Of a DNA stretch of 64,000 nucleotides, positions 1 through 64,000 are shown piece by piece (the first letter of the stretch is position 1; each line of letters starts with the position of its first letter). The stretch is from Peptococcaceae bacterium 1109 (GTDB lineage: Bacteria > Bacillota > Limnochordia > Darwinibacteriales > Darwinibacteriaceae), in NCBI GenBank assembly GCA_001028815.1, contig LDJB01000002.1:124001-188000 (forward strand), in the 5' to 3' direction. The notes beneath the pieces are model-generated. The model was not told the DNA's origin. It made no database searches and was given only the letters and a program-made list of their open reading frames with translations. A program made the position numbers and the translations under genes.

Positions 1-879
1 GCTTTCATAGTACACCCACCTCTTGGACAAAACGAACTGGAGTACGGTAACTGCAAAAACTACGATGAACAAAAGCCACGCTAGGGCCGAAGCGTAGCCC
101 ATTTGGAACCATTCGAAGGCATTCTTGAAAAGGTATAAGACATAAAACAAGGTGGCGTTCGCGGGCCCGCCCTTAGTTGCGATGAAGGCCGTTGTGAACA
201 CATTGAAGGATGAAATAATGCTTATGATCAAGTTAAACAGTAAGGTCGGGGAGAGCATGGGCAGCGTAATATGAAAGAACTTCTGCAAGACGCTCCCGCC
301 ATCGATATCTGCCGCTTCATACAACTCTTGGTTGATCCCCTGGAGCCCCGCGAGGAAGATGAGCATGCGCTGCCCCCCGATCTCCCACAGACTGATCAAA
401 ACCAGGGAAGGAATCGCCCAGCGAGTGCTGGATAGCCAAGGAACAGCAGGTAGGCCAATTTTCTCAAGCATCATGTTGAGAAGCCCGAAGTCACTGCGGA
501 GGATCCAGACCCAGATCAGCGTGGTTGCCACCACCGGGGTAATTGACGGGATGTAAAACATTGTACGATACACAGTCTTGCCCCGGATATTCTGGTTGAG
601 CAGCATGGCAAGGAGAAGGGATCCAATGATGCTTAGAGGTACGTTCAAGGCTACAAAATAGAGGGTGTTCTTCAGGGATTTCCAGAAAAGGGGTTCCTCG
701 AACAGAGCCCGCTGGTAGTTATCTAACCCCGTCCAATAGGGACTCCCAAACAAGCTGTACTCAGAAAAGCTGACATACAGCGAATACAGCAGCGGCCCAA
801 GGGTGAACACCAAAAAGCCAATGAGCCAGGGGCTGATAAACAGATATCCTTGGAGGGCCTGACGACGGCTTGCTTTCAT
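1..879 (-). CDS. CUT1 sugar ABC transporter permease (partial, 3' end beyond window)
   Basis: Inner-membrane subunit of a binding-protein-dependent sugar importer. The frame is open from an ATG at 879 to the first base of the window without a stop. It begins MKASRRQALQGYLFISPWLIG, with the first membrane helix of MalF/UgpA-type permeases, and contains the EAA-type loop (about YEAADIDGGSVLQKFFHITLP). The last readable residues are KRWVYYES, which resembles the C-terminus of the permease at 49673 (GRWVHYDS), so only a few residues are likely missing. The start is set by GGAGAG seven bases upstream. It follows the binding-protein gene at 967; the partner permease should lie just outside the window. 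Family call is secure; the sugar is unknown. Confidence 0.88.
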   Translation of the reverse strand, partial: MKASRRQALQGYLFISPWLIGFLVFTLGPLLYSLYVSFSEYSLFGSPYWTGLDNYQRALFEEPLFWKSLKNTLYFVALNVPLSIIGSLLLAMLLNQNIRGKTVYRTMFYIPSITPVVATTLIWVWILRSDFGLLNMMLEKIGLPAVPWLSSTRWAIPSLVLISLWEIGGQRMLIFLAGLQGINQELYEAADIDGGSVLQKFFHITLPMLSPTLLFNLIISIISSFNVFTTAFIATKGGPANATLFYVLYLFKNAFEWFQMGYASALAWLLFIVVFAVTVLQFVLSKRWVYYES

Positions 880-904
880 TCAGTTTCTCTCCTTATCTGC
901 GGGT

Positions 905-940
905 TAAGAGAGACACCGGATTGGATCCGGTGCTCTCTTA
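905..940 (-). terminator. Intergenic hairpin between binding protein and permease genes
   Basis: A 16-bp stem with one bulged A (913) and a 3-base loop at 922-924. There is no T-run, so it is more likely a transcript-stabilising or partial-termination hairpin than a full terminator. Similar hairpins sit in the same position of two other sugar operons in this window (44551 and 50598). Confidence 0.6.
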
Positions 941-966
941 GGGCATATGTGTGAGGGTGTTGGCTC

Positions 967-2238
967 TTAGGGACGATCAAGTACTCTTTGGACGGCGGCA
1001 TCAATCTGCTTTACCCCGTCACTGACTGGAACATCGCCCAGCAAGATTGCTTCCAAGCCAGAGATGACCGCAGAGCGCAGCTCCCCTGCCCTGAAGTTTG
1101 CAGGCATGGGGGTTGGGATATAGTTACCCTCATCCAAGGACTTGATGAAAGTGGTGTGGCCTTTGAGGCCCTGGAAATCTGGATGAGAGTTGATTTCCCC
1201 GTTTGTGGTGGGGTTAAGGCCGCTGGCCACATAGTCATAGAGCCGCTCGTCGCCAAGCATGTACTTAATCAGTTTCCACGCTGCTTCTTTGTTCTTGGAG
1301 GCAGCTGGAATCGCGTAGCCGTCAAAGGAGGAAGGCCCGGTAATTACGCCTGCAGGGCCAGCTGGTGCAGTAACCACTTCCCACTCCATGCCTTCTTGCA
1401 TTAGGTTGGCAGTGCCAGCCACATCCCAGTACCCGCCCAGCATGGTGGCAACTTGCCCTGTAGCGAAAGGTGATGCTACCATCTCGGAAGACCAGGGCGA
1501 GACCTTGTGCTTCAGGAACAGATCAGCCATCCATTGAATGGCGTCCACGGATGCTTCGGTGTTCAGGGCTGACTTAGTGCCAGTCTCATCGATCCAGCCG
1601 CCGCCAAAGGAATGGAATACTGTCATGATGGACGGCCATGTGATGGGTGCCTGCATACCGTATTGGTCAATTTTGCCGTCGCCGTTGGTATCAAGGGTCA
1701 AGGCCTTTGCAGCAGCGAGCCAATCATCGTAGGTCCAATCTGCTGTGGGCAGTTCCACGCCGGCCTTTTCAAAGAGGGTCTTGTTGTAGAACAGTGCGGA
1801 CACGCCTGGATGGATACTGAAAGGAATCATGTAGAGCGTGCCGTTAATCCGCGCGGCATCCAGGGCCGTTGGGTAGAAAGGTGAGAGATCAAAACCATCT
1901 TGGGCGATGAACGGTTCCAGATCAGTCCACAGCCCTTCCTTGGCGAAGTAGCCGTAGTTGTAGCTGGGGTTCATCTCCACCAAGTCGCCGATTGTCCCGG
2001 AGGCAAAGAGCACCTGCAACTTCTGGAGGTACTCGCCTGTGGGAATCCAGATAAACTCTACTTCGATATCAGGGTTCTCCGCGTAGAAACCTTCTAGGTG
2101 ACGCTGTACCCACTCTTCGTGGATCACAGCCCTGTGAATGACCTGCAGCTTAGTCTTGCTTGCGTATGCAGGGAATGCGCAAACCAGGATGAGCAATACT
2201 ACGGCCAGTGATGTAAGTCTTGGTAACCTCTTTTTCAC
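967..2238 (-). CDS. Sugar ABC transporter substrate-binding protein
   Basis: Extracellular solute-binding protein of family 1 (MalE/UgpB type), 423 residues, which captures a sugar outside the membrane and hands it to the downstream permease. The GTG start at 2238 is fixed by AAGGAGG eight bases upstream. The N-terminus is a clear Sec signal (KKR, a hydrophobic core, AYASK) with no lipobox cysteine. The segment around YDDWLAAAKALT and the SFDGYAIPAASKNKEAAWK region are typical of the family. It lies in one minus-strand unit with the IclR gene, the FAD oxidoreductase and the permease. The ligand cannot be read from sequence. Confidence 0.9.
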   Translation of the reverse strand: MKKRLPRLTSLAVVLLILVCAFPAYASKTKLQVIHRAVIHEEWVQRHLEGFYAENPDIEVEFIWIPTGEYLQKLQVLFASGTIGDLVEMNPSYNYGYFAKEGLWTDLEPFIAQDGFDLSPFYPTALDAARINGTLYMIPFSIHPGVSALFYNKTLFEKAGVELPTADWTYDDWLAAAKALTLDTNGDGKIDQYGMQAPITWPSIMTVFHSFGGGWIDETGTKSALNTEASVDAIQWMADLFLKHKVSPWSSEMVASPFATGQVATMLGGYWDVAGTANLMQEGMEWEVVTAPAGPAGVITGPSSFDGYAIPAASKNKEAAWKLIKYMLGDERLYDYVASGLNPTTNGEINSHPDFQGLKGHTTFIKSLDEGNYIPTPMPANFRAGELRSAVISGLEAILLGDVPVSDGVKQIDAAVQRVLDRP

Positions 2239-2343
2239 TTAAATCCTCCTTAGTCTGTCTGTAATGCGCTTAAGAACAGTCCTTCAAGCAACCGCCAACT
2301 GAGCTTATCCAGTACCACCCCACTATCCTTGAGATTTCCTTAC

Positions 2344-3579
2344 TTAACCTAAAAGCTCTTGAACAGCAGCGTAATTGACATCTTGGGGTGCAATGCCTTC
2401 CTTGACACTCAATGCTGCGAGGACGCCAGCAGCTTCCCCGATTTGCACCGCATTGCCCACCACCCGATAGCTGGAATGGGAGAGGAAATCTCCACTGATG
2501 CAGCGCCCGGAGAGGATAAGGTTTTCCATGTCCTGCGCAATAAGCGCCCGGAGAGGTACGCCATAGGGCCTGGCAGCAAACCCCTCGTTTCCCGCACCCT
2601 TGTTGCGATCAGGGTCGGGAGAGTGCACATCCACGCCAAAGGAGACCTTGCAGATATCGTCGTAGTGCTCCCGCCCTGCTAAGAGGTCATCAATGGTTAT
2701 GTAGTATAGGCCACGGATGCGCCTGCCCTCCCTGATCCCTAGGAAATCACTGGTCCACAGGAGCCTAAGGCCGCTCCAAATGCCGCCTAGACTGCGCAGG
2801 CACTCCACTGCCCTGTGGAGTTCCTCCCTGGCCAACAGCGTTGCCTGGGATATCCCATCTGCATCATCTGCCTGGACGAAGTATTGGTGATTGATGTGCA
2901 GTGCGAAGAGATCCTCGCGAATGTGGAAGATAATGGGCTTGGAATAGGATGGGCTGTGGCCTGCCCGCTCCAGCTCCCGCAAGAGATTCTGCTTCGCGGG
3001 TTCAGGCCCGCATGGCCCGTTGCAGAGGTATTCTGAAACGTCCTCAGGGGAAATCCCCGTGATTAGTGCTTCCAGGCTCGCTGGCTGGACTTCCCTGTTT
3101 CCTCTGCCAACCTCAAAGCTGCAGCCTGCCAAGGCGCCCAGGTCCCCGTCGCCAGTGCCGTCAACAAAGACTGTGCCTGGCCACTTTTCCCTGCCCGACT
3201 TGGACTCTGTGACAACCGCTGCTATGCGGTTGCCAACTGTTTCTACTCCCACCAGCTGAGTATGGTACCTAATCTCCACACCCGCTTCCAGGCACATTCT
3301 TTCCAGGGCGTACTTGGTTACTTCCGGGTCAAAGACATAATCAGGCCCAAGGGCATTGGCGTTCTGGGCGTGAGCAACGAGCTCGCTCATGATGCCGCCC
3401 TTGTTCTCTGCATCTAGCACCTTGCAGAGCAGCCCGTTAGTCCAGGTTCCACCTAGAGAACCTGACCTTTCAATCAAGTAAGTCTTCACACCCTGCCTCG
3501 CGGCGGCAATGGCTGCAGCTGTCCCTGAAGGGCCTGCACCGCAGATGATTACTCCGTCACTAGCTCTCAATACTGTCAT
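2344..3579 (-). CDS. FAD-dependent oxidoreductase (FAD_oxidored, PF12831-like)
   Basis: A 411-residue flavoprotein. Residues about 9-30 form the dinucleotide-binding GxGxxG fold (IICGAGPSGTAAAIAAARQG, then LIERSG at the second strand), and VFVDGTGDGDLGALAGC near residue 140 is the typical second FAD motif of the PF12831 group. Near the C-terminus, LILSGRCISGDFLSHSSYR and GEAAGVLAALS close the FAD site. GGGAGG precedes the ATG at 3579. It is placed between the IclR regulator and a sugar-binding protein, so it probably acts on the imported compound or a derivative. Substrate unknown; several PF12831 members are encoded beside sugar importers without a tested role. Confidence 0.85.
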   Translation of the reverse strand: MTVLRASDGVIICGAGPSGTAAAIAAARQGVKTYLIERSGSLGGTWTNGLLCKVLDAENKGGIMSELVAHAQNANALGPDYVFDPEVTKYALERMCLEAGVEIRYHTQLVGVETVGNRIAAVVTESKSGREKWPGTVFVDGTGDGDLGALAGCSFEVGRGNREVQPASLEALITGISPEDVSEYLCNGPCGPEPAKQNLLRELERAGHSPSYSKPIIFHIREDLFALHINHQYFVQADDADGISQATLLAREELHRAVECLRSLGGIWSGLRLLWTSDFLGIREGRRIRGLYYITIDDLLAGREHYDDICKVSFGVDVHSPDPDRNKGAGNEGFAARPYGVPLRALIAQDMENLILSGRCISGDFLSHSSYRVVGNAVQIGEAAGVLAALSVKEGIAPQDVNYAAVQELLG

Positions 3580-3608
3580 TTCTTGTCCTCCCGCAAGATC
3601 TGTGATGT

Positions 3609-4403
3609 TTACAGGTAATCAGTGGTAAGGCCTGCAATGGCCTCCGAAGCCCGCTTCCCATACTTGGTGAGCACTTCCACCAAACGGCCCAAGGTCTCTT
3701 CAGTCACTCTCACCGTGGGGATGCCCAGCCCGATGATGGCCATAAGCTTACCATCCCCTGCGAAGACGCCCACTGCGACTCCGCTGGCCCCAAGGTGCTG
3801 CTCATCAATGCAGGTCGCCACAAATCCGTTCTCCCGAATTTCGCGGATCTGGCTTATCAGGGTAGCCTTGTCCATGATGGAATTAGGGCCCCGCTTTTCG
3901 AACTTGTATGATTGCATCAGCTTCTCTAGCTCATCATCTGCGAGACTTGCCAGGAACACTTTCCCCCGTGCCCAGCAGTGAAACTGGCCACAAACTCCCG
4001 CCCCAGGGTCCGCTTGCACAGTGAGCACATGGCTCCCCTTAATATGGGTGAGTTCCTCTAGCTTGCCGTTAAAGACATAACTGCAAAAGACCGCCTCTCC
4101 CCCTGACTCTCGGTGGAGCTCTAACAAGATGGGATCGAGGAGTTTTTGGAGGCGCGCCCTGGTTTTCGCATGTGTCCCCTGGAGCATAAAGGCTGGCCCT
4201 AAAGTCCATTTGCCCCGGGCCGCCTTCTGTTCCACATACCCGCGGACTGCCAGGGTATTGAGGAGCCCACTCACAGTGTTCACGTTGTAGCCTAAGCCCT
4301 CCCCGATCTCCGTCAAAGTGAGGCCGTCCTCGTATTTGGCTAAGAGTTCCAGAATGTCCAGAGCCCGATTAACCGACTGAATCGTTTTGCGTTTTGCTTC
4401 CAT
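3609..4403 (-). CDS. IclR-family transcriptional regulator
   Basis: A 264-residue repressor or activator with an N-terminal winged helix (about residues 7-65, TIQSVNRALDILELLAKYE then LTLTEIGEGLGY) and a C-terminal IclR effector domain (residues about 80-255). The frame stays open upstream to 4754, but the ATG at 4403 has AGAGGTG in front and starts just where the family begins. The longer form would translate the operator. Its gene heads the operon with the FAD oxidoreductase and sugar importer, so these are its likely targets. A perfect palindrome overlaps its own -10 region (see 4417), suggesting autoregulation. The ligand is unknown. Confidence 0.9.
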   Translation of the reverse strand: MEAKRKTIQSVNRALDILELLAKYEDGLTLTEIGEGLGYNVNTVSGLLNTLAVRGYVEQKAARGKWTLGPAFMLQGTHAKTRARLQKLLDPILLELHRESGGEAVFCSYVFNGKLEELTHIKGSHVLTVQADPGAGVCGQFHCWARGKVFLASLADDELEKLMQSYKFEKRGPNSIMDKATLISQIREIRENGFVATCIDEQHLGASGVAVGVFAGDGKLMAIIGLGIPTVRVTEETLGRLVEVLTKYGKRASEAIAGLTTDYL

Positions 4404-4416
4404 ACCACACCTCTTT

Positions 4417-4453
4417 ATTACGACATTGTCGTAATCGAATACGACACTGACAA
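4417..4453 (-). promoter_or_regulatory. IclR promoter with palindromic operator
   Basis: On the minus strand a -35 TTGTCA (4453-4448), a 17-base spacer and a -10 GACAAT (4430-4425) precede the IclR gene. A perfect 8-3-8 palindrome, ATTACGAC-ATT-GTCGTAAT (4417-4435), is centred on the -10 box, with a further half-site TACGAC at 4440-4445. This is the expected place for an autorepressor site; binding by this IclR protein is inferred. Confidence 0.55.
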
Positions 4454-4617
4454 GATCTTCATTCTCCCAAACCCCGACTAATCCTCCCTTGTTTTGCAAA
4501 AAAGTTTTCACCGGCAAAATAAAAAAGACCGCTTGTGGCGATCCCTTTAAACAGGAGTTCAGATCATACCCGTGGAAAGTTTGTAGGATGTTTTTCAGCA
4601 GGGGAGGATCGGAGACA

Positions 4618-5721
4618 GTGAAATGTGGAGTGGTTCTCGCCGCGGCCCTTGTGGCTATTCTGAGCCTGGGCAGCATTGCGGCAGCTGATTTAAGAATTTC
4701 TCCAGAAATGGAGCTTCTAGCAGGAGTGTTAACCCAGACTAGCTGGATGGACAACCGGGGGCCTCAGGGGCCTGGCAATGAGTATTTCCGAGCGCTAAAG
4801 GCATTCTTTGCAGGCTACAAGGAGCACAAGGCCGTAGCCATCGCCGAAGAGTTCAGCAAGACAGGCTTCACCTTTGATGCTCCGCCCGCCTTCATCTGCC
4901 ACCTTGGGCCCTTACCTGGACTTGAGCTCGCCTATGAATACAGCGATTACTTGATTGGCAGGGCCGGCGGGCGGGAGAAACTAGAAGAGTTCCGCCTGGC
5001 ACTCATCGGCCTGGCCAGGGAATCCAACTTCTTAGAGTTCTTCGCCCAGTGGGAACCCTACTTAGACGAAAGCCTGGCACCATCCCGGGAAGGTTTCCGG
5101 GAAGATGTCCTTACAGAGTGGCTGCAGGAGTTCTTCGGGTGGTCCGCAGGGGAGTTCCACCTCATTATGGCGCCCAGCATGTTCCCTGGCGGCGGATATG
5201 GGGCTAATGCCACTGATCAAGATGGCCGCATGGTGGTGTTCCAGATCATACGTGAAAACGGGAGCAGCTCTGATCGCCCAGAATTTCCCACCAGTACCAA
5301 CCTAGAGCTCCTCACCATCCATGAGCTTGGCCATTCCTTCGTAAACCCAAGCTTGGAGGCCTATCCCGAGCGTGCAAAGGCGGTAAAGCCTCTCATGTGG
5401 CCGGTGCGGGAGATCATGAAGCAGCAAGCTTACCCCACCGTTTCCATTTTCCTGAATGAACAGGTGCTCAGGGGGGTGGAGGTCATTGCCGCACGGGAGC
5501 TCTACGGCCCAGAAATGGAAGCATGGGTCATTGCCAACAACGAAGAGTGGGGATTTTACCTTACCCGTTTTGTCGCGGAACAGCTGCAATTCTACCAAGC
5601 AAATAGGGACGTATACCCCACCTTTAGAGAGTTTGTGCCTCACCTTTTCGATCAGCTAGAAGCCTACCAGGCTGAGCACAGCAGGTGGGATGCACGCCTT
5701 TTCGGTAGGTTTCTCCGCTAG
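4618..5721 (+). CDS. Secreted DUF4932-like zinc metallopeptidase candidate
   Basis: About 367 residues. A GTG start at 4618 is chosen because GGGGAGG lies 10 bases upstream and a clean signal peptide follows (KCGVVLAAALVAILSLG, then SIAAAD); the frame is open further upstream to 4489 but that part has no family or signal features. Residues 235-239 are HELGH, the HExxH zinc-peptidase motif, followed by SFVNPSLEAYPERA, which resembles DUF4932 proteins. The protein probably acts outside the membrane. It is divergent from the IclR operon and ends at a bidirectional terminator. Activity and substrate are not known. Confidence 0.72.
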   Translation: MKCGVVLAAALVAILSLGSIAAADLRISPEMELLAGVLTQTSWMDNRGPQGPGNEYFRALKAFFAGYKEHKAVAIAEEFSKTGFTFDAPPAFICHLGPLPGLELAYEYSDYLIGRAGGREKLEEFRLALIGLARESNFLEFFAQWEPYLDESLAPSREGFREDVLTEWLQEFFGWSAGEFHLIMAPSMFPGGGYGANATDQDGRMVVFQIIRENGSSSDRPEFPTSTNLELLTIHELGHSFVNPSLEAYPERAKAVKPLMWPVREIMKQQAYPTVSIFLNEQVLRGVEVIAARELYGPEMEAWVIANNEEWGFYLTRFVAEQLQFYQANRDVYPTFREFVPHLFDQLEAYQAEHSRWDARLFGRFLR

Positions 5722-5745
5722 CCCACCCTTGGCTAGGATGATGAC

Positions 5746-5769
5746 AAAAGCCGCCTGCAGGCGGCTTTT
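5746..5769. terminator. Bidirectional rho-independent terminator
   Basis: Perfect 24-bp palindrome: AAAAGCCGCCTG followed directly by its inverse, ending in TTTT on both strands. It sits between the convergent DUF4932 gene and the GH130 cluster permease. Confidence 0.85.
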
Positions 5770-5776
5770 CTAGATC

Positions 5777-6643
5777 CTACTTCAAGATGAACTTGAAACC
5801 TTGAGTGAAATGCTTGCTGAAAACCAGGAAGATGAGAATAATGGGCACAGTCAAGATCACGCTTGCTGCGTACAGCGGGCCTGGATAGGATGCGTACGGC
5901 CCACTCATGGTGGCGATCATGACGTTTAGGGTCATCATGGGGTATTCTTGCACTACAATCAGGTCCCAGAGGAGTTCCACCCACCGCTCCATGAAGAGGA
6001 ACAACCCGATTACCGCAGTGATGGAACGGGAGAGGGGAATAACAATCCTAAACAGCACCTGCGTTTCAGAGGCACCATCGATCCGAGCCGCTTCCAGCAT
6101 GGCAGGGTTGACGGACTTAAAGAAGGATACATACATGAAGATGGCCCAGATGTTTACCGCCCGGGGGATGATCATCCCCGCGTAGGTGTTGTACAGGCCT
6201 AGGTACCGCACAATCAAGAATTGGGGCACCAGCAGGATGATGGCTGGGTAGAACATCTGGAACAGGATGAACTTGTAGATCCCTTCCCGCCCTCTAAACC
6301 TGAGCCGGGCCAAGGCATACCCAGCAAGCATTGCCACTACAAGCATGCACAAGGTAGAAAGGCTAGTAACCAGAACGCTGTTGCCGAATCCCCTGAGCCA
6401 CGGCCGGGCCACCGCTGTGGCTGAGCCTTGCAAAAGCCATTCATAGGAACGAGTGGTTAGAGATGAGGGGATTAAGCGCCGGTTTACCTCCCGCCACGGT
6501 GCCAAGGATTGGAGAATCATGTACAGGTATGGGGCTGTGGCAAAGCCGATTCCCACTAAGGCAAGGGCCCAGCGGAGGATCATAACGCCGTACTTATCTG
6601 CCAGCCGCACAAACCGGGGCCACGTTAGCTTCTGTCTCTCCAT
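5777..6643 (-). CDS. CUT1 carbohydrate ABC transporter permease (MalG type)
   Basis: 288-residue inner-membrane permease. It has about six hydrophobic helices, the first at residues 20-45 (ILRWALALVGIGFATAPYLY), and the EAA loop AARIDGASETQVLFRIVIPLS around residues 180-200. Although the frame runs to 6676, the ATG at 6643 follows GGGAGGA by six bases and lies 2 bases after the stop of the MalF-type partner. It is the last gene of the GH130/LacI cluster and pairs with the gene at 6646. No ATPase gene accompanies it. Confidence 0.88.
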   Translation of the reverse strand: MERQKLTWPRFVRLADKYGVMILRWALALVGIGFATAPYLYMILQSLAPWREVNRRLIPSSLTTRSYEWLLQGSATAVARPWLRGFGNSVLVTSLSTLCMLVVAMLAGYALARLRFRGREGIYKFILFQMFYPAIILLVPQFLIVRYLGLYNTYAGMIIPRAVNIWAIFMYVSFFKSVNPAMLEAARIDGASETQVLFRIVIPLSRSITAVIGLFLFMERWVELLWDLIVVQEYPMMTLNVMIATMSGPYASYPGPLYAASVILTVPIILIFLVFSKHFTQGFKFILK

Positions 6644-6645
6644 GA

Positions 6646-7536
6646 TCAATCCTCCCATCCGTGGGCCCGGCCCCAAGCCTGCATGATCCGGCGGACAATA
6701 CCCACCACAATAAACACTGCAATGGCATTGTACAAGGCAATACTAGAAGCGTAGCCAGCACGCAGAGTGCTAAACGCCTGGTAGTAGATTTCCAAGTACC
6801 AGGTGTGGGTGGCGAGGTTGGGCCCGCCGCCAGTGAGCATGTATGGTTCTGTAAACACGCCGAACATGAGCCCCACCGCGAGAATTAGCACAGAATACAA
6901 AGCAGGATACAGCTGGGGCAAGGTTATCTTGAAAAAACTCTTAATGCGGCCTGCGCCGTCGATCTGGGCAGCTTCATAGAGCTCGCCGGGGATGCTCTGG
7001 AGGCCGGATAAAAAGATCAGAGCATAATAACCAGAAAAGCGCCAGGCGATCATCAGTGCAATCACCAAGATGGCCAGGGACGGTGTTCCAAGCCAGTCAG
7101 GTACGAATCCGATAATGTTAGATATGACTTTGTTCACTGGGCTAGTGTAGGACACAACTCCCTTGACCACCAAAGACATGGACACTCCAGAGGCCAGATA
7201 GGGCAGGAAAAAGGCCACGGCTAAGAGGCCTTGCCGCTTCTTGAAGCTGTTGATCAAGACGGCAATGCCCAGGGACATGATGAGGACCGCGGGGAGAAAA
7301 AGGGCCATGATTTTAAACGGAGTCAGGGCCGCCGCGTGCACCCTGCGGCTCTGGAGGGCTTCCAACAGGTTTCCCAACCCCACAAACTCCCGCACTGGGG
7401 AAATGAGGTTCCATTCAGAGACAAGCAGCAAAAGCCCCCACAGGAAGGGCAGGACAAAGAAGATAATTGTATAGGCGAGGTACGGGATGGTGAACAGCCA
7501 TCCCGTAACCCCCTCGCCTCGTGAAAGGCGCTTCAT
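6646..7536 (-). CDS. CUT1 sugar ABC transporter permease (MalF type)
   Basis: 296-residue permease. After MKRLSRGEGVTGWLFTIPY the first helix begins; the EAA loop reads AAQIDGAGRIKSFFKITLPQL. The ATG at 7536 follows TAGGAGTG; the upstream open frame to 7593 overlaps the binding-protein gene and is not needed. It lies 11 bases after the binding-protein gene and 2 bases before the second permease, so the three form one transcription unit. Partner of the importer for the sugar processed by the GH130/DUF1861 proteins upstream, by context. Confidence 0.88.
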   Translation of the reverse strand: MKRLSRGEGVTGWLFTIPYLAYTIIFFVLPFLWGLLLLVSEWNLISPVREFVGLGNLLEALQSRRVHAAALTPFKIMALFLPAVLIMSLGIAVLINSFKKRQGLLAVAFFLPYLASGVSMSLVVKGVVSYTSPVNKVISNIIGFVPDWLGTPSLAILVIALMIAWRFSGYYALIFLSGLQSIPGELYEAAQIDGAGRIKSFFKITLPQLYPALYSVLILAVGLMFGVFTEPYMLTGGGPNLATHTWYLEIYYQAFSTLRAGYASSIALYNAIAVFIVVGIVRRIMQAWGRAHGWED

Positions 7537-7547
7537 CACAGTCACTC

Positions 7548-8834
7548 CTACCGGTTGAGAATCCCGTTGATAGCAGCCTTGGCATCTTCCCATGCCTGCT
7601 CAGGGCTCTTGGTTCCCCGCACAACAGGAATCAAGCCTTCCTCACTGAGGACAGTCTGGATATCTGCGAAATCGCTGTGAGTGAAGGGCGGTACTGCGAA
7701 TGCTAGGCTTTCCGCATAGGGAACCAGTTCTGGAGCCTTTGCCAGGTACTCAGCGAATACTGGGTTATCAGCAAGGTCATCCCGGACCGGCGGCAGTGAA
7801 GTGGCCTCCATCCAGAGCAGATCGTGGGCAGGGTCTGCAAATACCCAGCGAATGAAGTCCCACACTGCTTGCTTTGCTTCCTCAGAGGCTTGCGCGTAGA
7901 GGACTAAGCCCTTGGCATCGGCAAAGGTGTTGCCCGCAGCGTCATCTTTGTGATGCTCCGGAATGGGCGGCATGGTCAAAGCGAAGGTTTCGCCGTAGAC
8001 CATTTCTGGATACTGCTCTTTCCACCCAGGGAACGTCCAGGGGCCCAGCTCCGACCAGATCGCGTTGTCGGTAGCAAAGGCATCGGGAATGTCCTGTGTC
8101 AGGATGAGCTTCTCCTTGGCAAGATCTGCGTAGAACTTGAACACGTCGATGACAGCCTCATCATCAGCGGTAATCTCGCTGCCTGTAATAAACGGTACAT
8201 CGCCGCTAATGGCATTGTAGAGGGTGAAGAAGTCAAACCAGCGCTCCCACCAGGTTGGCATGCCCAGAGCGGGACGGACCATGAGGAACAAGCCCTCTTT
8301 CTGCGCCAGCCTTGCTACCTCGATGATCTCCTCATAGGTTTCAGGGATGCGATCAACACCCAGTTCCTCAAGGATGTCGATGCGCCAGCCGTAAAGGATG
8401 GGGTTGCTGTAAATCGGGAGAATGTAGTAGTGGCCATCGGGGAAAGCCCAGCCCTTAATGGCTCCTTCCATGTTGCGGGCCGCGATGAGCTCATCCCAGC
8501 CTTCCAAGGTGTCTAGGGGAACCAGCGCGGCGCTCTCATAGAGCTCTGCCCCAAAGCCGATAAAAATGTTCTCGGACGCTGCTGGGGCAGTACCCCCCGC
8601 GATGGCTGTGAGAATGGTTGCCTCAGAACTTGGCGCCTCAGCCATGGGGAAAACCTGAATGTTGTACTCAGGATTCTCAGCCATGAAGCGCTTTGCCATC
8701 TCCGTCCAGAAAACCTCTTGTGGCGGGTTAGGCGCAGTCCAGAAGATAGCCGAGTTTGCCCAAGCGGCCGCGCCTGTGGTCAGTACCAACGCAAAAACCA
8801 ACACGAGTGTCAACAACCGTTTTTTCGTCAGCAT
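7548..8834 (-). CDS. Sugar ABC transporter substrate-binding protein
   Basis: 428-residue periplasmic-type (exported) solute-binding protein. The ATG at 8834 follows GGAGGTG by seven bases and starts a signal peptide (LTKKRLLTLVLVFALVLTTG, AAAWAN); the longer open frame to 8885 lacks a ribosome site. No lipobox cysteine is visible, which is unusual for a Gram-positive cell wall but shared by the other binding proteins of this window. The body has the family-1 pattern (WTEMAKRFMAENPEYNIQVFP near the start). Unlike the other three importers, only 11 bases separate it from its permease, with no hairpin. Confidence 0.88.
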   Translation of the reverse strand: MLTKKRLLTLVLVFALVLTTGAAAWANSAIFWTAPNPPQEVFWTEMAKRFMAENPEYNIQVFPMAEAPSSEATILTAIAGGTAPAASENIFIGFGAELYESAALVPLDTLEGWDELIAARNMEGAIKGWAFPDGHYYILPIYSNPILYGWRIDILEELGVDRIPETYEEIIEVARLAQKEGLFLMVRPALGMPTWWERWFDFFTLYNAISGDVPFITGSEITADDEAVIDVFKFYADLAKEKLILTQDIPDAFATDNAIWSELGPWTFPGWKEQYPEMVYGETFALTMPPIPEHHKDDAAGNTFADAKGLVLYAQASEEAKQAVWDFIRWVFADPAHDLLWMEATSLPPVRDDLADNPVFAEYLAKAPELVPYAESLAFAVPPFTHSDFADIQTVLSEEGLIPVVRGTKSPEQAWEDAKAAINGILNR

Positions 8835-8953
8835 GAAAACACCTCCAGTGTAATGTCGCTTTGTACTTTCCCAGGTCATCACCAAGTTATCCTCATACCG
8901 TTTACGTACTCCCTCATCTCACCCCCTTTAAGGCCAGGACGGTGTGGCGGATG

Positions 8954-9865
8954 CTAGAATGCGATTTTATCCAGTTCAACTCCGGCCACGCCAATCACCT
9001 GGTCCGCGCCACCGTAGTACACGTAGAGGAAACCATCTTTCACCACTTGGCCGCAGCTAAATACGACGTTGGGGACGTGCCCCGCCTTCTCCCAGGGCAT
9101 CTCCGGCTCTAGGATAGGTTCGGGCAGGCGCCGCACCACCTTGGAGGGGTCCTCCCCATCCAGGAGCGCAGCCCCCAGGCGGTAAACCTTGTTGCGATCC
9201 ACAGCGTGGTAGATGAGTAGATATCCCTGAGGGATGCGAATAGGCTGGCCTGCAATGCCGATTTTCGCCTCTTCCCAACCGCCAGGGATGGCCTCCATGA
9301 CGATTCGGTGCCCCTCCCAGGTGCGCAAATCTGTGGAAAAAGCAGCCCAGATGTGGGGCATCCGGCGATGGAACAACATGAACTTCCCATCCACTTTGTC
9401 CTCTAAAAGGCCGCCGTCTTTGTTGGGCTCATCCAGAAGCACTCCGTGGCGTTCCCAGGTACGAAGGTCCTTGGAGGTTGCCAGGGAGATGCGGTGGTTA
9501 TCCCAGCGCTTGCCCCCAAAGCCAGTGTAGATCATGTAGAACGTATCCCCAATCTTGCTGATCCGGGGATCTTCCACTCCCCACGCCTCCTGTTCCCCTT
9601 CCCCTACAAAGACAGGCTCTTTCTCTCTTTCGAAGTTGATGCCATCCTCGCTCACTGCATAGCCCAGGGTAGAAACGAACTTGTACTCCTCCAAGGGCTC
9701 GGGGTGAAGGAGTGCTGAGAAATCCCGATCTGCTGCCCGGTAAAGCATGTGGATTTTGCCCTCATGCAGGACAACACCGCAGTTAAACACTGCCTCCCGC
9801 TCGAAAACATGCTCGGCAATGGGTTCTAGGATTGGCCTATCGGATAGACGACGCAGTTTGAACAT
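8954..9865 (-). CDS. Glycoside hydrolase/phosphorylase family 130 protein
   Basis: 303-residue five-bladed beta-propeller enzyme of the GH130 type, which cleaves beta-mannosides by phosphorolysis or, in some subfamilies, hydrolysis. Recognisable elements are NCGVVLHEGKIHMLYRAAD near residues 28-46, WGVEDPRISKIGDTFYMIYTG near 93-113 (the EDPR aspartate is the expected catalytic acid), LFHRRMPHIWAAFS near 163-176 and the C-terminal YVYYGGADQVIGVA. CAGGAGG precedes the ATG at 9865. It follows the LacI gene by 14 bases. Subfamily, and hence phosphorylase versus hydrolase, cannot be settled by eye. Cytoplasmic, since no signal peptide is present. Confidence 0.87.
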   Translation of the reverse strand: MFKLRRLSDRPILEPIAEHVFEREAVFNCGVVLHEGKIHMLYRAADRDFSALLHPEPLEEYKFVSTLGYAVSEDGINFEREKEPVFVGEGEQEAWGVEDPRISKIGDTFYMIYTGFGGKRWDNHRISLATSKDLRTWERHGVLLDEPNKDGGLLEDKVDGKFMLFHRRMPHIWAAFSTDLRTWEGHRIVMEAIPGGWEEAKIGIAGQPIRIPQGYLLIYHAVDRNKVYRLGAALLDGEDPSKVVRRLPEPILEPEMPWEKAGHVPNVVFSCGQVVKDGFLYVYYGGADQVIGVAGVELDKIAF

Positions 9866-9879
9866 GAACTCTCCTCCTG

Positions 9880-10902
9880 TTATTTCTGCAGTTGCTGCAC
9901 AGATGCCCGGATAACCAGCTCGGTCCCAAGCCTAATGCGCAGCGGCACATGGGCATCTTCGCCTTGAATCAGCTCATGGAGGCGCCGGGCGGCAATTTTC
10001 CCCATGTGATGTTTGTGAATGTGAACGGTAGTCAAGGGGGGATTTACGTGTTCACTGAGCTCCACGTTATCAAAGCCCACTAAAGACAAGTCCTCCGGGA
10101 CGCGAATCCCCGCCGCACCGCAACCGTGGAGTACCCCAAGGGCTGTGTTGTCGTTATCTGTAATCACCGCGGTAACGGGCAGCCCCCGCTCCAGGAGGGC
10201 TTCAATGCCTTCCTTCCCCTTGCTTACTTGCGGCCCAGGGGCGGTATGCAGCCAACACCAGTCGCTGTTTGGCTGAATGCCGTTGGCCACCAGCGCCGCT
10301 TGGTAAGCCTCATAGCGCTCCTGTAAAGAGCTGTGGGAAAGGGGGCCTCCAATGAAGCCGATTCGCTCGTGCCCCTGGCTTACCAGGTAGTTGACGAGCT
10401 GGATAATCCCGCCCCGGTTATCGGTGACCACACAGTCTACATGTAGGTTAGGGAGCCAGTTATCCACCAGCACTACGGGAATGCCTCTCCGCTTCGCTTC
10501 TTCTACGATGCTAGGGTAAATATCCGCCCCTACTAAGATCATGCCATCCAGCTGTTCCCTGCCGTGGAGGTCCCAGAGGCTGGCATCATCCCCTTGGGAT
10601 ACTGTCTGGAAAAACACGTTGGAGCCGTGCTTCTGGCACTCGTTCTCTACCCCTACCATCACGGTGCCGTAAAAAGCATCCGCGGGGAGGGGGTGGAGCC
10701 GGGAATTGATCACGATGCAGATCCGCTTGCGGCTCGTTTCCCCTTGGGGCTGAGAGTTAAGATCGTAGCCCAGTTCCGCCGCTTTCTTCCGCACTTCTTC
10801 CCGGGTTGCATCGCTAATTCTCCCTCGCCCGTTCAGGGCTCGAGATACTGTGGTTATGGAAACTCCCAATTGATCTGCGATATCTTTTAGGGTTACTGCC
10901 AT
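9880..10902 (-). CDS. LacI-family transcriptional regulator
   Basis: 340-residue repressor. Residues 3-25 form the LacI helix-turn-helix (VTLKDIADQLGVSITTVSRALNG) and the rest is the periplasmic-binding-protein-like sugar sensor. The stop of the DUF1861 gene (10907-10905) lies between two in-frame ATGs; the second (10902) has AAGGAG eight bases upstream and is preferred over 10908. It sits inside the operon it probably controls, between DUF1861 and GH130. Candidate operators TTTGCGCAAA lie at 11864 and 11979-12000. The effector is likely the imported oligosaccharide; this is inference. Confidence 0.9.
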   Translation of the reverse strand: MAVTLKDIADQLGVSITTVSRALNGRGRISDATREEVRKKAAELGYDLNSQPQGETSRKRICIVINSRLHPLPADAFYGTVMVGVENECQKHGSNVFFQTVSQGDDASLWDLHGREQLDGMILVGADIYPSIVEEAKRRGIPVVLVDNWLPNLHVDCVVTDNRGGIIQLVNYLVSQGHERIGFIGGPLSHSSLQERYEAYQAALVANGIQPNSDWCWLHTAPGPQVSKGKEGIEALLERGLPVTAVITDNDNTALGVLHGCGAAGIRVPEDLSLVGFDNVELSEHVNPPLTTVHIHKHHMGKIAARRLHELIQGEDAHVPLRIRLGTELVIRASVQQLQK

Positions 10903-10904
10903 GT

Positions 10905-11840
10905 TCATATCTCCTTGGAGCCCATCCCGCCCACGGGACAGAAGGGATCGGGTATTAGAATGCGGCCCGCTTCCGCATCACTTAGGCCTGCATAAAGCCA
11001 AGCTGTACCATCTAACTGGCGCACAAGGCCGCCTGTAAAGACCACGTCTTTCAGGTTAGGGCGCTTGCTTTCCCCAGGGGGAAAGTCATCCCGGGTAGCG
11101 ATGATCTCCATGGGCCCCGCCTCGCGGCTTTCCGGATCGAAGATGAAGGCCATGGCATAGTAATGGCGGTTGCCTTCCGTGTCAAAGCGGGCAATGTGGC
11201 CTAGGACGCCTAGCTTGCCGTCTTTTAGGACGTGGATTTCATTGGCGCCGCCCCACTCCTCTGGGATAAACTGCTCAAGAAGCACCGCTTGTGCTATGCT
11301 CCCAGCGGTCAGCTGGCCCAGGCTGGAAATCTCCATGTAGCCAATTGTACCCCTGCCCCCCACTTCCCCTTGCGGCCGGGTGAAGACAGCAATGGAGCCA
11401 TTAGGTAGTTCTGCTAAACGGATATCTTTCATTCCATCGGGCCCGCTCGCGAAGTGCTGGAGCTGGGTTAAGCTTTTACCCCGGTAGAACTTCGTCCGCC
11501 ACCCCAAGGCCTGTGGTATGGTGGGATGGGGAAAGACTTCCACGCCTCCGAGGATGATCTCCCCGCCGATCCGAGTCCAAAAGGGATCCTGGAGGTTCAA
11601 AGGGGGGATGTCCTCCGCTAAAGCCCATTCCTTCCCCTGCTCCCGGAAGAACATCACCTGGGAATACTCTGTTTCCCTGGGCTCCACCCGGGCGGGGATA
11701 AACCATTCCCCTTCATGGAAGATGGGCGCGGCAATATTGTACACATCAACGCCAGTAATCCCTGTAAAGGTTAGCTTCTCCCCATGGAAAACCGGCTTGG
11801 TTTGATAGTCTCGAAGCAGTTCTGCACAGGTCTGAACCAT
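10905..11840 (-). CDS. DUF1861 family protein (GH130-like beta-propeller)
   Basis: 311-residue protein. It contains LTFTGITGVDVYNIAAPIF near residues 24-42, ARVEPRETEYSQVMFF near 50-65 and repeated blade-like strands, which match DUF1861, a family related in fold to GH130/GH43/GH32 propellers. The ATG at 11840 has GAGGGGG in front and matches the family start; a longer form from an ATG at 11915, behind AAGGAGG, is possible and would translate through an operator. It is the first gene of the LacI/GH130/importer cluster, pointing to a role in degrading the same glycan. Enzymatic activity is untested by anything visible here. Confidence 0.75.
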   Translation of the reverse strand: MVQTCAELLRDYQTKPVFHGEKLTFTGITGVDVYNIAAPIFHEGEWFIPARVEPRETEYSQVMFFREQGKEWALAEDIPPLNLQDPFWTRIGGEIILGGVEVFPHPTIPQALGWRTKFYRGKSLTQLQHFASGPDGMKDIRLAELPNGSIAVFTRPQGEVGGRGTIGYMEISSLGQLTAGSIAQAVLLEQFIPEEWGGANEIHVLKDGKLGVLGHIARFDTEGNRHYYAMAFIFDPESREAGPMEIIATRDDFPPGESKRPNLKDVVFTGGLVRQLDGTAWLYAGLSDAEAGRILIPDPFCPVGGMGSKEI

Positions 11841-11863
11841 AGTTGCCCCCTCATCTTTGCGCA

Positions 11864-11875
11864 CTTTGCGCAAAG
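11864..11875. promoter_or_regulatory. Candidate LacI operator O1 (CTTTGCGCAAAG)
   Basis: Perfect 12-bp palindrome with central CG, typical of LacI-family sites, just upstream of the DUF1861 ribosome site. A half-matching copy CTTTGCGCAC overlaps on its left (11855-11864). Confidence 0.55.
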
Positions 11876-11978
11876 GCGTAACGCACTTATTGTCCGCGTT
11901 ATAGTTCCACAACATGGGCGTAAGTTCCTCCTTTTACCTTGCAAAAATCGCGCATCTTTGTCCATTCTTGTCCGAGAT

Positions 11979-12000
11979 ATTGCGCAATCTTTGCGCAAAG
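11979..12000. promoter_or_regulatory. Candidate LacI operators O2/O3 (ATTGCGCAAT and CTTTGCGCAAAG)
   Basis: Two abutting perfect palindromes, ATTGCGCAAT (11979-11988) and CTTTGCGCAAAG (11989-12000). The second is identical to the site at 11864, 125 bp away, an arrangement that would allow looping. Binding by the LacI protein of the same operon is inferred from position and from the CG-centred symmetry. Confidence 0.55.
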
Positions 12001-12005
12001 TGGCC

Positions 12006-12030
12006 AAAAAAAACCTGCCCCAGGGGCAGG
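12006..12030 (-). terminator. Rho-independent terminator after the J-domain gene
   Basis: On the minus strand an 8-bp stem CCTGCCCC/GGGGCAGG (12014-12030) is followed by a run of eight T. It lies 10 bases downstream of the J-domain gene stop and ends just before the operators of the next cluster. Confidence 0.85.
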
Positions 12031-12039
12031 AAACTATGG

Positions 12040-12672
12040 TCAAACACCGGCCATTGCAATTAAGAGCAAAATCGCTCCAATGACGATCCCAGCCACCATG
12101 AGGGTGGAACTGAGAAGCGCGCCAATGCCAATGAACTTGCCGTTGTGCGTTAAGGCACGCATGATGAAAAAGCCTGAGGGAATAGTCACTGGAGCAGCGA
12201 CTCCTGTAAAAGTGAGAATGAACGCAGCAAAGAGCAGCAGTCCCAGGAAACCCGTTTTGAGCCTGGCGCCGAAATCAAACTGCTCTTCTGCAAAGGCCTT
12301 CTCGCCCTTCCAGATTACTCTGCCTGCTCCCACCAGCAGGTTGAGAATCTCTTCCAAGCCCTTCTGTACCAGGTCTTCTGCTGTTCTGCGAGCTTCTTCC
12401 CTCGCTCGATAGAACTCATCGCTGCTGCGGGTGTGCGCCGTGCTTGGCCCAGCTTGGCGGTGCTGCTGGCTTCGGTGGTAGTCATACTGCCTGCGGGTCT
12501 CTGGATTGCTGAGGATCTCATGAGCTTCGATGATCTTGATGCTTTGCTCGTGAGCATTGGGCTTCTTGCACACATCGGGGTGCCATTCCCTGATCAACCT
12601 GCGATAGGCGCTTTTGATTTCCTCCACCGTTGCACCGGGCGAGACCCCTAAGACTGCATAATAATCTTCCAA
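12040..12672 (-). CDS. J-domain (DnaJ-like) membrane protein
   Basis: 210 residues. The N-terminus (residues 3-65) is a J domain with HPD at 31-33 (RLIREWHPDVCKK), which in this family stimulates an Hsp70 ATPase. A linker rich in R, E and Q follows, then a segment that looks membrane-inserted: hydrophobic stretches at about 140-165 and 185-208. There is no G/F or zinc-finger region, so it is not a general DnaJ but a J-protein tethered to the membrane. The start is TTG at 12672, with GAGGAG upstream. Its own terminator follows. Specific client unknown. Confidence 0.8.
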   Translation of the reverse strand: MEDYYAVLGVSPGATVEEIKSAYRRLIREWHPDVCKKPNAHEQSIKIIEAHEILSNPETRRQYDYHRSQQHRQAGPSTAHTRSSDEFYRAREEARRTAEDLVQKGLEEILNLLVGAGRVIWKGEKAFAEEQFDFGARLKTGFLGLLLFAAFILTFTGVAAPVTIPSGFFIMRALTHNGKFIGIGALLSSTLMVAGIVIGAILLLIAMAGV

Positions 12673-12869
12673 CGTGCTTCTACTCCTCTCCGTAGGGCTC
12701 CTGGCCTAGCCTAGCTCTTCTTCCTACAGTATTTGATACTGGAAATATGCGGTAATCCCTTCCGTGAGCAGGTGGTTTCTTCTAAGATGCCGCGCCCAGG
12801 GCTGGGAGAGGATTTGAGGTAACCTAAGTGGAACTCCTATGCGACTGCAAATCGAAAAGGAGGCACCTT

Positions 12870-13514
12870 ATGGCACCCCCTCATGATTTTAAGAAGGCAG
12901 AGAAGCACCTCTACCAACCAAAAACGGACCCTGTGATAATTGATGTTCCAGAAATGCTGTTCATCGCCGTGGACGGCGTGGGCGATCCCAACACCTCCCC
13001 TGAATACGAGAAGGCAGTGCAGGTTTTGTACGGCCTTTCCTACACCATCAAAATGAGCCACAAAAGCGGCGACGCGCCGCAAGGTTACTTCGATTACGTA
13101 GTCCCGCCCCTGGAAGGACTGTGGTGGGGCGGAAGCATTGACCTAGAAACCATGACCATCACTGACAAAAGCACCTTTTCGTGGACGATGCTCATCCGCC
13201 AGCCAGAGTTCGTTACCGATGAAGTCTTTGCTTGGGCCCAGGAAGCTTTGGCCAAGAAGAAGCGGGAACTGGACCCTTCCACAGCCCGGCTGTGGAGGTA
13301 TAGGGAAGGGCTGTGTGTTCAGGTTCTCCACATAGGCCCCTATGACACCGAACCGGAAAGCATCCGCAAGATGAATGAGTTCATCGCCAAGGAGGGGTTC
13401 CGCGCGGATATGTCCCCTGCCCGGCGCCACCACGAAATCTACCTGAGCGATCCCCGGAAGACTGCTCCGGAGAAACTCAAGACCGTTGTCCGCCATCCCA
13501 TTGCCAAGCTGTAA
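12870..13514 (+). CDS. GyrI-like domain protein
   Basis: 214-residue soluble protein of the GyrI-like small-molecule-binding (SHS2/SRPBCC-like) group, related to the ligand domains of AraC- and MerR-type regulators but without a DNA-binding domain. FIAVDGVGDPNTSPEYEKAV near residues 30-50, GLWWGG near 80 and LHIGPYDTEPESIRKM near 155 are characteristic. The ATG at 12870 lies six bases after AAAAGGAGG; the frame starts 14 codons earlier but without a ribosome site. It stands alone, convergent with the GMC remnant. Role unknown; related proteins bind or hydrolyse small lipophilic compounds. Confidence 0.75.
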   Translation: MAPPHDFKKAEKHLYQPKTDPVIIDVPEMLFIAVDGVGDPNTSPEYEKAVQVLYGLSYTIKMSHKSGDAPQGYFDYVVPPLEGLWWGGSIDLETMTITDKSTFSWTMLIRQPEFVTDEVFAWAQEALAKKKRELDPSTARLWRYREGLCVQVLHIGPYDTEPESIRKMNEFIAKEGFRADMSPARRHHEIYLSDPRKTAPEKLKTVVRHPIAKL

Positions 13515-13517
13515 GCC

Positions 13518-14780
13518 CTACACTCCCGCCATTGCTGGCTGGAGTTTGCCCCTGTACTTCTGGGAGGCAATGTGATCCGCGGTCCGGGCGGCAATGGCCA
13601 TCACAGTCTCCGTAGGGTTGCATCCCCCAGAGGTCACAAACACGCTGGCATCGCAGATAAAGAGGTTGGGGATATCATGGCTCTGGCAGAACTGGTTCAC
13701 AACGGATCGGGCTGGGCCTTTACCCATGCGGCAGCCTCCGTGGAGGTGAGCGGAGTCGGGAATAACAAAGGCCCGCTTTCCCCCTGCTGCCTCTAGGATC
13801 TTGTAACACGTTTCTACGCCGTGGGCAATAAGCTTGTTGTCGTTTTCCCCGTAGCTGAAGTGAACCAACGCCCGAGGTATCCCGTACTCGTCCTTTTCGT
13901 CGCTTAAGGCAACGTAGTTCCCGAGGGACGGCAGGACCTCCCCCACCATGGTGATGCGGGCGTAGTAGTTCCACTCCAACATGATATCCCTGAGTTCTTT
14001 GCCCCAAATCCCAGCGTTCAGCGCCAAACTGCTGGCTAGGGCCACCGGGCGGCTGCCGTGGGCGTTCAAGGTATAGCCCCGGGCGAAGCCCCGAGTTGGA
14101 TCCGTTTCATAGAAATCCTGGCTGACGGCCATCACTGGCGTGCCCTTATACAGACGGATCTCGTTATGGAACTTGGCGAACACATCGTGGCCGCTGTGGG
14201 GCATGATGTATTTCCCCACGAGCCCGCTGCTGTTTGCCAGGCCATCGGGGAACTGTTTACAGGCAGAGTTGAGGAGGAGGCGGGGTGTTTCCACCACAAA
14301 AGCAGAGACGATCACCATTTTCGTATCCTGCTTGTATGTACTCCCGTTGTGGACAAATTCCACCCCCGTCACCCGTCCGTCTTTGCCCACGAGAATGCGG
14401 GTAACCATGGAATCGGACAGCACCTCTGCCCCGTAAGAAAGAGCCTGAGGAACATGCTGAATCAAGGTGCTGAACTTCGCATTCGGGAGGCAGCCTTGGT
14501 TGCAGAATCCCCTGTTGATGCAGGGCGGGCGCCCGTCATAGGGAGCGGATAAGATGGCCAGGGGGGCAACTGCGCTGCGAATGCCCAGCGCCTCACAGCC
14601 TTCCCGGAAAATCTGGGCGTTGCCGCTGATTGGCTCCCGCACTGGATAGGGATAGGGGCCGTGAAACGCTCCCCACGGGAATTCCCGTGGCCCGCTCACC
14701 TTGATTTCCTGCTCAAGCTTGGTGTAATAAGCCCACGAGGAAGTTGTGCATGCGGTAACCATCCACCCGCTGCCCCACAC
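13518..14780 (-). pseudogene. GMC oxidoreductase, N-terminally truncated remnant
   Basis: GMC-family flavoprotein (glucose/choline/gluconate dehydrogenase type) lacking its start. Homology begins near 14735 with AYYTKLEQEIKVSG and continues through the cysteine-rich CINRGFCNQGCLPNAK region to the C-terminal HLHGGCRMG and NPTETVMAIAARTADHI motifs, where the catalytic histidine region lies. The N-terminal FAD-binding GxGxxG domain of about 140 residues is absent. Codons upstream of about 14735 come from the membrane-protein gene (14713) read in another frame. A deletion joining the two genes, or a misassembly, explains this. No ribosome site precedes the frame, so product formation is unlikely. 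Confidence 0.72.
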
Positions 14781-15051
14781 CGCGAAAATGCTTGTAAAAC
14801 CCGATTAAGCCTGCGACAATCCCGAAATAGGCAAGGGCAATGAGTACCCAGCGGGCCCCTTCCCCGTTCCACACCGCGACAACCAGCGCGGCTAAAGCCA
14901 GGATAGGCAAGGCAATTACCGGTATCCACTGGCTGAAATCGCGGAAGTTCTGCCTGTAATGGTTAAGCGTTACTTGGATAAAGGTCAATAGGAAGGCTGC
15001 GGCCCCAAATACCAACGCCACCCTGGTGAACGGCCAGCCGTCCCATCCCAT
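14713..15051 (-). pseudogene. Small membrane protein, C-terminus lost at deletion junction
   Basis: 112 codons from the ATG at 15051 (GGGGTGA upstream). Four hydrophobic helices are visible: about residues 8-26, 40-60, 66-84 and further to a basic segment KHFRGVGQRVDGYRMHNFLVG. The reading then changes to LLHQA and stops, exactly where GMC sequence begins in another frame (about 14728-14734). Membrane proteins of this kind are found next to GMC dehydrogenase operons, and in them the NFLVG-type segment continues into further helices; that comparison is from memory. The gene is therefore interpreted as cut off. Confidence 0.55.
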
Positions 15052-15161
15052 AAAATCACCCCGATTGTAGTTGTTCCTCAGGGAGAGATGGGCTATCCTC
15101 ACAGGAATCATCAGGGGAAAGGCGAAATAGTGTAAACAAGTGAAAACTGGGAGGTTGAGAG

Positions 15162-15482
15162 ATGATCGTCACTACAACGCCCAACGTTGAGGGGCGGAGA
15201 ATCACGCAGTATTATGGGATCGTCGCTGGGGAAGCAATCATGGGAGCCAACATTGTGCGGGACTTTATGGCCAGCATAACTGATGTGATTGGCGGGCGCA
15301 GCGCAGCCTATGAGGATCAGCTCATTAAGGCCAGGGAGATGGCGGTTCAGGAAATGTCTGACAGAGCAGCTCGGCTGGGGGCCAATGCGGTCGTGGGAGT
15401 GGATATTGACTACGAGGTGCTGGGCTCAAACAACGGCATGCTCATGGTATCCGCATCAGGGACTGCGGTTAGAGTAGAGTAA
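15162..15482 (+). CDS. YbjQ/UPF0145 family protein
   Basis: 106 residues, the full length of the YbjQ (PF01906, 'putative heavy-metal-binding') family. The hallmark segments are [19 protein letters not shown] near residues 17-36, [13 protein letters not shown] near 40-52 and the C-terminal [22 protein letters not shown] precedes the ATG at 15162. Monocistronic, ended by a strong terminator. The fold is a pentameric small-protein ring in solved members; biochemical function is not established. Confidence 0.88.
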
Positions 15483-15488
15483 TGGGAA

Positions 15489-15519
15489 AACGCTGGGGAC
15501 AGGCCCCAGCGTTCTTTCG
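15489..15519 (+). terminator. Terminator after ybjQ-like gene
   Basis: Ten-base stem AACGCTGGGG (15489-15498) with CCCCAGCGTT (15504-15513), then CTTTCGTTT. It lies 6 bases after the stop and may also serve the minus strand. Confidence 0.75.
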
Positions 15520-15529
15520 TTTAGAATGC

Positions 15530-15727
15530 TCATCCCCGCCAGTTTCGGCGGAACATCTCTGGAGATATGCCTTGATCCCGGCAGCCGCCCCCTTTCCGCC
15601 GGAGTTGAGGCAAGACTCTCTGCTGCAGAAACCGCAGCGCTTCCACAGCATTGTGGCTGCGGCAGATCTGTTCGATTTGGGCTCGATCTTCCTGGTAAAC
15701 TACGAAAAACTGCTTGCCCGTGCTCAC
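15530..15727 (-). CDS. Small hypothetical protein downstream of cysteine desulfurase
   Basis: 65 residues from a GTG at 15727, 8 bases after the desulfurase stop, with an A/G-rich stretch (GAGGGGG then GAGAAG) in front. It reads STGKQFFVVYQEDRAQIEQI and then a basic C-terminus. I do not recognise a family. Its coupling to the desulfurase and its ending beside a terminator argue for a real gene; the lack of any known motif and its short length argue against certainty. Confidence 0.4.
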   Translation of the reverse strand: MSTGKQFFVVYQEDRAQIEQICRSHNAVEALRFLQQRVLPQLRRKGGGCRDQGISPEMFRRNWRG

Positions 15728-15735
15728 CTTCTCGT

Positions 15736-16896
15736 TTACCCCCTCGCAATGACTTCCACAACCTCCAGGACTGCGTCAATTTGCTCTTTGGTGTTGAAGT
15801 ACCCGATGCTGAAGCGGACCGCTCCTTGATCTAGCGTCCCTAAAGCGCGGTGGGCTTGGGGGGCACAGTGCAGCCCTGCCCGGACTTGGATGTCATACAC
15901 CTCATCTAGGACGTAGGCCACTTCCTCCGAATCCACCCCGCCCACGTTGCAGCTCACTATAGGGACTTTAGCCGCTGGATCCGCCGGGCCGTACACCGTT
16001 ACGCCGGGAATCTCTGCCAGGCCCTGCTGCAGCATGGCCGCGAGCTCCAGTTCATGCCTGCGGATCTGCTCCAATCCTTCCGCAATGATGAACTTCACTG
16101 CCGCCCTGAGCCCCGCAATGCCCGGGCCGTTGGGAGTGCCCGCCTCAAACCGGTCTGGCAGCCAGGCAGGCATCTCATGGGGCAGTGAAGCAGAACCGGT
16201 ACCGCCGTACTTCAAAGGCTTTAGCTCAAGCTCAGGGCCGATATACAGCCCTCCAGTCCCCTGGGGGCCCATGAGGCCTTTGTGCCCTGTAAAGGCCAGC
16301 AGGCTGATGTTCCACCCATCCACATCAATGGGGTACACGCCCCCAGTTTGTGCTCCGTCGACCAACAGGGGGATACCTGCCTCCCGGCAAATCTGTCCGA
16401 TTTGGGGAATGGGCTGGATTGCCCCTGTCACATTTGAGGCGTGGGTTACGGCAACTAAAGCCGTATTGTCCCGGAGAGCGTTGGCCAGTTCCTCAGGGTC
16501 CAGGGCGTGCCCTTCGGGGCAGGGAATCACCGAGAGTTCAACGATGCCTTCCCGCTCCAGCATCTTCAGGGGCCGCCACAAGGCGTTGTGTTCTATCCCG
16601 CTGGTGATCACGTGGCTGCCAGGCTTAAGAAGGCCTTGCACTGCGGTGTTGAGCGCTTCTGTAGCACCGCTGGCAAAGACAATCCTGTTGATGTGCTCCG
16701 GCTTCACGTTGAACAGTTCTCCCAGGAGGCTCCTGGTCTCCAGGAACATCTCCTCCACCTGGACAGCCCCTCGGTGGCTGCCCCGGGACAGGCTCGCGCA
16801 GGCTGTTTTCAGGTACTCCGCTACGCCTTGGCACACAGGCTCTGGCTTTGGAAACGAGGTTGCCGCATTGTCTAGGTAGATGCCCAGTGGAACCAC
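15736..16896 (-). CDS. Cysteine desulfurase (class V aminotransferase family)
   Basis: 386-residue PLP enzyme that removes sulfur (or selenium) from cysteine for Fe-S clusters or other sulfur-containing products. IYLDNAATSFPKP opens the fold, the PLP lysine is K206 in FTGHKGLMGPQG, and C344 in AGLHCAPQAH is the likely persulfide-carrying cysteine. The latter sequence and the TSFPKP start resemble the Csd-like group found singly in Firmicutes rather than IscS. GGGGAGGG lies immediately before a GTG at 16896, so the exact start is uncertain by a few codons. No IscU or SufU gene is adjacent. Confidence 0.88.
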   Translation of the reverse strand: MVPLGIYLDNAATSFPKPEPVCQGVAEYLKTACASLSRGSHRGAVQVEEMFLETRSLLGELFNVKPEHINRIVFASGATEALNTAVQGLLKPGSHVITSGIEHNALWRPLKMLEREGIVELSVIPCPEGHALDPEELANALRDNTALVAVTHASNVTGAIQPIPQIGQICREAGIPLLVDGAQTGGVYPIDVDGWNISLLAFTGHKGLMGPQGTGGLYIGPELELKPLKYGGTGSASLPHEMPAWLPDRFEAGTPNGPGIAGLRAAVKFIIAEGLEQIRRHELELAAMLQQGLAEIPGVTVYGPADPAAKVPIVSCNVGGVDSEEVAYVLDEVYDIQVRAGLHCAPQAHRALGTLDQGAVRFSIGYFNTKEQIDAVLEVVEVIARG

Positions 16897-16960
16897 TCCC
16901 TCCCCTGCGTCGATCTATCTTTATGTAGGTGGGAGTAAAATGCCACAGGGGAAGGGGTGG

Positions 16961-17539
16961 CTACTGCAAATCTCCCGCAAGGCCAATAGCCTCAGCGCAT
17001 TTCTGCATTCCCTTGATAGTCTCCTGAATCACCTCATCAAGCTCCATCCCCAGACGTTCGCAGCCCTTGCGGATCACGTCCCGGTCAACCCCGGCGGCAA
17101 AGGAAGGCTGCTTGAATTTCTTCTTCACTGACTTTACTTCCAGGTCTAAAACGCTCTTCGAGGGGCGCATCAGGCACACCGCGTTGATCAAGCCCGTGAG
17201 TTCATCAATGGCGTAAAGGGTCTTCTCCATGAGCGTTAAGGGTTCCACATCTGTACAGATCTCATACCCGTGGCTCATGATCGCCCGGATAAACTCTGGA
17301 TCCACGTCCCGGGCAGCCAAGATTTCCCCTGTCTTGTGACAGTGCTCCTCAGGATACTGCTGGTAATCCAGGTCGTGCAGGAGTCCCACTGCTCCCCACT
17401 CCTCAGGATCTTCCCCAAAGAGCTCAGCGAAGTGGCGCATCACTCCTTCCACCGCGAGGGCATGCTTTAGAAGCGCCTCCGACTGAGTGTACTCTGTGAG
17501 GATTTCCCATGCTTGTTCCCGGTTTGGTTTGAATGCCAT
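16961..17539 (-). CDS. HD-domain hydrolase
   Basis: 192 residues. H26 (LLKHALAVEGVM), H55-D56 (GLLHDLDYQQ) and a later E/D-rich helix YAIDELTGLINAV form the metal-binding HD signature; phosphohydrolase activity is expected. The ATG at 17539 is eight bases after GGGAGG. The frame extends upstream to 18079 but that extension is merely the antisense of the membrane-protein gene at 17673. It is transcribed alone, divergently from that gene. Substrate unknown. Confidence 0.85.
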   Translation of the reverse strand: MAFKPNREQAWEILTEYTQSEALLKHALAVEGVMRHFAELFGEDPEEWGAVGLLHDLDYQQYPEEHCHKTGEILAARDVDPEFIRAIMSHGYEICTDVEPLTLMEKTLYAIDELTGLINAVCLMRPSKSVLDLEVKSVKKKFKQPSFAAGVDRDVIRKGCERLGMELDEVIQETIKGMQKCAEAIGLAGDLQ

Positions 17540-17672
17540 AATCATTCCCTCCCAGCTGCATATAACTGGATTATAACACAGCATCGGCCTAAAGGCGGAG
17601 GCGCTTTCAACCCCCCGTGGGATTGGCACGGACACATTATTTGGTAGAATGATAGTGAAAGGAGTGAGCTTC

Positions 17673-18116
17673 GTGCGTGAAGATAACTTGATACCCATTC
17701 TAATCATTGGTTTAGGCAGTTTCTTGCTGCTGCGAAACCTAGGCCTGATCCCCGTCATCAGCTGGGGCGTGATCTGGCCCTTAGCCTTAATCGCACTGGG
17801 CATCTGGGTGCTTGCCAAAGGCGTCCATGGTCCCCGGGAGAAAGAAGTCATTGTGGACGGTAAACGTGTAATAACTGTGGAGGAGGAGCCAGCCGTGCTG
17901 AAGCTTATTGCAGGGATAGTAGTAGCTGTCACCTTTGGGTTGGTAGCACTAATCATCTTCGGGTTTGTTGCGCCCTTTGCCCTTTTCTTGATTCCCCTTT
18001 TGCCTTTGGTGCTGTTTTTCCGCCTAGGCGTTGCGTTCTTGAAGTTGTTGTTTTCCTTTACCCTCTTTGGCGCACCCATCCTCTTGATTCTGCTGATCTT
18101 AGGTTTGCTGCTTTAA
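17673..18116 (+). CDS. Small membrane protein (LiaF/DUF5668-like transmembrane domain)
   Basis: 147 residues. A GTG at 17673 follows AAAGGAG by eight bases and starts REDNLIPILIIGLGSFLLL, with the LLLRNLGLIPVI-W-VIWPLALIALG pattern typical of the N-terminal membrane unit of LiaF-like proteins. A short polar loop (REKEVIVDGKRVITVEEEP) is followed by two or three very hydrophobic helices to the end. An ATG at 17649 is an alternative start. Envelope-stress sensing is known for LiaF, but this protein lacks the LiaF C-terminal domain, so no role is assigned. Confidence 0.7.
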   Translation: MREDNLIPILIIGLGSFLLLRNLGLIPVISWGVIWPLALIALGIWVLAKGVHGPREKEVIVDGKRVITVEEEPAVLKLIAGIVVAVTFGLVALIIFGFVAPFALFLIPLLPLVLFFRLGVAFLKLLFSFTLFGAPILLILLILGLLL

Positions 18117-18173
18117 AGGAAACAAAGGGAAAAGCTGGGAACCGCCGAATAATACAGTATCACATTGAAGGAG

Positions 18174-19649
18174 ATGGATGCTTTGGCGAATGTCCCACTT
18201 CCCCGCACTAGTCCTGAAAGCCAGGGACTTTGTTCCCAGGCCGTCTTGGACTTTCTAGATGATATTGCCCAACAAGAACTGGAGCTCCACAGCCTCATGA
18301 TTCTCCGCAATGGTAATGTAATCGCGGAAGGCTGGTGGAGCCCCTACGCGCCTCATCTGAATCACAGCCTGTATTCCTTGAGCAAGAGCTTTACCGCCAC
18401 CGCCATCGGAATGGCAGTGGACGAAGGCCTTCTCAGCATTGACGACCGGGTCATTGACTACTTCCCCGAAAAGCTCCCTGCCCATCTCGATGAACGTTGG
18501 CGCAGCCTGACCATCAAACACCTGCTCACCATGACTACGGGCCACAGCGAGGATCCCACTAACGAGGTGTTGAGCACCCCCCATGGGGATTGGGTAAGGG
18601 CGTTCTTCGCCTGCCCCTTGGAAAAGGAACCTGGCAGCATCTTTGTCTACAACACTGCCGCAACCTACATGCTCTCTGCTATCCTCCAGAAGATCACAGG
18701 GGAAAAACTCATCGACTACCTCCGTCCCCGCCTGTTCCAACCCTTAGGAATTGCCAACCCCACTTGGTGGGAGTGCCCCCAGGGAATAAGCACTGGCGGC
18801 TTTGGACTAAACATCACCACCGAGGATATTGCGAAGTTTGGACTCTTGTTCCTGAACAAAGGCAAGTGGAACGGGGCTCAACTAGTTAGTGCAGAATGGG
18901 TGGAGCAAGCCTCCAGCCCCCAGGTGTCTAACTTCGTGGATGATCCCGCATCGGACTGGCAGCAAGGTTACGGCTACCAGATGTGGATGTGCCGCCACGG
19001 TGCCTACCGGGGCGATGGGGCCTTTGGCCAGTACTGTGTGGTAATGCCAGAGCAACAGGCAGTAATTGCCATTACCGCAGGTATCGGGGAGATGCAGCCG
19101 GTGCTCACAAGTCTTTGGGAGCATATCCTGCCCCAGTTCGGCGAGGTGCTTCCAGAGGATCCGGAGCTGCATCAAAGGCTTAAGGAGCGCCTGGAAAACC
19201 TCAGCTTGCCCATGCTGCCCGGCGTGTGGAACGAAGCGGCAGCAGCGCAGATCTCTGGCAAGTGCTACGAGATGGAGCCCAATGACCTGGGTCTCACTAG
19301 TTTAGAGTTTGCTGCGGAGGATAGAGAAATCCGCATCACCGCATATCTTGAAGGGGCACCCATTCAGCTAAGAGGAGGATTCGGAAGCTACATCCCGCAG
19401 GACGTGGCCACTAAGGGATCAGGGGAGGCCATAGCATGGCGTTTAGGCGGCCAAGGCCCGTGCCTGATCTGTGCCACCTGGGAAGATGATCAGAAGCTAG
19501 TTGTCCTGTCCCGCTTTGTGGAAACACCTTTCTCCCGGACCGCAATCCTGAAGTTTGCCGGTGATGAGCTCACCCTTGAGCTTTCACAAAACTGCAGTTT
19601 CGGCCCGACGGAGCATCCGCCCATCAAGGGCCGCCTAAGGAGGAGTTGA
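18174..19649 (+). CDS. Serine hydrolase of the beta-lactamase class C family
   Basis: 491 residues from the ATG at 18174 (GAAGGAG upstream; a TTG at 18183 would be better spaced). The serine is S68 in SLSKSF (S-x-x-K with K71), followed by HLLTMTTGHSED and PGSIFVYNTAATYMLSAIL, typical of esterase/DD-peptidase-type members. The first 370 residues are the catalytic domain; the rest resembles the small beta-barrel found after it in several family members. No signal peptide is seen, so it is probably cytoplasmic. One base separates it from the nitroreductase gene, so the two are co-transcribed. Substrate unknown. Confidence 0.86.
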   Translation: MDALANVPLPRTSPESQGLCSQAVLDFLDDIAQQELELHSLMILRNGNVIAEGWWSPYAPHLNHSLYSLSKSFTATAIGMAVDEGLLSIDDRVIDYFPEKLPAHLDERWRSLTIKHLLTMTTGHSEDPTNEVLSTPHGDWVRAFFACPLEKEPGSIFVYNTAATYMLSAILQKITGEKLIDYLRPRLFQPLGIANPTWWECPQGISTGGFGLNITTEDIAKFGLLFLNKGKWNGAQLVSAEWVEQASSPQVSNFVDDPASDWQQGYGYQMWMCRHGAYRGDGAFGQYCVVMPEQQAVIAITAGIGEMQPVLTSLWEHILPQFGEVLPEDPELHQRLKERLENLSLPMLPGVWNEAAAAQISGKCYEMEPNDLGLTSLEFAAEDREIRITAYLEGAPIQLRGGFGSYIPQDVATKGSGEAIAWRLGGQGPCLICATWEDDQKLVVLSRFVETPFSRTAILKFAGDELTLELSQNCSFGPTEHPPIKGRLRRS

Positions 19650-19650
19650 T

Positions 19651-20226
19651 GTGCTGGAGAACTTGGTGGAAAAGAGCCGCAGTTTTCGGAGGTTCGACCA
19701 GGCCGACCGTGTTCCTCCAGAGCTGCTCAGGTACTTAGTGGGCCTTGCCCGCCTCACCCCATCAGCCAGCAATCGCCAGCCTCTCCGCTATATCCTAGTA
19801 TCCAGCCCAGAGGCCTGCGCCAAGGTTTTTCCCTGCCTCGCCTGGGCAGGCTTCCTTACCGATTGGCCAGGGCCCAGCGAAGGGGAACGCCCCACAGGCT
19901 ACATCGTAATTTTGAGCGACATCTCCCTTAACCCTAAAGCTGATGTGGATGTGGGAATCGCGGCCCAAACCATGCTCTTAGGCGCCGCGGAAAAGGGCTA
20001 TGGGGGATGCATGATTGGGTCCATCAAGCGGCAGTGCCTCCGGGGAGCCTTGGAGATCCCAGAAAACCACGACATTGAACTGGTCATTGCCCTGGGCAAG
20101 CCTCAGGAAAGGGTGCGTATTGAGGAAGTAGGCCCAGAAGGGGATACCCGCTACTGGCGGGATAAGGACGGGGTCCACTACGTCCCCAAGCGCAGCATCG
20201 AACAGCTTATTATCTCCGAAGTATAA
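19651..20226 (+). CDS. Nitroreductase-family FMN oxidoreductase
   Basis: 191 residues. RSFRRFDQADRVPPELL at the start and LARLTPSASNRQPLRYILV near residue 30-48 bind FMN in this family; GAAEKGYGGCMIGSIKR near 110 is the second conserved region. GTG start at 19651 with AGGAGG in front. It directly follows the serine hydrolase gene and is ended by a hairpin terminator. These enzymes reduce nitro-compounds, quinones or other acceptors with NAD(P)H; the natural substrate is unknown. Confidence 0.86.
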   Translation: MLENLVEKSRSFRRFDQADRVPPELLRYLVGLARLTPSASNRQPLRYILVSSPEACAKVFPCLAWAGFLTDWPGPSEGERPTGYIVILSDISLNPKADVDVGIAAQTMLLGAAEKGYGGCMIGSIKRQCLRGALEIPENHDIELVIALGKPQERVRIEEVGPEGDTRYWRDKDGVHYVPKRSIEQLIISEV

Positions 20227-20233
20227 AACAAAC

Positions 20234-20268
20234 AAAGCCGGGCAAACCCTTGGGGTCTGCCCGGCTTT
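20234..20268. terminator. Bidirectional terminator between nitroreductase and ilvE
   Basis: Eleven-base stem AAAGCCGGGCA (20234-20244) with TGCCCGGCTTT (20258-20268), followed by CTTTG on the plus strand and by TTTGTTTG on the minus strand. It lies between convergent genes. Confidence 0.8.
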
Positions 20269-20277
20269 CTTTGCAGC

Positions 20278-21339
20278 TTAGACTTCCTCTGTCCAGCCAA
20301 ACTCATCGGTAAGGCGCCCTGTCTGAATACCAGTGAGGGTATCATAGAGCTTTCGCGACAGCTCACCGATCTCGTTGGCGTTGATGGTAATGGCCCGGTC
20401 TCCCCACGCGAGTTGCCCTATAGGGGAGATTACTGCGGCGGTGCCGGTGCCGAAAGCTTCCTTTAGGGTGCCTTCCGAGTGGGCATGAAACACCTCATTG
20501 ATAGTAATCTTCCGCTCCGTTACCCGCACTCCCCAACTCTGGAGCAGTTCCAACACGGAACGGCGAGTGATGCCTGGAAGGATCGAGCCGCTCAGCTCAG
20601 GAGTTGCCACCTCGTCACCGAAGTGGAAGAAGACGTTCATAGCCCCAACCTCTTCCACATAGCGCCGCTCAAGAGCATCTAGCCACAGTACTTGGGCGTG
20701 CCCACCCGCCTGGGCAGCTCGCTGCGCCTTAAGCCCAGAGGCATAGTTCCCCGCAGCCTTGGCTTCCCCAGTGCCGCCCCGCACAGCCCGCACATATTCC
20801 GGCTCCACATAGATGCTTACCGGATTGATGCCTTGGGGATAGTAAGATCCCACTGGCGACAGGATAATCAAGAACTTGTACGTCCGGGCAGGATGCACCC
20901 CTAAGATGGTATCTGTGGCAAAGATAAAGGGACGAATGTATAGGGATGTCCCTGGGGCGCTCGGGACCCAGTCACGCTCCACATCTACCAGCTGCTTCAT
21001 GGCCTTTAACACAAACTCCGGGTCAACCTTGGGGATGCACATCCGTTCATTGCTGCGGTTGAGGCGTTCCAGATTGAGCCAAGGGCGGAACAGAAGTACC
21101 CGTCCATCCACGGCCCGGAAGGCCTTCATCCCCTCAAACACAGCCTGAGCGTAGTGGAACACTGCAGTGGCCGGGTCTAATTCGAGCGGCCCATATGGCA
21201 CGATGCAGGGGTTGTGCCAGCCCTGTTCTGGATTGTAGTCCATCATAAACATGTGGTCTGTGAATACTTGGCCGAATCCCAGCTTGGTGCCATCAGGCTT
21301 AGCTTTGGGTGCCGTCGTGAGCCGAACGGCGATCTCCAT
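20278..21339 (-). CDS. ilvE: Branched-chain amino acid aminotransferase
   Basis: 353-residue class IV PLP aminotransferase, the last step of valine, leucine and isoleucine synthesis or the first of their breakdown. FHYAQAVFEGMKAFRA near residue 62-77, RPWLNLERLNRSNERM near 85-100 and GTGEAKAAGNYASGL near 190-204 (the PLP lysine) are diagnostic, as is the C-terminal EAFGTGTAAVISPIG. The length fits the eukaryote-like BCAT group. The ATG at 21339 follows GGGGGAA. It lies 140 bp after the lyase gene and may be transcribed with it from the T-box promoter, although the spacer is AT-rich and could hold its own promoter. Confidence 0.93.
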   Translation of the reverse strand: MEIAVRLTTAPKAKPDGTKLGFGQVFTDHMFMMDYNPEQGWHNPCIVPYGPLELDPATAVFHYAQAVFEGMKAFRAVDGRVLLFRPWLNLERLNRSNERMCIPKVDPEFVLKAMKQLVDVERDWVPSAPGTSLYIRPFIFATDTILGVHPARTYKFLIILSPVGSYYPQGINPVSIYVEPEYVRAVRGGTGEAKAAGNYASGLKAQRAAQAGGHAQVLWLDALERRYVEEVGAMNVFFHFGDEVATPELSGSILPGITRRSVLELLQSWGVRVTERKITINEVFHAHSEGTLKEAFGTGTAAVISPIGQLAWGDRAITINANEIGELSRKLYDTLTGIQTGRLTDEFGWTEEV

Positions 21340-21479
21340 AGGCGGATTCCCCCTCCGCGTTTGTGAATTTTTTCTTAATACCTTATTGAGTTACCGCGAA
21401 TATAATAATTCGTGTTGATGTATGCATTTCCTGCTTTCCTCTGGAAAAAGCCGCGGTGAGCATCCACCAAAACCCCTAA

Positions 21480-22931
21480 CTAGAGGGTGCTGTAAGCTAG
21501 GCTTTCCTGGAGTGCCCTTCCCAGGCGGGCAGGCCAGTCGCCTATAGGTGCCAAACGCCCCAGGAAAAACCGCAAAGTCTCAGGCTCCTCCACAAACTCC
21601 AAGCCCTCCACCAGGCCGCGGTTTTCATACAGCCAGGCGATGCGGTCAACCGCGTACTTCACTTGCGAGAGGGTAAACACTCGCCGAGGCAGGGCTAAGC
21701 GCAAGAGCTCCATATCCGCTAGAGGCTCGGTCCCATCAGGATGACGCTGCTCCGACATGGTCCCCCGCTCCATCCCTCGAATGCCGCTCACAATGTACAA
21801 CGCCGCTGCAAGGGCGCCAGCAGGGTAGTGGTTTTGGGGCACATGATCCAGGAAACGCCGGGCATCAAGGTGACAGCCAAGCCCCCCTGGGGGAGTGACA
21901 ACAGGCACTCCCCGTTTCTGCAGCTCCTCCACCATGTAGGCGATAAAGAGGGGCCCCTGGCTGATCATATCCTCATCCAGCGTTTCCTCAAGGCCCACCC
22001 GAAGGGCCTCCATCTCCCGAACACTCATCCCGCCATAAGTTAAGAACCCTTCAAAGAGGGGCAGCATTTCCTTGAGGCCCGCTGCCACCTTGCCTTCGCT
22101 GGTACAGATCCCACCGCCTCTGGCGCAGCCCAGCTTGCGCGCGGAGAAGTAGATTACATCGCTGCTTTGCGCGATTCTCCCCACGATCTCCCCGATGGAC
22201 ATGTCTCGGCATGCCTCTTCCCGCACCTTTATGAAGTAGAGGTTATCTGCAAGGAGGCTGGCATCCAGGACTAACAGTACGCCAAACTCCCGGCACAGAT
22301 GATGCACCGCTTCCAGGTTAGCGAGGCTAAAAGGCTGCCCGCCGATGAGGTTCGTCCCTGCCTCCATGCGCACGAAGGCGATGTTCTCCGCTCCCTTGTC
22401 CTCCAAGAGCCTCCGGAGAGCTTCCACATCCATATTCCCCTTAAAGGGGCAGGTGCTTTCAGGGTCCAGCGCTTCCTCGTGGGGAAGTTCCACTACTACG
22501 CCGCCCATGCGCACGATGTGCGCCTTGGTTGTGGTAAAGTGATAATTCATCGGCACCAGCTGCCCCGGCCGAACCAAGAGCTGTGCCAAGAGATGTTCGC
22601 AGGCCCGCCCTTGGTGTGCGGGGATGAAGTGATCCTTATGGAATATCTTTCCGCAAGTTTCCTCTAACCTTGTGAAGGTGGCGGAACCTGCGTAACTGTC
22701 ATCAGCCACCATCATGGCAGCGAGCTGATGGTCGCTCATCGCGTTGGTGCCACTGTCCGTGAGCATATCCAAGAACACTTGGGAGTTATTCAGTAAGAAA
22801 GTGTTGTAGCCCGCGGACGCAATCGCCGCCAAGCGCTCATCGAGGGGCGGCAGGTGGAGCTTCTGGAGAATCTTCACCTTGTGCATTTCCACGGGGATCT
22901 GTTCCCCTGAGAAAAACTGAATGTTAGTCAT
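21480..22931 (-). CDS. Tryptophanase / beta-eliminating lyase family protein
   Basis: 483-residue PLP enzyme of the tryptophanase/tyrosine phenol-lyase group, which splits an aromatic amino acid to pyruvate, ammonia and the ring compound (or runs in reverse). Recognisable are GYNTFLLNNSQVFLDMLTDSGTNAMSD near residues 40-68, ALLARPG-type HQGRACEHLL near 104-113, MEAGTNLIGGQPFSLANL near 210-227 and the PLP-lysine region YFSARKLGCARGGG near 268. The last differs from classical TnaA/Tpl, so substrate choice is open. GGAGGG precedes the ATG at 22931. A T-box leader controls it, which is unexpected for a purely catabolic enzyme. Confidence 0.82.
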   Translation of the reverse strand: MTNIQFFSGEQIPVEMHKVKILQKLHLPPLDERLAAIASAGYNTFLLNNSQVFLDMLTDSGTNAMSDHQLAAMMVADDSYAGSATFTRLEETCGKIFHKDHFIPAHQGRACEHLLAQLLVRPGQLVPMNYHFTTTKAHIVRMGGVVVELPHEEALDPESTCPFKGNMDVEALRRLLEDKGAENIAFVRMEAGTNLIGGQPFSLANLEAVHHLCREFGVLLVLDASLLADNLYFIKVREEACRDMSIGEIVGRIAQSSDVIYFSARKLGCARGGGICTSEGKVAAGLKEMLPLFEGFLTYGGMSVREMEALRVGLEETLDEDMISQGPLFIAYMVEELQKRGVPVVTPPGGLGCHLDARRFLDHVPQNHYPAGALAAALYIVSGIRGMERGTMSEQRHPDGTEPLADMELLRLALPRRVFTLSQVKYAVDRIAWLYENRGLVEGLEFVEEPETLRFFLGRLAPIGDWPARLGRALQESLAYSTL

Positions 22932-22955
22932 GGGTATCCCTCCATTTTTTTGAAT

Positions 22956-23215
22956 AAAAAAAAGCCGCCCTGCTGCACAGGACGACTAATAGCCGCGGTA
23001 CCACCTGAGTTGATTCCATAAGGAACCCTCTCTTAGGGAGCCATCACTCCCGCAGCCGTTAACGCCGGCATACGGCAAGGCCTACTGTAAGTTCAGCCCG
23101 CAACTCAAGGGTGTATTTCCACCGCTCTTGGCTGCCAAGTCCCACCACCCCTTGGCTCTCTGTAAGCCGCTGATCGGCGTACTTCTCCCTGTCATCGTCT
23201 TTCAGTCAAATATAT
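22956..23215 (-). ncRNA. T-box riboswitch leader
   Basis: The minus strand contains the invariant T-box sequence GGTGGTACCGCGG (22993-23005), which pairs with the acceptor end of uncharged tRNA. It is preceded by a typical Stem I beginning AAAGACGATGACAGGGAGAAG near 23200-23180 with a GCCAAG/CTTGGC apical helix. A terminator helix GTCGTCCTG/CAGGGCGGC (22986-22964) and eight T (22963-22956) follow. The specifier region reads GGTGGAAATACACC (around 23112-23125): by position it is GTG (Val, 23122-23120) or, one base on, TGG (Trp, 23121-23119). It lies upstream of the tryptophanase-type gene and, further down, ilvE. This and the promoter at 23223 fill the 327-bp gap. Confidence 0.93.
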
Positions 23216-23222
23216 TGCTTCT

Positions 23223-23251
23223 ATTCTACATCTCCGCAAAGGAAATGTCAA
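23223..23251 (-). promoter_or_regulatory. Promoter of the T-box transcript
   Basis: A perfect -35 TTGACA (23251-23246), 17-base spacer and -10 TAGAAT (23228-23223) on the minus strand. Transcription would start near 23215, matching the 5' end of Stem I. Confidence 0.75.
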
Positions 23252-23258
23252 AGGAAAT

Positions 23259-24707
23259 TTATCCAAAGTAGATAGGATTTGTAATCAGCACCGGAGCCGC
23301 ATCGGGAGTACTGCGGTGCACCTGTACCCTGAGCCAATCTAGGTGTGCGGGGATGGGAATCACCTTCTCCTCTCCCCGGTATCCCAGCGTCCGCTGGACG
23401 ACTGTCCCGTTGCCGATCAGGCGCAGTTCATACCCATCGCTGCCCAATCCGTCCACGCTGATCACCAGTTCCCGCTGTTCCCCTTCATAGAGAGGCACTG
23501 TTTCCCCGATAGTGTATGCGCTTCCCCGCGCGGTCCTCACCTTCAGCTCTGCCAAGGGGCCTATGGAAACCTGCACCGCCCCACGCTTGAGGGCTGCGAG
23601 TATTTCCTTTTCGGAACATGCCCGGGCACAGACATAGGTGTTAGGCGCATCGGCCTCATCCAGCTGCTCTAAGCGGTGGAGATCCCGGGCGCCAACCCCG
23701 GTGATGCGGTAACCCTTGTTCAACAGCTCATCCCACCATGTGAGGGCCCGCCAGTTAGGAATAGCTGTCTTCTGCCACGAACCTGACCAGATTTCTAAAA
23801 GGTCGACCTGGGAAAGATCCGCATTGGCGTACTCCCACTCACAGCCGGTACAGAAGGGGTCCCCCACTGTAAAGGGGTGAGCTATGCTCACAAGTCCCCC
23901 CTGCCTGTGGACGGCTGCTATTTTTTCCTTGAGGTTATCTTCTCTTTTCGCCCGCCAGTCCACGTACTCCCGGATGCCTACGGCCACGGCATGGCCGTGA
24001 AAGGTGGTCCACTCCAGGCCAGGGATGACCAGGGGGTTGAAGTTTTCCCGAGGTATATCGCTGTGGGCTGCGATGGTGTTGTGGTCAGAGAGCACCATGA
24101 AGTCTAGCCGCCTCTCCTTGATTGCCTCCCGTACTTCCGCAAGGGACGCCCTCCCATCGCTGTGGTTCGTGTGGGAATGCATTTCCCCAGCAAACCACTG
24201 GGGGCTTTCGCTGCCCAACACTTCCACTTCCAAGACCGCCTCTACCTCTTTGGAGAGGAGGGCATGGACCTCCAACTCGATGGTCCACTGGCCCGGCTCC
24301 AGCCCGCCCCCGAGGAAGCCTCTGCTCAGGCTGCCTCCAACTTCCGTCCACTTCCCAAAGTACTGCGGGGAATCCCACCGTCCCCGGAAGGCACCAGCAG
24401 GGTCGTAGAGGGAGAAGTTTAGCAAGTTGCGAAGGGGCAAGAAACGCTCCACATCCTGGGCAACTTCCATCCAAAACGCCTTAACCGCTGGGGGAATACT
24501 AGGATCGCCTTCGCAGTCCTGCGCGTAAGATGCGATCTTCGCCCGCATCAGCTCCCGCCCAAGCTCCAAATCGTCCACCTTCATGGGGGAGTAGGTAAAC
24601 CGCATCCGCAGAGATGCGGCCCCAGGTGGCACCTCGATGGGAATGGGGATCAGGGTTTTGGTGTCGCTAGGATGAAGTTTGATCACCTTTTGGAATTCCC
24701 GGCGCAT
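23259..24707 (-). CDS. CehA/McbA-family PHP-type metallohydrolase
   Basis: 482 residues. The central PHP domain has GEMHSHTNHSDGRASLAEV near residues 187-205, FMVLSDHNTIAAHSD near 218-232, PGLEWTTFHGHAVAVG near 242-257 and a late GARDLH, which supply the histidine/aspartate metal ligands. About 185 residues before it form a beta-rich domain and about 100 after it another beta-sandwich-like region, as in CehA-type proteins (carbaryl hydrolase and relatives). No signal peptide is visible. AAGGAGG precedes the ATG at 24707. It follows the Nup-type importer genes by 16 bases, so it may be co-transcribed and act on a phosphoester or nucleoside-like compound; this is inference. Confidence 0.82.
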   Translation of the reverse strand: MRREFQKVIKLHPSDTKTLIPIPIEVPPGAASLRMRFTYSPMKVDDLELGRELMRAKIASYAQDCEGDPSIPPAVKAFWMEVAQDVERFLPLRNLLNFSLYDPAGAFRGRWDSPQYFGKWTEVGGSLSRGFLGGGLEPGQWTIELEVHALLSKEVEAVLEVEVLGSESPQWFAGEMHSHTNHSDGRASLAEVREAIKERRLDFMVLSDHNTIAAHSDIPRENFNPLVIPGLEWTTFHGHAVAVGIREYVDWRAKREDNLKEKIAAVHRQGGLVSIAHPFTVGDPFCTGCEWEYANADLSQVDLLEIWSGSWQKTAIPNWRALTWWDELLNKGYRITGVGARDLHRLEQLDEADAPNTYVCARACSEKEILAALKRGAVQVSIGPLAELKVRTARGSAYTIGETVPLYEGEQRELVISVDGLGSDGYELRLIGNGTVVQRTLGYRGEEKVIPIPAHLDWLRVQVHRSTPDAAPVLITNPIYFG

Positions 24708-24723
24708 GGTGTTGCCTCCTTGC

Positions 24724-25656
24724 CTATCCTTCCTTCACATAGGGTTCGCCGGAAGCCTTCGGAGCCACTGCCCGCCCAATGAGGCCCACGAGAGCCACCA
24801 TGGTAAGGATATACGGCAGCATTTGCACGAACTGGGTTGGTATCCCGATTTCCTGGAGGCGCATCTGCAAGGCGTCCGCGTAGCCGAAGAACAGGCACGC
24901 GCCAAGAGCCCCAAGGGGATTCCACTTCCCAAAGATCATCGCGGCAAGGGCAATAAACCCCCGCCCCGCAGTCATGCCTTCTACGAATCGGCTGAGGTGG
25001 GCAACGGACAAATACGCTCCTCCGACTCCTGCTAAGGCACCGCTGAGGGTCACTGCAACGTAGCGAGTCTTGTAGACGTTAATCCCTACGCTGTCTGCGG
25101 CCCCGGGATGTTCTCCCACAGACCGGAGCCTGAGCCCCCACACGGTTTTAAAGATCACGATATGGGCCCCCACCACAATCAGCAAAGCCAAGTAGACCAT
25201 GGGGTTTTGCTTGCCGATGACAGGCCCAATCAGGGGAATCTTGGAAATCAGGGGCAACTCCACATCGGCGATGCGGGGTACCGCAGGGGATACTCCCGCC
25301 ATGTTGAAAATGAGGCGCTGCAGGTATACAGTGAGGCCGCCCGCGAAAATGTTAATCGCGGTACCGCTCACCACTTGATTTGCCCTGTACTTAATGGATG
25401 CGATGCCGTGGATAAATCCCATCAAAGCACCGGCAAGCAAAGCACCCAAAACCCCAAGCCAAGCAGACCCCGTAGAGTAAGAGACTGCCACTGCGGTAAA
25501 GGCACCGATGAGCATCATGCCTTCCAACCCGATATTTACCACACCGCTCCGTTCGGAAAAGATACCTCCCACCGCGGTAAAGAGCAGGGGGGTGGCCATG
25601 CGGAGGGTAGCCGCCAATACAGTGGTGTTTACAAGCAGTTTAATGATGTCCCACAT
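24724..25656 (-). CDS. ABC transporter permease (BMP/nucleoside type, NupQ-like)
   Basis: 310-residue inner-membrane permease of the BPD_transp_2 family, with about eight to nine helices. Marker segments are TPLLFTAVGGIFSERSGVVNIGLEGMML near residues 23-50 and SVGEHPGAADSVGINVYKTRY near 187-207, both typical of the YufQ/RbsC-like permeases that pair with BMP-type binding proteins. GGGGGAA precedes the ATG at 25656, which overlaps no other gene; the partner permease stops at 25657. Likely substrates are nucleosides, by family. Confidence 0.9.
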   Translation of the reverse strand: MWDIIKLLVNTTVLAATLRMATPLLFTAVGGIFSERSGVVNIGLEGMMLIGAFTAVAVSYSTGSAWLGVLGALLAGALMGFIHGIASIKYRANQVVSGTAINIFAGGLTVYLQRLIFNMAGVSPAVPRIADVELPLISKIPLIGPVIGKQNPMVYLALLIVVGAHIVIFKTVWGLRLRSVGEHPGAADSVGINVYKTRYVAVTLSGALAGVGGAYLSVAHLSRFVEGMTAGRGFIALAAMIFGKWNPLGALGACLFFGYADALQMRLQEIGIPTQFVQMLPYILTMVALVGLIGRAVAPKASGEPYVKEG

Positions 25657-26700
25657 TTACGCTTCCCCCTTTGACTTCATAAAGCGGGTGAAGAGATACT
25701 CCGCGGCTACGAAGAAGATGATTACGCCCTGTAAGATGGTAATCAGTTCCCGGGGAACGCTGGTCAAACGGTCCATTGCTGCCGCTCCCGTCTGCAAGGC
25801 ACCGAACAGCACCGCGGCAAGGATGATCCCTACAGGGTGGTTTTTGCCCAACAGGGCAACAGCGACGCCCATAAACCCCAGATCTGGGGAGAACCGCTGG
25901 ATAAACCGGTTGTTAAGTCCTAAAATCTGTTCCGTCCCCGCAAGGCCCGCAAGGGCACCGCTGATGGCCATGGCTGCAACGGTAATCTTGGCCACGTTAA
26001 TGCCGCCATACTCTGCAGCCGTGGGGTTTAGCCCCACAGCCCTGATCTCATAGCCCAGTTTAGTGCGCCACATAAGGAAATACATAACAGCAGCCGCGGC
26101 AAAGGCAATGTACAAGGCGGTTGTGAGCCGTGTGGGAGGCATGAGCCTGCTCAGGGTAGCACTGGCAGCAACCCGCTTGGTTTCTGGGATCATGGTGCTG
26201 CCTTGAAATGGGCCAGTTACCAGCCAGTCCGTGAGGAAATAGGCGATATAGTTCATCATAATGGAGTTGATCACTTCGTGAATCCCGAACTTGGCTTTTA
26301 ACAGGCCTGGCACTGCCGCCCAAATAGCTCCGCCAATCATTCCCGCCATCACTGCCAAGGGCAGGTGGATGATCTTAGGCAGCCCGGTGAAGGTAAAGCC
26401 TACCCACGCTGCAGCAAAGGCGCCAATGTACAGCTGGCCTTCAGCCCCAATGTTAAACAGGCCGGCCCGGAACGCAAAGGCCACAGCAAGCCCAGTAAAC
26501 ATCAGGGGAGTGGCCCGCTGGAGCGTGGTGGCAAATCCTCGCATGGAGCCAAAGGACTCCTGCAGCAGTACTTTGTAAGCACTAAAGGGGCTTTCCCCAA
26601 CTGTTAAGATGAAAGCCGATCCCACGATTAAGGCAAGCAAAACAGCTAAGACTGGAGCTAAGACTACGGCTACCGGTATGCGCTTCGCTTTATCCAGCAA
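25657..26700 (-). CDS. ABC transporter permease (BMP/nucleoside type, NupP-like)
   Basis: 347-residue permease. It has the family pattern FRAGLFNIGAEGQLYIGAFAA near residues 80-100 and AVGLNPTAAEYGGINVAKI near 216-234. Translation starts at a TTG (26700) seven bases after GGGGGAGGG, overlapping the last 11 bases of the ATPase gene, so the two are translationally coupled. Forms the membrane channel with the gene at 24724. Confidence 0.9.
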   Translation of the reverse strand: MLDKAKRIPVAVVLAPVLAVLLALIVGSAFILTVGESPFSAYKVLLQESFGSMRGFATTLQRATPLMFTGLAVAFAFRAGLFNIGAEGQLYIGAFAAAWVGFTFTGLPKIIHLPLAVMAGMIGGAIWAAVPGLLKAKFGIHEVINSIMMNYIAYFLTDWLVTGPFQGSTMIPETKRVAASATLSRLMPPTRLTTALYIAFAAAAVMYFLMWRTKLGYEIRAVGLNPTAAEYGGINVAKITVAAMAISGALAGLAGTEQILGLNNRFIQRFSPDLGFMGVAVALLGKNHPVGIILAAVLFGALQTGAAAMDRLTSVPRELITILQGVIIFFVAAEYLFTRFMKSKGEA

Positions 26701-28240
26701 CGTTGTTCCCTCCCCCAGCTTTGTAATCCTCTAAGCGTCCGCCCAGCATTAAGAATCCCAGTTTATGCTCATCAGCCTCTTCCCTGGGCAATACCGCCAC
26801 GATCTTGCCGTTGTACATCACAGCAATCCGGTCGCTGAGGGACAGTATCTCATCTAGCTCTGCGGAAACGAGCAGTACTGCGGCACCCCGATCCCGCTGG
26901 GCTACCACCTGCTGGTGGATAAACTCAATGGCACCAATGTCCACGCCCCGGGTAGGCTGAGCGCAGATCAAGAGCTCAGGATTGCGGTCAAACTCCCGCG
27001 CCACAACTACCTTCTGCTGGTTCCCACCTGAAAGCTTGCGGGCTGGTTGATGAGGGTAGGGCGGGCGAATATCGAATGCTTCCACCAGCTTGCCCGCGTT
27101 GTCCCGAATCGCCTTGAAGTCCTGCACGCCAAACCTCTTCCTAAAGGGGGCCTCCGTATGGAGCCCTAAGATGAGGTTATCGGCGATGGAGTAGTCAAGG
27201 ACCAGGCCCCTTCTGTGGCGGTCTTCAGGAACGTATCCCAATCCAGCCTGCTTAATGCGGAGCGGCGGCCAGTCTGTGATATCCTTGCCGCCCAAGAAGA
27301 CCTGCCCCGATTCAGGGTGAATCAGCCCTGCAAGGCATTCCACGAGTTCTGTTTGGCCGTTCCCTTCCACGCCCGCGATGCCCAAAATCTCGCCTCGGCG
27401 AACTGTAAGGCTGACGCCGTTCACCTTGTAAGCACCCCGGCTATCCTTCACCACCAGGTCCCGGACTTCGAGGACATCTTCACCAGGTTTGGCCTCATCC
27501 TTCTCTACCTGCAGGAGGACTTCCCGGCCCACCATCATTTCCGCCAGGTCTTGAGGGTTAGTGTCCGCGGTCGCCTTAGTGCCAACCTTCTTGCCCCGCC
27601 GCAGGACTGTCACCCGATCGGAAATGGCCAAGACTTCCCTGATCTTGTGGGTAATAAAAATGATACTAGTGCCTTTCGCACGCAAGTTATGCATAACTTC
27701 CATTAAATCATCGACTTCCTGTGGGGTGAGGACCGCGGTGGGTTCATCAAGGATTAAGATCTCTGCTCCCCGGTACAGGGCTTTTAAAATTTCCACCCGC
27801 TGCTGCAGGCCCACGGATAGATCTTGAATCTTGGCGCGAGGATCAATTTTCAGACCATAGCTTTCAGACAGGCGCTCAACTTCCGCCACAGCCCGGTCGT
27901 AATCGAGGAAGGGTCCCCGCTTGATCTCAGATCCCAGGACGATGTTCTCTGCCACAGTGAGCGGTTCTACCAGCATAAAATGCTGAAAAACCATGCCGAT
28001 CTTGAGATTAATTGCGTCGCGAGGTTCATTGATCTGCACCCGTTGGCCCCGCACATGAATCTCACCAGCATCGGCACGGTACAAGCCGTACAAAATACTC
28101 ATTAAGGTTGACTTGCCTGAACCGTTCTCACCCACCAGTGCGTGGATTTCCCCTTCTTCTACATCAAAGGAAATCCGGTCGTTGGCTAACACCCCAGGAA
28201 ACTGCTTGGTGATGCCCTTCATTTCCAGGACTATTGCCAT
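26690..28240 (-). CDS. ABC transporter ATPase, duplicated (NupO-like)
   Basis: 516 residues with two ATP-binding domains in tandem, as in RbsA/NupO. The first carries a full Walker A (GENGSGKST, about residues 37-45), the signature SVGLQQRVEILKAL and DEPTAVLTP; the second has a degenerate Walker A (GVEGNGQTELV), LSGGNQQKVVVAREF and ELLICAQPTRGVD. This pattern is normal for the family. AAAGGAGG precedes the ATG at 28240. It follows the binding-protein gene after a hairpin that probably limits read-through. Confidence 0.92.
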   Translation of the reverse strand: MAIVLEMKGITKQFPGVLANDRISFDVEEGEIHALVGENGSGKSTLMSILYGLYRADAGEIHVRGQRVQINEPRDAINLKIGMVFQHFMLVEPLTVAENIVLGSEIKRGPFLDYDRAVAEVERLSESYGLKIDPRAKIQDLSVGLQQRVEILKALYRGAEILILDEPTAVLTPQEVDDLMEVMHNLRAKGTSIIFITHKIREVLAISDRVTVLRRGKKVGTKATADTNPQDLAEMMVGREVLLQVEKDEAKPGEDVLEVRDLVVKDSRGAYKVNGVSLTVRRGEILGIAGVEGNGQTELVECLAGLIHPESGQVFLGGKDITDWPPLRIKQAGLGYVPEDRHRRGLVLDYSIADNLILGLHTEAPFRKRFGVQDFKAIRDNAGKLVEAFDIRPPYPHQPARKLSGGNQQKVVVAREFDRNPELLICAQPTRGVDIGAIEFIHQQVVAQRDRGAAVLLVSAELDEILSLSDRIAVMYNGKIVAVLPREEADEHKLGFLMLGGRLEDYKAGGGNNVAG

Positions 28241-28262
28241 GGGTAAGCCTCCTTTATCGGAA

Positions 28263-28289
28263 AAAAGGGAGCAATGACTGCTCCCTTTT
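28263..28289. terminator. Hairpin terminator/attenuator between BMP protein and ATPase genes
   Basis: Eleven-base stem AAAAGGGAGCA (28263-28273) with TGCTCCCTTTT (28279-28289), T-rich on the minus strand. It would let most transcripts end after the abundant binding protein. Confidence 0.75.
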
Positions 28290-28323
28290 CTACTGTACCA
28301 TTTTTACTTCTTGAGCTCAATTG

Positions 28324-29298
28324 CTATTTGGTTGGGTCAGTAACTACGATTTCACCAGAGATAATCTTGGCTCTTGCATCTTCTACTGCTTCCAGTACGG
28401 AGGCTGGTACAATGTGCTTGGTGAAGGTGAATGGGCTGGTGCCTACACCGCCGTCGGCAACGCCGAAGCTGCGCACGCCTGCCTCAAACTTGCCCTCGAG
28501 AACGTCCTTGATGGTTTCATACACAGCCAAGTCAACGCGCTTTACCATACTGGTCAAGACTGTTCCAGGAGCCAGGTGGTCTTGATCAGAGTCAACGCCG
28601 ATGGCATAGAAACCATTGTCAGAAGCTGCTTCGATTACGCCAAGCCCAGTACCGCCTGCAGCGTGGTAAATAACGTCGGCGCCCCGCTCATACTGGCTGA
28701 TAGCCATTTCCTTGCCCCGGCCTGGGTCGTTGAAGTCGCCTACGTAGCCAGAAAAGACTTCCGCATTGGGGTTAACGTACTTTACGCCCTCAATAAAGCC
28801 CACTTCAAACTTACGGATGAGGGGTACTTCCATGCCGCCAACAAAGCCCACTTTGTTGGACTTGGTCATCAGGCCAGCCACCACACCCACTAAGAAGGAG
28901 CCTTCATGCTCTTCAAACACCAGGGATGCGACGTTGGGCATATCCACAACGGTGTCAACAATGGCAAACTTGGTGTCGGGGTAGTCTGCGGAAACGGAGT
29001 ACATTGCGCTCTCATGTGTAAAGCCGATTGCGATTACCAGATCCATGCCCGCATCAGCAAAGAAACGCTGATGGTCTTCCATTTCAGAGATATCGAAGGG
29101 TTCTACATAGCTGAAGTAAATGCCCAGTTCATCTCTGGCCCGCAAGAGTCCGCGGAAAGCCGCATCGTTAAAGGACTGGTCACCTAACCCACCTTCAGAG
29201 AGAACCAGGCCAACCCGGATCTGCTGAGCAAAGGCTGAACCGGTGAGTAGGCCGAAAACTAACGCGACAACCACAAATAGACTAAATCTTTTTGCCAT
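28324..29298 (-). CDS. BMP-family substrate-binding protein (nucleoside type)
   Basis: 324-residue exported protein of the Bmp/Med/PnrA family. The signal peptide ends GSAFAQQ without a lipobox cysteine. The conserved LVLSEGGLGDQSFNDAAFRGL follows near residues 31-51, DLVIAIGFTHESAM near 90, and GADVIYHAAGGTGLGVIEAA and AIGVDSDQDHLAPGTVLTSM further on; these contact the nucleoside in PnrA-like proteins. GGAGG lies before the ATG at 29298. It heads the complete importer with the ATPase and two permeases downstream. Confidence 0.92.
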   Translation of the reverse strand: MAKRFSLFVVVALVFGLLTGSAFAQQIRVGLVLSEGGLGDQSFNDAAFRGLLRARDELGIYFSYVEPFDISEMEDHQRFFADAGMDLVIAIGFTHESAMYSVSADYPDTKFAIVDTVVDMPNVASLVFEEHEGSFLVGVVAGLMTKSNKVGFVGGMEVPLIRKFEVGFIEGVKYVNPNAEVFSGYVGDFNDPGRGKEMAISQYERGADVIYHAAGGTGLGVIEAASDNGFYAIGVDSDQDHLAPGTVLTSMVKRVDLAVYETIKDVLEGKFEAGVRSFGVADGGVGTSPFTFTKHIVPASVLEAVEDARAKIISGEIVVTDPTK

Positions 29299-29474
29299 GC
29301 CATGACCTCCTGTATAGTTAATGTTTCACCTCTATTTTTCGCTGTGGCTTGAGAAACTCCTTCCGCGCTTGGCACCAGTTTCAGCTGATGATAGAAAGGA
29401 AAAAAGGACCTTGCTGGAAGAACGCAGAATAATGGCGTATAAACCAGGAAAATCTTTCTAGAAAGGTGATACCC

Positions 29475-31286
29475 ATGTCCGCTGCCAAACCGGCTCGCTT
29501 AACCCGAGCAGAAGTCCCTGTGGAACAAACGTGGCGTTTAGAAGACCTGTTTCCCGCTCCTGAGGACTGGGAAAAGGAACTGCAAGCTGTTGAAGGAGAT
29601 CTTGTCACTGTTACTCAGTACAAGGACCGCCTAGGAGAAGGAGCCGGGGTCCTCTTAGACTGCCTTGCCGCGTGGGAAAAACTAGCGGTGCGCCTCACCC
29701 GCGTATATACGTACGCCAGCCTGCACCTAGAGGCAGATGGAACAAGCCCCACCTACCAAGAGTGGGCCCAACGGGCCGCGGCCCTCATCGCAAAAGTCCA
29801 GGCAGCCTTGTCCTTTGTGGAATCGGAGATCATTGCGCTGGAAGAGGGGCGTCTCGAAGAATACCTTGCCCAAAACCAGGGTTTGGCAGTGTATGCCAGG
29901 CACCTCAAGGACCTAGTGGAGACAAAGCCCTATCGGCTCCATCCAGAAACGGAAGAAGCCCTCGCGGCTCTAGGAGAAGTCTTGAACGCCCCGAGCGTGA
30001 TCTACAACCGCTCCAAGTCCGCGGACATGCAGTTCGATCCGGTGGTGGACAAAACCGGGCAAGAACTGCCTAACTCCTTCGCCCTGTATGAAGAGAAGTA
30101 TGAAAGCTCCCCTGATACAGAACTCAGGCGCAATGCCTTTGCGTCCTTCACCCGCACCCTAAAGCAGTACAAACACACCTATGCTGCTGTTTACGGGACT
30201 GAGGTGAAGCGCCAAGTGACGCTTGCTAGGCTGAGAGGCTACGGTTCCGTTACGGAAATGCTTCTCCACCCGCAGCACGTCACCTTAGAGATGTACCACA
30301 ACCTCCACGACATCATCCAGAAGGAACTAGCCCCCCATATGCGCCGCCTGGCAAGGCTCAAGAAGCGCATCTTGGGCCTGGATGAAATGCGGTTCTGCGA
30401 CCTAAAGGCGCCCCTGGACCCAGAATTCCAGCCCCCCACCACCTATGAAAAGGCCAGCGGGGTCATTTTAGATGCTCTGTCCATCCTCGGCGATGAGTAT
30501 ATTGAGATCATGCGCCAAGCCCTCACAGACCGCTGGGTGGATCGGGCAGATAACGTCGGGAAGTCGACGGGGGCATTCTGCTCCAGCCCCTATGGAGTCC
30601 ATCCTTTCATCTTGGTTACCTGGACCGACGACATGCGGAGCGCCTTTACCCTCGCCCACGAACTAGGGCATGCAGGCCACTTCGCCCTTGCCGGCAAACA
30701 TCAGAGGTATGTCAATATCCGGCCCTCTCTCTACTTCGTGGAGGCCCCCAGCACCATGAACGAGCGCATCCTCGCACACCATCTCTTGGCACGTGCAGAG
30801 GATCCCCGCATGCGCCGCTGGGTAATTCTCCAAAGCTTAGAAACTTACTACCACAACTACGTCACCCACATGCTAGAAGCAGAGCTTCAGCGCCGGGTGT
30901 ATAAGCTCGCTGAGCAAGGCCGGCCCATCACCGCCAACCTGCTGTGCGATCTCAAGGGCAGTGTCTTGGATGAGTTCTGGGGAGGCGAAGTGGTCATCGA
31001 TGAAGGGGCCACCCTCACCTGGATGCGCCAGCCTCACTACTACATGGGCCTGTACCCATACACCTACTCTGCGGGCCTTACCGTTTCCACTGTATGTGCC
31101 CAGCGGTTCGAAGAAGAAGGCCCCGCGGCGGTGGAGCGCTGGCTGGAAGCCCTCCGAGCTGGCGGTACGCTCAGGCCCTTGGAAATCACTAAGCTGGCAG
31201 GGGTAGACATGGAAAAACCGGATCCCATCAAAGAGGCGGTAGCCTACGTAGGATCCCTCATTCGAGAATTGGAGGCAAGCTTCTAA
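29475..31286 (+). CDS. pepF: Oligoendopeptidase F
   Basis: 603-residue M3-family zinc endopeptidase that degrades short peptides in the cytoplasm. The zinc motif is FTLAHELGHAGH (HExxH near residues 395-399), with the downstream glutamate in VEAPSTMNERILAHHLL. VEQTWRLEDLFP at the start and LKQYKHTYAAVYGTEVKRQV in the middle are typical of PepF. The frame opens with a GTG at 29466, but the ATG at 29475 sits behind AAAGGTG and is preferred. Monocistronic with a strong terminator. Confidence 0.95.
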   Translation: MSAAKPARLTRAEVPVEQTWRLEDLFPAPEDWEKELQAVEGDLVTVTQYKDRLGEGAGVLLDCLAAWEKLAVRLTRVYTYASLHLEADGTSPTYQEWAQRAAALIAKVQAALSFVESEIIALEEGRLEEYLAQNQGLAVYARHLKDLVETKPYRLHPETEEALAALGEVLNAPSVIYNRSKSADMQFDPVVDKTGQELPNSFALYEEKYESSPDTELRRNAFASFTRTLKQYKHTYAAVYGTEVKRQVTLARLRGYGSVTEMLLHPQHVTLEMYHNLHDIIQKELAPHMRRLARLKKRILGLDEMRFCDLKAPLDPEFQPPTTYEKASGVILDALSILGDEYIEIMRQALTDRWVDRADNVGKSTGAFCSSPYGVHPFILVTWTDDMRSAFTLAHELGHAGHFALAGKHQRYVNIRPSLYFVEAPSTMNERILAHHLLARAEDPRMRRWVILQSLETYYHNYVTHMLEAELQRRVYKLAEQGRPITANLLCDLKGSVLDEFWGGEVVIDEGATLTWMRQPHYYMGLYPYTYSAGLTVSTVCAQRFEEEGPAAVERWLEALRAGGTLRPLEITKLAGVDMEKPDPIKEAVAYVGSLIRELEASF

Positions 31287-31290
31287 CGAC

Positions 31291-31317
31291 AAAAGCCCCG
31301 GAAAACCCGGGGCTTTC
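31291..31317. terminator. Bidirectional terminator between pepF and hppA
   Basis: Stem AAAGCCCCGG/CCGGGGCTTT around a short A-rich loop, with T- or A-runs on both sides, between convergent genes. Confidence 0.85.
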
Positions 31318-31332
31318 TCATGCCTATCTGGC

Positions 31333-33402
31333 CTAGAACAAGGAGAACAGGGCAAAGAGCCCTACGGCCAGTGAAGCTACAAGGGACACCACAGTGATCT
31401 GGGTATTGATGGACGGGCCCGCCGTATCTTTGCACGGGTCGCCAACGGTATCGCCGATCACAGCGGCCTTATGGGCAAGTGAACCCTTGCCGCCGAAACT
31501 GCCCGATTCCACAAGTTTCTTCGCGTTGTCCCATAGCCCGCCCGCGTTGCTCATGAACAGGGCCAGAAGGAGGCCAGAGACGATGTTACCAGCGAGGAAG
31601 CCCCCTACTGCAGGAATGCCGCCGATGAAGCCAACGGCAAAGGTGGTGATGATCGCCAGCAGGCCAGCAGGGATAAGCTCCTTCAAGGCTCCTTCTGTAG
31701 CAATGGTGATGCAGCGGTCGTACTCTGGATCGGCCTTCCCTTCACGCAGGCCCTTGATCTCCTTGAACTGGCGGTGGATTTCATCCACCAGCCGCTCCGC
31801 ATTGCGGTTCACGCCCAGCATAAGCATGGCAGAGAACACCGCGGGAACAGCAGACCCGGCCAAAAGGCCGAAGAATACACGGGGGTTCATCACGTCAAAG
31901 CCTTCGATCAAGGCCATCGCATGGGAGCCAAGGACATCGTTGGCTTCCGCAAGGAAGGCTCCTAGAAGGGAAATAACCGTGAGCCCTGCGGCCCCGATGG
32001 CAAAGCCTTTAGTGATGGCTTTTACCGTATTACCTGCACTGTCCAGCTCGTCTGTGATGTCCAGGGCCTGATCCCCGAGGCTGGCCATTTCCACCAGACC
32101 ACGGGCATTGTCGACGATAGGCCCATAGGCGTCATTGGAGATGACCATACCTACGATGGAGAGCATCCCCACCGCGGCCATCGCAATTCCAAAGAGGGCA
32201 TCGGCAATGGTGCCATCCACGATGCCGTTGGTCATAGTAAAGGACAGCAGTGCGGCCACGCCGATTCCAATCAGGGCAGGAAACACACTAGCCAGCCCGT
32301 AGCTCATGCCGGAGATAATGGTAAAGGCAGGACCCGACTGAGAAACACTGGCCACCCGTTCCACAGGTTTGCGCCTGTCATTGGTGAAGTAGTCGGAGGA
32401 AATCCCGATGATGGTACCAACGGCCAAGCCCACCATGGTGGCACCCCAGTACAGCCAGTTGAAGCCGCCAAGGGCAGTAATGACTCCGCTGAGCACAACG
32501 TAGAGGCCGGTGGTAACATATGTTGAACTGTTCAGTGCGGTAGTAGGGTCGCCCTTCTCATTGATCCGGGCTGCAACCACCCCGATGATAGAAGCGATCA
32601 GGCCCGCTGCGGCAAAGGCAAACACCATGGAAACGTTCTTGCCCAAGCCGCCGTCTAGAGCGGCAGCCAGCACCAAGGCTGCAGAGAGAGAGGCCACATG
32701 AGAGTCAAAGAGGTCTGCACCCATGCCTGCAACGTCCCCAACGTTGTCGCCCACGTTGTCGGCGATTACCGCGGGGTTGCGGGGATCGTCTTCAGGGATA
32801 TCCAGTTCCACTTTGCCTACTAAGTCAGCGGCGATGTCTGCAGTCTTAGTAAAAATACCGCCGCCGGCCTTGGCAAACAAGGCGAGTGACGATGCTCCCA
32901 AGCTGAAGCCTAGAGTGATGCCGGGGTCTTTAGTAATGAAGATAACCGCTGTCACGCCCAGGAGGCTTGCGCCTACCACGGCCATGCCCATCACTGCGCC
33001 GCCCCGGAAACCGGTCAAGAATGCAGGGGCTTTACCCCTAGTTGCCGCTTGGGCTGTGCGGGTATTAGCCATTGTGGCCACGGCCATGCCTACATAGCCA
33101 GCGAACCCCGAAAAGAAGGCACCGGCAATGTAAGCTCCAGCGAGCCAAAGATTGTCTCTGATACTTCCCTGCCAGAAAGGCCGGGGCAGGAAAAGGGTTA
33201 TTAGCAGGCTGGCGCCCAGGACAAACCATCCTAAGAGAGTGTATTCACGCCTTAGAAATGTCCGGGCGCCCCGCTGAATAAGCGCGCCTATCCCCTCAAC
33301 TTCCTTGCTTCCTGGCGGCTGCTGCCGCACCCAACTGTACAGCCAAGCCGCAAGTGCCCAGGCAAGCAGTGCGGCCCCGCCGGCAAATCCATAGTACACC
33401 AT
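31333..33402 (-). CDS. hppA: Membrane-bound ion-pumping pyrophosphatase (K+-independent type)
   Basis: 689 residues with about 15-16 membrane helices. It couples hydrolysis of pyrophosphate to ion export. The substrate site includes DIAADLVGKVELDIPEDD, the following DNVGDNVGDVAGMGADLFDS, and near the C-terminus GDTVGDPCKDTAGPSIN. In the AGNTVKAITKG segment a lysine and a threonine occupy the two positions that are Ala and Gly in potassium-dependent enzymes, which marks the K+-independent, normally proton-pumping class. GGGGGAG precedes the ATG at 33402. Single gene. Confidence 0.95.
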   Translation of the reverse strand: MVYYGFAGGAALLAWALAAWLYSWVRQQPPGSKEVEGIGALIQRGARTFLRREYTLLGWFVLGASLLITLFLPRPFWQGSIRDNLWLAGAYIAGAFFSGFAGYVGMAVATMANTRTAQAATRGKAPAFLTGFRGGAVMGMAVVGASLLGVTAVIFITKDPGITLGFSLGASSLALFAKAGGGIFTKTADIAADLVGKVELDIPEDDPRNPAVIADNVGDNVGDVAGMGADLFDSHVASLSAALVLAAALDGGLGKNVSMVFAFAAAGLIASIIGVVAARINEKGDPTTALNSSTYVTTGLYVVLSGVITALGGFNWLYWGATMVGLAVGTIIGISSDYFTNDRRKPVERVASVSQSGPAFTIISGMSYGLASVFPALIGIGVAALLSFTMTNGIVDGTIADALFGIAMAAVGMLSIVGMVISNDAYGPIVDNARGLVEMASLGDQALDITDELDSAGNTVKAITKGFAIGAAGLTVISLLGAFLAEANDVLGSHAMALIEGFDVMNPRVFFGLLAGSAVPAVFSAMLMLGVNRNAERLVDEIHRQFKEIKGLREGKADPEYDRCITIATEGALKELIPAGLLAIITTFAVGFIGGIPAVGGFLAGNIVSGLLLALFMSNAGGLWDNAKKLVESGSFGGKGSLAHKAAVIGDTVGDPCKDTAGPSINTQITVVSLVASLAVGLFALFSLF

Positions 33403-33492
33403 GCACCCTACTCCCCCTTTTGATCAACTCCCACCATCATATGCCGCTCCTCTACGGGCAGCACCTTGCATAAAGTTTGCAGTTTTTCCAAA

Positions 33493-33562
33493 TATATCGT
33501 TGACAGATATATCGACCGGCGATATACTTATATCGTCACACGATATATCGTAAGACGATGTA
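33493..33562 (+). promoter_or_regulatory. PadR promoter with four overlapping operator boxes
   Basis: A consensus promoter, -35 TTGACA (33500-33505), 17-bp spacer, -10 TATACT (33523-33528), is covered by four copies of TATATCG-N5-CGATATA: 33493-33511 (one mismatch), 33508-33526 (perfect), 33529-33547 (perfect) and 33544-33562 (one mismatch). Centres are 15, 21 and 15 bp apart. Such palindromes are the usual form of PadR sites and imply autorepression of the PadR-DUF2812 pair. Confidence 0.78.
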
Positions 33563-33582
33563 CTTAGGAAGGAGTCTATGGA

Positions 33583-33909
33583 ATGGCTGAGGACCAAGGA
33601 TACGTTGCGCTAACTGAAGGGGTGTACTACATTCTCCTGGCGCTCCACAGCCCCCTGCACGGCTATGGAATCATGCAGTGGGTGCGGGAGGTTACAAACG
33701 AGAGGGTGAACTTGGCACCAGGGACCCTATACGGCGCGCTGAACAATCTCCTGGAACGGGGATGGATTCGGGCCGCAGATCACTCAGGTGACAAAACCCG
33801 CAAAGAATACTGTATCACACAGGAAGGAAAGCAGGCACTAATGGAGGAAATAAGGCGCCTGGAAGAGCTGGTGCAAAATGGCCGCCGTATTATGGGAGGG
33901 ATGAACTGA
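33583..33909 (+). CDS. PadR-family transcriptional regulator
   Basis: 108 residues, the size of the short (subfamily 2-like) PadR proteins: a winged helix (VYYILLALHSPLHGYGIMQWV near residues 13-33, LAPGTLYGALNNLLERGWI near 46-64) and a C-terminal dimerisation helix. AAGGAG stands about 10 bases before the ATG. The stop overlaps the ATG of the DUF2812 gene, a common PadR partner. Four operator boxes lie over its promoter. Confidence 0.93.
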   Translation: MAEDQGYVALTEGVYYILLALHSPLHGYGIMQWVREVTNERVNLAPGTLYGALNNLLERGWIRAADHSGDKTRKEYCITQEGKQALMEEIRRLEELVQNGRRIMGGMN

Positions 33910-34424
33910 TGCGCCGCAGCATCATCAAACTGTTTATGGATTACGAGAAGGAAGAAAAATGGCTGAACAGTCTGTCAGCCAAGGGACTTCAACTTGTGCA
34001 CTACTCGTTTCCAAGATACGTTTTCGATGAGGGCGAGCCCGGGGAATACATCTACCGCATACAGCTCCTGGAGAACTTACCTACGCATGCAGAGAGTCAA
34101 GCATATATCCGCTTCCTTGAGGACTTAGGCGTAGAAATGGTAGGTTCTTATGTTCGCTGGGCATATTTCCGCAAGAAAGCTGCGGACGGCCCCTTCGAGC
34201 TCTATTCCGATTTAGAGTCGAGAATCCGCCACTACAGCCAGATCTGCCTCATGATTGGCGTGGTGGGCGGGATCAACCTAGTGGTCGGCATCACCAACCT
34301 CATCAACTTGGGCACTCCCATCGCGTGGCTGAACGTTCTTGCTGCGGGCCTGGCAGCCATCCCTTTCACCTTCTACGGCAGGCGGATGCTGAAGCTCAAG
34401 CGCTCCCAGCAGATCTATGAGTAG
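33909..34424 (+). CDS. DUF2812 membrane protein
   Basis: 171 residues. The N-terminal half is the soluble DUF2812 domain (KEEKWLNSLSAKGLQLVHYS near residues 13-32, YRIQLLENLPTHAESQAYIRFLEDLG in the middle) and two hydrophobic helices follow (about 115-135 and 138-158) before a basic tail. It overlaps the PadR stop by one base. DUF2812 proteins are repeatedly encoded after PadR regulators; function unknown, possibly membrane-stress related. Confidence 0.88.
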   Translation: MRRSIIKLFMDYEKEEKWLNSLSAKGLQLVHYSFPRYVFDEGEPGEYIYRIQLLENLPTHAESQAYIRFLEDLGVEMVGSYVRWAYFRKKAADGPFELYSDLESRIRHYSQICLMIGVVGGINLVVGITNLINLGTPIAWLNVLAAGLAAIPFTFYGRRMLKLKRSQQIYE

Positions 34425-34427
34425 GAC

Positions 34428-34459
34428 AGGTGCGGCTCCGTGCCGCACCTAGTTTTTTT
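34428..34459 (+). terminator. Terminator of the PadR-DUF2812 operon
   Basis: Stem AGGTGCGGC (34428-34436) with GCCGCACCT (34442-34450), then AGTTTTTTT. It overlaps the stop codon of the convergent gene at 34449. Confidence 0.88.
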
Positions 34460-34886
34460 CCCCATCCAGCCGGCAGAGGATATAAACAAGCCCCAGACCC
34501 CAGATAAGGCCACCTATGTGATTGTTGAGGACGGTGGGTAGATCCAAAACCGTCAGTTCGGGCAGCTGGAACAAGACAGGAACTGCATAGCTCAGCAGGC
34601 CACTCACCATGCTGAAGAAAACTCCTTTGCCAAGCAGTCCTTGGGAAGAAATCTGGGGGATGAGGAAAGCAAATACCACGCCTAGAAAGCCAACCCAGAT
34701 AAGCTGAACCACCTGAGCATAGGCCTGCTGGGCAAAGCTCTGGGGCAGCGATCCAAAAATGATCACCCCCGCCCAATCCAAGAGACGCAGTTGGCCAAAC
34801 CCTAGGGCGTAGGCAGCGTTGCTCCACAGGTTCATGGGGATGCCCGCGCCCACACCGGCGGTGAGGCCTCTGTAAAACCTATCCAT
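34449..34886 (-). CDS. Conserved membrane protein (YqhR-like)
   Basis: 145 residues with four predicted helices and a start MDRFYRGLTAGVGAGIPMNL, similar in layout to YqhR-type membrane proteins of Firmicutes. The ATG at 34886 is chosen over 34910 because GGGAGGGGG precedes it and the family start fits. It follows the alcohol dehydrogenase gene by about 20 bases. Role unknown. Confidence 0.65.
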   Translation of the reverse strand: MDRFYRGLTAGVGAGIPMNLWSNAAYALGFGQLRLLDWAGVIIFGSLPQSFAQQAYAQVVQLIWVGFLGVVFAFLIPQISSQGLLGKGVFFSMVSGLLSYAVPVLFQLPELTVLDLPTVLNNHIGGLIWGLGLVYILCRLDGEKN

Positions 34887-34906
34887 GCCTCTTACCCCCT
34901 CCCCAC

Positions 34907-36211
34907 TCATTCTTCCCCAAGGGAGTGGAGGTTAACCACGGAGGTTAAAAAAGGAACCTTCGCCAAATCCCCAATCACCGCTGCGTCCAAGAGAGGGCGC
35001 ATATAGCGATCAATATCAGCGCTGGTAAAGGGAATGGGCATGTTTTGCAGCTTCATGGCAAGCTGGAGGTCTGCCGCGGCTGCCAAGGCCTGTTCCACAA
35101 AGCGGTAGTCAAAGCCAGGCAGTTCTTGAAGGCTGGTGGGATAGCCTAAGGATTCCAAGAAACTCAGCATCCCATGGGCCACCGCCAGCCCCAGATCCCG
35201 GCCTGTAAGCCCCTGCACATCGCTACTGAGATAACCAGCTTCCTCAAATATCCTCGCCACCAAGCGCAGCTGCGGGCCAATAGCGGGGGCAAAGAAAGCG
35301 GCATAGTACGGGCCTAGAATCGCGCACGCCCTTCCATGGCTGGCCAAGTCTACTAACGAAAAGCTGTTGAGGTGGGGGCCGTTAGTACCGCCGATCATGA
35401 TGGCATAGGCCCCGAGATCCGCGGCCAATCCCAGCTCTGTCCTGGTTTGGGAGTCACTGAGCCCCTCCAAGAGGCGGGGCGCAGCGCGGAGAATCAAGGG
35501 AAGGCCCACTTCCACCAGCTCCCCGGCGCGCTCTCGGCCCCCTTCCCCAATGCCGAAGAATACCTCCACGAGGTGGCTCATGCTGTCCAAGGCCCCATCG
35601 AGGCTCACGTCCAGAGGCACCGTCATGGTAACATCGTAGTCAAAGACGGCCCGCCGCGGCACCAGCGCCTCATCTACCATGAGCTTTTTTTGGCCTGCCT
35701 CAACAAAAGTCACATTGGCATACTTGGTAAGGTGGGCCCCGGATCCCGCCGCTGTCTGGACGGCCAGCAAAGGCAGAATGCGCTTATTGGATCTTTCAAG
35801 GGCCTTGGTGACCTGGTTAGTGCCGAAGTAGTCAGTGAGTTCACCGCCGAGGGCTGACCATGCAGCTGCGGCTTTCACAGCATCGATGGTGCTTCCCCCA
35901 CCTACCGCGATAACAAAGTCAGGTGCATGAGTGAGCACTGCGTCCCGGATGCGGGCCACATCGGAGACGGGGGTATTAGCCCCCGCCCCAGGAATTGGCT
36001 CACCACCAGCGATTTCCACGTCGTGCGCTGCGAGCTCCCCTTCCATCTGGGCAAAGACCCCTTCCAAATGGGCGCGGTTTCCCACCACCAGGGCTCTTTC
36101 CCCAAGCTCCCGGGCAGCAGCGCCCACTCCTTCAAGGGCACCAGCTCCATAGCGGTAGCGCCCCTTCCCAAACTCCTCCAGCAGATGCCTGGCTCTTGCC
36201 CAAAGTTCCAC
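34907..36211 (-). CDS. Iron-containing alcohol dehydrogenase family protein
   Basis: 434 residues of the Fe-ADH/GldA fold. The NAD(P)-binding region includes FVIAVGGGSTIDAVKAAAA near residues 103-121; DYDVTMTVPLDVSLDGALDSMSH near 195-217 provides the first metal ligands, though later histidines (GRACAILGPYYAAFF) are less typical. GTG at 36211 is preferred because AAGGAGG stands six bases upstream; the frame itself opens at a TTG at 36229. It follows the GNAT gene by 14 bases. Probable substrate: an alcohol or polyol-like compound; not determinable. Confidence 0.85.
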   Translation of the reverse strand: MELWARARHLLEEFGKGRYRYGAGALEGVGAAARELGERALVVGNRAHLEGVFAQMEGELAAHDVEIAGGEPIPGAGANTPVSDVARIRDAVLTHAPDFVIAVGGGSTIDAVKAAAAWSALGGELTDYFGTNQVTKALERSNKRILPLLAVQTAAGSGAHLTKYANVTFVEAGQKKLMVDEALVPRRAVFDYDVTMTVPLDVSLDGALDSMSHLVEVFFGIGEGGRERAGELVEVGLPLILRAAPRLLEGLSDSQTRTELGLAADLGAYAIMIGGTNGPHLNSFSLVDLASHGRACAILGPYYAAFFAPAIGPQLRLVARIFEEAGYLSSDVQGLTGRDLGLAVAHGMLSFLESLGYPTSLQELPGFDYRFVEQALAAAADLQLAMKLQNMPIPFTSADIDRYMRPLLDAAVIGDLAKVPFLTSVVNLHSLGEE

Positions 36212-36225
36212 AGCAATCCTCCTTA

Positions 36226-37077
36226 TCAAGTCCGCACCAAGCGGGGGATAAAGCAGCCCAGATCACCCTCCCAACCTCTTGCCATCAGAACTGAATCTGG
36301 ATCTGAGCTCGGTTCAGTCTCCCAGCGGCTATCCAGCCGATCAGGGCGGAAGCCAAAGGTGACTCTCTCCACCCCTTCTCCTTGAATGTAGGGAAGGAGG
36401 CATTCAAAGCTGACTTTCTGCGGAGCAGCCACATCGTGGAGGAAAACCTCACTGCCCCGCTCTTCCATAACTAGCATAACACCAAGCTCCGGCACGTGGT
36501 AGAGGTTGTCCTGGAACTGGTAAACGAGGTGAAACCAGTTCAGGGCCTCTTGGTTTACGCAGTCCAAGCAGGGCGAAAAACACCCCCGAGACTCCAAGTA
36601 CTCTCCCACCTCCGGATAGATGAGTTCCAGCCGTTCCAGTCCGGGCTTGCGGGGCCCAGGCCTTACCGTGACAAACGGCTGCCTTTCCTCTTGGGGGACA
36701 AAGCCCAGCTTTGTATAAAAGAGCTTCGCATCCAGATTGGCATACAGAAAGGCAGGCACGTCCGGATACTCTCCCAAAGCCTGCTCCATCACCAGCCGCC
36801 CCAGCCCCTTTCCTCGGTAAGCGGGGTGCACCGCGACAGCTCCGAACTGCAAGAACTCCTGCTTGATGCCGTCCACCACCATCTGCATGTGATAGGCCCC
36901 GCAGTTCGCGACCATTTTGCTTTCATCCATCACGCTAAAGTACTCATACTGTTCATCCCAAACTCCCAGGGCTTGAAAGCGGGCAAAGGAAAAGCCGAAT
37001 ACGTCCTCCATGAGTCCGTTTAATGCTCTGTTGAACCGTGCTGTTGTGGTCTTGCCGTTCACGCGAATTAATTCCAT
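36226..37077 (-). CDS. GNAT-family N-acetyltransferase
   Basis: 283 residues. The acetyl-CoA-binding motif is FGAVAVHPAYRGKGLGRLVMEQAL near residues 103-126, followed by FLYANLDAKLFYTKLGFVPQEE, and the C-terminal half is a second domain of unknown kind, as in two-domain GNATs. The ATG at 37077 follows TAGGAG; the frame extends to 37164 without support. Co-transcribed with the alcohol dehydrogenase. Substrate unknown. Confidence 0.86.
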   Translation of the reverse strand: MELIRVNGKTTTARFNRALNGLMEDVFGFSFARFQALGVWDEQYEYFSVMDESKMVANCGAYHMQMVVDGIKQEFLQFGAVAVHPAYRGKGLGRLVMEQALGEYPDVPAFLYANLDAKLFYTKLGFVPQEERQPFVTVRPGPRKPGLERLELIYPEVGEYLESRGCFSPCLDCVNQEALNWFHLVYQFQDNLYHVPELGVMLVMEERGSEVFLHDVAAPQKVSFECLLPYIQGEGVERVTFGFRPDRLDSRWETEPSSDPDSVLMARGWEGDLGCFIPRLVRT

Positions 37078-37199
37078 AACCTGGCTCCTACCTTTCCCTA
37101 GTTTGAAAGGAGTTTTTGTGCTGCTGTCCAAGACTTCATTAATGAGGTCTACCATCCTCCCCACGGCAACTCCTGCCTGGGAAGCTTTGGAGGGAGCAT

Positions 37200-38078
37200 A
37201 TGACTGACACCAGCTTCATTCTCTGGGTCCAGCAGTTTGCCCAGCCCTGGCTGACCAACTTCTTCTTAGCTGTTACGGCCCTAGGCGCCATGGAATACTA
37301 CATGGTGGCCATTCCTATCGTGTACTGGCTCATCGACAAACATTTAGGCTTTCGCTTTGCGGTGTTCTTTACCTTTTCCGCCTACGCCAACTCTGGGCTG
37401 AAGTATCTCTTCGCGGTGCCCCGGCCCCCTTATGAGGTGAGGCTCACTGTGCAGGAAGGTTACTCCTTCCCCAGCGGCCACGCTCAGGGGAGCACCGCGT
37501 TCTGGGGGTTTTTGGCCCTCCACCTGAGGCAACGCTGGGCATGGGCTGGTGCGGCAGTGCTGATTGCCTTGATCTGCTTCTCCCGCATCTATCTTGGCGT
37601 ACACTATCCCCTGGACATCCTCGGCGGAATCGCGATGGGGGCCCTCCTCCTTGGCGGATACCAACTGCTTCACACCCGCGTTTCACCGGACAAGGTGCCC
37701 CTCAAGGGGTGGTTCTGGACGAGCATTGGGATTGCCCTGGCGCTTTACCTTTTCCATCCCCATGGAGATGGCCCTGTCACTGCCGGTTTCATCCTAGGCG
37801 CGCTCTTGGGATATGCTCTCGAAATGCACACCGTTGACTTCTCTCCAAAAGGCCGCGTGGGGCAAAACATCCTCAGGCTCCTTCTGGGCATTGGAACACT
37901 GTTCGTGCTACGCATCTCCCTAAAGCCCCTAACCAATCTCTTCCCAGGCACAACGGGAGATTTGGCAAGGTACACCCTTCTAGGCTTGTGGGCATCCTTG
38001 GGGGCACCCTGGCTTTTTGTCCGCCTAGGCCTAGCGCAATCGAGCAAACTCAAAAAGCAAACAACCAGCTTACCTTAA
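37200..38078 (+). CDS. PAP2-superfamily phosphatase
   Basis: 292-residue membrane enzyme. The three PAP2 motifs are KYLFAVPRPPYE (K-x6-RP) near residues 64-75, PSGHAQ (PSGH) near 91-96 and SRIYLGVHYPLD (SR-x5-H-x3-D) near 125-136. Six or more helices are visible; the C-terminal 130 residues beyond the PAP2 core form four further helices. It likely removes phosphate from a lipid such as undecaprenyl diphosphate. GGAGGGAG precedes the ATG. The AlaX-like gene follows by 10 bases, so the two share a transcript. Confidence 0.9.
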   Translation: MTDTSFILWVQQFAQPWLTNFFLAVTALGAMEYYMVAIPIVYWLIDKHLGFRFAVFFTFSAYANSGLKYLFAVPRPPYEVRLTVQEGYSFPSGHAQGSTAFWGFLALHLRQRWAWAGAAVLIALICFSRIYLGVHYPLDILGGIAMGALLLGGYQLLHTRVSPDKVPLKGWFWTSIGIALALYLFHPHGDGPVTAGFILGALLGYALEMHTVDFSPKGRVGQNILRLLLGIGTLFVLRISLKPLTNLFPGTTGDLARYTLLGLWASLGAPWLFVRLGLAQSSKLKKQTTSLP

Positions 38079-38088
38079 GGAGGTTCCC

Positions 38089-39258
38089 ATGCTGCATCAT
38101 AGGTACTACACAGACCCGTTTCTTACCCAACTTAGTGCTGAAGTGGTGGATGCCCGGCCCATGGGCGATACTTACCATGTCGTCTTAACAGATACCATCT
38201 TCTACCCCACCGGGGGAGGGCAACCCCACGATACAGGCTGGATCGATGCTGCTAATGTCCTAGATGTGTTCGAAGAGGGCGGCCAGGTTATCCACGTGGT
38301 GGACAAACCAGTGCCCCCTGGCCCTGTCACGCTCCGCCTAAACTGGGAGCGGCGCTTCTACCACATGCAGCACCACACCGGCCAACACTTGCTTTCCGCG
38401 GTTTTCGCCAATGAATACGGGTGGGCCACCGCAGGGTTCCACCTAGGGGAGAACTATACCACCATCGACATTACCACCCCTCACGCAGAAGAGCATGTCT
38501 TAGCCCAAGTGGAACAAGCAGTGAATGGGGCCATCTACAAGGACCTCCCGATAAAGGTATACACCGCGGAACGGGAGGAAGCGGCTGCGCTGCCCTTACG
38601 GAAGATGCCCACTGTTGATACGGGAATCCGCATCGTGGAGATCCTGGGCTATGACTATTCCCCCTGCGGCGGGACTCACCTTGAGAGCACAGGGCAGATT
38701 GGGCTGCTGAAGATTATCAAGGCGGAGAAGTATAAGGGCATGACCAGGGTTTACTTCCTCTGTGGCGAGCGGGCCTTTGCAGACTACAGCCTCAAGCACA
38801 AGTTGGTGCAGGACCTGAGCAACACCTTCTCCACGGCTGTGCCCGAGCTAGCCGCCAAGGTTCAGGGGGAAGTGGATCTGCGCCGCGGCTTGGAGGCGGA
38901 GGTTCAAAACCTACAAAACCGGGTCTTCCACTATGTTGCTAAGGAACTCACCGCAAAGGCCAGGGGCAAGTTTATCCACCACGTCCTGGAGAGCGATTCC
39001 GTTGATGAAGCCCAGTCCCTGGCCCGTCACATTACCGCCCAGGGAGAGTACTTCGCCGCGATTGAGGCGGGCAGCCGGGTCGTACTGGCCCACAGCCTGG
39101 AGAACGAGCTCCACGTGGGCAAGCTTGTCCAGGAATATGCCCGGCCCTTAGGGGGCAAGGGTGGGGGCAGCCCCCAAATGGCCCAAGTGTTCTTTAATGA
39201 TCCAGATAATCTGAGAAAATTCCGCCTCTTTCTGCAGGATTACGGGGAACAGTTCTAG
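38089..39258 (+). CDS. Alanyl-tRNA editing protein (AlaX, long form with DHHA1 domain)
   Basis: 389 residues that match the AlaRS C-terminal half. It clears mischarged Ser- or Gly-tRNA(Ala). FYPTGGGQPHDTG near residues 39-51 opens the domain, HHTGQHLLSAVF (zinc-binding H...H) near 96-107 and CGGTHLESTGQIG (the C and H ligands) near 195-207 complete the zinc site. A C-terminal DHHA1 domain follows (GKGGGSPQMAQ near 360). AGGAGG precedes the ATG. Confidence 0.93.
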   Translation: MLHHRYYTDPFLTQLSAEVVDARPMGDTYHVVLTDTIFYPTGGGQPHDTGWIDAANVLDVFEEGGQVIHVVDKPVPPGPVTLRLNWERRFYHMQHHTGQHLLSAVFANEYGWATAGFHLGENYTTIDITTPHAEEHVLAQVEQAVNGAIYKDLPIKVYTAEREEAAALPLRKMPTVDTGIRIVEILGYDYSPCGGTHLESTGQIGLLKIIKAEKYKGMTRVYFLCGERAFADYSLKHKLVQDLSNTFSTAVPELAAKVQGEVDLRRGLEAEVQNLQNRVFHYVAKELTAKARGKFIHHVLESDSVDEAQSLARHITAQGEYFAAIEAGSRVVLAHSLENELHVGKLVQEYARPLGGKGGGSPQMAQVFFNDPDNLRKFRLFLQDYGEQF

Positions 39259-39296
39259 AAAACAATCCCTAACCCTAAAAACTAACCAAGGCAGAA

Positions 39297-39302
39297 TATA
39301 AT
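39297..39302 (+). promoter_or_regulatory. Putative -10 box TATAAT of the HD-GYP gene
   Basis: A perfect TATAAT lies 21 bases before the HD-GYP start, but I see no matching -35 at 17 bases. If used, the leader would be very short. Confidence 0.35.
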
Positions 39303-39323
39303 GCATTGGAAGGACGGCAAGCC

Positions 39324-40421
39324 ATGGACGTGAGGCCCAAACGTTTCTGGACGCTAATTGCCTGTATTGCAGCTCTCCCCCTGTTTTATGCCCTGGTTTG
39401 GGTCACAGGCGGCACGCACAACGCCTGGACCCACCTCTTCTATCTACCCATTATCTTTGCAGCGCTTGCTATCAACTGGCACACCTCCGCCCTCATTGCG
39501 GTCGCCAGTGGGCTCTTGCTTTCAGGGTGGCTCATCCCCCGAGATACGGTGGAAATGATCCCCCAGCTCACCTCCGCGTGGGTCATCCGCTTGGCCATGT
39601 TTGTTGCGGTATCCCTGTGGACTTCGGTGGTAGTAGACTACCTGCGCGGCCGGGCGGACCAGCTCTACCACGAAACGGTAGAACTCACCAGGGTCCAGCA
39701 CGCGGCTGTGGGAGCCCTGGCAGATCTCGCGGAGATGCGAGACAGGGAGTATACTGGCTACCACTCCCGCCGGCTCGGACACTATGCTGATGTGCTCTGC
39801 ACCCAGCTCCAGGTAGAGCCCAATCTGCACCGGAACATTGTGGACACCATTGCCCTCCACGATATCGGCAAAGTTGCCATCCCTGATGCAGTGCTCATGA
39901 AGCCGGGCAAGCTTGAGCCCCACGAATGGGATGTGGTGAAGCGCCACCCGGCCATCGGCGAGCAAATCCTTGACTCTATCTGCCGCCATGCGGAGGCCAC
40001 CTCAGAATCAGTGCTCAGCTTCCTCAGCACCGCCCGGGAAATTGTAGGTGGCCACCACGAAAGATACGACGGCACTGGTTACCCCAACGGGCTGAAAGGG
40101 GACCAGATCCCCTTAAGCGCCCGCATTGCCGCTGTCTGCGATGTGTATGATTCACTGCGCAGTAAACGCCCGTACAAGAAGCGTTTCTGCCATGAGACCG
40201 CTGTGCAGATGATTACCAAGGGCAGGGGCACCCACTTCGACCCCAAGGTGGTGGATGCCTTTCTCGCAGTGCAGGAGAAGTTCGCGGCTATCTGGGAGCA
40301 GCTTAAGGAGGAAGAGGCTACTGTCCAAACGGCTTATGCTCAGCGCCGGGGAACTAGGCAGTCAGGAGCCTTAAAGATCGTCCTGGGGGGTACTACTCCC
40401 CGCACCGATGACAGAGGATAG
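39324..40421 (+). CDS. HD-GYP domain protein with N-terminal membrane sensor
   Basis: 365 residues. The first 105 residues hold about three to four membrane helices (WTLIACIAALPLFYALVWV and following), and the HD-GYP domain from about 125 to 330 contains DRDREYTGYHSRR-type sequence, HDIGKVAIPD, the HHERYDGTGYPNGL loop and DSLRSKRPYK. Such enzymes hydrolyse cyclic-di-GMP or related dinucleotides. The ATG at 39324 follows GGAAGGA; a TTG at 39306 is an alternative. The last 82 bases overlap, tail to tail, the gene on the other strand. Confidence 0.9.
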   Translation: MDVRPKRFWTLIACIAALPLFYALVWVTGGTHNAWTHLFYLPIIFAALAINWHTSALIAVASGLLLSGWLIPRDTVEMIPQLTSAWVIRLAMFVAVSLWTSVVVDYLRGRADQLYHETVELTRVQHAAVGALADLAEMRDREYTGYHSRRLGHYADVLCTQLQVEPNLHRNIVDTIALHDIGKVAIPDAVLMKPGKLEPHEWDVVKRHPAIGEQILDSICRHAEATSESVLSFLSTAREIVGGHHERYDGTGYPNGLKGDQIPLSARIAAVCDVYDSLRSKRPYKKRFCHETAVQMITKGRGTHFDPKVVDAFLAVQEKFAAIWEQLKEEEATVQTAYAQRRGTRQSGALKIVLGGTTPRTDDRG

Positions 40422-41005
40422 ATGATGCTCTCTCTACCTACCACTGTGCCTGGGTTGAGAACCGCATTGCAGCCCACTTCGGCCCGATCCCCTATTAAGG
40501 CTCCGAACTTGCGCAATCCCGTTGAGATCACCTCTGCGCCGATGCGCACTTTCACAGGTTCCTTAGTAGATTTGAAGTTGGAGCAGATGGCCCCTGCGCC
40601 CAAGTGGGCACGGGCTCCTAGAATAGAATCGCCCACATAGTTGAAGTGGGGCACCTCCACGCCGTTGAACAAAATGGCGTTTTTTATTTCCGTGGAGTTC
40701 CCGATCACCACGCCGTCACCGGCAATCACATTCTCTCGAATATATGCTCCTGGCCGGATTTGGCAGTCCCTGCCGAACACAGCGGGCCCAACTAGCACCG
40801 CGGTAGGATGGATGGTTGTCCCCTTCCCTACCCACACGTGTTCAGCTACTTTCGTGTAGTCGTCCCCCAGCTTCGCCCCAAGTTCCTTCACCAAACGGCC
40901 GATCTCCGGCAGCACTTCCCAAGGATAGTCCTTCCCGTCAAACGCCCAAGGGACGGGGCATTCACTTAGGTCGAAGAGTTCCGCTGCCGTAACACGAATT
41001 GCCAT
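40340..41005 (-). CDS. Left-handed beta-helix protein (GlmU C-domain-like)
   Basis: 221 residues. The first 60 form a short helical region (LFDLSECPVPWAFDGKDYPWE), after which hexapeptide repeats (V-x-x-G-x-x, I-x-P-x-A-x) build a left-handed helix with CSNFKSTKEPVKVRIG and GALIGDRAEVGCNAVLNPGTVVG, like the acetyltransferase domain of GlmU and related UDP-sugar pyrophosphorylase-like proteins. No nucleotidyltransferase domain is present. GAGGGGGTGG precedes the ATG at 41005. The stop lies within the HD-GYP gene. Confidence 0.82.
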   Translation of the reverse strand: MAIRVTAAELFDLSECPVPWAFDGKDYPWEVLPEIGRLVKELGAKLGDDYTKVAEHVWVGKGTTIHPTAVLVGPAVFGRDCQIRPGAYIRENVIAGDGVVIGNSTEIKNAILFNGVEVPHFNYVGDSILGARAHLGAGAICSNFKSTKEPVKVRIGAEVISTGLRKFGALIGDRAEVGCNAVLNPGTVVGRESIIYPLSSVRGVVPPRTIFKAPDCLVPRR

Positions 41006-41052
41006 AAAAATCCACCCCCTCATTCGATTATACCTTACATGGTATTCCCGAG

Positions 41053-41083
41053 AAAAGCGAAAGCTGCCCTTACCGGACAGCTT
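41053..41083 (-). terminator. Terminator after the WrbA-like gene
   Basis: On the minus strand AAGCTGTCC (41083-41075) pairs with GGGCAGCTT (41069-41061), then TCGCTTTTC. It ends 24 bases after the flavoprotein stop. Confidence 0.55.
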
Positions 41084-41106
41084 CCACAACTTAGTTTGCT
41101 TTACTC

Positions 41107-41718
41107 TTACTTGTTTTTGCCTGCCGCTACCCACTCTGCTACCTGAACCACTCGCTTGGTCTGATGGGCCACCGCATCGAAAACATCTTCCACCATTTTG
41201 CCCTCTTGGTCAACAGTGACCGATGTGCCGTAGGGATTGCCCCCCGCCTTCATGATGGAGGCATCAGTGTACCCTGGCGTCACCACAATTGCACCCCAGT
41301 GGTACATGGTTGTATAGAGGGAAAGGATGGTGGCTTCCTGCCCGCCGTGGGGGTTCTGGGCTGAGGTCATAGCGCTTACTACTTTATTGACTGTATGCCC
41401 CTTTGCCCAGATCGGCCCGAGAGTGTCGATGAAGGCCCTAATCTGGGAAGTGGCAACTCCAAATCTGGTGGGTGTGCTGAAAATAATGGCATCAGCCCAG
41501 ACGATATCATCGGGCGTGGCCTCAGGAATGTGTGCGGTCGCTTCCGCATGGGCCTTCCAAGCTGGGACAGATTCTACCACGGACTGGGGTGCGGTTTCCT
41601 TGACCTTCAATAATCTAACTTCTGCGCCCAGCTGTTCCCCGGCCTCCGCAGCCTTTTTCGCCAACTGGTAATTGGTCCCGTACGAGCTGTAGTAAATTAC
41701 AGCTAACTTTACCGCCAA
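41107..41718 (-). CDS. NAD(P)H:quinone oxidoreductase, WrbA/flavodoxin type
   Basis: 203-residue flavodoxin-like protein. KLAVIYYSSYGTNYQLAK near the start is the FMN phosphate loop, IIFSTPTRFGVATSQIRAFID near residues 85-105 and SAQNPHGGQEATILSLYTTMYHWG near 120-143 are WrbA marks. It reduces quinones with two electrons and protects against semiquinones. A TTG start at 41718 is inferred because GGAGGTG lies six bases upstream; the ATG at 41733 forms part of that ribosome site. A 19-bp palindrome is upstream. Confidence 0.88.
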   Translation of the reverse strand: MAVKLAVIYYSSYGTNYQLAKKAAEAGEQLGAEVRLLKVKETAPQSVVESVPAWKAHAEATAHIPEATPDDIVWADAIIFSTPTRFGVATSQIRAFIDTLGPIWAKGHTVNKVVSAMTSAQNPHGGQEATILSLYTTMYHWGAIVVTPGYTDASIMKAGGNPYGTSVTVDQEGKMVEDVFDAVAHQTKRVVQVAEWVAAGKNK

Positions 41719-41736
41719 ATGCAGCACCTCCATGCT

Positions 41737-41755
41737 AATGATATGCATTATCATT
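41737..41755. promoter_or_regulatory. Palindromic operator upstream of the WrbA-like gene
   Basis: Perfect 7-5-7 inverted repeat AATGATA-TGCAT-TATCATT, of the size and composition of Fur/PerR-family boxes. Sits 20 bases before the TTG start, so a bound protein would block expression. The binding protein is unknown. Confidence 0.5.
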
Positions 41756-41923
41756 CTTCTTGTTACCACTAAAATCCTTCCTGGGATTTGCAAATGTTTC
41801 CAATTTGATGTGGTGAATTCCGAAATAATTATTGATTATTGCTAAGTGGATAGAAGGATATTTAAACAATTCGGAGAATGATCTCACTAATAAGTTAGGA
41901 TAACTAATAAAGGACCGGACCCC

Positions 41924-43114
41924 ATGCGTCACCATGGAATGAACTCCCAGGACAACCGAGATCACAACCGGGCTGCTTTGCTTTCCCTTGTGCGCAGCCA
42001 CGGACCGATCTCCCGTTCCGAACTTGCCCGGCGGAGCGGGCTGAGCAAGCCCGTTGTTACTGAGATCGTGGACTCTTTGATCAACGCTAACTTGATCTAC
42101 GAAAGCTATAAAGCCAAGTCAGGGGTGGGCAGGCGCCCTGTTATGCTGGAGATCAACCAGGACAGCCTCCACATGCTTGGCATTGACCTAGCCCGCACCC
42201 ACGTGGAATTCATGGTCACCGATCTTACTGGCAACTCCCTGAAGACCGTTCGGCGCCCCCTAAACACAGAAAGTGACGAGTTCTCCACCCTAGAGTTAAC
42301 ACGCCTCCTCGCAGCGACCACCAAAAAGCTCATGGCAGAATATGACATTATCGGAATTGGGATCGCCCATCCCCGTCCCTTAAGCAGCCGAAAACGGATC
42401 GTTGTTGGCTCAGAAGGACAGCCAGGATGGATAGCCTTGGACGTCCAGCCAGCTCTCTCTCAGGAGACTAATGTACCCATTTTCGTGGGAAATGATGCGG
42501 ATGTGGCGGGACTGTACGAGAAATGGTTTGGCGCTGCCCGAGACCTGCACGATTTTATCTACGTTATGGTAGGAGAAGGGGTGGGGGCTGGGATCTTTTG
42601 CGCAGGAGCCCTCCTCCTGGGAAGCCGGGGCATGGCTGGAGAGTTCGGCCACATTAAAATCAAGTCAGGGGAAAGGGAGTGCCTGTGCGGCGGCCGGGGA
42701 TGTTTGGAAACGGAGCTTGCCCTCCCTGTCTTGCTGGAAAAGGCCTCAGAGGCCCTGGGGCGCCCCCTCGAGTCAGTGGAACAACTCAGCGCAGCACTGG
42801 AGGAAGGCAGTGGCCTGGTGAAAGAAGTTTTCCATGGCTACGCCCGTACTATGGCAATTCATGTGGGCAATCTGATCAACATTTTTGATCCCGCGGGAGT
42901 AATTATGGGCGGAGAAATTGCCCATTTAGGTAAGTATCTTGAGGAAAGGCTCCACCAAGAGCTGGGCGAGGTCGTTCACCCGCTGTTGCGAGACGGCTTC
43001 ACCCTGCGGTTTTCCGCCGCGGCGGATAACATGGTGGCCAAAGGGGCCTCCATCTTGGTGCAGGAACACTTTTTTGCCTATCCTCACAAGTACATTGCTG
43101 AATTTAGGGGGTGA
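41924..43114 (+). CDS. ROK-family transcriptional regulator (XylR/NagC type)
   Basis: 396 residues. An N-terminal winged helix (NRAALLSLVRSHGPISRSELARRSGLS, about residues 12-40) precedes the ROK sugar-kinase-like domain; the zinc motif is CLCGGRGCLE near residues 247-256 and the ATP-like region is MVGEGVGAGIF. The ATG at 41924 has AAAGGA before it; a later ATG at 41939 is also possible. AGTTAGGATAACT (41893-41905), a 13-bp inverted repeat, lies just upstream and may be its own operator. It precedes a sugar importer in the same direction, its probable target. Confidence 0.9.
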   Translation: MRHHGMNSQDNRDHNRAALLSLVRSHGPISRSELARRSGLSKPVVTEIVDSLINANLIYESYKAKSGVGRRPVMLEINQDSLHMLGIDLARTHVEFMVTDLTGNSLKTVRRPLNTESDEFSTLELTRLLAATTKKLMAEYDIIGIGIAHPRPLSSRKRIVVGSEGQPGWIALDVQPALSQETNVPIFVGNDADVAGLYEKWFGAARDLHDFIYVMVGEGVGAGIFCAGALLLGSRGMAGEFGHIKIKSGERECLCGGRGCLETELALPVLLEKASEALGRPLESVEQLSAALEEGSGLVKEVFHGYARTMAIHVGNLINIFDPAGVIMGGEIAHLGKYLEERLHQELGEVVHPLLRDGFTLRFSAAADNMVAKGASILVQEHFFAYPHKYIAEFRG

Positions 43115-43178
43115 TCGCTCAAGGAAAACCTACTGTGTTGCCTGATGCCTAGTGGAAAATGAAAAGGGAGGTAATTGC

Positions 43179-44540
43179 ATGCGCAATCGGATGATCCTCT
43201 GGCTCTCACTCATTCTGGTAGCGGTGCTCATCGCGGCACCTGTGGCTAGCGCCGCAAAGCTACGGATTGTGAGCAGCATTTCCGGTGGCAAAGACCCTGA
43301 AGAAGTGGAACTCTTTGCTAAGGAAGTAAGTGAACACATTGGGATAGAAGTGGAGTGGATTCGCCCCTCCGGCGATGACTTCCTCCAAACCGCCCTGCGG
43401 GCCGGTGAGCGCTTTGACTTGATTTACCTCAACACACCCTTTATGGATGTACTAGTGGCAGAAGGCGCCCTCACGCCTCTCACCGACTTCATCAAGAACT
43501 CGCCCATCCTGTCGGATCCAGATGTGATCCCACCAGAAGAATGGGAGATGCTCCGCTATCCTGATGGAGAGATCTATTCGGTGTTTAATAAGTACGAAGG
43601 CGGCACCATGCCCATCGTACGGGCTGACTGGCTTGAAAAACTGGGCTTGGATATCCCCGAAACCTTAGACGACTTCTACAATGTCCTAAAGGCTTTCGTG
43701 GAACAAGACCCCGATGGCAACGGCATTGACGATACCTACGGCCTAAGCACCGCGGGCCTTTACGACATCCAGCCCTTTATGGGTGCCTTTGGTGTCAAAC
43801 AAAGGTACGTCATCGATGAAGATGGCCGCCGCACCATTCCCTATGCTAGCGATGCAGCCATCCCCGGCTTCGAATGGCTGAAACGTCTCTACGATGAAGG
43901 TATCCTCGATCCCAACTTCGTCACCAACACTACCGCAGATATGCGCAACCTCTTCCTCGCGGATAAGCTTGGGATGAACACATACTGGGATATGTGGGTA
44001 GGCCTCTACAACAACACCCGCTTGAACGAGGATCCCAACACTGAGTTTAGGGCAATGGGTATTGCTGGGCCTGTGGGGCCAAATGGGGAACGCATCCTCC
44101 GCCGGGGCGACCCCAGTATCTGGGCTATCCCCATCAATGCCCAGAACCCTGAGGGAGCTAAGAAGTTCCTCGAGTTTTGGCATACAGAAGCAGGCATCCG
44201 CATGGGCTCCATCGGTGTCAAGGGCCACGACTACATCGAACATCCTGATGGCACACTGGAGCTCACCGAGGTGGGCAAACTGCATAACATGGACCACGGT
44301 GTACCTCGCTGGTACAACAAGAACGTGATCAACCCCTTCGGCGACCTTCCTGGCGTGAAGGACGCGGAGGCCATCATTAACCAGTACGCCACTCTGGAAA
44401 TCTCCACCGCTGATTGGCCCAGGGCAGAACCGATTGTGAACGAATATGCCTTTATGGCTATCACGGGCAAGATGCCTGTGGCTGATGCAGTGCGCCAGAT
44501 GCGCAAAGAACTGCTTGATGCCGGGCTGATCGACTACTAA
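43179..44540 (+). CDS. Sugar ABC transporter substrate-binding protein (YtcQ/LipO type)
   Basis: 453 residues exported by a signal peptide (RNRMILWLSLILVAVLIAAP, cut after VASA). The WLEKLGLDIPETLDDFYNVLKAF and DPDGNGIDDTYGLS segments mark the group of large binding proteins for plant oligosaccharides such as LipO/YtcQ. GGGAGG stands before the ATG at 43179. Downstream of the ROK gene and upstream of two permeases after a strong hairpin. The ligand is unknown. Confidence 0.9.
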   Translation: MRNRMILWLSLILVAVLIAAPVASAAKLRIVSSISGGKDPEEVELFAKEVSEHIGIEVEWIRPSGDDFLQTALRAGERFDLIYLNTPFMDVLVAEGALTPLTDFIKNSPILSDPDVIPPEEWEMLRYPDGEIYSVFNKYEGGTMPIVRADWLEKLGLDIPETLDDFYNVLKAFVEQDPDGNGIDDTYGLSTAGLYDIQPFMGAFGVKQRYVIDEDGRRTIPYASDAAIPGFEWLKRLYDEGILDPNFVTNTTADMRNLFLADKLGMNTYWDMWVGLYNNTRLNEDPNTEFRAMGIAGPVGPNGERILRRGDPSIWAIPINAQNPEGAKKFLEFWHTEAGIRMGSIGVKGHDYIEHPDGTLELTEVGKLHNMDHGVPRWYNKNVINPFGDLPGVKDAEAIINQYATLEISTADWPRAEPIVNEYAFMAITGKMPVADAVRQMRKELLDAGLIDY

Positions 44541-44550
44541 AGCGTCTCCC

Positions 44551-44585
44551 AGGTGCGGCCCCCAAAACCTTTTGGGGGCGCACCT
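44551..44585 (+). terminator. Intergenic hairpin between binding protein and permease genes
   Basis: AGGTGCG-G-CCCCCAAAA pairs with TTTTGGGGG-CGCACCT around a CC loop (one bulged G). There is no T-run, so transcript stabilisation or partial termination is likelier than complete stop. Confidence 0.65.
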
Positions 44586-44617
44586 CTCCCCATGGACCTT
44601 TGAGAGGAGGTTGCGGC

Positions 44618-45505
44618 ATGGGCAAACTGCGGCTCCGCAAATACGCCCAGCTTTACTTGATGGTGCTCCCCACAATCGCCTACTTCTTGATCTTTTCCAT
44701 CTATCCCATCATCCAAGGCGTGATTACCAGCACACAAAAGCCAAGGCTGTTGGGGGGCGGAGAGTATGTGGGGTTAGCTAACTACCGCGATGTACTTCAG
44801 GACCGGACGTTTTGGCAAGCACTCACTAACACCCTTGTCCTGAGCGGCGGCATGATCGCCTTAGGAGTGATTATCCCCTTTATTGTGGCCATCGCCCTGC
44901 ACGAAGTACCCTTTGCACCCTTGCGCAAGCTGACCCAAACCATTATCTACACGCCCCACCTCTTCTCATGGGTGGTTGTGGGAGGCATCTGGATTCAAGT
45001 GCTCTCTCCCACTAGAGGGTTGGTAAACGAAGTGATTAAGCTCTTTGGTGCCCAGCCCATTCATTTCCTCGCGGATACAGGGTGGATCAGGCCCACGCTC
45101 ATCCTGCTTAACTCGTGGAAGGGTACTGGGTACAATGCGGTAATCTACTATGCCGCCTTAAGCTCATTGGATCCCCAAATCTACGAAGCGGCAACAGTGG
45201 ATGGCGCCAGCCGCTGGCAGAAGATCACCAAGCTCACCGTACCCCTTCTCCTGCCTACTGTGGGAGTAGTATTCATGCTCTCTGCGGTGGGGGCACTGCG
45301 CATCTTTGATCAGGTGTTTATTCTCCGCAATGCCGCCACTACCCGCACCATCAATGTGCTCATGACATACGTCTATGACCTGGGCATGGTCCAGTTTAGG
45401 CTGGGAATGTCCACAGCAGCTTCGTTCTTAGTCACTCTGGTCGGTTTGTTCACCGTGGGCTTCTTGCGTAAGGCCATGCGGGTGGACCAAACGGACTTAG
45501 CGTAA
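44618..45505 (+). CDS. CUT1 ABC transporter permease (LplB type)
   Basis: 295 residues and six helices. The EAA loop reads YEAATVDGASRWQKITKLTVPLL near residues 188-210. The ATG at 44618 follows AGAGGAGG; the frame opens at a TTG (44600) upstream. It belongs to the LplB/YtcP-type pair that serves LipO-like binding proteins. Followed by its partner after 12 bases. No ATPase gene here. Confidence 0.9.
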   Translation: MGKLRLRKYAQLYLMVLPTIAYFLIFSIYPIIQGVITSTQKPRLLGGGEYVGLANYRDVLQDRTFWQALTNTLVLSGGMIALGVIIPFIVAIALHEVPFAPLRKLTQTIIYTPHLFSWVVVGGIWIQVLSPTRGLVNEVIKLFGAQPIHFLADTGWIRPTLILLNSWKGTGYNAVIYYAALSSLDPQIYEAATVDGASRWQKITKLTVPLLLPTVGVVFMLSAVGALRIFDQVFILRNAATTRTINVLMTYVYDLGMVQFRLGMSTAASFLVTLVGLFTVGFLRKAMRVDQTDLA

Positions 45506-45517
45506 GGAGGGGCCAAT

Positions 45518-46366
45518 ATGCGCACTAGGCTCACGATCGCGGATTGGATCTTATCCCTTATTATGGTGTGCCTGATTCTGGTCACCGTGGTGCCGCTCCT
45601 GAATGCCTTAGCCCTATCCTTTTCCAGCAACCTTGCGGCAGTTGAGCCAGGAATCCACCTCTGGCCCAAGGAGTTCAGTATAGTCGGGTACCAGACTGCC
45701 TGGCGCAAGCTGCAGTTTTGGCGCCCCTTCATGAACAGCGTCTATGTAACTGCGGTGGGTTCCTTCCTGCACATGGCCGCAAGCTCTATGGCAGCCTACG
45801 CTTTGCTGCAGCGGGACTTTCCCCTCCGCAAGCCCGTTATCTGGTTGATGCTCCTGTCCATGACGGTGCCAGGAGAGGCAATTATGGTGCCCTTGTACAT
45901 TGTCAACCGGGAGCTGGGCCTCTTAAACACCTACACTTCCCTGATTATTGCGGGGATGGTGTCGGGCTTTACCATTTTGCTGCTGTTTAACTACTTCCGC
46001 AGTGTGCCCCTTTCCCTGATGGAGGCAGCTCGCTTGGATGGTGCGGGCGATTTCACCATCTTTACCCGGGTCTTCCTCCCTGTGAGCAAGCCTGGCCTTG
46101 CCGCAGTGGGCCTCTTTCAGGTCGTAGGGCGTTGGAACCAATTCCGGGAACCTCTGCTCTACATTACAAACAAAGCCAAGAGCACGATCCAAATCGCCCT
46201 GCGGGAGGTGTCTATGCTCAGCGATGCCACCAGCGGCACTGATGTGGTGCTTGCCAACACCCGCATGGCCGCTGTAGTGATCGGCGTGAGCGTCCTCGTT
46301 TTGGTGTTCCCGTTCGTTCAGAAGCACTTTATCCAAGGGATTGTCTTGGGGGCCACCAAGGAATAA
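45518..46366 (+). CDS. CUT1 ABC transporter permease (LplC/YtcP type)
   Basis: 282 residues with six membrane helices and the EAA loop MEAARLDGAGDFTIFTRVFLPVS near residues 168-190. GGAGGGG precedes the ATG. It is the last gene of the ROK-controlled importer and ends at a strong terminator shared with the convergent Gfo/Idh gene. Confidence 0.9.
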   Translation: MRTRLTIADWILSLIMVCLILVTVVPLLNALALSFSSNLAAVEPGIHLWPKEFSIVGYQTAWRKLQFWRPFMNSVYVTAVGSFLHMAASSMAAYALLQRDFPLRKPVIWLMLLSMTVPGEAIMVPLYIVNRELGLLNTYTSLIIAGMVSGFTILLLFNYFRSVPLSLMEAARLDGAGDFTIFTRVFLPVSKPGLAAVGLFQVVGRWNQFREPLLYITNKAKSTIQIALREVSMLSDATSGTDVVLANTRMAAVVIGVSVLVLVFPFVQKHFIQGIVLGATKE

Positions 46367-46384
46367 CGAGCATACCGAAAAAGC

Positions 46385-46418
46385 AGCCAGCCGGGCCTAA
46401 GAGGCTCGGCTGGCTTTG
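46385..46418. terminator. Bidirectional terminator, 14-bp stem
   Basis: AGCCAGCCGGGCCT (46385-46398) pairs with AGGCTCGGCTGGCT (46402-46415) around a three-base loop, followed by TTGTG. It separates the convergent importer operon and the UroD-fold cluster. Confidence 0.85.
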
Positions 46419-46439
46419 TGTTGCCACTCTTTACACCTG

Positions 46440-47492
46440 CTATGCAAAGGAAATCTCCTGATGCTGTTCTGCTGAGTCGTAGATAGCCTGCATAATCTTG
46501 GCAGTGATAATCACCGTGTCGATATGGGAAGGCAGTTTTTCTCCTGTTTCGATGCAGTTGATAAAGGCATCGATCTCGTTCTGGAACATGTCTTCCATCG
46601 TGAAGTCCGGCTTGTACTGGACTAATGCACCGTTTTCTGCGGTGTAGACTGTGAAATCCTTGCCGTACTGCAGGCGGATGCCCGCTTTGTCACCCATGAA
46701 GTCGATGAACATTTCCTCTTCACCGATGTTCTGAGCCCAGGCTCCGTTGAGGGTGATCACAGGCCCATCGGTGCGGATCATGCCCGTGACCGAATCCTCC
46801 ACATCGTAAACCCCATCGTACTTCGGCGGCCCTGCCCACATGTTTTTATATGCATAGGCCTTCATGTCTTTCCCCAGCTTGCAGAAGATTTCCCCTGTAA
46901 CTGTCCGGGGCGTAGGATCGCCGCAGCAGTACATCACGATGTCCAGGAAGTGCACACCCCAGTCGATAAGGGCGCCGCCCCCTGCAACGGCCTTGGTGGT
47001 GAAATCCCCGCCCAGCCCAGGGATGGAGCGGTGGGAACGGAAGCTCACGTAAACGTGGAAGATTTCCCCGAGCTTGCCGTCGTCGATGTACTGTTTAATC
47101 AGGTTCACAGCTGTGTTGAAGCGGTTGACCACTCCGATGTTCAGCACTTTGCCGCTCTCATGCTGAGCAGCCTGCATCTCCAGGGCTTCTTCATACGTCC
47201 GGGCCGCGGGCTTCTCGCAGAGGACGTGCTTGCCTGCTTTGAGGCAGTCGATGGTGATGGGTGCGTGGACGTTGTTGGGAGTACAGACAGAAACCGCTTC
47301 CACTTCTGGGTCCTCAAGGATTTCTCTGTAATCGGTGATTGCGATCCCGCAGCCGTACTTCTCTACCGCCGCTTGTGCCCTTTCGGGGATGATGTCGCAG
47401 AAGTACTTGATTTCTGCTTTCTCGTTCTTCATATAAGCTGGGATATGAGCTGCGTTAGCAATAGTCCCGCAGCCAATGATTGCCACTTTCAT
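46440..47492 (-). CDS. Gfo/Idh/MocA-family oxidoreductase
   Basis: 350 residues. VAIIGCGTIANAAHIPAY binds NAD(P), VCTPNNVHAPI and VLCEKPAARTYEEA (EKP motif with the catalytic lysine near residue 95) follow, and GGGALIDWGVHFLDIVMYCCGDP near 170-192 is the second-domain signature. Members oxidise or reduce sugars or cyclitols. AAAGGGAGG precedes the ATG at 47492. It is the last gene of the UroD-fold sugar cluster, which suggests sugar interconversion with the epimerase at 51987. Confidence 0.9.
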   Translation of the reverse strand: MKVAIIGCGTIANAAHIPAYMKNEKAEIKYFCDIIPERAQAAVEKYGCGIAITDYREILEDPEVEAVSVCTPNNVHAPITIDCLKAGKHVLCEKPAARTYEEALEMQAAQHESGKVLNIGVVNRFNTAVNLIKQYIDDGKLGEIFHVYVSFRSHRSIPGLGGDFTTKAVAGGGALIDWGVHFLDIVMYCCGDPTPRTVTGEIFCKLGKDMKAYAYKNMWAGPPKYDGVYDVEDSVTGMIRTDGPVITLNGAWAQNIGEEEMFIDFMGDKAGIRLQYGKDFTVYTAENGALVQYKPDFTMEDMFQNEIDAFINCIETGEKLPSHIDTVIITAKIMQAIYDSAEQHQEISFA

Positions 47493-47539
47493 TGATCTTG
47501 CCTCCCTTTCAGAGTGTGTTCGTCTCTACCCTTATCCCG

Positions 47540-48790
47540 CTAACGCCACAGGCCGCTTGTTGCTAGTTCCTTCGCGATGGTGGTCCAGATGGTGAACCTC
47601 TCGGGATGGTTATCGCAGGTGTGGGTGTCCTTCAAAACGATATCCATTGTACATCCCCTAGAGGCGATTATCGCATCTCTAATGTACTGGCGGATGTAAT
47701 CTGGATCAAAATCCCCCACAATTGTCCCAGGATGGGGCTTCCAAGAGAGGATAAACCGCCCTTGGATCTGTTCCGCGCACTTGGGGACATCGGCCCAAGG
47801 AGAGACAGAAATCCGCCGCAAGTTGGGGATGGTCATCACTGTCTCCAGCTTCCTGGTGAGGTCCTCACAGCAGCCATACCCAGTGAGGCCGAACTGTTCC
47901 AAGAGCTTAAGCTCGTAGGGGAAGACAAACTCTTTAAACATAGCAGGAGAAATGTGGGTCATGTCCTGAGCCTCTGCAGAGCCCCACATATCGATGGTGC
48001 GCACCCGCTCCGGGTTGAAATCTGCCTGGGGCAAATCGTTTGTGTAGGTTGGGCCGGAGCAGGAAAAGCCCACATCCCCTGCAAGGTGGTAGTAATCCTC
48101 ATTGTTCGGGCTGAGAAGGTTCAAGGCAGCGTATTGATCAATGATTGACTGGTGGCCTTCTTGGAGAATACGCATGGTCGCGTGGACCATATCTGGGTGA
48201 TCGTACATGTCCAGCATTACCTGGTCCAAGCCCCTCAGCTTGCAGTACTGGTTCATGAGATGAAACTCGATATTGTTCACGCCGTAGGTTACCACATTCA
48301 GAATACCATCAAACAGCTCGTGAGCCAGGGCTTCCCTGCGGCGGGTCTCTTCCTCATCGTGTTCCACCTTGGGCGGCACCAGCTTTTCCAGATCGTCGTA
48401 GTTTATGAGCACCGGGTCGAACCCCCACGCCCCCGTGGTAGAGCTGGGCCTAAACTTAGGCTCCAAACCCCAGCTGGTGTGGTTGATAGCTTTATACACC
48501 ACCCACACCTTCTCGATCACCCGGTCATCGTTGAAGTGCTCGTACATGTAGATCCGGGTACGGAGGTTGTACTCAATGCGCCGGGCTTCCTCATCACTGC
48601 ACTCCAGGGTATCCTGGGGCAGAAGCTCGCGCCACGACCCTTCCGCGGACACATACACCATGGGCCTCTCTGACTGCAGGCTGTTGTGCTTCTTCCACAG
48701 CCGCCGCCGCTCTGCCATGATGGGCAGTTCAGCGATTTCCGCAACTCGTTTCGCCAATTCCCTGATGATTTGCTTGTCCTTTGCGTTCAT
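47540..48790 (-). CDS. UroD-fold protein (uroporphyrinogen decarboxylase/MtaA superfamily), second type
   Basis: 416 residues with the UroD/MtaA barrel pattern (MYDHPDMVHATMRILQEGHQ near residues 195-213, SPAMFKEFVFPYELKLLEQFG near 281-301). It carries the motif GYGCCEDL near residues 304-311 and DTHTCDNHPERF near 388-399, instead of the H-x-C...C pattern of the first family member in the cluster (52945). The two cysteines and C392 could form a different metal site. It is not a heme enzyme by context: no other heme genes are near, and the long N-terminal region is unlike UroD. It follows the importer permease and precedes the Gfo/Idh gene. Function unknown. Confidence 0.8.
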   Translation of the reverse strand: MNAKDKQIIRELAKRVAEIAELPIMAERRRLWKKHNSLQSERPMVYVSAEGSWRELLPQDTLECSDEEARRIEYNLRTRIYMYEHFNDDRVIEKVWVVYKAINHTSWGLEPKFRPSSTTGAWGFDPVLINYDDLEKLVPPKVEHDEEETRRREALAHELFDGILNVVTYGVNNIEFHLMNQYCKLRGLDQVMLDMYDHPDMVHATMRILQEGHQSIIDQYAALNLLSPNNEDYYHLAGDVGFSCSGPTYTNDLPQADFNPERVRTIDMWGSAEAQDMTHISPAMFKEFVFPYELKLLEQFGLTGYGCCEDLTRKLETVMTIPNLRRISVSPWADVPKCAEQIQGRFILSWKPHPGTIVGDFDPDYIRQYIRDAIIASRGCTMDIVLKDTHTCDNHPERFTIWTTIAKELATSGLWR

Positions 48791-48813
48791 CTACGCTGCT
48801 CCTCTGCTGTAGT

Positions 48814-49683
48814 TTATCCCTTGATACCGGTTAAAGCGATTCCTCGGATAAAGGTCTTCTGTGTTGCAAAGAAGAGAGTAATAATCGGTATGGTCATCAG
48901 TGTGGAGGCTGCCATGAGCAGCGCCCACTCTGCGCCGTACTGCCGCTGGAACTGCTGAAGGCCTAGGGCCAGCGGGAACTTGGAGTTGGTATTGATGTAA
49001 ATCAGGGGCATGAGAAACTCATTCCAGTTCCCGATGAATGTCAAGAGCGCGGTTGTTGCCAAGGCCGGCTTGGTCAAAGGCAGCATGATCTGCCAATAAA
49101 TACGCAGTTCAGAACAGCCATCGATCCGGGCCGCATCCTGCAAGTCCATGGGTAAAGACATCAAGAATTGCCGGATCAGGAAGATGTAGAATGCTCCCCC
49201 GAACAGAGTGGGAACCACCAGGGGTTTGTAGGTATCAATCCAGCCCAAGTTCTTAAACACTACAAACAGCGGCACCATGGTCACTTGATACGGAAGCATC
49301 ATTGTGGAAACCAAGATCATGAACACAATATCTCTACCGGGCCACTTTACCCTAGAAAAGCCGTAAGCCACAAAGGACGATGACAAAGTGGTAAAGATGG
49401 TGGCAGGCACCGCGATGGTCAAGGTGTTCTTCAAGTACGTGAAAAACGGGATGTACTGCACAGCTTCAACGTAGTTGGACCACATGGGCGGCCGAGGGAT
49501 CCACACCACTGGGACCCTAAAGAGCAGGTTTTCTGGCTTAAGGCTGGTGCTGATCAGCCAGAAGAAGGGTACAGCCACCGCGAAACCGAGGAGGGCTCTG
49601 AGGAGCGTTACAAACACTACTAGAGCGGTTTCTTGCACCTTCTTGCTGCGCCATCCTTTCGAGCGCTGAGTACTAAGAGTCAT
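48814..49683 (-). CDS. CUT1 carbohydrate ABC transporter permease (MalG type)
   Basis: 289 residues; six helices and EAA loop QDAARIDGCSELRIYWQIMLPLTKP near residues 180-204. It overlaps the upstream permease stop by 11 bases, so the two are coupled. The following gene, the UroD-fold protein at 48790, begins 23 bases after its stop. Sugar unknown. Confidence 0.9.
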   Translation of the reverse strand: MTLSTQRSKGWRSKKVQETALVVFVTLLRALLGFAVAVPFFWLISTSLKPENLLFRVPVVWIPRPPMWSNYVEAVQYIPFFTYLKNTLTIAVPATIFTTLSSSFVAYGFSRVKWPGRDIVFMILVSTMMLPYQVTMVPLFVVFKNLGWIDTYKPLVVPTLFGGAFYIFLIRQFLMSLPMDLQDAARIDGCSELRIYWQIMLPLTKPALATTALLTFIGNWNEFLMPLIYINTNSKFPLALGLQQFQRQYGAEWALLMAASTLMTIPIITLFFATQKTFIRGIALTGIKG

Positions 49684-50578
49684 AATGCACCCACCTTCCT
49701 GAGCTGCGGAATAACAGCAGGGTAAAGACTAGGATAACGATGAACAACAACCACGCCATCGCCGCGGCATACCCCATGCGCAGGTAAGAAAAGGCGTTCT
49801 GGTACAGGTAAATGGCGTAAAACAGCGTTGAGCCTAAAGGACCGCCTGGCGGGACGTTAGAGCCTGCCCCCCGGCTGATCACGAAGGCTTGGGTAAAATA
49901 CTGGAAGGTGGAGATCATGCCCATAATCAGGTTAAAGAAAATGGTGGGTGTCAAGATGGGCAGAGTAATGTGGCGAAGCTTTCGCCACCAGCCCGCCCCG
50001 TCCAGTTCAGCGGACTCGTATAAAGCCTCTGGCACGTTTTGCAGGCCCGCGAGGAAGATGATCATAGTTCCCCCCGTGGCCCACGCTCCCATCAAGATGA
50101 GCCCCGGTTTACTCCATGTGGGATCAGTAAACCACCCTGGCCCGCTAAAGCCCATGGATTTGAGCAAGGTGTTCACGATTCCGTACTGGGGGTTAAGGAC
50201 CCACATCCAAAGGACCGAAGCGGCCACCGTAGGAACGACTGACGGTAGATAGAAAAGAGTGCGGAAAAACGTAGTGAGCTTGCCTTTTTCATTGAGCAGT
50301 ACCGCCATAACTAGGGCCACAAACAGCCAGATAGGCAACCCCACAATCACCATATACATGGTATTGCTGATGGCCGTCTTGAACTGGGGGTCCATTTGCA
50401 GGAGGCGGATGTAGTTTTTCCAGCCGATGTACTGCGGTTCATTGACTAGATTGTAGTTGGTCAAGCTGTAATAAGCGGACATGATCATAGGGTATAAAGT
50501 AAAGCCTAAAAAGCCGATTATCCACGGACCGATAAAAAACAGCCCCACCGCCAACTTCCTCAGTGTGCTGCGGCGCAT
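49673..50578 (-). CDS. CUT1 sugar ABC transporter permease (MalF type)
   Basis: 301 residues. The start MRRSTLRKLAVGLFFIGPWIIG leads to the first helix, and the EAA loop is YESAELDGAGWWRKLRHITLPIL near residue 195-217. The ATG at 50578 is favoured over 50584 because GGGGAGGG is then six bases away. Its C-terminus GRWVHYDS is nearly the same as that of the permease at the left end of the window, suggesting related importers. A hairpin separates it from the binding-protein gene. Confidence 0.9.
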   Translation of the reverse strand: MRRSTLRKLAVGLFFIGPWIIGFLGFTLYPMIMSAYYSLTNYNLVNEPQYIGWKNYIRLLQMDPQFKTAISNTMYMVIVGLPIWLFVALVMAVLLNEKGKLTTFFRTLFYLPSVVPTVAASVLWMWVLNPQYGIVNTLLKSMGFSGPGWFTDPTWSKPGLILMGAWATGGTMIIFLAGLQNVPEALYESAELDGAGWWRKLRHITLPILTPTIFFNLIMGMISTFQYFTQAFVISRGAGSNVPPGGPLGSTLFYAIYLYQNAFSYLRMGYAAAMAWLLFIVILVFTLLLFRSSGRWVHYDS

Positions 50579-50597
50579 ATGCATCCCTCCCCTAAAG

Positions 50598-50625
50598 GGG
50601 AGAAGGGGAGTTTTCCCCTTCTCCC
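50598..50625 (-). terminator. Intergenic hairpin between binding protein and permease genes
   Basis: Eleven-base stem GGGAGAAGGGG (50598-50608) with CCCCTTCTCCC (50615-50625), loop of six. No T-run on the minus strand beyond the loop. Third example of a hairpin at this position in the window. Confidence 0.6.
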
Positions 50626-50634
50626 TGTGTTTCT

Positions 50635-51900
50635 TTAGAATGCCATCATCTCATACTCGAACTGCACGAGCTGCTGAGCTTGATTGAGGGCTTCTTCAGG
50701 TGTCAGCTGTCCGTAGAGTGCTTGTTCAGCGAATTGGCCGAGAGTGTCGAGGAAGAACTGGTCAATTGTTGTGAGCGGGCCGCTGGAAGATGCATTGGGG
50801 CTCTCCAAAGCGTGCAGGCCGAAAGCGAGAACAGGCATCTCATCTACGAGCTTCTCTGCTACAGAGCGGCGAGGAGGCATGTTGGTCAAGAGCCTTGCCA
50901 TTGCTTCGCTGCCCTTCGGTCCAGAGATGTACTCGATAAAGCGCCATGCAGCTTCAGGGTTCTTCGCACCGGTGGGGATGCAGAACATGCTGCCGCCAAC
51001 ACTTGTCCAGCCCTCGATACCGCCTTCAGGGGCTGGGAAGGCCATGATACCGTATTCGATTGGGCCGTAGCGAAGGTTAAAGGACTCGATCCACTCACCG
51101 AAGCCAGCCATTGCCACCTGTCCGGCAAAGAGCGGGTTCTGCGGGCTCCAGTAGTTGCCCAATCCGGAAACGAACTCTTGCACAACCTGCATTCCGCCGT
51201 AGCGGTTTACATAGTCTACCATCCAGGTGAGAGCCTTGACAATCTCAGGAGAATTGATGGTGAATACATCGTTTTCTTCGTCAAAGAACTTCCCGCCAAA
51301 GACATGTCCCCAGACCCACAAGCCAGAACCGGCTGCGTCATAGCCTAAGCGGACGATGTTGCCGTTTTCATCCCGCTTGGTCAGAAGGTCTGCTGCGTGG
51401 ACCAACTCTTCAATGGTGCGAGGAGGATTCTCTGGGTCAAGCCCAACTTCCCGGAACGCCTCTTTGTTGTACACGATGAAAGAGGTGTTGGTGGTTGCAG
51501 GAATGCCGTAGAGGCTCCCTTTGTACAGGGACTGACGATAGTTTGCTGGGTAGAAATCATCGGGATCATAGAGCTCAGACTTGGCTGCGAACTCATCCAG
51601 GTTCATAAGCGCTCCCCGCTCAGCCAAACCAGGGATCTGAGTTTCCCATACTGCAGACACTACATCAGGAGGTGTGCCAGCTGCAATTGCAGTGAGCAAT
51701 TTGTCGTAGGAGCCAAAAATGGTGGATGTTTCCACAATGATATCTGGATTTTCTTTCATGAACTCGTCGATCACGTATTTTTGGATATCATCGAGTTCTT
51801 CGCCGCCCCAACCAGTCCAGTATTCAATCTTCACCGGCTCTGCAAAAGCAACTGCTGAAACCAGCAAGACCAGCAGCATTGCTAATACTGTGCGCTTCAT
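50635..51900 (-). CDS. Sugar ABC transporter substrate-binding protein
   Basis: 421 residues, signal peptide MKRTVLAMLLVLLVSAVAFA then EPVKIEYWTGWGG, the family-1 start. GTPPDVVSAVWETQIPGLAERGALMNLDEF and the C-terminal ALNQAQQLVQFEYEMMAF fit sugar-binding proteins. AAGGAG precedes the ATG. It belongs to the UroD-fold cluster, between the sugar epimerase and the permeases. Ligand unknown. Confidence 0.9.
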   Translation of the reverse strand: MKRTVLAMLLVLLVSAVAFAEPVKIEYWTGWGGEELDDIQKYVIDEFMKENPDIIVETSTIFGSYDKLLTAIAAGTPPDVVSAVWETQIPGLAERGALMNLDEFAAKSELYDPDDFYPANYRQSLYKGSLYGIPATTNTSFIVYNKEAFREVGLDPENPPRTIEELVHAADLLTKRDENGNIVRLGYDAAGSGLWVWGHVFGGKFFDEENDVFTINSPEIVKALTWMVDYVNRYGGMQVVQEFVSGLGNYWSPQNPLFAGQVAMAGFGEWIESFNLRYGPIEYGIMAFPAPEGGIEGWTSVGGSMFCIPTGAKNPEAAWRFIEYISGPKGSEAMARLLTNMPPRRSVAEKLVDEMPVLAFGLHALESPNASSSGPLTTIDQFFLDTLGQFAEQALYGQLTPEEALNQAQQLVQFEYEMMAF

Positions 51901-51986
51901 TCACTCTCAACTCCTTAGTCTAGATAGTTTTGCCAAGCCACTTCCACTCCTAGCGTGTTCTTCTCGCCACCACCTCCAACCTTGTC

Positions 51987-52817
51987 TTACAGGATTTCCA
52001 CTAATGCCTTAAGGCTATCTTCAGTGCCCTTTTGGGGGTCACCTGGGCCTTCGTATTCCAGAGACAGCCAGCCGCTGTAGCCTGCAGCTTTCAGGTCAGC
52101 GAAAATGCTCTTCAGGTCCACATCGCCCTCGAGGGCAACAGTTCCAACAAACCGCCGCTGGTCAATGGCTGTATATGTCTGGCCGGTGTAGGATGGGTCA
52201 ACTTCCGCGAAGTCCTTTACGTGGACGTGTTTCACCATGTTCACAAGGCTCTTGATGGCCTTAGTGGGCTCATCGTTCACCAAGAGGAAGTTGCCTGTAT
52301 CAAAGGTGCTTCCGAAGTACGGACTGTCAATCTCCTTAATGATTTCCTCGATTTGCTCTCCCCTGCCTGCAAAGAGCCCGTGGTTTTCCAAAGCCAGTGT
52401 GATGCCGTGCTCTGCGGCGTAGGCTGCCCCTTCTTTGAGGCCAGAGACAATCCACTCCCGGGCTGTTTCAAAATCTACGCCCTCTACAGCGTCGCCAGAG
52501 AACACCCGCACTACCTTGGTGTTCAAGCGCTTGGCAACGTCCACTGCGTCCTTCACCTTCTGCACTTCCGCCTCCCGAGCGCTGGGGTCGGTGTTGACGA
52601 AGTTGTTGCCGATGGCATAGCAAGCCACTTGGAGCCCGTGCTTTTTGGTGAGTTCATTTGCCTGCTCAATTTCCTTGTCCATATCTTTCCAGAAGCAATC
52701 CAGAAGCTCCACTCCCTGTACGGGTAAAGTGGCAGCATAGTTAATGAAGCCTGCCACGTCCATCTTGCCACCAAAGGCGAGGGCGTGGACACTCCACATG
52801 CTAACAGCTAATTTCAT
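51987..52817 (-). CDS. Sugar phosphate isomerase/epimerase (AP endonuclease 2-type TIM barrel)
   Basis: 276 residues of the xylose-isomerase-like TIM barrel. LALENHGLFAGRGEQIEEIIKEI near residues 140-162 and FGSTFDTGNFLLVNDEP near 168-184, KHVHVKDF near 197-204 and LSLEYEGPGDP near 255-265 supply the metal-binding E, D, H and E. Members isomerise or epimerise ketoses or cyclitols. Its own promoter carries the operator at 52893. It works presumably with the Gfo/Idh oxidoreductase of the same cluster. Confidence 0.88.
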   Translation of the reverse strand: MKLAVSMWSVHALAFGGKMDVAGFINYAATLPVQGVELLDCFWKDMDKEIEQANELTKKHGLQVACYAIGNNFVNTDPSAREAEVQKVKDAVDVAKRLNTKVVRVFSGDAVEGVDFETAREWIVSGLKEGAAYAAEHGITLALENHGLFAGRGEQIEEIIKEIDSPYFGSTFDTGNFLLVNDEPTKAIKSLVNMVKHVHVKDFAEVDPSYTGQTYTAIDQRRFVGTVALEGDVDLKSIFADLKAAGYSGWLSLEYEGPGDPQKGTEDSLKALVEIL

Positions 52818-52883
52818 GACTCCACCTCTCTTGCTTTTTCTTAATCAAACTGTATTGTTTTAACCTTAAAGCCATGTTAAGGT

Positions 52884-52913
52884 TATTCTACAGGTTAATC
52901 GATTATCCTTCCA
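52884..52913 (-). promoter_or_regulatory. Promoter with LacI-type operator, upstream of the epimerase gene
   Basis: Minus strand: weak -35 TTGGAA (52913-52908), -10 TAGAAT (52889-52884). Between them lies GGATAATCGATTAACC (52908-52893), centred on TAATCGATTA, a CG-centred palindrome as bound by LacI-family repressors. A 9-7-9 inverted repeat TAACCTTAA...TTAAGGTTA follows at 52861-52885. Confidence 0.6.
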
Positions 52914-52944
52914 AAGGCGGAAATTTTCTTTAAGAGAAAAGGGC

Positions 52945-54102
52945 TTATTGTGAACAGCTGTTACTGTATCTACCGTAGCGTTTACCTGCTTCATACATTG
53001 CCGCGAGATTCTCCAGTGGAGTGTGAGGTACGATGTTATGCCCATCACACAGCAAAAAGCGTCTCCCCTCAGTAACGCCTGATTCTAATAGAGTTTTCGC
53101 AGCCTCTACGATGGCTTCCGGCGATCCTGAATAGAGCAGCATGGGGCTGATGTTTCCCTGCAGCTCCACATCGGGCCCCAAGTCCTTGCGGAGTTTGCCC
53201 ATATCTGTGGGATAGCCTAGGTTAAAGAGGTCAATATCCAGCTCGTCCCGGACCGTGGGCAGCAAGTGCTGGACTTTGCCGCACAAGTGGATTTTGTTCT
53301 TGCCCCTAGACAGTGCCTCTACCAGCCGTTTGTGGTAGGGCAGGACAAACTCCCGGTAGTGGCCGAGGGAGAGATACTGAATGCAGTCATCGGCAAAATA
53401 CCAGCCCTCAACAGGGTAGGAGTGGCCAGTAGCCTTACCCCATGCGAGGATCCGCCTGATGGTCTGGGTGGTGATGAAGTCTAGCAAATCGTGGACAAAG
53501 CCTGGATCTTCGTACAGGTCCATGCAGACCTCCGTTGCACCCCGCATCTGCACTGCCACAGTAAAGGGGCCATCAGTGCCCGCAAAGGGCGACGCCACAT
53601 CACTTAAAGCTGCTCCCTCATACTCCCAGCCCTGCGCCACTCTCCCATTGATGTGCTGGTACGCTTCCCAGATCTGGGGACAGCGCCCAAGGATGGGGTC
53701 CTCAATTTCTAAGTGCAGCAGTTCTCTCTTGTCTTGCAGGAATGGAACGCACCTGGGCATCCCACCGGTGAAGTCGATATCACAGCCAAACCACGCGCCT
53801 TCCCCGGTGTTTTGGTAATCGACTACAACAACGTCCCACCTATCTTTGGGCAAGCCCATTTCCCAATCAGCCCAGACACTCAGCCGCCGCCACTTGTGAA
53901 ACCGCAATTGTGTTTCGAGCATGATCTGGGGATCGGCGAAGTAATCTGCAAAGGACACTCCTTCGCTCATGGCCGGATCCATAAGGAGCAGCCTGGGATT
54001 CATCATAAACAGCACCGGAACACGGCTGGGGTTGCCCCTGTGAAATTCTTCCCACAAGTACTGAACATCTTCGTTATGCCGTTGCACGTCAGTTTGCTGC
54101 AC
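52945..54102 (-). CDS. UroD-fold protein with methyltransferase-like zinc motif
   Basis: 385 residues in the uroporphyrinogen decarboxylase/MtaA superfamily (WEEFHRGNPSRVPVLFMMNP at residues 17-36; SLGHYREFVLPYHKRLVEAL at 245-264). H272-x-C274 (IHLCGKV) and C352 (FLLCDGHNIVPHTP) reproduce the H-x-C-Xn-C zinc pattern of corrinoid:CoM methyltransferases such as MtaA, with a spacing close to that I recall for MtaA. Uroporphyrinogen decarboxylases lack this pattern. No corrinoid protein gene is in the window. Its promoter has the operator at 54171. A demethylase or other C1-transfer role on an imported compound is a hypothesis. Confidence 0.82.
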   Translation of the reverse strand: MQQTDVQRHNEDVQYLWEEFHRGNPSRVPVLFMMNPRLLLMDPAMSEGVSFADYFADPQIMLETQLRFHKWRRLSVWADWEMGLPKDRWDVVVVDYQNTGEGAWFGCDIDFTGGMPRCVPFLQDKRELLHLEIEDPILGRCPQIWEAYQHINGRVAQGWEYEGAALSDVASPFAGTDGPFTVAVQMRGATEVCMDLYEDPGFVHDLLDFITTQTIRRILAWGKATGHSYPVEGWYFADDCIQYLSLGHYREFVLPYHKRLVEALSRGKNKIHLCGKVQHLLPTVRDELDIDLFNLGYPTDMGKLRKDLGPDVELQGNISPMLLYSGSPEAIVEAAKTLLESGVTEGRRFLLCDGHNIVPHTPLENLAAMYEAGKRYGRYSNSCSQ

Positions 54103-54165
54103 CGAATATGTACCCCTTTCTCTTCAGCGGTGTTGCTTTTCTCTTAAACTCATGCTAACTTAATA

Positions 54166-54195
54166 CTACAGGTTAATCGTTTATCCTTCTAAGCA
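54166..54195 (-). promoter_or_regulatory. Promoter with LacI-type operator, upstream of the UroD-fold gene
   Basis: GGATAAACGATTAACC (54186-54171) with a -10 TAGTAT just downstream (54167-54162) and TTAGAA as weak -35. A 49-base stretch here aligns with that at 52869-52917, differing at about a quarter of positions, chiefly outside the operator. It faces the LacI gene at 54310, which probably encodes the repressor. Confidence 0.58.
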
Positions 54196-54309
54196 CAGCA
54201 CAATTTTTAAGCAGTAGTTATAGAAAAGGGTTCGGTTTACACTTAGGGAGGAAAAAACGCCTGACCCTCGTAGATAATAGAAGGTTGGGGATAAGATGGA
54301 GGGTTGTTC

Positions 54310-55335
54310 ATGAAGGTTACACTGGCAGATGTGGCAAAAAGGGCGAATGTGTCAACGTGTACAGTCTCCCGCGTCTTAAACAACAAGCACCGCAACAAAG
54401 TAGGCGAGGAGACCCGCCAGCGCGTCCTCAAGGCCGCGGCGGAACTGCAGTACCGTCCGAACATCATTGCCCGGGGGCTGAGAAAGCAGCAGAGTACCTT
54501 CATCGGCCTCCTCCTCTCGGAGCTCGCGGGATCATTCATCGCTGAGATGGTGCAGGGCATTCAAGATGCCAGTGAAAAGCTGGGCTTTAGCACCATCCTT
54601 TACACTCACCAGCGGGATGAAGCCAATGTGGAGTATTACCTCAACCTGATGTGGGACAAGCAGGTAGATGGCCTGCTCCTCTACGAACCTTTTGATCCCA
54701 GCTATCTGCCGCTCCTGGAGCGGTTTATGGAGAGCAATATTCCCATTGTCTCCCTGTTGTTCTCCATTGAGGCTCTAGAGCTGCCCGCGGTCCTGGTGGA
54801 TCAAAAAAAGGGTGCCCACCTAGCCACCCAGTACTTGCTGGATCTAGGGCACCGCAATCTGCTCCACCTCAGCGCAAGCACAGCGGACCGCCACGGTCAG
54901 GAGCGGGAAATTGGCTTTCGAGAGATTGTGGAAGGGAGAAAGGATGTCACCAGCCGCATCCTCGATGTAGATTGGGAGTGGAAGAGCGCTCAAGAGGCGG
55001 TCTACCAGCTGTATTCCACCGTTTCGCCGGAAGAGCGGCCCACGGCCATTTTTGCGTGCAGTGATGCCGCAGCCCTGGGAGCTATCAAGGCCCTCCACGC
55101 CCTGGAACTTAAGGTTCCACAGGATGTATCGGTAATTGGCTTTGACGACCTGGTTTATGCGGAACTCAGCTCACCAGGGCTGACGACTGTGGCGCAGCCC
55201 AAGTACCAGGTAGGAAAGGTCAGTATGGAACTCCTCCTGGACAAGATCCGGGGCAAGGATATCACAACCGTTGTGCTCGAACCGGTGCTTGTGGTCAGGG
55301 AGTCCTGCGCCCCGATTCCGTCAGGACTACCCTAG
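54310..55335 (+). CDS. LacI-family transcriptional regulator
   Basis: 341 residues. The helix-turn-helix is VTLADVAKRANVSTCTVSRVLNN (residues 3-25) and the sensor domain follows (GLRKQQSTFIGLLLSE and FACSDAAALGAIKALHALEL). The ATG at 54310 has GGAGGG six bases before it; a TTG at 54304 also opens the frame. It is transcribed away from the UroD-fold operon, from the same intergenic region, and its stop overlaps the convergent Crp gene by nine bases. Likely binds the two operators in the cluster. Confidence 0.9.
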   Translation: MKVTLADVAKRANVSTCTVSRVLNNKHRNKVGEETRQRVLKAAAELQYRPNIIARGLRKQQSTFIGLLLSELAGSFIAEMVQGIQDASEKLGFSTILYTHQRDEANVEYYLNLMWDKQVDGLLLYEPFDPSYLPLLERFMESNIPIVSLLFSIEALELPAVLVDQKKGAHLATQYLLDLGHRNLLHLSASTADRHGQEREIGFREIVEGRKDVTSRILDVDWEWKSAQEAVYQLYSTVSPEERPTAIFACSDAAALGAIKALHALELKVPQDVSVIGFDDLVYAELSSPGLTTVAQPKYQVGKVSMELLLDKIRGKDITTVVLEPVLVVRESCAPIPSGLP

Positions 55336-56010
55336 GTCTGCCAGTTCTTTCAAGCTCTCTCTGTCCAAGATCTCAATCCCCCGCTGGCCTGTTTGCCTGA
55401 TGAGGCCCTGCACCTGCCAGGCGGAGAGCTTCCGGCTGAGGGTTTCTTGCGTCATGCCAAGGCTAGCAGCTAAGTCCCCCTTGCTGATGGGCAGTTCAAA
55501 CTGATCCGCGCCGTACTGCAGCAGGGCTTGGGCGATGCGCTGGTCAACGCTGTGCAGTGCGAGGCTCTCGATCATATTCTCCGCGGTTTCCAGGCGGGCA
55601 CTGAGCTCTTCCATGACCTTCAGCGCGATGTGAGGATACTTCTCTAAAAGGCCCTTGAGGCGCTCACCGTCAATCACGCACATCACCAAATCGTCCATGG
55701 CCTGGGCCTGAGTGGAAGCGGGCAACCTGCTGAACAATGCCAGTTCCCCAAAGAAGTCCCCAGGCCCCGCAATCCGCAAAATCTGCTCTTTCCCCGATTC
55801 ACTTAGGCGGGACAGCTTCACCTTACCCTTGTGGATCACGTAGAGATTGTGGTTTTCGTCTCCAGGGGTGAAGATTAGCTGGCCTTTTTGAAACTGGCGT
55901 TCTGTAGTGATCTGCCCGATCTCCCGCTGTTCCCTTTCAGAAAGGCCGCGAAAAATCGGGACGCTCTCCAAACAGCTCTTTCCGCTGCCTATCTCGCACC
56001 GGCACCCCAT
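55327..56010 (-). CDS. Crp/Fnr-family regulator with N-terminal cysteines
   Basis: 227 residues: cyclic-nucleotide-like beta-roll (about residues 25-130, GDENHNLYVIHKGKVKLSRLS and GPGDFFGELALFS), a dimerisation helix, and a winged helix with ISKGDLAASLGMTQETLSRKL near 170-190. The first residues are MGCRCEIGSGKSC: C3, C5 and C13 could bind an Fe-S cluster as in FNR-like oxygen sensors, or may be unrelated. The ATG at 56010 follows GGGGAG; the frame opens further out at 56043. Transcribed divergently from the HAD gene. Confidence 0.88.
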   Translation of the reverse strand: MGCRCEIGSGKSCLESVPIFRGLSEREQREIGQITTERQFQKGQLIFTPGDENHNLYVIHKGKVKLSRLSESGKEQILRIAGPGDFFGELALFSRLPASTQAQAMDDLVMCVIDGERLKGLLEKYPHIALKVMEELSARLETAENMIESLALHSVDQRIAQALLQYGADQFELPISKGDLAASLGMTQETLSRKLSAWQVQGLIRQTGQRGIEILDRESLKELADLG

Positions 56011-56135
56011 ATTCTCAACTCCCCTATGGAACCATCGGCCCATCTCTTAACTTCAGCCTTGCTCCCTTGTGGCAGGGGAACGGGCCTTCATGGCGAACAT
56101 GTTAAGGACAACATGGAGAAAGGCTGAGCCAGAAA

Positions 56136-56915
56136 ATGCACCGGATTCGTACATTCCTTCTTGATCTAGATGGCACTTTTTATCTAGGCGACAAGATTTT
56201 CCCTTGGTCGCTGGACTTTGTGGATACAGTCCGATCCCAGGGCAAAAACTTCATTTTCGTTACCAACAACTCGTCCCGCCACGGCAGGTACTATGTGGAA
56301 AAGATCCGGAAGATGGGCGTGGACATCTCCGACGACCAAGTGTTCACTTCCGGGGAAGCCACAATTTACCACCTACTGAAGTACAACTACCCGAAAAAGG
56401 TCTTCCTGATGGGCACCCCTGATCTGGAAGAAGAATTCCAGGAAGCAGGCTTTGAGCTCACTGCCGATGAGGCGGAACTGGTGGTGCTAGGCTTTGACAT
56501 GACTCTCACTTACGAAAAGCTGCGCACCGCCTGCGACCTACTGCGCAAGGGCATCCCCTTTATCGCGACCCACCCTGATATCAACTGCCCGACCCCAACA
56601 GGGCCCATTCCCGATGCAGGGTCTATGATCGCCCTGATTAAAGCTTCCACAGGGTTGGAACCGAAGATTATCGGTAAGCCTTACCCCGAGATGGTAGAAG
56701 CTCTCAGGGCCAAGTACGGCCTGGAAGACCCAGAAACAGTAGCCATGGTGGGCGACAGGCTTTACACAGATATTGCCATGGGCAAAGCCGCAGGCATCAA
56801 GAGCATCCTGGTACTGAGTGGCGAAACCCAGCTCTCTGACTTAGAAGGCTCCACGTTCCAACCAGACTTTGTTGTGGACAACCTGGGAAGTATCGCCGAG
56901 CGAATCCGCTCCTGA
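56136..56915 (+). CDS. HAD-IIA family phosphatase (NagD/AraL type)
   Basis: 259 residues. Motif I is FLLDLDGTFYLGD near residues 6-18, motif II VTNNSSRH near 44-51, the lysine IGKPYPEM near 184-191 and motif IV MVGDRLYTDIAMG near 207-219. The C2A cap lies between. It removes phosphate from sugar phosphates, nucleotides or similar small compounds. The ATG at 56136 has a weak, distant GAAAGG. A terminator follows. Confidence 0.9.
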   Translation: MHRIRTFLLDLDGTFYLGDKIFPWSLDFVDTVRSQGKNFIFVTNNSSRHGRYYVEKIRKMGVDISDDQVFTSGEATIYHLLKYNYPKKVFLMGTPDLEEEFQEAGFELTADEAELVVLGFDMTLTYEKLRTACDLLRKGIPFIATHPDINCPTPTGPIPDAGSMIALIKASTGLEPKIIGKPYPEMVEALRAKYGLEDPETVAMVGDRLYTDIAMGKAAGIKSILVLSGETQLSDLEGSTFQPDFVVDNLGSIAERIRS

Positions 56916-56920
56916 TAAGC

Positions 56921-56948
56921 TGCCCCTCCCCATCACGGGAGGGGCTTT
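56921..56948 (+). terminator. Terminator after the HAD phosphatase gene
   Basis: GCCCCTCCC (56922-56930) pairs with GGGAGGGGC (56937-56945), then TTTCT. Convergent with the DNA methyltransferase gene. Confidence 0.75.
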
Positions 56949-56951
56949 CTG

Positions 56952-57845
56952 CTATCTGCTTACTTCTTTTAGCCTACTTTCCGCAAGCTGGCAATACTCC
57001 CGGGAGATATCGTACCCCACATAGGGGCGGCCCGTTCTGGCCGCTGCCACGCAGGTGGTCCCAGAGCCTGCAAAGGGGTCCAAGATTACGTCAGAGGTGT
57101 AGGAATAAAGCTTGATCACCCGCTCCGCGAGTTCCACAGGGAACGGCGCGGGGTGCCCAACTTTTCGGGCAGATTCTGGGGAGATCTCCCACACCGACAA
57201 AGTGCTCTCCATAAACTCTTCCCGGCCGATGTCCGATTCGCCCCGATCTGCCCGGCTGAACTCCCCTTTAACGAACACTAAGAGGTACTCGTGGATATCC
57301 CGCAGCCGCGGGGCCTTAGCAGACATCCATGACCCCCACGCGCAGCTGCCGTTCATCCCTCTCCCCTTTTGCCAGATCACTTCCCCCGCAGGCTGAAAGC
57401 CCACCAAGCTGTGGATGAGGTAGAAGTAGGCGTGGAGGGGAATATAAGGTTTCCGCCCGAGGTTCGCGATGTTCACCACGTAGCGCCCTCCTGGCTTTAG
57501 CACCCGGTACACTTCCTGCCCTACCCTGCGAATCAGGGCCAGGTATTCTCCCATGCTTAGGTCAAGGTCATACTCCTTCCCCGCATTGTACGGGGGTGAA
57601 GTAAAGGCCAAGCCCACACTGGCATCAGGAACAGCATCCATTGCCTCTGAGGAGGCACAGTAGATCCGATCTGCCCATTCCTCTAGGGGCCGAGGGGGAA
57701 CGGCGCGCTCTTGAGGCGGCTCCGCGGCTAAGATTTCCTCCATAAGCTTCCGCAAATCGTTTTCGTAAATGCTCAATCCATAGAAACGGGCCGCATCGTG
57801 TGATTCCCGCTTGCCTGAGCCAAACTTGGACGTGGTTGTGGCCAC
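56952..57845 (-). CDS. Solitary DNA methyltransferase (beta class, TSPPYN)
   Basis: 297 residues. The catalytic motif IV is TSPPYN near residue 83-88 and the SAM-binding motif I is DPFAGSGTT near 265-273, i.e. IV before I, the order of class beta (N4-cytosine or N6-adenine) enzymes; SPPY is commoner in N4-cytosine ones. The N-terminus [21 protein letters not shown] resembles a known group of such enzymes. The GTG at 57845 is favoured by GGGAGGG eight bases upstream; frames open to 57923. No restriction nuclease gene is adjacent, so it appears to be an orphan. Confidence 0.85.
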
Positions 57846-57945
57846 TGCCTTCCCTCCCATACATGCCTGTAGCCCTTGCTTAAGCTGGGCACTGTGCCTA
57901 ATAAGTTCGTGATAACCCCTCACTTACCTGCCTAGCCCCAGGCAG

Positions 57946-57962
57946 TCTGACCTTGTTTGACC
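57946..57962. promoter_or_regulatory. CtsR-like operator, distal
   Basis: TCTGACC-TTG-TTTGACC, the complement of GGTCAAA-N3-GGTCAGA: one mismatch from the CtsR heptad repeat. It lies exactly 100 bp from the second box. Confidence 0.55.
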
Positions 57963-58045
57963 TTAAAAACGCACGCCTCAGGGCATGCGGGGCAGAAAAC
58001 TGGGGAAAACTAGGCTGTGAAGCCGAATCAGCGCCTGTAACGGGG

Positions 58046-58075
58046 TTTGACTTTCCCTGACCTTAACGCTAAGAT
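58046..58075 (+). promoter_or_regulatory. hsp20 promoter overlapped by CtsR-like operator
   Basis: TTTGACT-TTC-CCTGACC (58046-58062) matches the complement of a CtsR repeat with changes in the last bases. The -35 TTGACT (58047-58052), 17-base spacer and -10 TAAGAT (58070-58075) overlap it, so a bound repressor would block the Hsp20 gene. Confidence 0.6.
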
Positions 58076-58118
58076 GAAGTTGCAGTAACGAGGAAACAGC
58101 GTAATGGAGGTGGATACT

Positions 58119-58532
58119 GTGTTTCACGTAAGTCCCTTTAGAGGTCGGAGAGGCAACTTTCCAGCGTGGTTTGGCTTTTCTTGGCCAGAGCCCATCTTCC
58201 AGTCTTGGCAGGCATTCAACGTTGACATTAAAGATGCAGGAGATACCTACGAAATCACCGCGGAATTGCCTGGTGTCCCTAAGGAAAACATTTCCCTGGA
58301 TCTAAACGACGGCTACCTTACCATCGCCGTTAAGCAGGAAGCGTACCAGGAAGAGGATGGCCAGCACTACCTCCGCCGGGAGCGGCGGCAGATGGCCAGC
58401 CAGCGCAGTTTCTACGTAGGCAATGTGGACCCCAGTGAAGTGAAAGCTCAATACCGCCACGGGGTACTGGAAATCACCTTGCCGAAGCCTTCTCCCGATC
58501 AACCAAACCGCCGGCAGATTCCAATTCAGTAA
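58119..58532 (+). CDS. Hsp20/alpha-crystallin small heat-shock protein
   Basis: 137 residues. The alpha-crystallin domain spans about residues 36-130: NVDIKDAGDTYEITAELPGVPKENISLDL, the FYVGN-type strand SFYVGNVDPSEVKAQYRHGVLEITLPK with the A-x-x-x-N/G-V-L signature. It holds unfolding proteins without ATP. GTG at 58119 is selected by GGAGGTG six bases upstream (the ATG at 58104 belongs to the ribosome site region). Promoter and CtsR-like operator are upstream, a strong terminator downstream. Confidence 0.93.
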   Translation: MFHVSPFRGRRGNFPAWFGFSWPEPIFQSWQAFNVDIKDAGDTYEITAELPGVPKENISLDLNDGYLTIAVKQEAYQEEDGQHYLRRERRQMASQRSFYVGNVDPSEVKAQYRHGVLEITLPKPSPDQPNRRQIPIQ

Positions 58533-58540
58533 ACCCTTCA

Positions 58541-58570
58541 GGTGGGAGCATCGCTCCCACCTTCTTTTTT
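58541..58570 (+). terminator. Terminator after hsp20
   Basis: GGTGGGAGC-ATC-GCTCCCACC (58541-58561) followed by TTCTTTTTT. Confidence 0.92.
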
Positions 58571-58656
58571 GCCCATAGACCCGCCTTGTCCTCCACTGGC
58601 CCCCAGCTGATGATATAATAGATCAGCAGCCCTATTTAGGAAAGGCGGGTTTTAGA

Positions 58657-60600
58657 GTGCAGTTTGATGCCCAGGCCATCTTTGGCCCCGCTGGCCTTTT
58701 GGCCCAGCACTTGCCCGGCTATGAGTTCCGCCAGGAACAGGTGGACATGGCCGAACACATCTACGGTGCCCTAGTAAATAAGGGCCACGCCTTGGTAGAA
58801 GCAGGGACGGGCGTAGGCAAGAGCCTGGCCTACTTAGTTCCCCTGATTTACTATACGGTAAATGAGGGGAAGCGGGCCATTGTGGCCACCCACACCATCA
58901 CCCTCCAAGAACAGCTCTTCACCAAGGATCTGCCGTTCTTAGCTGAGGCCCTGCCCTTAGAGTTTACCGCGGAGGTATTTAAAGGTAGGCGCAACTACCT
59001 CTGCCTCGCGCGCCTTTACGAGCAGACCCAAAAGGATCTCCTCAGCCTAACGGACCCAAGCTGGCGCCTGCTTTTGGACTGGGCTAAAACTACCACCACG
59101 GGAGATCGGAGTGAAGCACCCAATGTCCCAGGAGCCCTTTGGAACATGATCTGCTGTGAGAAGGAAACCTGCCCAGAGGAGCTTTGCCCCCATTTCGGGC
59201 AGTGCTTTTACTGGAGCCTCCGGCACAAGCTGAGCCGGGCCCAGATAATTGTGGTAAACCAAGCGCTGTTCCTGGCGGACCTCCAGACCGGCGGGAGTGT
59301 CCTGCTAAAATACGATGCGGTGGTCATCGACGAGGCCCACAACTTGGAGGATGTGGCAACTAACTGCTTCAGCCAAGAGCTGAGCCGGGAAAGCTTCCTC
59401 GCTCTCCACCGTACAGGCGTAGGCCTCGTGGGCAAGCTAGAAGGGCTGGTGCCCGCAGTCGCGCTAAACGACGCCCGCCTCACCTTAGATCAGGTGACAC
59501 TGGAGGCCGCCCGTTACTTTGACGGGCTGCTCCCTTTGATTACCGAGCCCACTACCACTATTGATGAAGCAAACTACCAGGACTTCGCCAGGACAGAGCT
59601 CCCCCGCCTTTTGGAGGAGCTGGTTCAGGCCCTGGATTTCGGCGAGCTAGAAGACGGTGAAGCATCTGCCCTCATCGGGCAGATGCGAGACTTCGCCCAA
59701 AACGTCCTGGGAGCCGTTAATCTCATTCTATCTGGAAGCGACCCTGCGTACGTTTACTGGGCGGAGATCATAGGCGGAGAAGCCCACCTCATTGCCGCGC
59801 CCATTCAGGTCCACGATGACCTGGGAGAGAAGCTGTTTAGGCAGGTGCCCTCAGCGATCCTTACCTCTGCCACTCTAAGCACCGCCGGGTCCTTCGCCTA
59901 TGTCAAGAACCGCGTCGGCCTTTCTGAGGCGGCAGAACTCATCTTAGGCTCACCCTTCGATTTTCAAAGCCAAGCGGTGCTCTGCGTACCACAAGAGGCC
60001 AAGCATCCCCGCCATCCCCTGTATGCCAAGTACACTGCGTATCTCATCCTTCACACGGCCGCGGCGGCGCAAGGCGGGACCCTAGCCCTGTTTACCAGCT
60101 ACCGGCTTATGGATGAAGTGGCAGGCCTGGTCGAGGATAAGCTAGCCCAGGAAGGCTATACACTCTTGGTACAGGGGGATGGCCCCCGTGGGCAGCTCTT
60201 GGAGGAGTTCCGCACCACTCAAAAAGCGGTGCTGTTTGGGACCAACAGCTTTTGGGAAGGGGTGGATGTGGCAGGGGATGCCCTACGTGCAGTGGTCATA
60301 ACTCGCCTTCCCTTTGCAGTGCCCGATCGGCCTGTGATCGCGGCGCGCCTTAGGGCAATTGAAAGAGCCGGAGGCAACGCCTTTCTGGAATACAGTGTCC
60401 CTCAGGCAGTCCTCCGGCTCAAGCAAGGTTTTGGCCGCTTGATCCGCACACGTCGAGATAGAGGTGCAGTAGTGATTCTCGATGATCGGATTGTTAGTTC
60501 GAGCTACGGCAGTCAGTTCCTAGACTCCCTGCCCCCAGCTCACTTCACCCGTGACATCACGGCCCTACGTTCGGTGTTCAGCGAAAAGGCCACCACTTGA
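58657..60600 (+). CDS. DinG/XPD-like ATP-dependent DNA helicase
   Basis: 647 residues of superfamily 2. Walker A is EAGTGVGKSLAYLVP near residues 48-62, the DEAH box VVIDEAHNLEDVA near 222-234, and the C-terminal helicase motifs FGTNSFWEGVDVAGDALRAVV and QGFGRLIRTRRDRG (motif VI). Four cysteines (CCEKETCPEELC...C near 168-185) suggest the Fe-S domain of XPD/DinG. There is no N-terminal exonuclease domain, so this is the YoaA/DinG-short type. GTG start at 58657. Unwinds DNA, probably in repair. The 3' end overlaps a small opposite ORF. Confidence 0.92.
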   Translation: MQFDAQAIFGPAGLLAQHLPGYEFRQEQVDMAEHIYGALVNKGHALVEAGTGVGKSLAYLVPLIYYTVNEGKRAIVATHTITLQEQLFTKDLPFLAEALPLEFTAEVFKGRRNYLCLARLYEQTQKDLLSLTDPSWRLLLDWAKTTTTGDRSEAPNVPGALWNMICCEKETCPEELCPHFGQCFYWSLRHKLSRAQIIVVNQALFLADLQTGGSVLLKYDAVVIDEAHNLEDVATNCFSQELSRESFLALHRTGVGLVGKLEGLVPAVALNDARLTLDQVTLEAARYFDGLLPLITEPTTTIDEANYQDFARTELPRLLEELVQALDFGELEDGEASALIGQMRDFAQNVLGAVNLILSGSDPAYVYWAEIIGGEAHLIAAPIQVHDDLGEKLFRQVPSAILTSATLSTAGSFAYVKNRVGLSEAAELILGSPFDFQSQAVLCVPQEAKHPRHPLYAKYTAYLILHTAAAAQGGTLALFTSYRLMDEVAGLVEDKLAQEGYTLLVQGDGPRGQLLEEFRTTQKAVLFGTNSFWEGVDVAGDALRAVVITRLPFAVPDRPVIAARLRAIERAGGNAFLEYSVPQAVLRLKQGFGRLIRTRRDRGAVVILDDRIVSSSYGSQFLDSLPPAHFTRDITALRSVFSEKATT

Positions 60601-60739
60601 CTCTGCGGCGGGGCTTTAGGCCAACTTTGACATACAAATCGCCGCTTTCCTCTTGAAAAAACCGTACACCGATGTACTTCAAGGGAGTCCAAATCTCCTT
60701 GAATACATAATATGGCATTTCCCCGTCCCCCAATACCAT
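60578..60739 (-). CDS. Small basic hypothetical protein, possibly frameshifted at the 5' end
   Basis: 53 residues from the ATG at 60739, or 46 from the ATG at 60718, which has GGGGGACGGGGAA before it. It reads MPYYVFKEIWTPLKYIGV, then FFQEESGDLYVKVGLKPRRR and VKWWPFR. The frame is open upstream to 60766 and there gives CGECSHQSH, a C-x-x-C pair, but no start codon; an ATGATG lies in another frame a few bases ahead. A lost dinucleotide could therefore have cut off the proper start. It lies between the helicase and the coiled-coil gene; no family recognised. This and the following gene fill the gap after the helicase. Confidence 0.4.
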   Translation of the reverse strand: MVLGDGEMPYYVFKEIWTPLKYIGVRFFQEESGDLYVKVGLKPRRRVKWWPFR

Positions 60740-60807
60740 ATGAGATTGGTGGGAACATTCGCCACATCATGTACAAAGTCCTGCATTTCGAAAAAACACG
60801 CGCTTTG

Positions 60808-61227
60808 TCAACGGTTAATCGTAAGCGTTTCTGGAGAGATTTCTTCCACATCGTACAAAGGCCCGTGCTTGCGCACTTTGACGTGCTTGACCCCATCCCC
60901 TACCTTAACTGGGGTTGGGCTGAGTTTGCGCGTCACTTGATAGAGGGTGGAGCGGATGGTTGATTCATTCACATCCCCCCGGCGCTGTGTGAAGGCTTCC
61001 ACGACCTCCCGCGCGGGCACCCCGGCGTCTCTATCCTGCACAAGGTTGTACAGCACTGTGACGATCTCTTGCGTCAGCGATGTGCGCTCCCCCGCGGGCT
61101 GGGGCTCCCGCAAGAACGCCTGCAGCCGTTTGAGGCTAGCCTCTTTATGTTCGAGCTGACGCCGGAGATCCGCGATTTCCGCCTCTAAGAGGTCCCGCGC
61201 CTGGCGCAAAACCTGTTGATAACCCAT
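60808..61227 (-). CDS. Hypothetical protein with coiled coil and winged-helix-like C-terminus
   Basis: 139 residues. The first 45 are a strongly charged heptad-like helix (ARDLLEAEIADLRRQLEHKE then ASLKRLQAF), followed by a segment with the character of a winged helix (SLTQEIVTVLYNLVQDRDAG and VPAREVVEAFTQRRG, then STIRSTLYQVTRKLS). It could be a small DNA-binding or regulatory protein. The ATG at 61227 follows AGAAGGGGG. No recognised family. Located between the helicase region and the flippase-like gene, transcribed alone. Confidence 0.6.
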   Translation of the reverse strand: MGYQQVLRQARDLLEAEIADLRRQLEHKEASLKRLQAFLREPQPAGERTSLTQEIVTVLYNLVQDRDAGVPAREVVEAFTQRRGDVNESTIRSTLYQVTRKLSPTPVKVGDGVKHVKVRKHGPLYDVEEISPETLTINR

Positions 61228-61295
61228 GGGGAGTCCCCCTTCTGTAGCGCTATATATCACCTAGTATGATCATTTTCCCTAGGCAATATTACAGC

Positions 61296-62294
61296 TCAGT
61301 CCACTTGCCGCCGGGGAAGCCGGGCATAGCGGACTACCTGGTAGGAAAGGAGCAAGCCCCCCACCAGGACGGGGATATAGAGAGAAACTGTCCGCCAGAG
61401 CACGATAAACGTGCCTAAGGCATCCAAGGGCAGGCTCTCATCGAGCATGTGGTAGGCTACAAATTCCGCAGCTCCAGCACCTCCAGGAATGGGAGAGATG
61501 ATCGGCGCCACGCCAAGGAGCACTGACAGCACATAGCGCCGTAGGCCCTGAGACACTCCAAAACCGCTGAGGATCATATAGCCTGCGCCATAATTGAGGC
61601 CGAAATAGGCGATGCTCGCGAGAAACGCTCTGAGGAAATGCCTGCCCCTAGGCTGGAACAGCCTGCGGTATACTGCCTGAAACTCTGCCATCCACGTCTC
61701 TGCCACTTCTCTGCGGATTACCAGCTGCTGCACCCGCTGGCCTTGGTAAGCCAGCACTGTGACCGCTACGACGATAGCGAGATATGCGGCAAAGCCCACG
61801 CGGACGTAGATCACATACTTCGCCACCTCAGAAGGGACTGCTCCCACCGCGGCAAGGACCACCGAGGCCAGTACCGCCAACCCTGATTGCGCGGCAAACC
61901 CGCCTGCGGCAACTACGGCAGTGGCATGGGGCACACTCCGCCCCCGCCGGTAAAGGGCGTAGACCACATAGGGGCCGCCCCCCGCGGCAAAGGGAGTTAC
62001 TAGTGTAATGAAGTTAGAGGCAATAAGGACAAGGACCAGCTCCCACCAAGGGGCTGGCTGTCCTGCGCCAATGGTAAGGCTGCGCATGCGCACCCCATCC
62101 AGAGCCCACGCACCCATTATGCATGCTAGGGCACCGAAGAAATAGCGCAGGGGATAGTTTTGCAGTTCCGCTAAGATCACCTTAGGATGAGCCACATTCG
62201 CGAACACTAAGATAAGGGCCAGGGTGCCGGCGACGATCCCAAACACTATACCCTTCCAAGGGACTTTCCACTCCGTTGATTCTGTCTGGTTCAT
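61296..62294 (-). CDS. LPG synthase TM-like (UPF0104/flippase-like) membrane protein
   Basis: 332 residues with about eight helices. The layout and segments WALDGVRMRSLTIGAGQPAP, NFITLVTPFAAGGGPYVVYALYRRG near residues 92-117 and APIISPIPGGAGAAEFVAY near 264-283 are those of the lysylphosphatidylglycerol synthase membrane domain family, without the soluble transferase domain. Many such proteins are lipid flippases or of unknown role. GAGGTAG, which includes the SpoIID gene's stop, serves as ribosome site; the two genes are coupled. Confidence 0.87.
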   Translation of the reverse strand: MNQTESTEWKVPWKGIVFGIVAGTLALILVFANVAHPKVILAELQNYPLRYFFGALACIMGAWALDGVRMRSLTIGAGQPAPWWELVLVLIASNFITLVTPFAAGGGPYVVYALYRRGRSVPHATAVVAAGGFAAQSGLAVLASVVLAAVGAVPSEVAKYVIYVRVGFAAYLAIVVAVTVLAYQGQRVQQLVIRREVAETWMAEFQAVYRRLFQPRGRHFLRAFLASIAYFGLNYGAGYMILSGFGVSQGLRRYVLSVLLGVAPIISPIPGGAGAAEFVAYHMLDESLPLDALGTFIVLWRTVSLYIPVLVGGLLLSYQVVRYARLPRRQVD

Positions 62295-62300
62295 CTGTCA

Positions 62301-64000
62301 CTACCTCTTCTTGCTCTCTGTGTACAAGACCAAGTGCCTATCTGGATAGTACCTTTGCAGGATCTCCACGAAAGAGCGGCCGTTATCAGCCATCTGCTTG
62401 GCTCCCCACTGGCTCATCCCTTGCCCGTGGCCGCTGCCGCCTCCTGAGACCTTAATTGAGCTTATTCTGCCCTCGCCATCGCGAGTGATATCCAAGCTGA
62501 AATACGCACTGGGCAGCAGGGCTTGATTGAGCACCGCGCCACCGCTGCGCTCCATCACCACATCGCCGCCTCCGGTATACTGTTTAGCTGGGCGCAGGAC
62601 AGAACGGACGTTCAGTTCCCCTCTAACCTCCACTTTCCCCTCTGTACCGTACACCGCAAGGCATGTGACCTGGCCCGAGCTATCCTGGGCCGCAATCCGA
62701 ACGTCGGTGACGGTACCTACTTTTTGGGGCAGGGTCCGGTTGAGCATCGCACTAAGCTCCGCTCCTGAGAGGGAAAAACTCCATTTATACCAAGGAGCCG
62801 CGGCATCCTCAGGGGAACTGGCATAAAAGTAGGTAGAGCCGATGGTGCCATCCCCGTGCTGCAGAATCTGCCCAAAGGTCTCATCAATGGCCCTAGTTGT
62901 CCTCTCTGCTTCCCGCTGGTTATTATACACCTGAGAACTGGTGCTGTCATCTACATGATACCCCCGATGCCCGTTGCGGGAGTTTATCGCTTGGGCGACA
63001 GCGTAGGTCCGAGCGGCAACAGCCTGAGCTTTCAGGGCCTCTAGGGGCCATGAGATGGGCATCTCGCTGGGGACAACCTGGTAGAGGTATTCCTCCAAGC
63101 TCACTTCATTGATAACCTGGAACTTATCTTCAGGCCGCACGGTGAGCTCAAACTTCCCCCTGTACTGGGGGTGAAACCGGGGGGAAACACCACGCTGGAA
63201 ACTATCAATTTGGATCATGCCCCCAGGCCAAGGGGTGATGTACACTCTGTTGGCAAACTCCCAAATAGTCCCGTGGGGGTCTCGGATGAGCAGCGTTTCT
63301 CCTTTAGCCCGCACCTCAATCTGCTCCCCAGGGGATGCGGTGAATCCCCGTCCCGTGCGCCGTTCTTCTACGAAAAACCCCGCGTTCACAGGGCTGAGCC
63401 GCAGCACGGTATGCTCTGTCCGTGCAAACTGATCCGTGGTAATCAGGACTCGCATCTTGTCGATCACCTGGGGCGTGAGGATGTCAATGCGGACAATCTC
63501 TCCTTGAAAAACCGTGGCCTGCACATCCTGGGCCCCCACGATGAACTTGGAAAACTCAATGGGCCTAGCCCCGTCGGGGAAGTATTCGTAAACAGGAGCT
63601 GTGGGGGATATGGGGTACTCCCCGTGAAACTCAAACTCCAGCCTGTCCTTACTCACCATCATCACTCGGTCTGGGGGAAGGGTTATGGGCTGGTCAACTA
63701 CATACACCCGCACCCGTTCAAGTTCACGCCATGCACCAGCCCCTTCCTGCAAGGCGATAGCAACCTCCACCTGAGCGGACACCCGATCCAGCATGTGTAA
63801 GGGAGAGCGGAAGCGCACGGTCCCTTCGCTAACTTCCCCCAGCCCTTCCACCTCCATGAGAAGGGTGCCTTGATCAAAGACCTTTAGGCCTACCTGGGGA
63901 GGCTCTCCAGGCCAGTCCTCCTCAAGCTCTAACACAGCCTCTAGGAAGAAAGGCTGGCGCGGCCGAATATACCCTTGGGGAGCCCTATCTTGATCGAGTA
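62301..64000 (-). CDS. SpoIID/LytB-domain protein (N-terminus beyond window)
   Basis: At least 566 residues; the frame is open to the window end (reading LDQDRAPQGYIRPRQPFF before the internal GTG at 63935), so the start is missing. The first part is beta-rich repeats; the SpoIID domain begins near VISLEEYLYQVVPSEMPISW-like sequence and includes ALKAQAVAARTYAVAQAIN, STYFYASSPEDAAAP and the C-terminal GGGSGHGQGMSQWGAKQMADNG. Catalytic acid residue typical of this lytic transglycosylase fold is in the PSEMP segment. Such proteins trim peptidoglycan, for example in engulfment during sporulation. It is coupled to the flippase-like gene. Confidence 0.88.
   Translation of the reverse strand, partial: LDQDRAPQGYIRPRQPFFLEAVLELEEDWPGEPPQVGLKVFDQGTLLMEVEGLGEVSEGTVRFRSPLHMLDRVSAQVEVAIALQEGAGAWRELERVRVYVVDQPITLPPDRVMMVSKDRLEFEFHGEYPISPTAPVYEYFPDGARPIEFSKFIVGAQDVQATVFQGEIVRIDILTPQVIDKMRVLITTDQFARTEHTVLRLSPVNAGFFVEERRTGRGFTASPGEQIEVRAKGETLLIRDPHGTIWEFANRVYITPWPGGMIQIDSFQRGVSPRFHPQYRGKFELTVRPEDKFQVINEVSLEEYLYQVVPSEMPISWPLEALKAQAVAARTYAVAQAINSRNGHRGYHVDDSTSSQVYNNQREAERTTRAIDETFGQILQHGDGTIGSTYFYASSPEDAAAPWYKWSFSLSGAELSAMLNRTLPQKVGTVTDVRIAAQDSSGQVTCLAVYGTEGKVEVRGELNVRSVLRPAKQYTGGGDVVMERSGGAVLNQALLPSAYFSLDITRDGEGRISSIKVSGGGSGHGQGMSQWGAKQMADNGRSFVEILQRYYPDRHLVLYTESKKR

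Follow-up and report, generated by a model that had tools for sequence, protein, structure and literature searches.

The UroD-fold enzymes characterised to date either produce precursors of heme or transfer alkyl groups. The methylcobamide:CoM methyltransferases of the MtaA/MtbA type combine an H-x-C motif with a Cys as the third zinc ligand, and uroporphyrinogen decarboxylase (HemE/UroD) has a catalytic Asp. CdmB, MtoB, VdmB and OdmB are UroD-fold MT1 proteins with a non-canonical or absent metal site, which operate together with corrinoid and activating partners. CdmB functions without zinc (PMC13222342), and O-methyltransferases of the superfamily are known to replace Cys ligands (PMC10418091). 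Type 1 mlp clusters (Kountz and Balskus, PMC10418091) contain several UroD paralogs with His-Cys-Cys sites, a corrinoid protein and a Ram activase, and no folate methylase. Among carbohydrate-active systems, the DgpA/C-glycoside deglycosidase set pairs DgpA, a glycoside 3-oxidoreductase (PMC11239390), with a xylose-isomerase-like TIM barrel and a beta subunit. We found nothing on point in the literature for UroD-like sugar enzymes, pinitol demethylation or methylated-sugar corrinoid demethylases.

The locus considered here shares parts with each of these systems. It lies at 46440-54102 of the window, the 64,000-nucleotide stretch of Peptococcaceae bacterium 1109 DNA that was analysed. An ORF check recovered all seven genes announced in an earlier note on this DNA, every one on the minus strand (Table 1), and Pfam searches together with a structure model of P2 upheld its description of them as a CUT1 importer, a TIM barrel, a Gfo/Idh/MocA oxidoreductase and two UroD-fold proteins. 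The seven-gene cluster is, as claimed, free of heme and corrinoid genes. The gaps between the genes are 127, 86, 50, -11, 23 and 47 bp; judging by this spacing, the cluster looks like one operon, or like two, with P7 alone followed by the TIM barrel to Gfo/Idh genes. The gene set resembles Type 1 mlp clusters in having more than one UroD paralog and no folate methylase, but lacks the corrinoid protein, the activase and the His-Cys-Cys sites. The top PDB match of the dehydrogenase is DgpA (9e-56), and Dali lists 4OVX, the second match of the TIM barrel, among the neighbours of the C-glycoside deglycosidase TIM subunit (PMC8563793). The beta subunit of the latter was not found in the operon, which has UroD-fold proteins instead.

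Table 1. Genes and putative operators of the locus (positions in the window).
Feature	Position	Strand	Basis
P7, UroD-fold protein (PF01208)	52945..54102	-	Pfam URO-D, profile alignment, structure model
IolE/xylose-isomerase-like TIM barrel (AP_endonuc_2)	51987..52817	-	Pfam; PDB kin Art22, 4OVX, IolE
CUT1 solute-binding protein (SBP_bac_1)	50635..51900	-	Pfam
CUT1 permease (BPD_transp_1)	49673..50584	-	Pfam
CUT1 permease (BPD_transp_1)	48814..49683	-	Pfam
P2, remote UroD-fold family	47540..48790	-	no Pfam/NCBIfam model; structure model
Gfo/Idh/MocA dehydrogenase	46440..47492	-	Pfam; closest solved kin DgpA
LacI-family regulator, divergent from P7	54304..55335	+	Pfam
Putative LacI operator GGTTAATCGTTTATCC	54171..54186	.	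LacI/P7 intergenic region; also in G032
Second putative LacI operator GGTTAATCGATTATCC	52893..52908	.	gap between P7 and TIM-barrel gene; also in G032

The window holds two copies of the palindrome GGWTAAWCGWTTAWCC, one at 54171 and one at 52893, against 0.10 occurrences expected from shuffles. The two matching copies, which are putative LacI operators, bracket the P7 gene, and both are retained in the same-genus genome G032. Together they predict a small regulon with P7 among its members. At the locus that carries the corrinoid genes, which was also examined, no copy of the motif was found.

P7 belongs to the Pfam URO-D family (E 9e-42). Its structure model (pLDDT 84) has MtaA as the top Foldseek match (4AY7, E 4e-15), followed by many UroD structures, and compares with MtaA (4AY7/4AY8) at a TM-score of about 0.62-0.72, which bears out its assignment to the UroD fold. 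The earlier note had also read the MtaA/MtbA zinc pattern in H272, C274 and C352 of P7, with similar spacing. The three residues are as named, and the first part of the pattern holds: in a profile alignment the H-x-C of MtaA falls on H272-x-C274, an MtaA-like paralog aligns in the same column, and both residues are invariant across four P7 orthologs. The second part does not. Since TPLEN is common to both proteins, the MtaA/P7 register is fixed without gaps, and the third Cys of MtaA (LAPGC-GIAPMTPLEN) falls on H355 of P7 (LLCDGH-NIVPHTPLEN), while C352 falls on Ala. The spacing is indeed close (77 vs 78 residues), but this is a coincidence produced by an indel and not a homologous position. 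Two orthologs, those of G008 and G016 (45-47% identity), have Arg in place of C352 and Asn in place of H355. Being both off register and replaced in these orthologs, C352 was rejected as the third zinc ligand.

The column of the UroD catalytic Asp (human D86) is occupied in P7 by Q97, which is invariant within the P7 clade. Having neither the MtaA triad nor the UroD Asp, P7 carries the signature of neither family. Its scores are well below the NCBIfam cut-offs for MtaA/MtbA-type methyltransferases (58 vs 400, 53 vs 600 and 84 vs 244) and for hemE (56 bits vs 303), and in the tree it is placed outside the clade with the third Cys. The metal site resembles the non-canonical or absent sites of CdmB, MtoB, VdmB and OdmB, of which CdmB matches P7 at 1e-6; these systems differ from the P7 clusters in their corrinoid and activating partners.

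P2 has no significant match in Pfam, NCBIfam or PDB sequences, although its family reaches PF01208 (best member 3e-5). A confident model (pLDDT 91.5) resembles the UroD and MtaA folds and, to a lesser degree, that of MetE. Its best PDB matches consist entirely of UroD and MtaA structures, with E down to 5e-7 and TM mostly 0.4-0.6, so the earlier description of this second protein as UroD-fold agrees with the model, which places it as a remote relative. Y305-G306-C307-C308 (YGCC) and T391 are invariant in P2, and E309 and K387-D388 nearly so. The nearest relative outside the genus (59%, genome G021) has a CUT1 importer, LacI and two alpha-L-fucosidases as neighbours. More distant relatives are found in other company: the one in G349 adjoins a corrinoid protein and a pterin-binding methyltransferase (MTII), that of G221 lies in the gene order CUT1-UroD-P2-UroD-amylase-like-MTII, and in G104 a fragment is present inside a corrinoid cluster.

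A scan of genome contigs found only five P7 loci, three of which a separate genome search had also returned. In G032, P7, the TIM barrel, the permeases, P2 and Gfo/Idh are retained in order. The G016 cluster includes P7, CUT1, LacI, a second PF01208 protein, the TIM barrel and Gfo/Idh; the arrangement is alike in G012, where the last UroD gene is more distant, and the set of CUT1, LacI, Gfo/Idh, TIM barrel and two UroD-fold proteins thus recurs in both. In G008, P7 is accompanied by CUT1, a second PF01208 protein, the TIM barrel and a GH32-type enzyme, and Gfo/Idh and LacI genes are absent from the contig. The second UroD-fold protein of G016, G008 and G012 is a PF01208 member and not P2, so paired UroD-fold proteins recur in these sugar operons even with a different partner. 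None of the four clusters examined (G032, G016, G012, G008) contains a corrinoid gene, and an adjacent corrinoid protein, MTII or activase is absent from these clusters and from the window. G008, which has 22 UroD proteins, gave no PF02607 match and so no corrinoid protein, its genome being 85% complete.

The host genome encodes eleven PF01208 proteins, several of them, besides P7, adjoining CUT1 or CUT2 sugar importers. ALAD (hemB) was not found in it by a search that was positive in 11 of 14 genomes; neither were a Pterin_bind methyltransferase (methyl-corrinoid:folate MTII) or MetE and MetH-type proteins. Controls for the ALAD, pterin-binding and MetE searches were positive in most reference genomes. 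A genome-wide search for corrinoid proteins, as the earlier note had proposed, returned exactly one of the methyltransferase type. It is located on another contig than the operon (L018:15549-16253), where DUF1638, one RACo activase and its own MtaA-like UroD protein with a His-Cys-Cys site form a cluster with it. This C3 locus (L018) resembles a Type 1 mlp cluster but has a single Mlp. Labels of corrinoid protein and RACo at L024 and L085 were disregarded, as they stem from a histidine-kinase domain.

Across 73 genomes of the class, large UroD families, of 3-25 paralogs, are confined to genomes without hemB, and their genes often adjoin sugar importers. The ten hemB-positive genomes have 0-2 PF01208 proteins each, and nine of them, plus G071, possess a UroD scoring above 400 bits. 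In hemB-negative genomes there are up to 25 PF01208 proteins with scores of at most 267 bits, G071 excepted. The co-occurrence with heme synthesis genes envisaged by the earlier note as evidence against its reading thus turned out the opposite way, genomes with multiple UroD proteins being devoid of hemB. In the surveyed loci, a sugar importer is located within five genes of 51 out of 103 UroD proteins. The third-ligand Cys is negatively associated with sugar importers (Fisher 9e-6); however, the tree shows a single split, that is one independent change, so this association is not independent evidence and was dropped as proof. The 24 genomes with at least 8 UroD proteins encode 389 of them vs 33 PF02607 proteins. 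A corrinoid protein is present in 23 of the 24, and the UroD and corrinoid-protein counts per genome correlate positively (Spearman 0.56), which favours a demethylase function.

P7 is probably a repurposed sugar-processing enzyme, neither a heme enzyme nor a standard methyltransferase, since it keeps two of the three metal ligands and not the third. The explanation that we put first, at somewhat less than an even chance, is that the LacI-controlled CUT1 operon serves catabolism of a sugar or glycoside via a keto-sugar, with P7 and P2 taking part in a metal-assisted step. The importer would bring in the substrate under LacI control; the DgpA-like dehydrogenase would oxidise a ring hydroxyl, probably at C3, to give the keto-sugar; the IolE-like barrel would enolise, epimerise or eliminate; and the cytoplasmic P7 and P2 would carry out a metal-assisted lyase, aldol-type or isomerase step on an oxygen-rich intermediate. 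While genes, their order, fold, residues and orthologs are read directly from the sequences and the operators predicted from them, we infer metal binding, a keto-sugar as substrate and whatever P7 or P2 may catalyse. This reading is preferred because of the sugar context with a DgpA-like oxidase and an IolE-like barrel, and because no corrinoid gene was seen in the P7 clusters and no folate acceptor enzyme was found. The operators kept in G032, the gene set recurring in G016 and G012, the importers near many UroD proteins, the excess of UroD over PF02607 proteins and the position of P7 outside the third-Cys clade also speak for it. Against it, the characterised non-heme superfamily members in the cited literature are alkyl/methyl transferases or MetE, UroD and corrinoid-protein counts correlate, and distant P2 relatives adjoin corrinoid or MTII genes. 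A true UroD or another tetrapyrrole role, suggested by the PF01208 annotation, can be practically discounted: the host has no ALAD, the hemE score is far too low, and in the class UroD proteins above 400 bits are almost confined to hemB-positive genomes. Cofactor-free, UroD-like decarboxylation of a sugar-derived acid by P7 and P2 is unlikely. The fold is the same and uronic-acid catabolism would suit a sugar operon, but the Asp86 column holds the clade-invariant Q97, and UroD makes no use of the conserved H-x-C pair.

The demethylation of a methylated sugar, proposed in the earlier note, is possible, though less likely than not. P7 and/or P2 would act as MT1: once a methyl glycoside or O-methylated sugar has been imported, they would move its methyl group to the single corrinoid protein of the genome, from which the neighbouring MtaA-like His-Cys-Cys protein would pass it to a thiol. 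MtoB, VdmB, OdmB and CdmB provide precedents in the superfamily, as does the replacement of Cys ligands in its O-methyltransferases, and the P2 relatives in G349, G221 and G104 and the correlated counts point the same way. In G104, UroD proteins next to a corrinoid protein have H-x-C..H and H-x-D..N sites, so a missing third Cys is no bar to a primary methyltransferase. Besides, with neither MetE nor MetH-type proteins in the host, methionine synthesis would benefit from a corrinoid route. The host genome itself gives this proposal no direct support, having no pterin MTII and a sole corrinoid protein with its own MtaA-like partner; the P7-ortholog clusters are without a corrinoid gene, the incomplete G008 genome is without PF02607, and the operator motif was not found at the examined corrinoid locus. 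We do not take the lack of a nearby corrinoid gene as decisive, because in some relatives MtaA-like and corrinoid proteins are encoded on different contigs. On balance, the other option of the earlier note, in which the UroD fold serves an unrelated reaction, is slightly better placed than demethylation.

We tentatively suggest that this UroD branch of heme-less anaerobic Bacillota may consist of cobalamin-independent, metal-dependent sugar enzymes, whose pairs may be heterodimers, compare the two barrels of MetE. Its paralogs number as many as 25 in a genome, and an operon often holds two that differ. Substrate screening would be direct, given the small size of the operon and its predicted regulator sites. 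If the paralogs act on sugars, the automatic labels "uroporphyrinogen decarboxylase" and "methyltransferase" would be wrong for hundreds of genes in the class, and there would be a new enzyme activity to be found; if they demethylate sugars, they would represent a new methyl-group route in anaerobic digesters.

Different UroD-fold subfamilies are often encoded by adjacent genes, in pairs or triplets (loci L088, L113, L123, L126, L137, L022 and L023 of our survey), which suggests that the partners form heteromers or catalyse successive steps. DUF1638 proteins recur near UroD genes or genes of the P2 family, a remote UroD-fold branch (L067, L107, L153, L154, L157), in some cases together with a corrinoid protein and in others lacking one. 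The longer UroD proteins from L085, L086, L090, L103 and kin, which measure about 455-470 aa, make up a conserved clade in which F-V-C..C replaces the MtaA-type zinc-site pattern H-x-C..C and whose genes have no corrinoid genes adjacent.

The operon neighbouring that of P7 and P2 ends tail to tail with it.

Coordinates of the gene clusters (L018, another contig of the window's genome)
Feature	Position	Strand
Neighbouring operon: ROK regulator, solute-binding protein, two CUT1-type permeases	41924-46366	+
P7/P2 operon	46440-54102	-
Mini corrinoid cluster: corrinoid protein, MtaA-like His-Cys-Cys UroD, DUF1638, RACo (corrinoid activase)	L018:11878-16253	

An AraC regulator with a PocR domain adjoins the corrinoid cluster. 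The genome carrying this cluster has no folate methyltransferase, and neither MetE nor pterin-binding (MetH-type) proteins were found in it. The MtaA-like protein and the corrinoid protein could constitute a candidate route to methionine in this organism.
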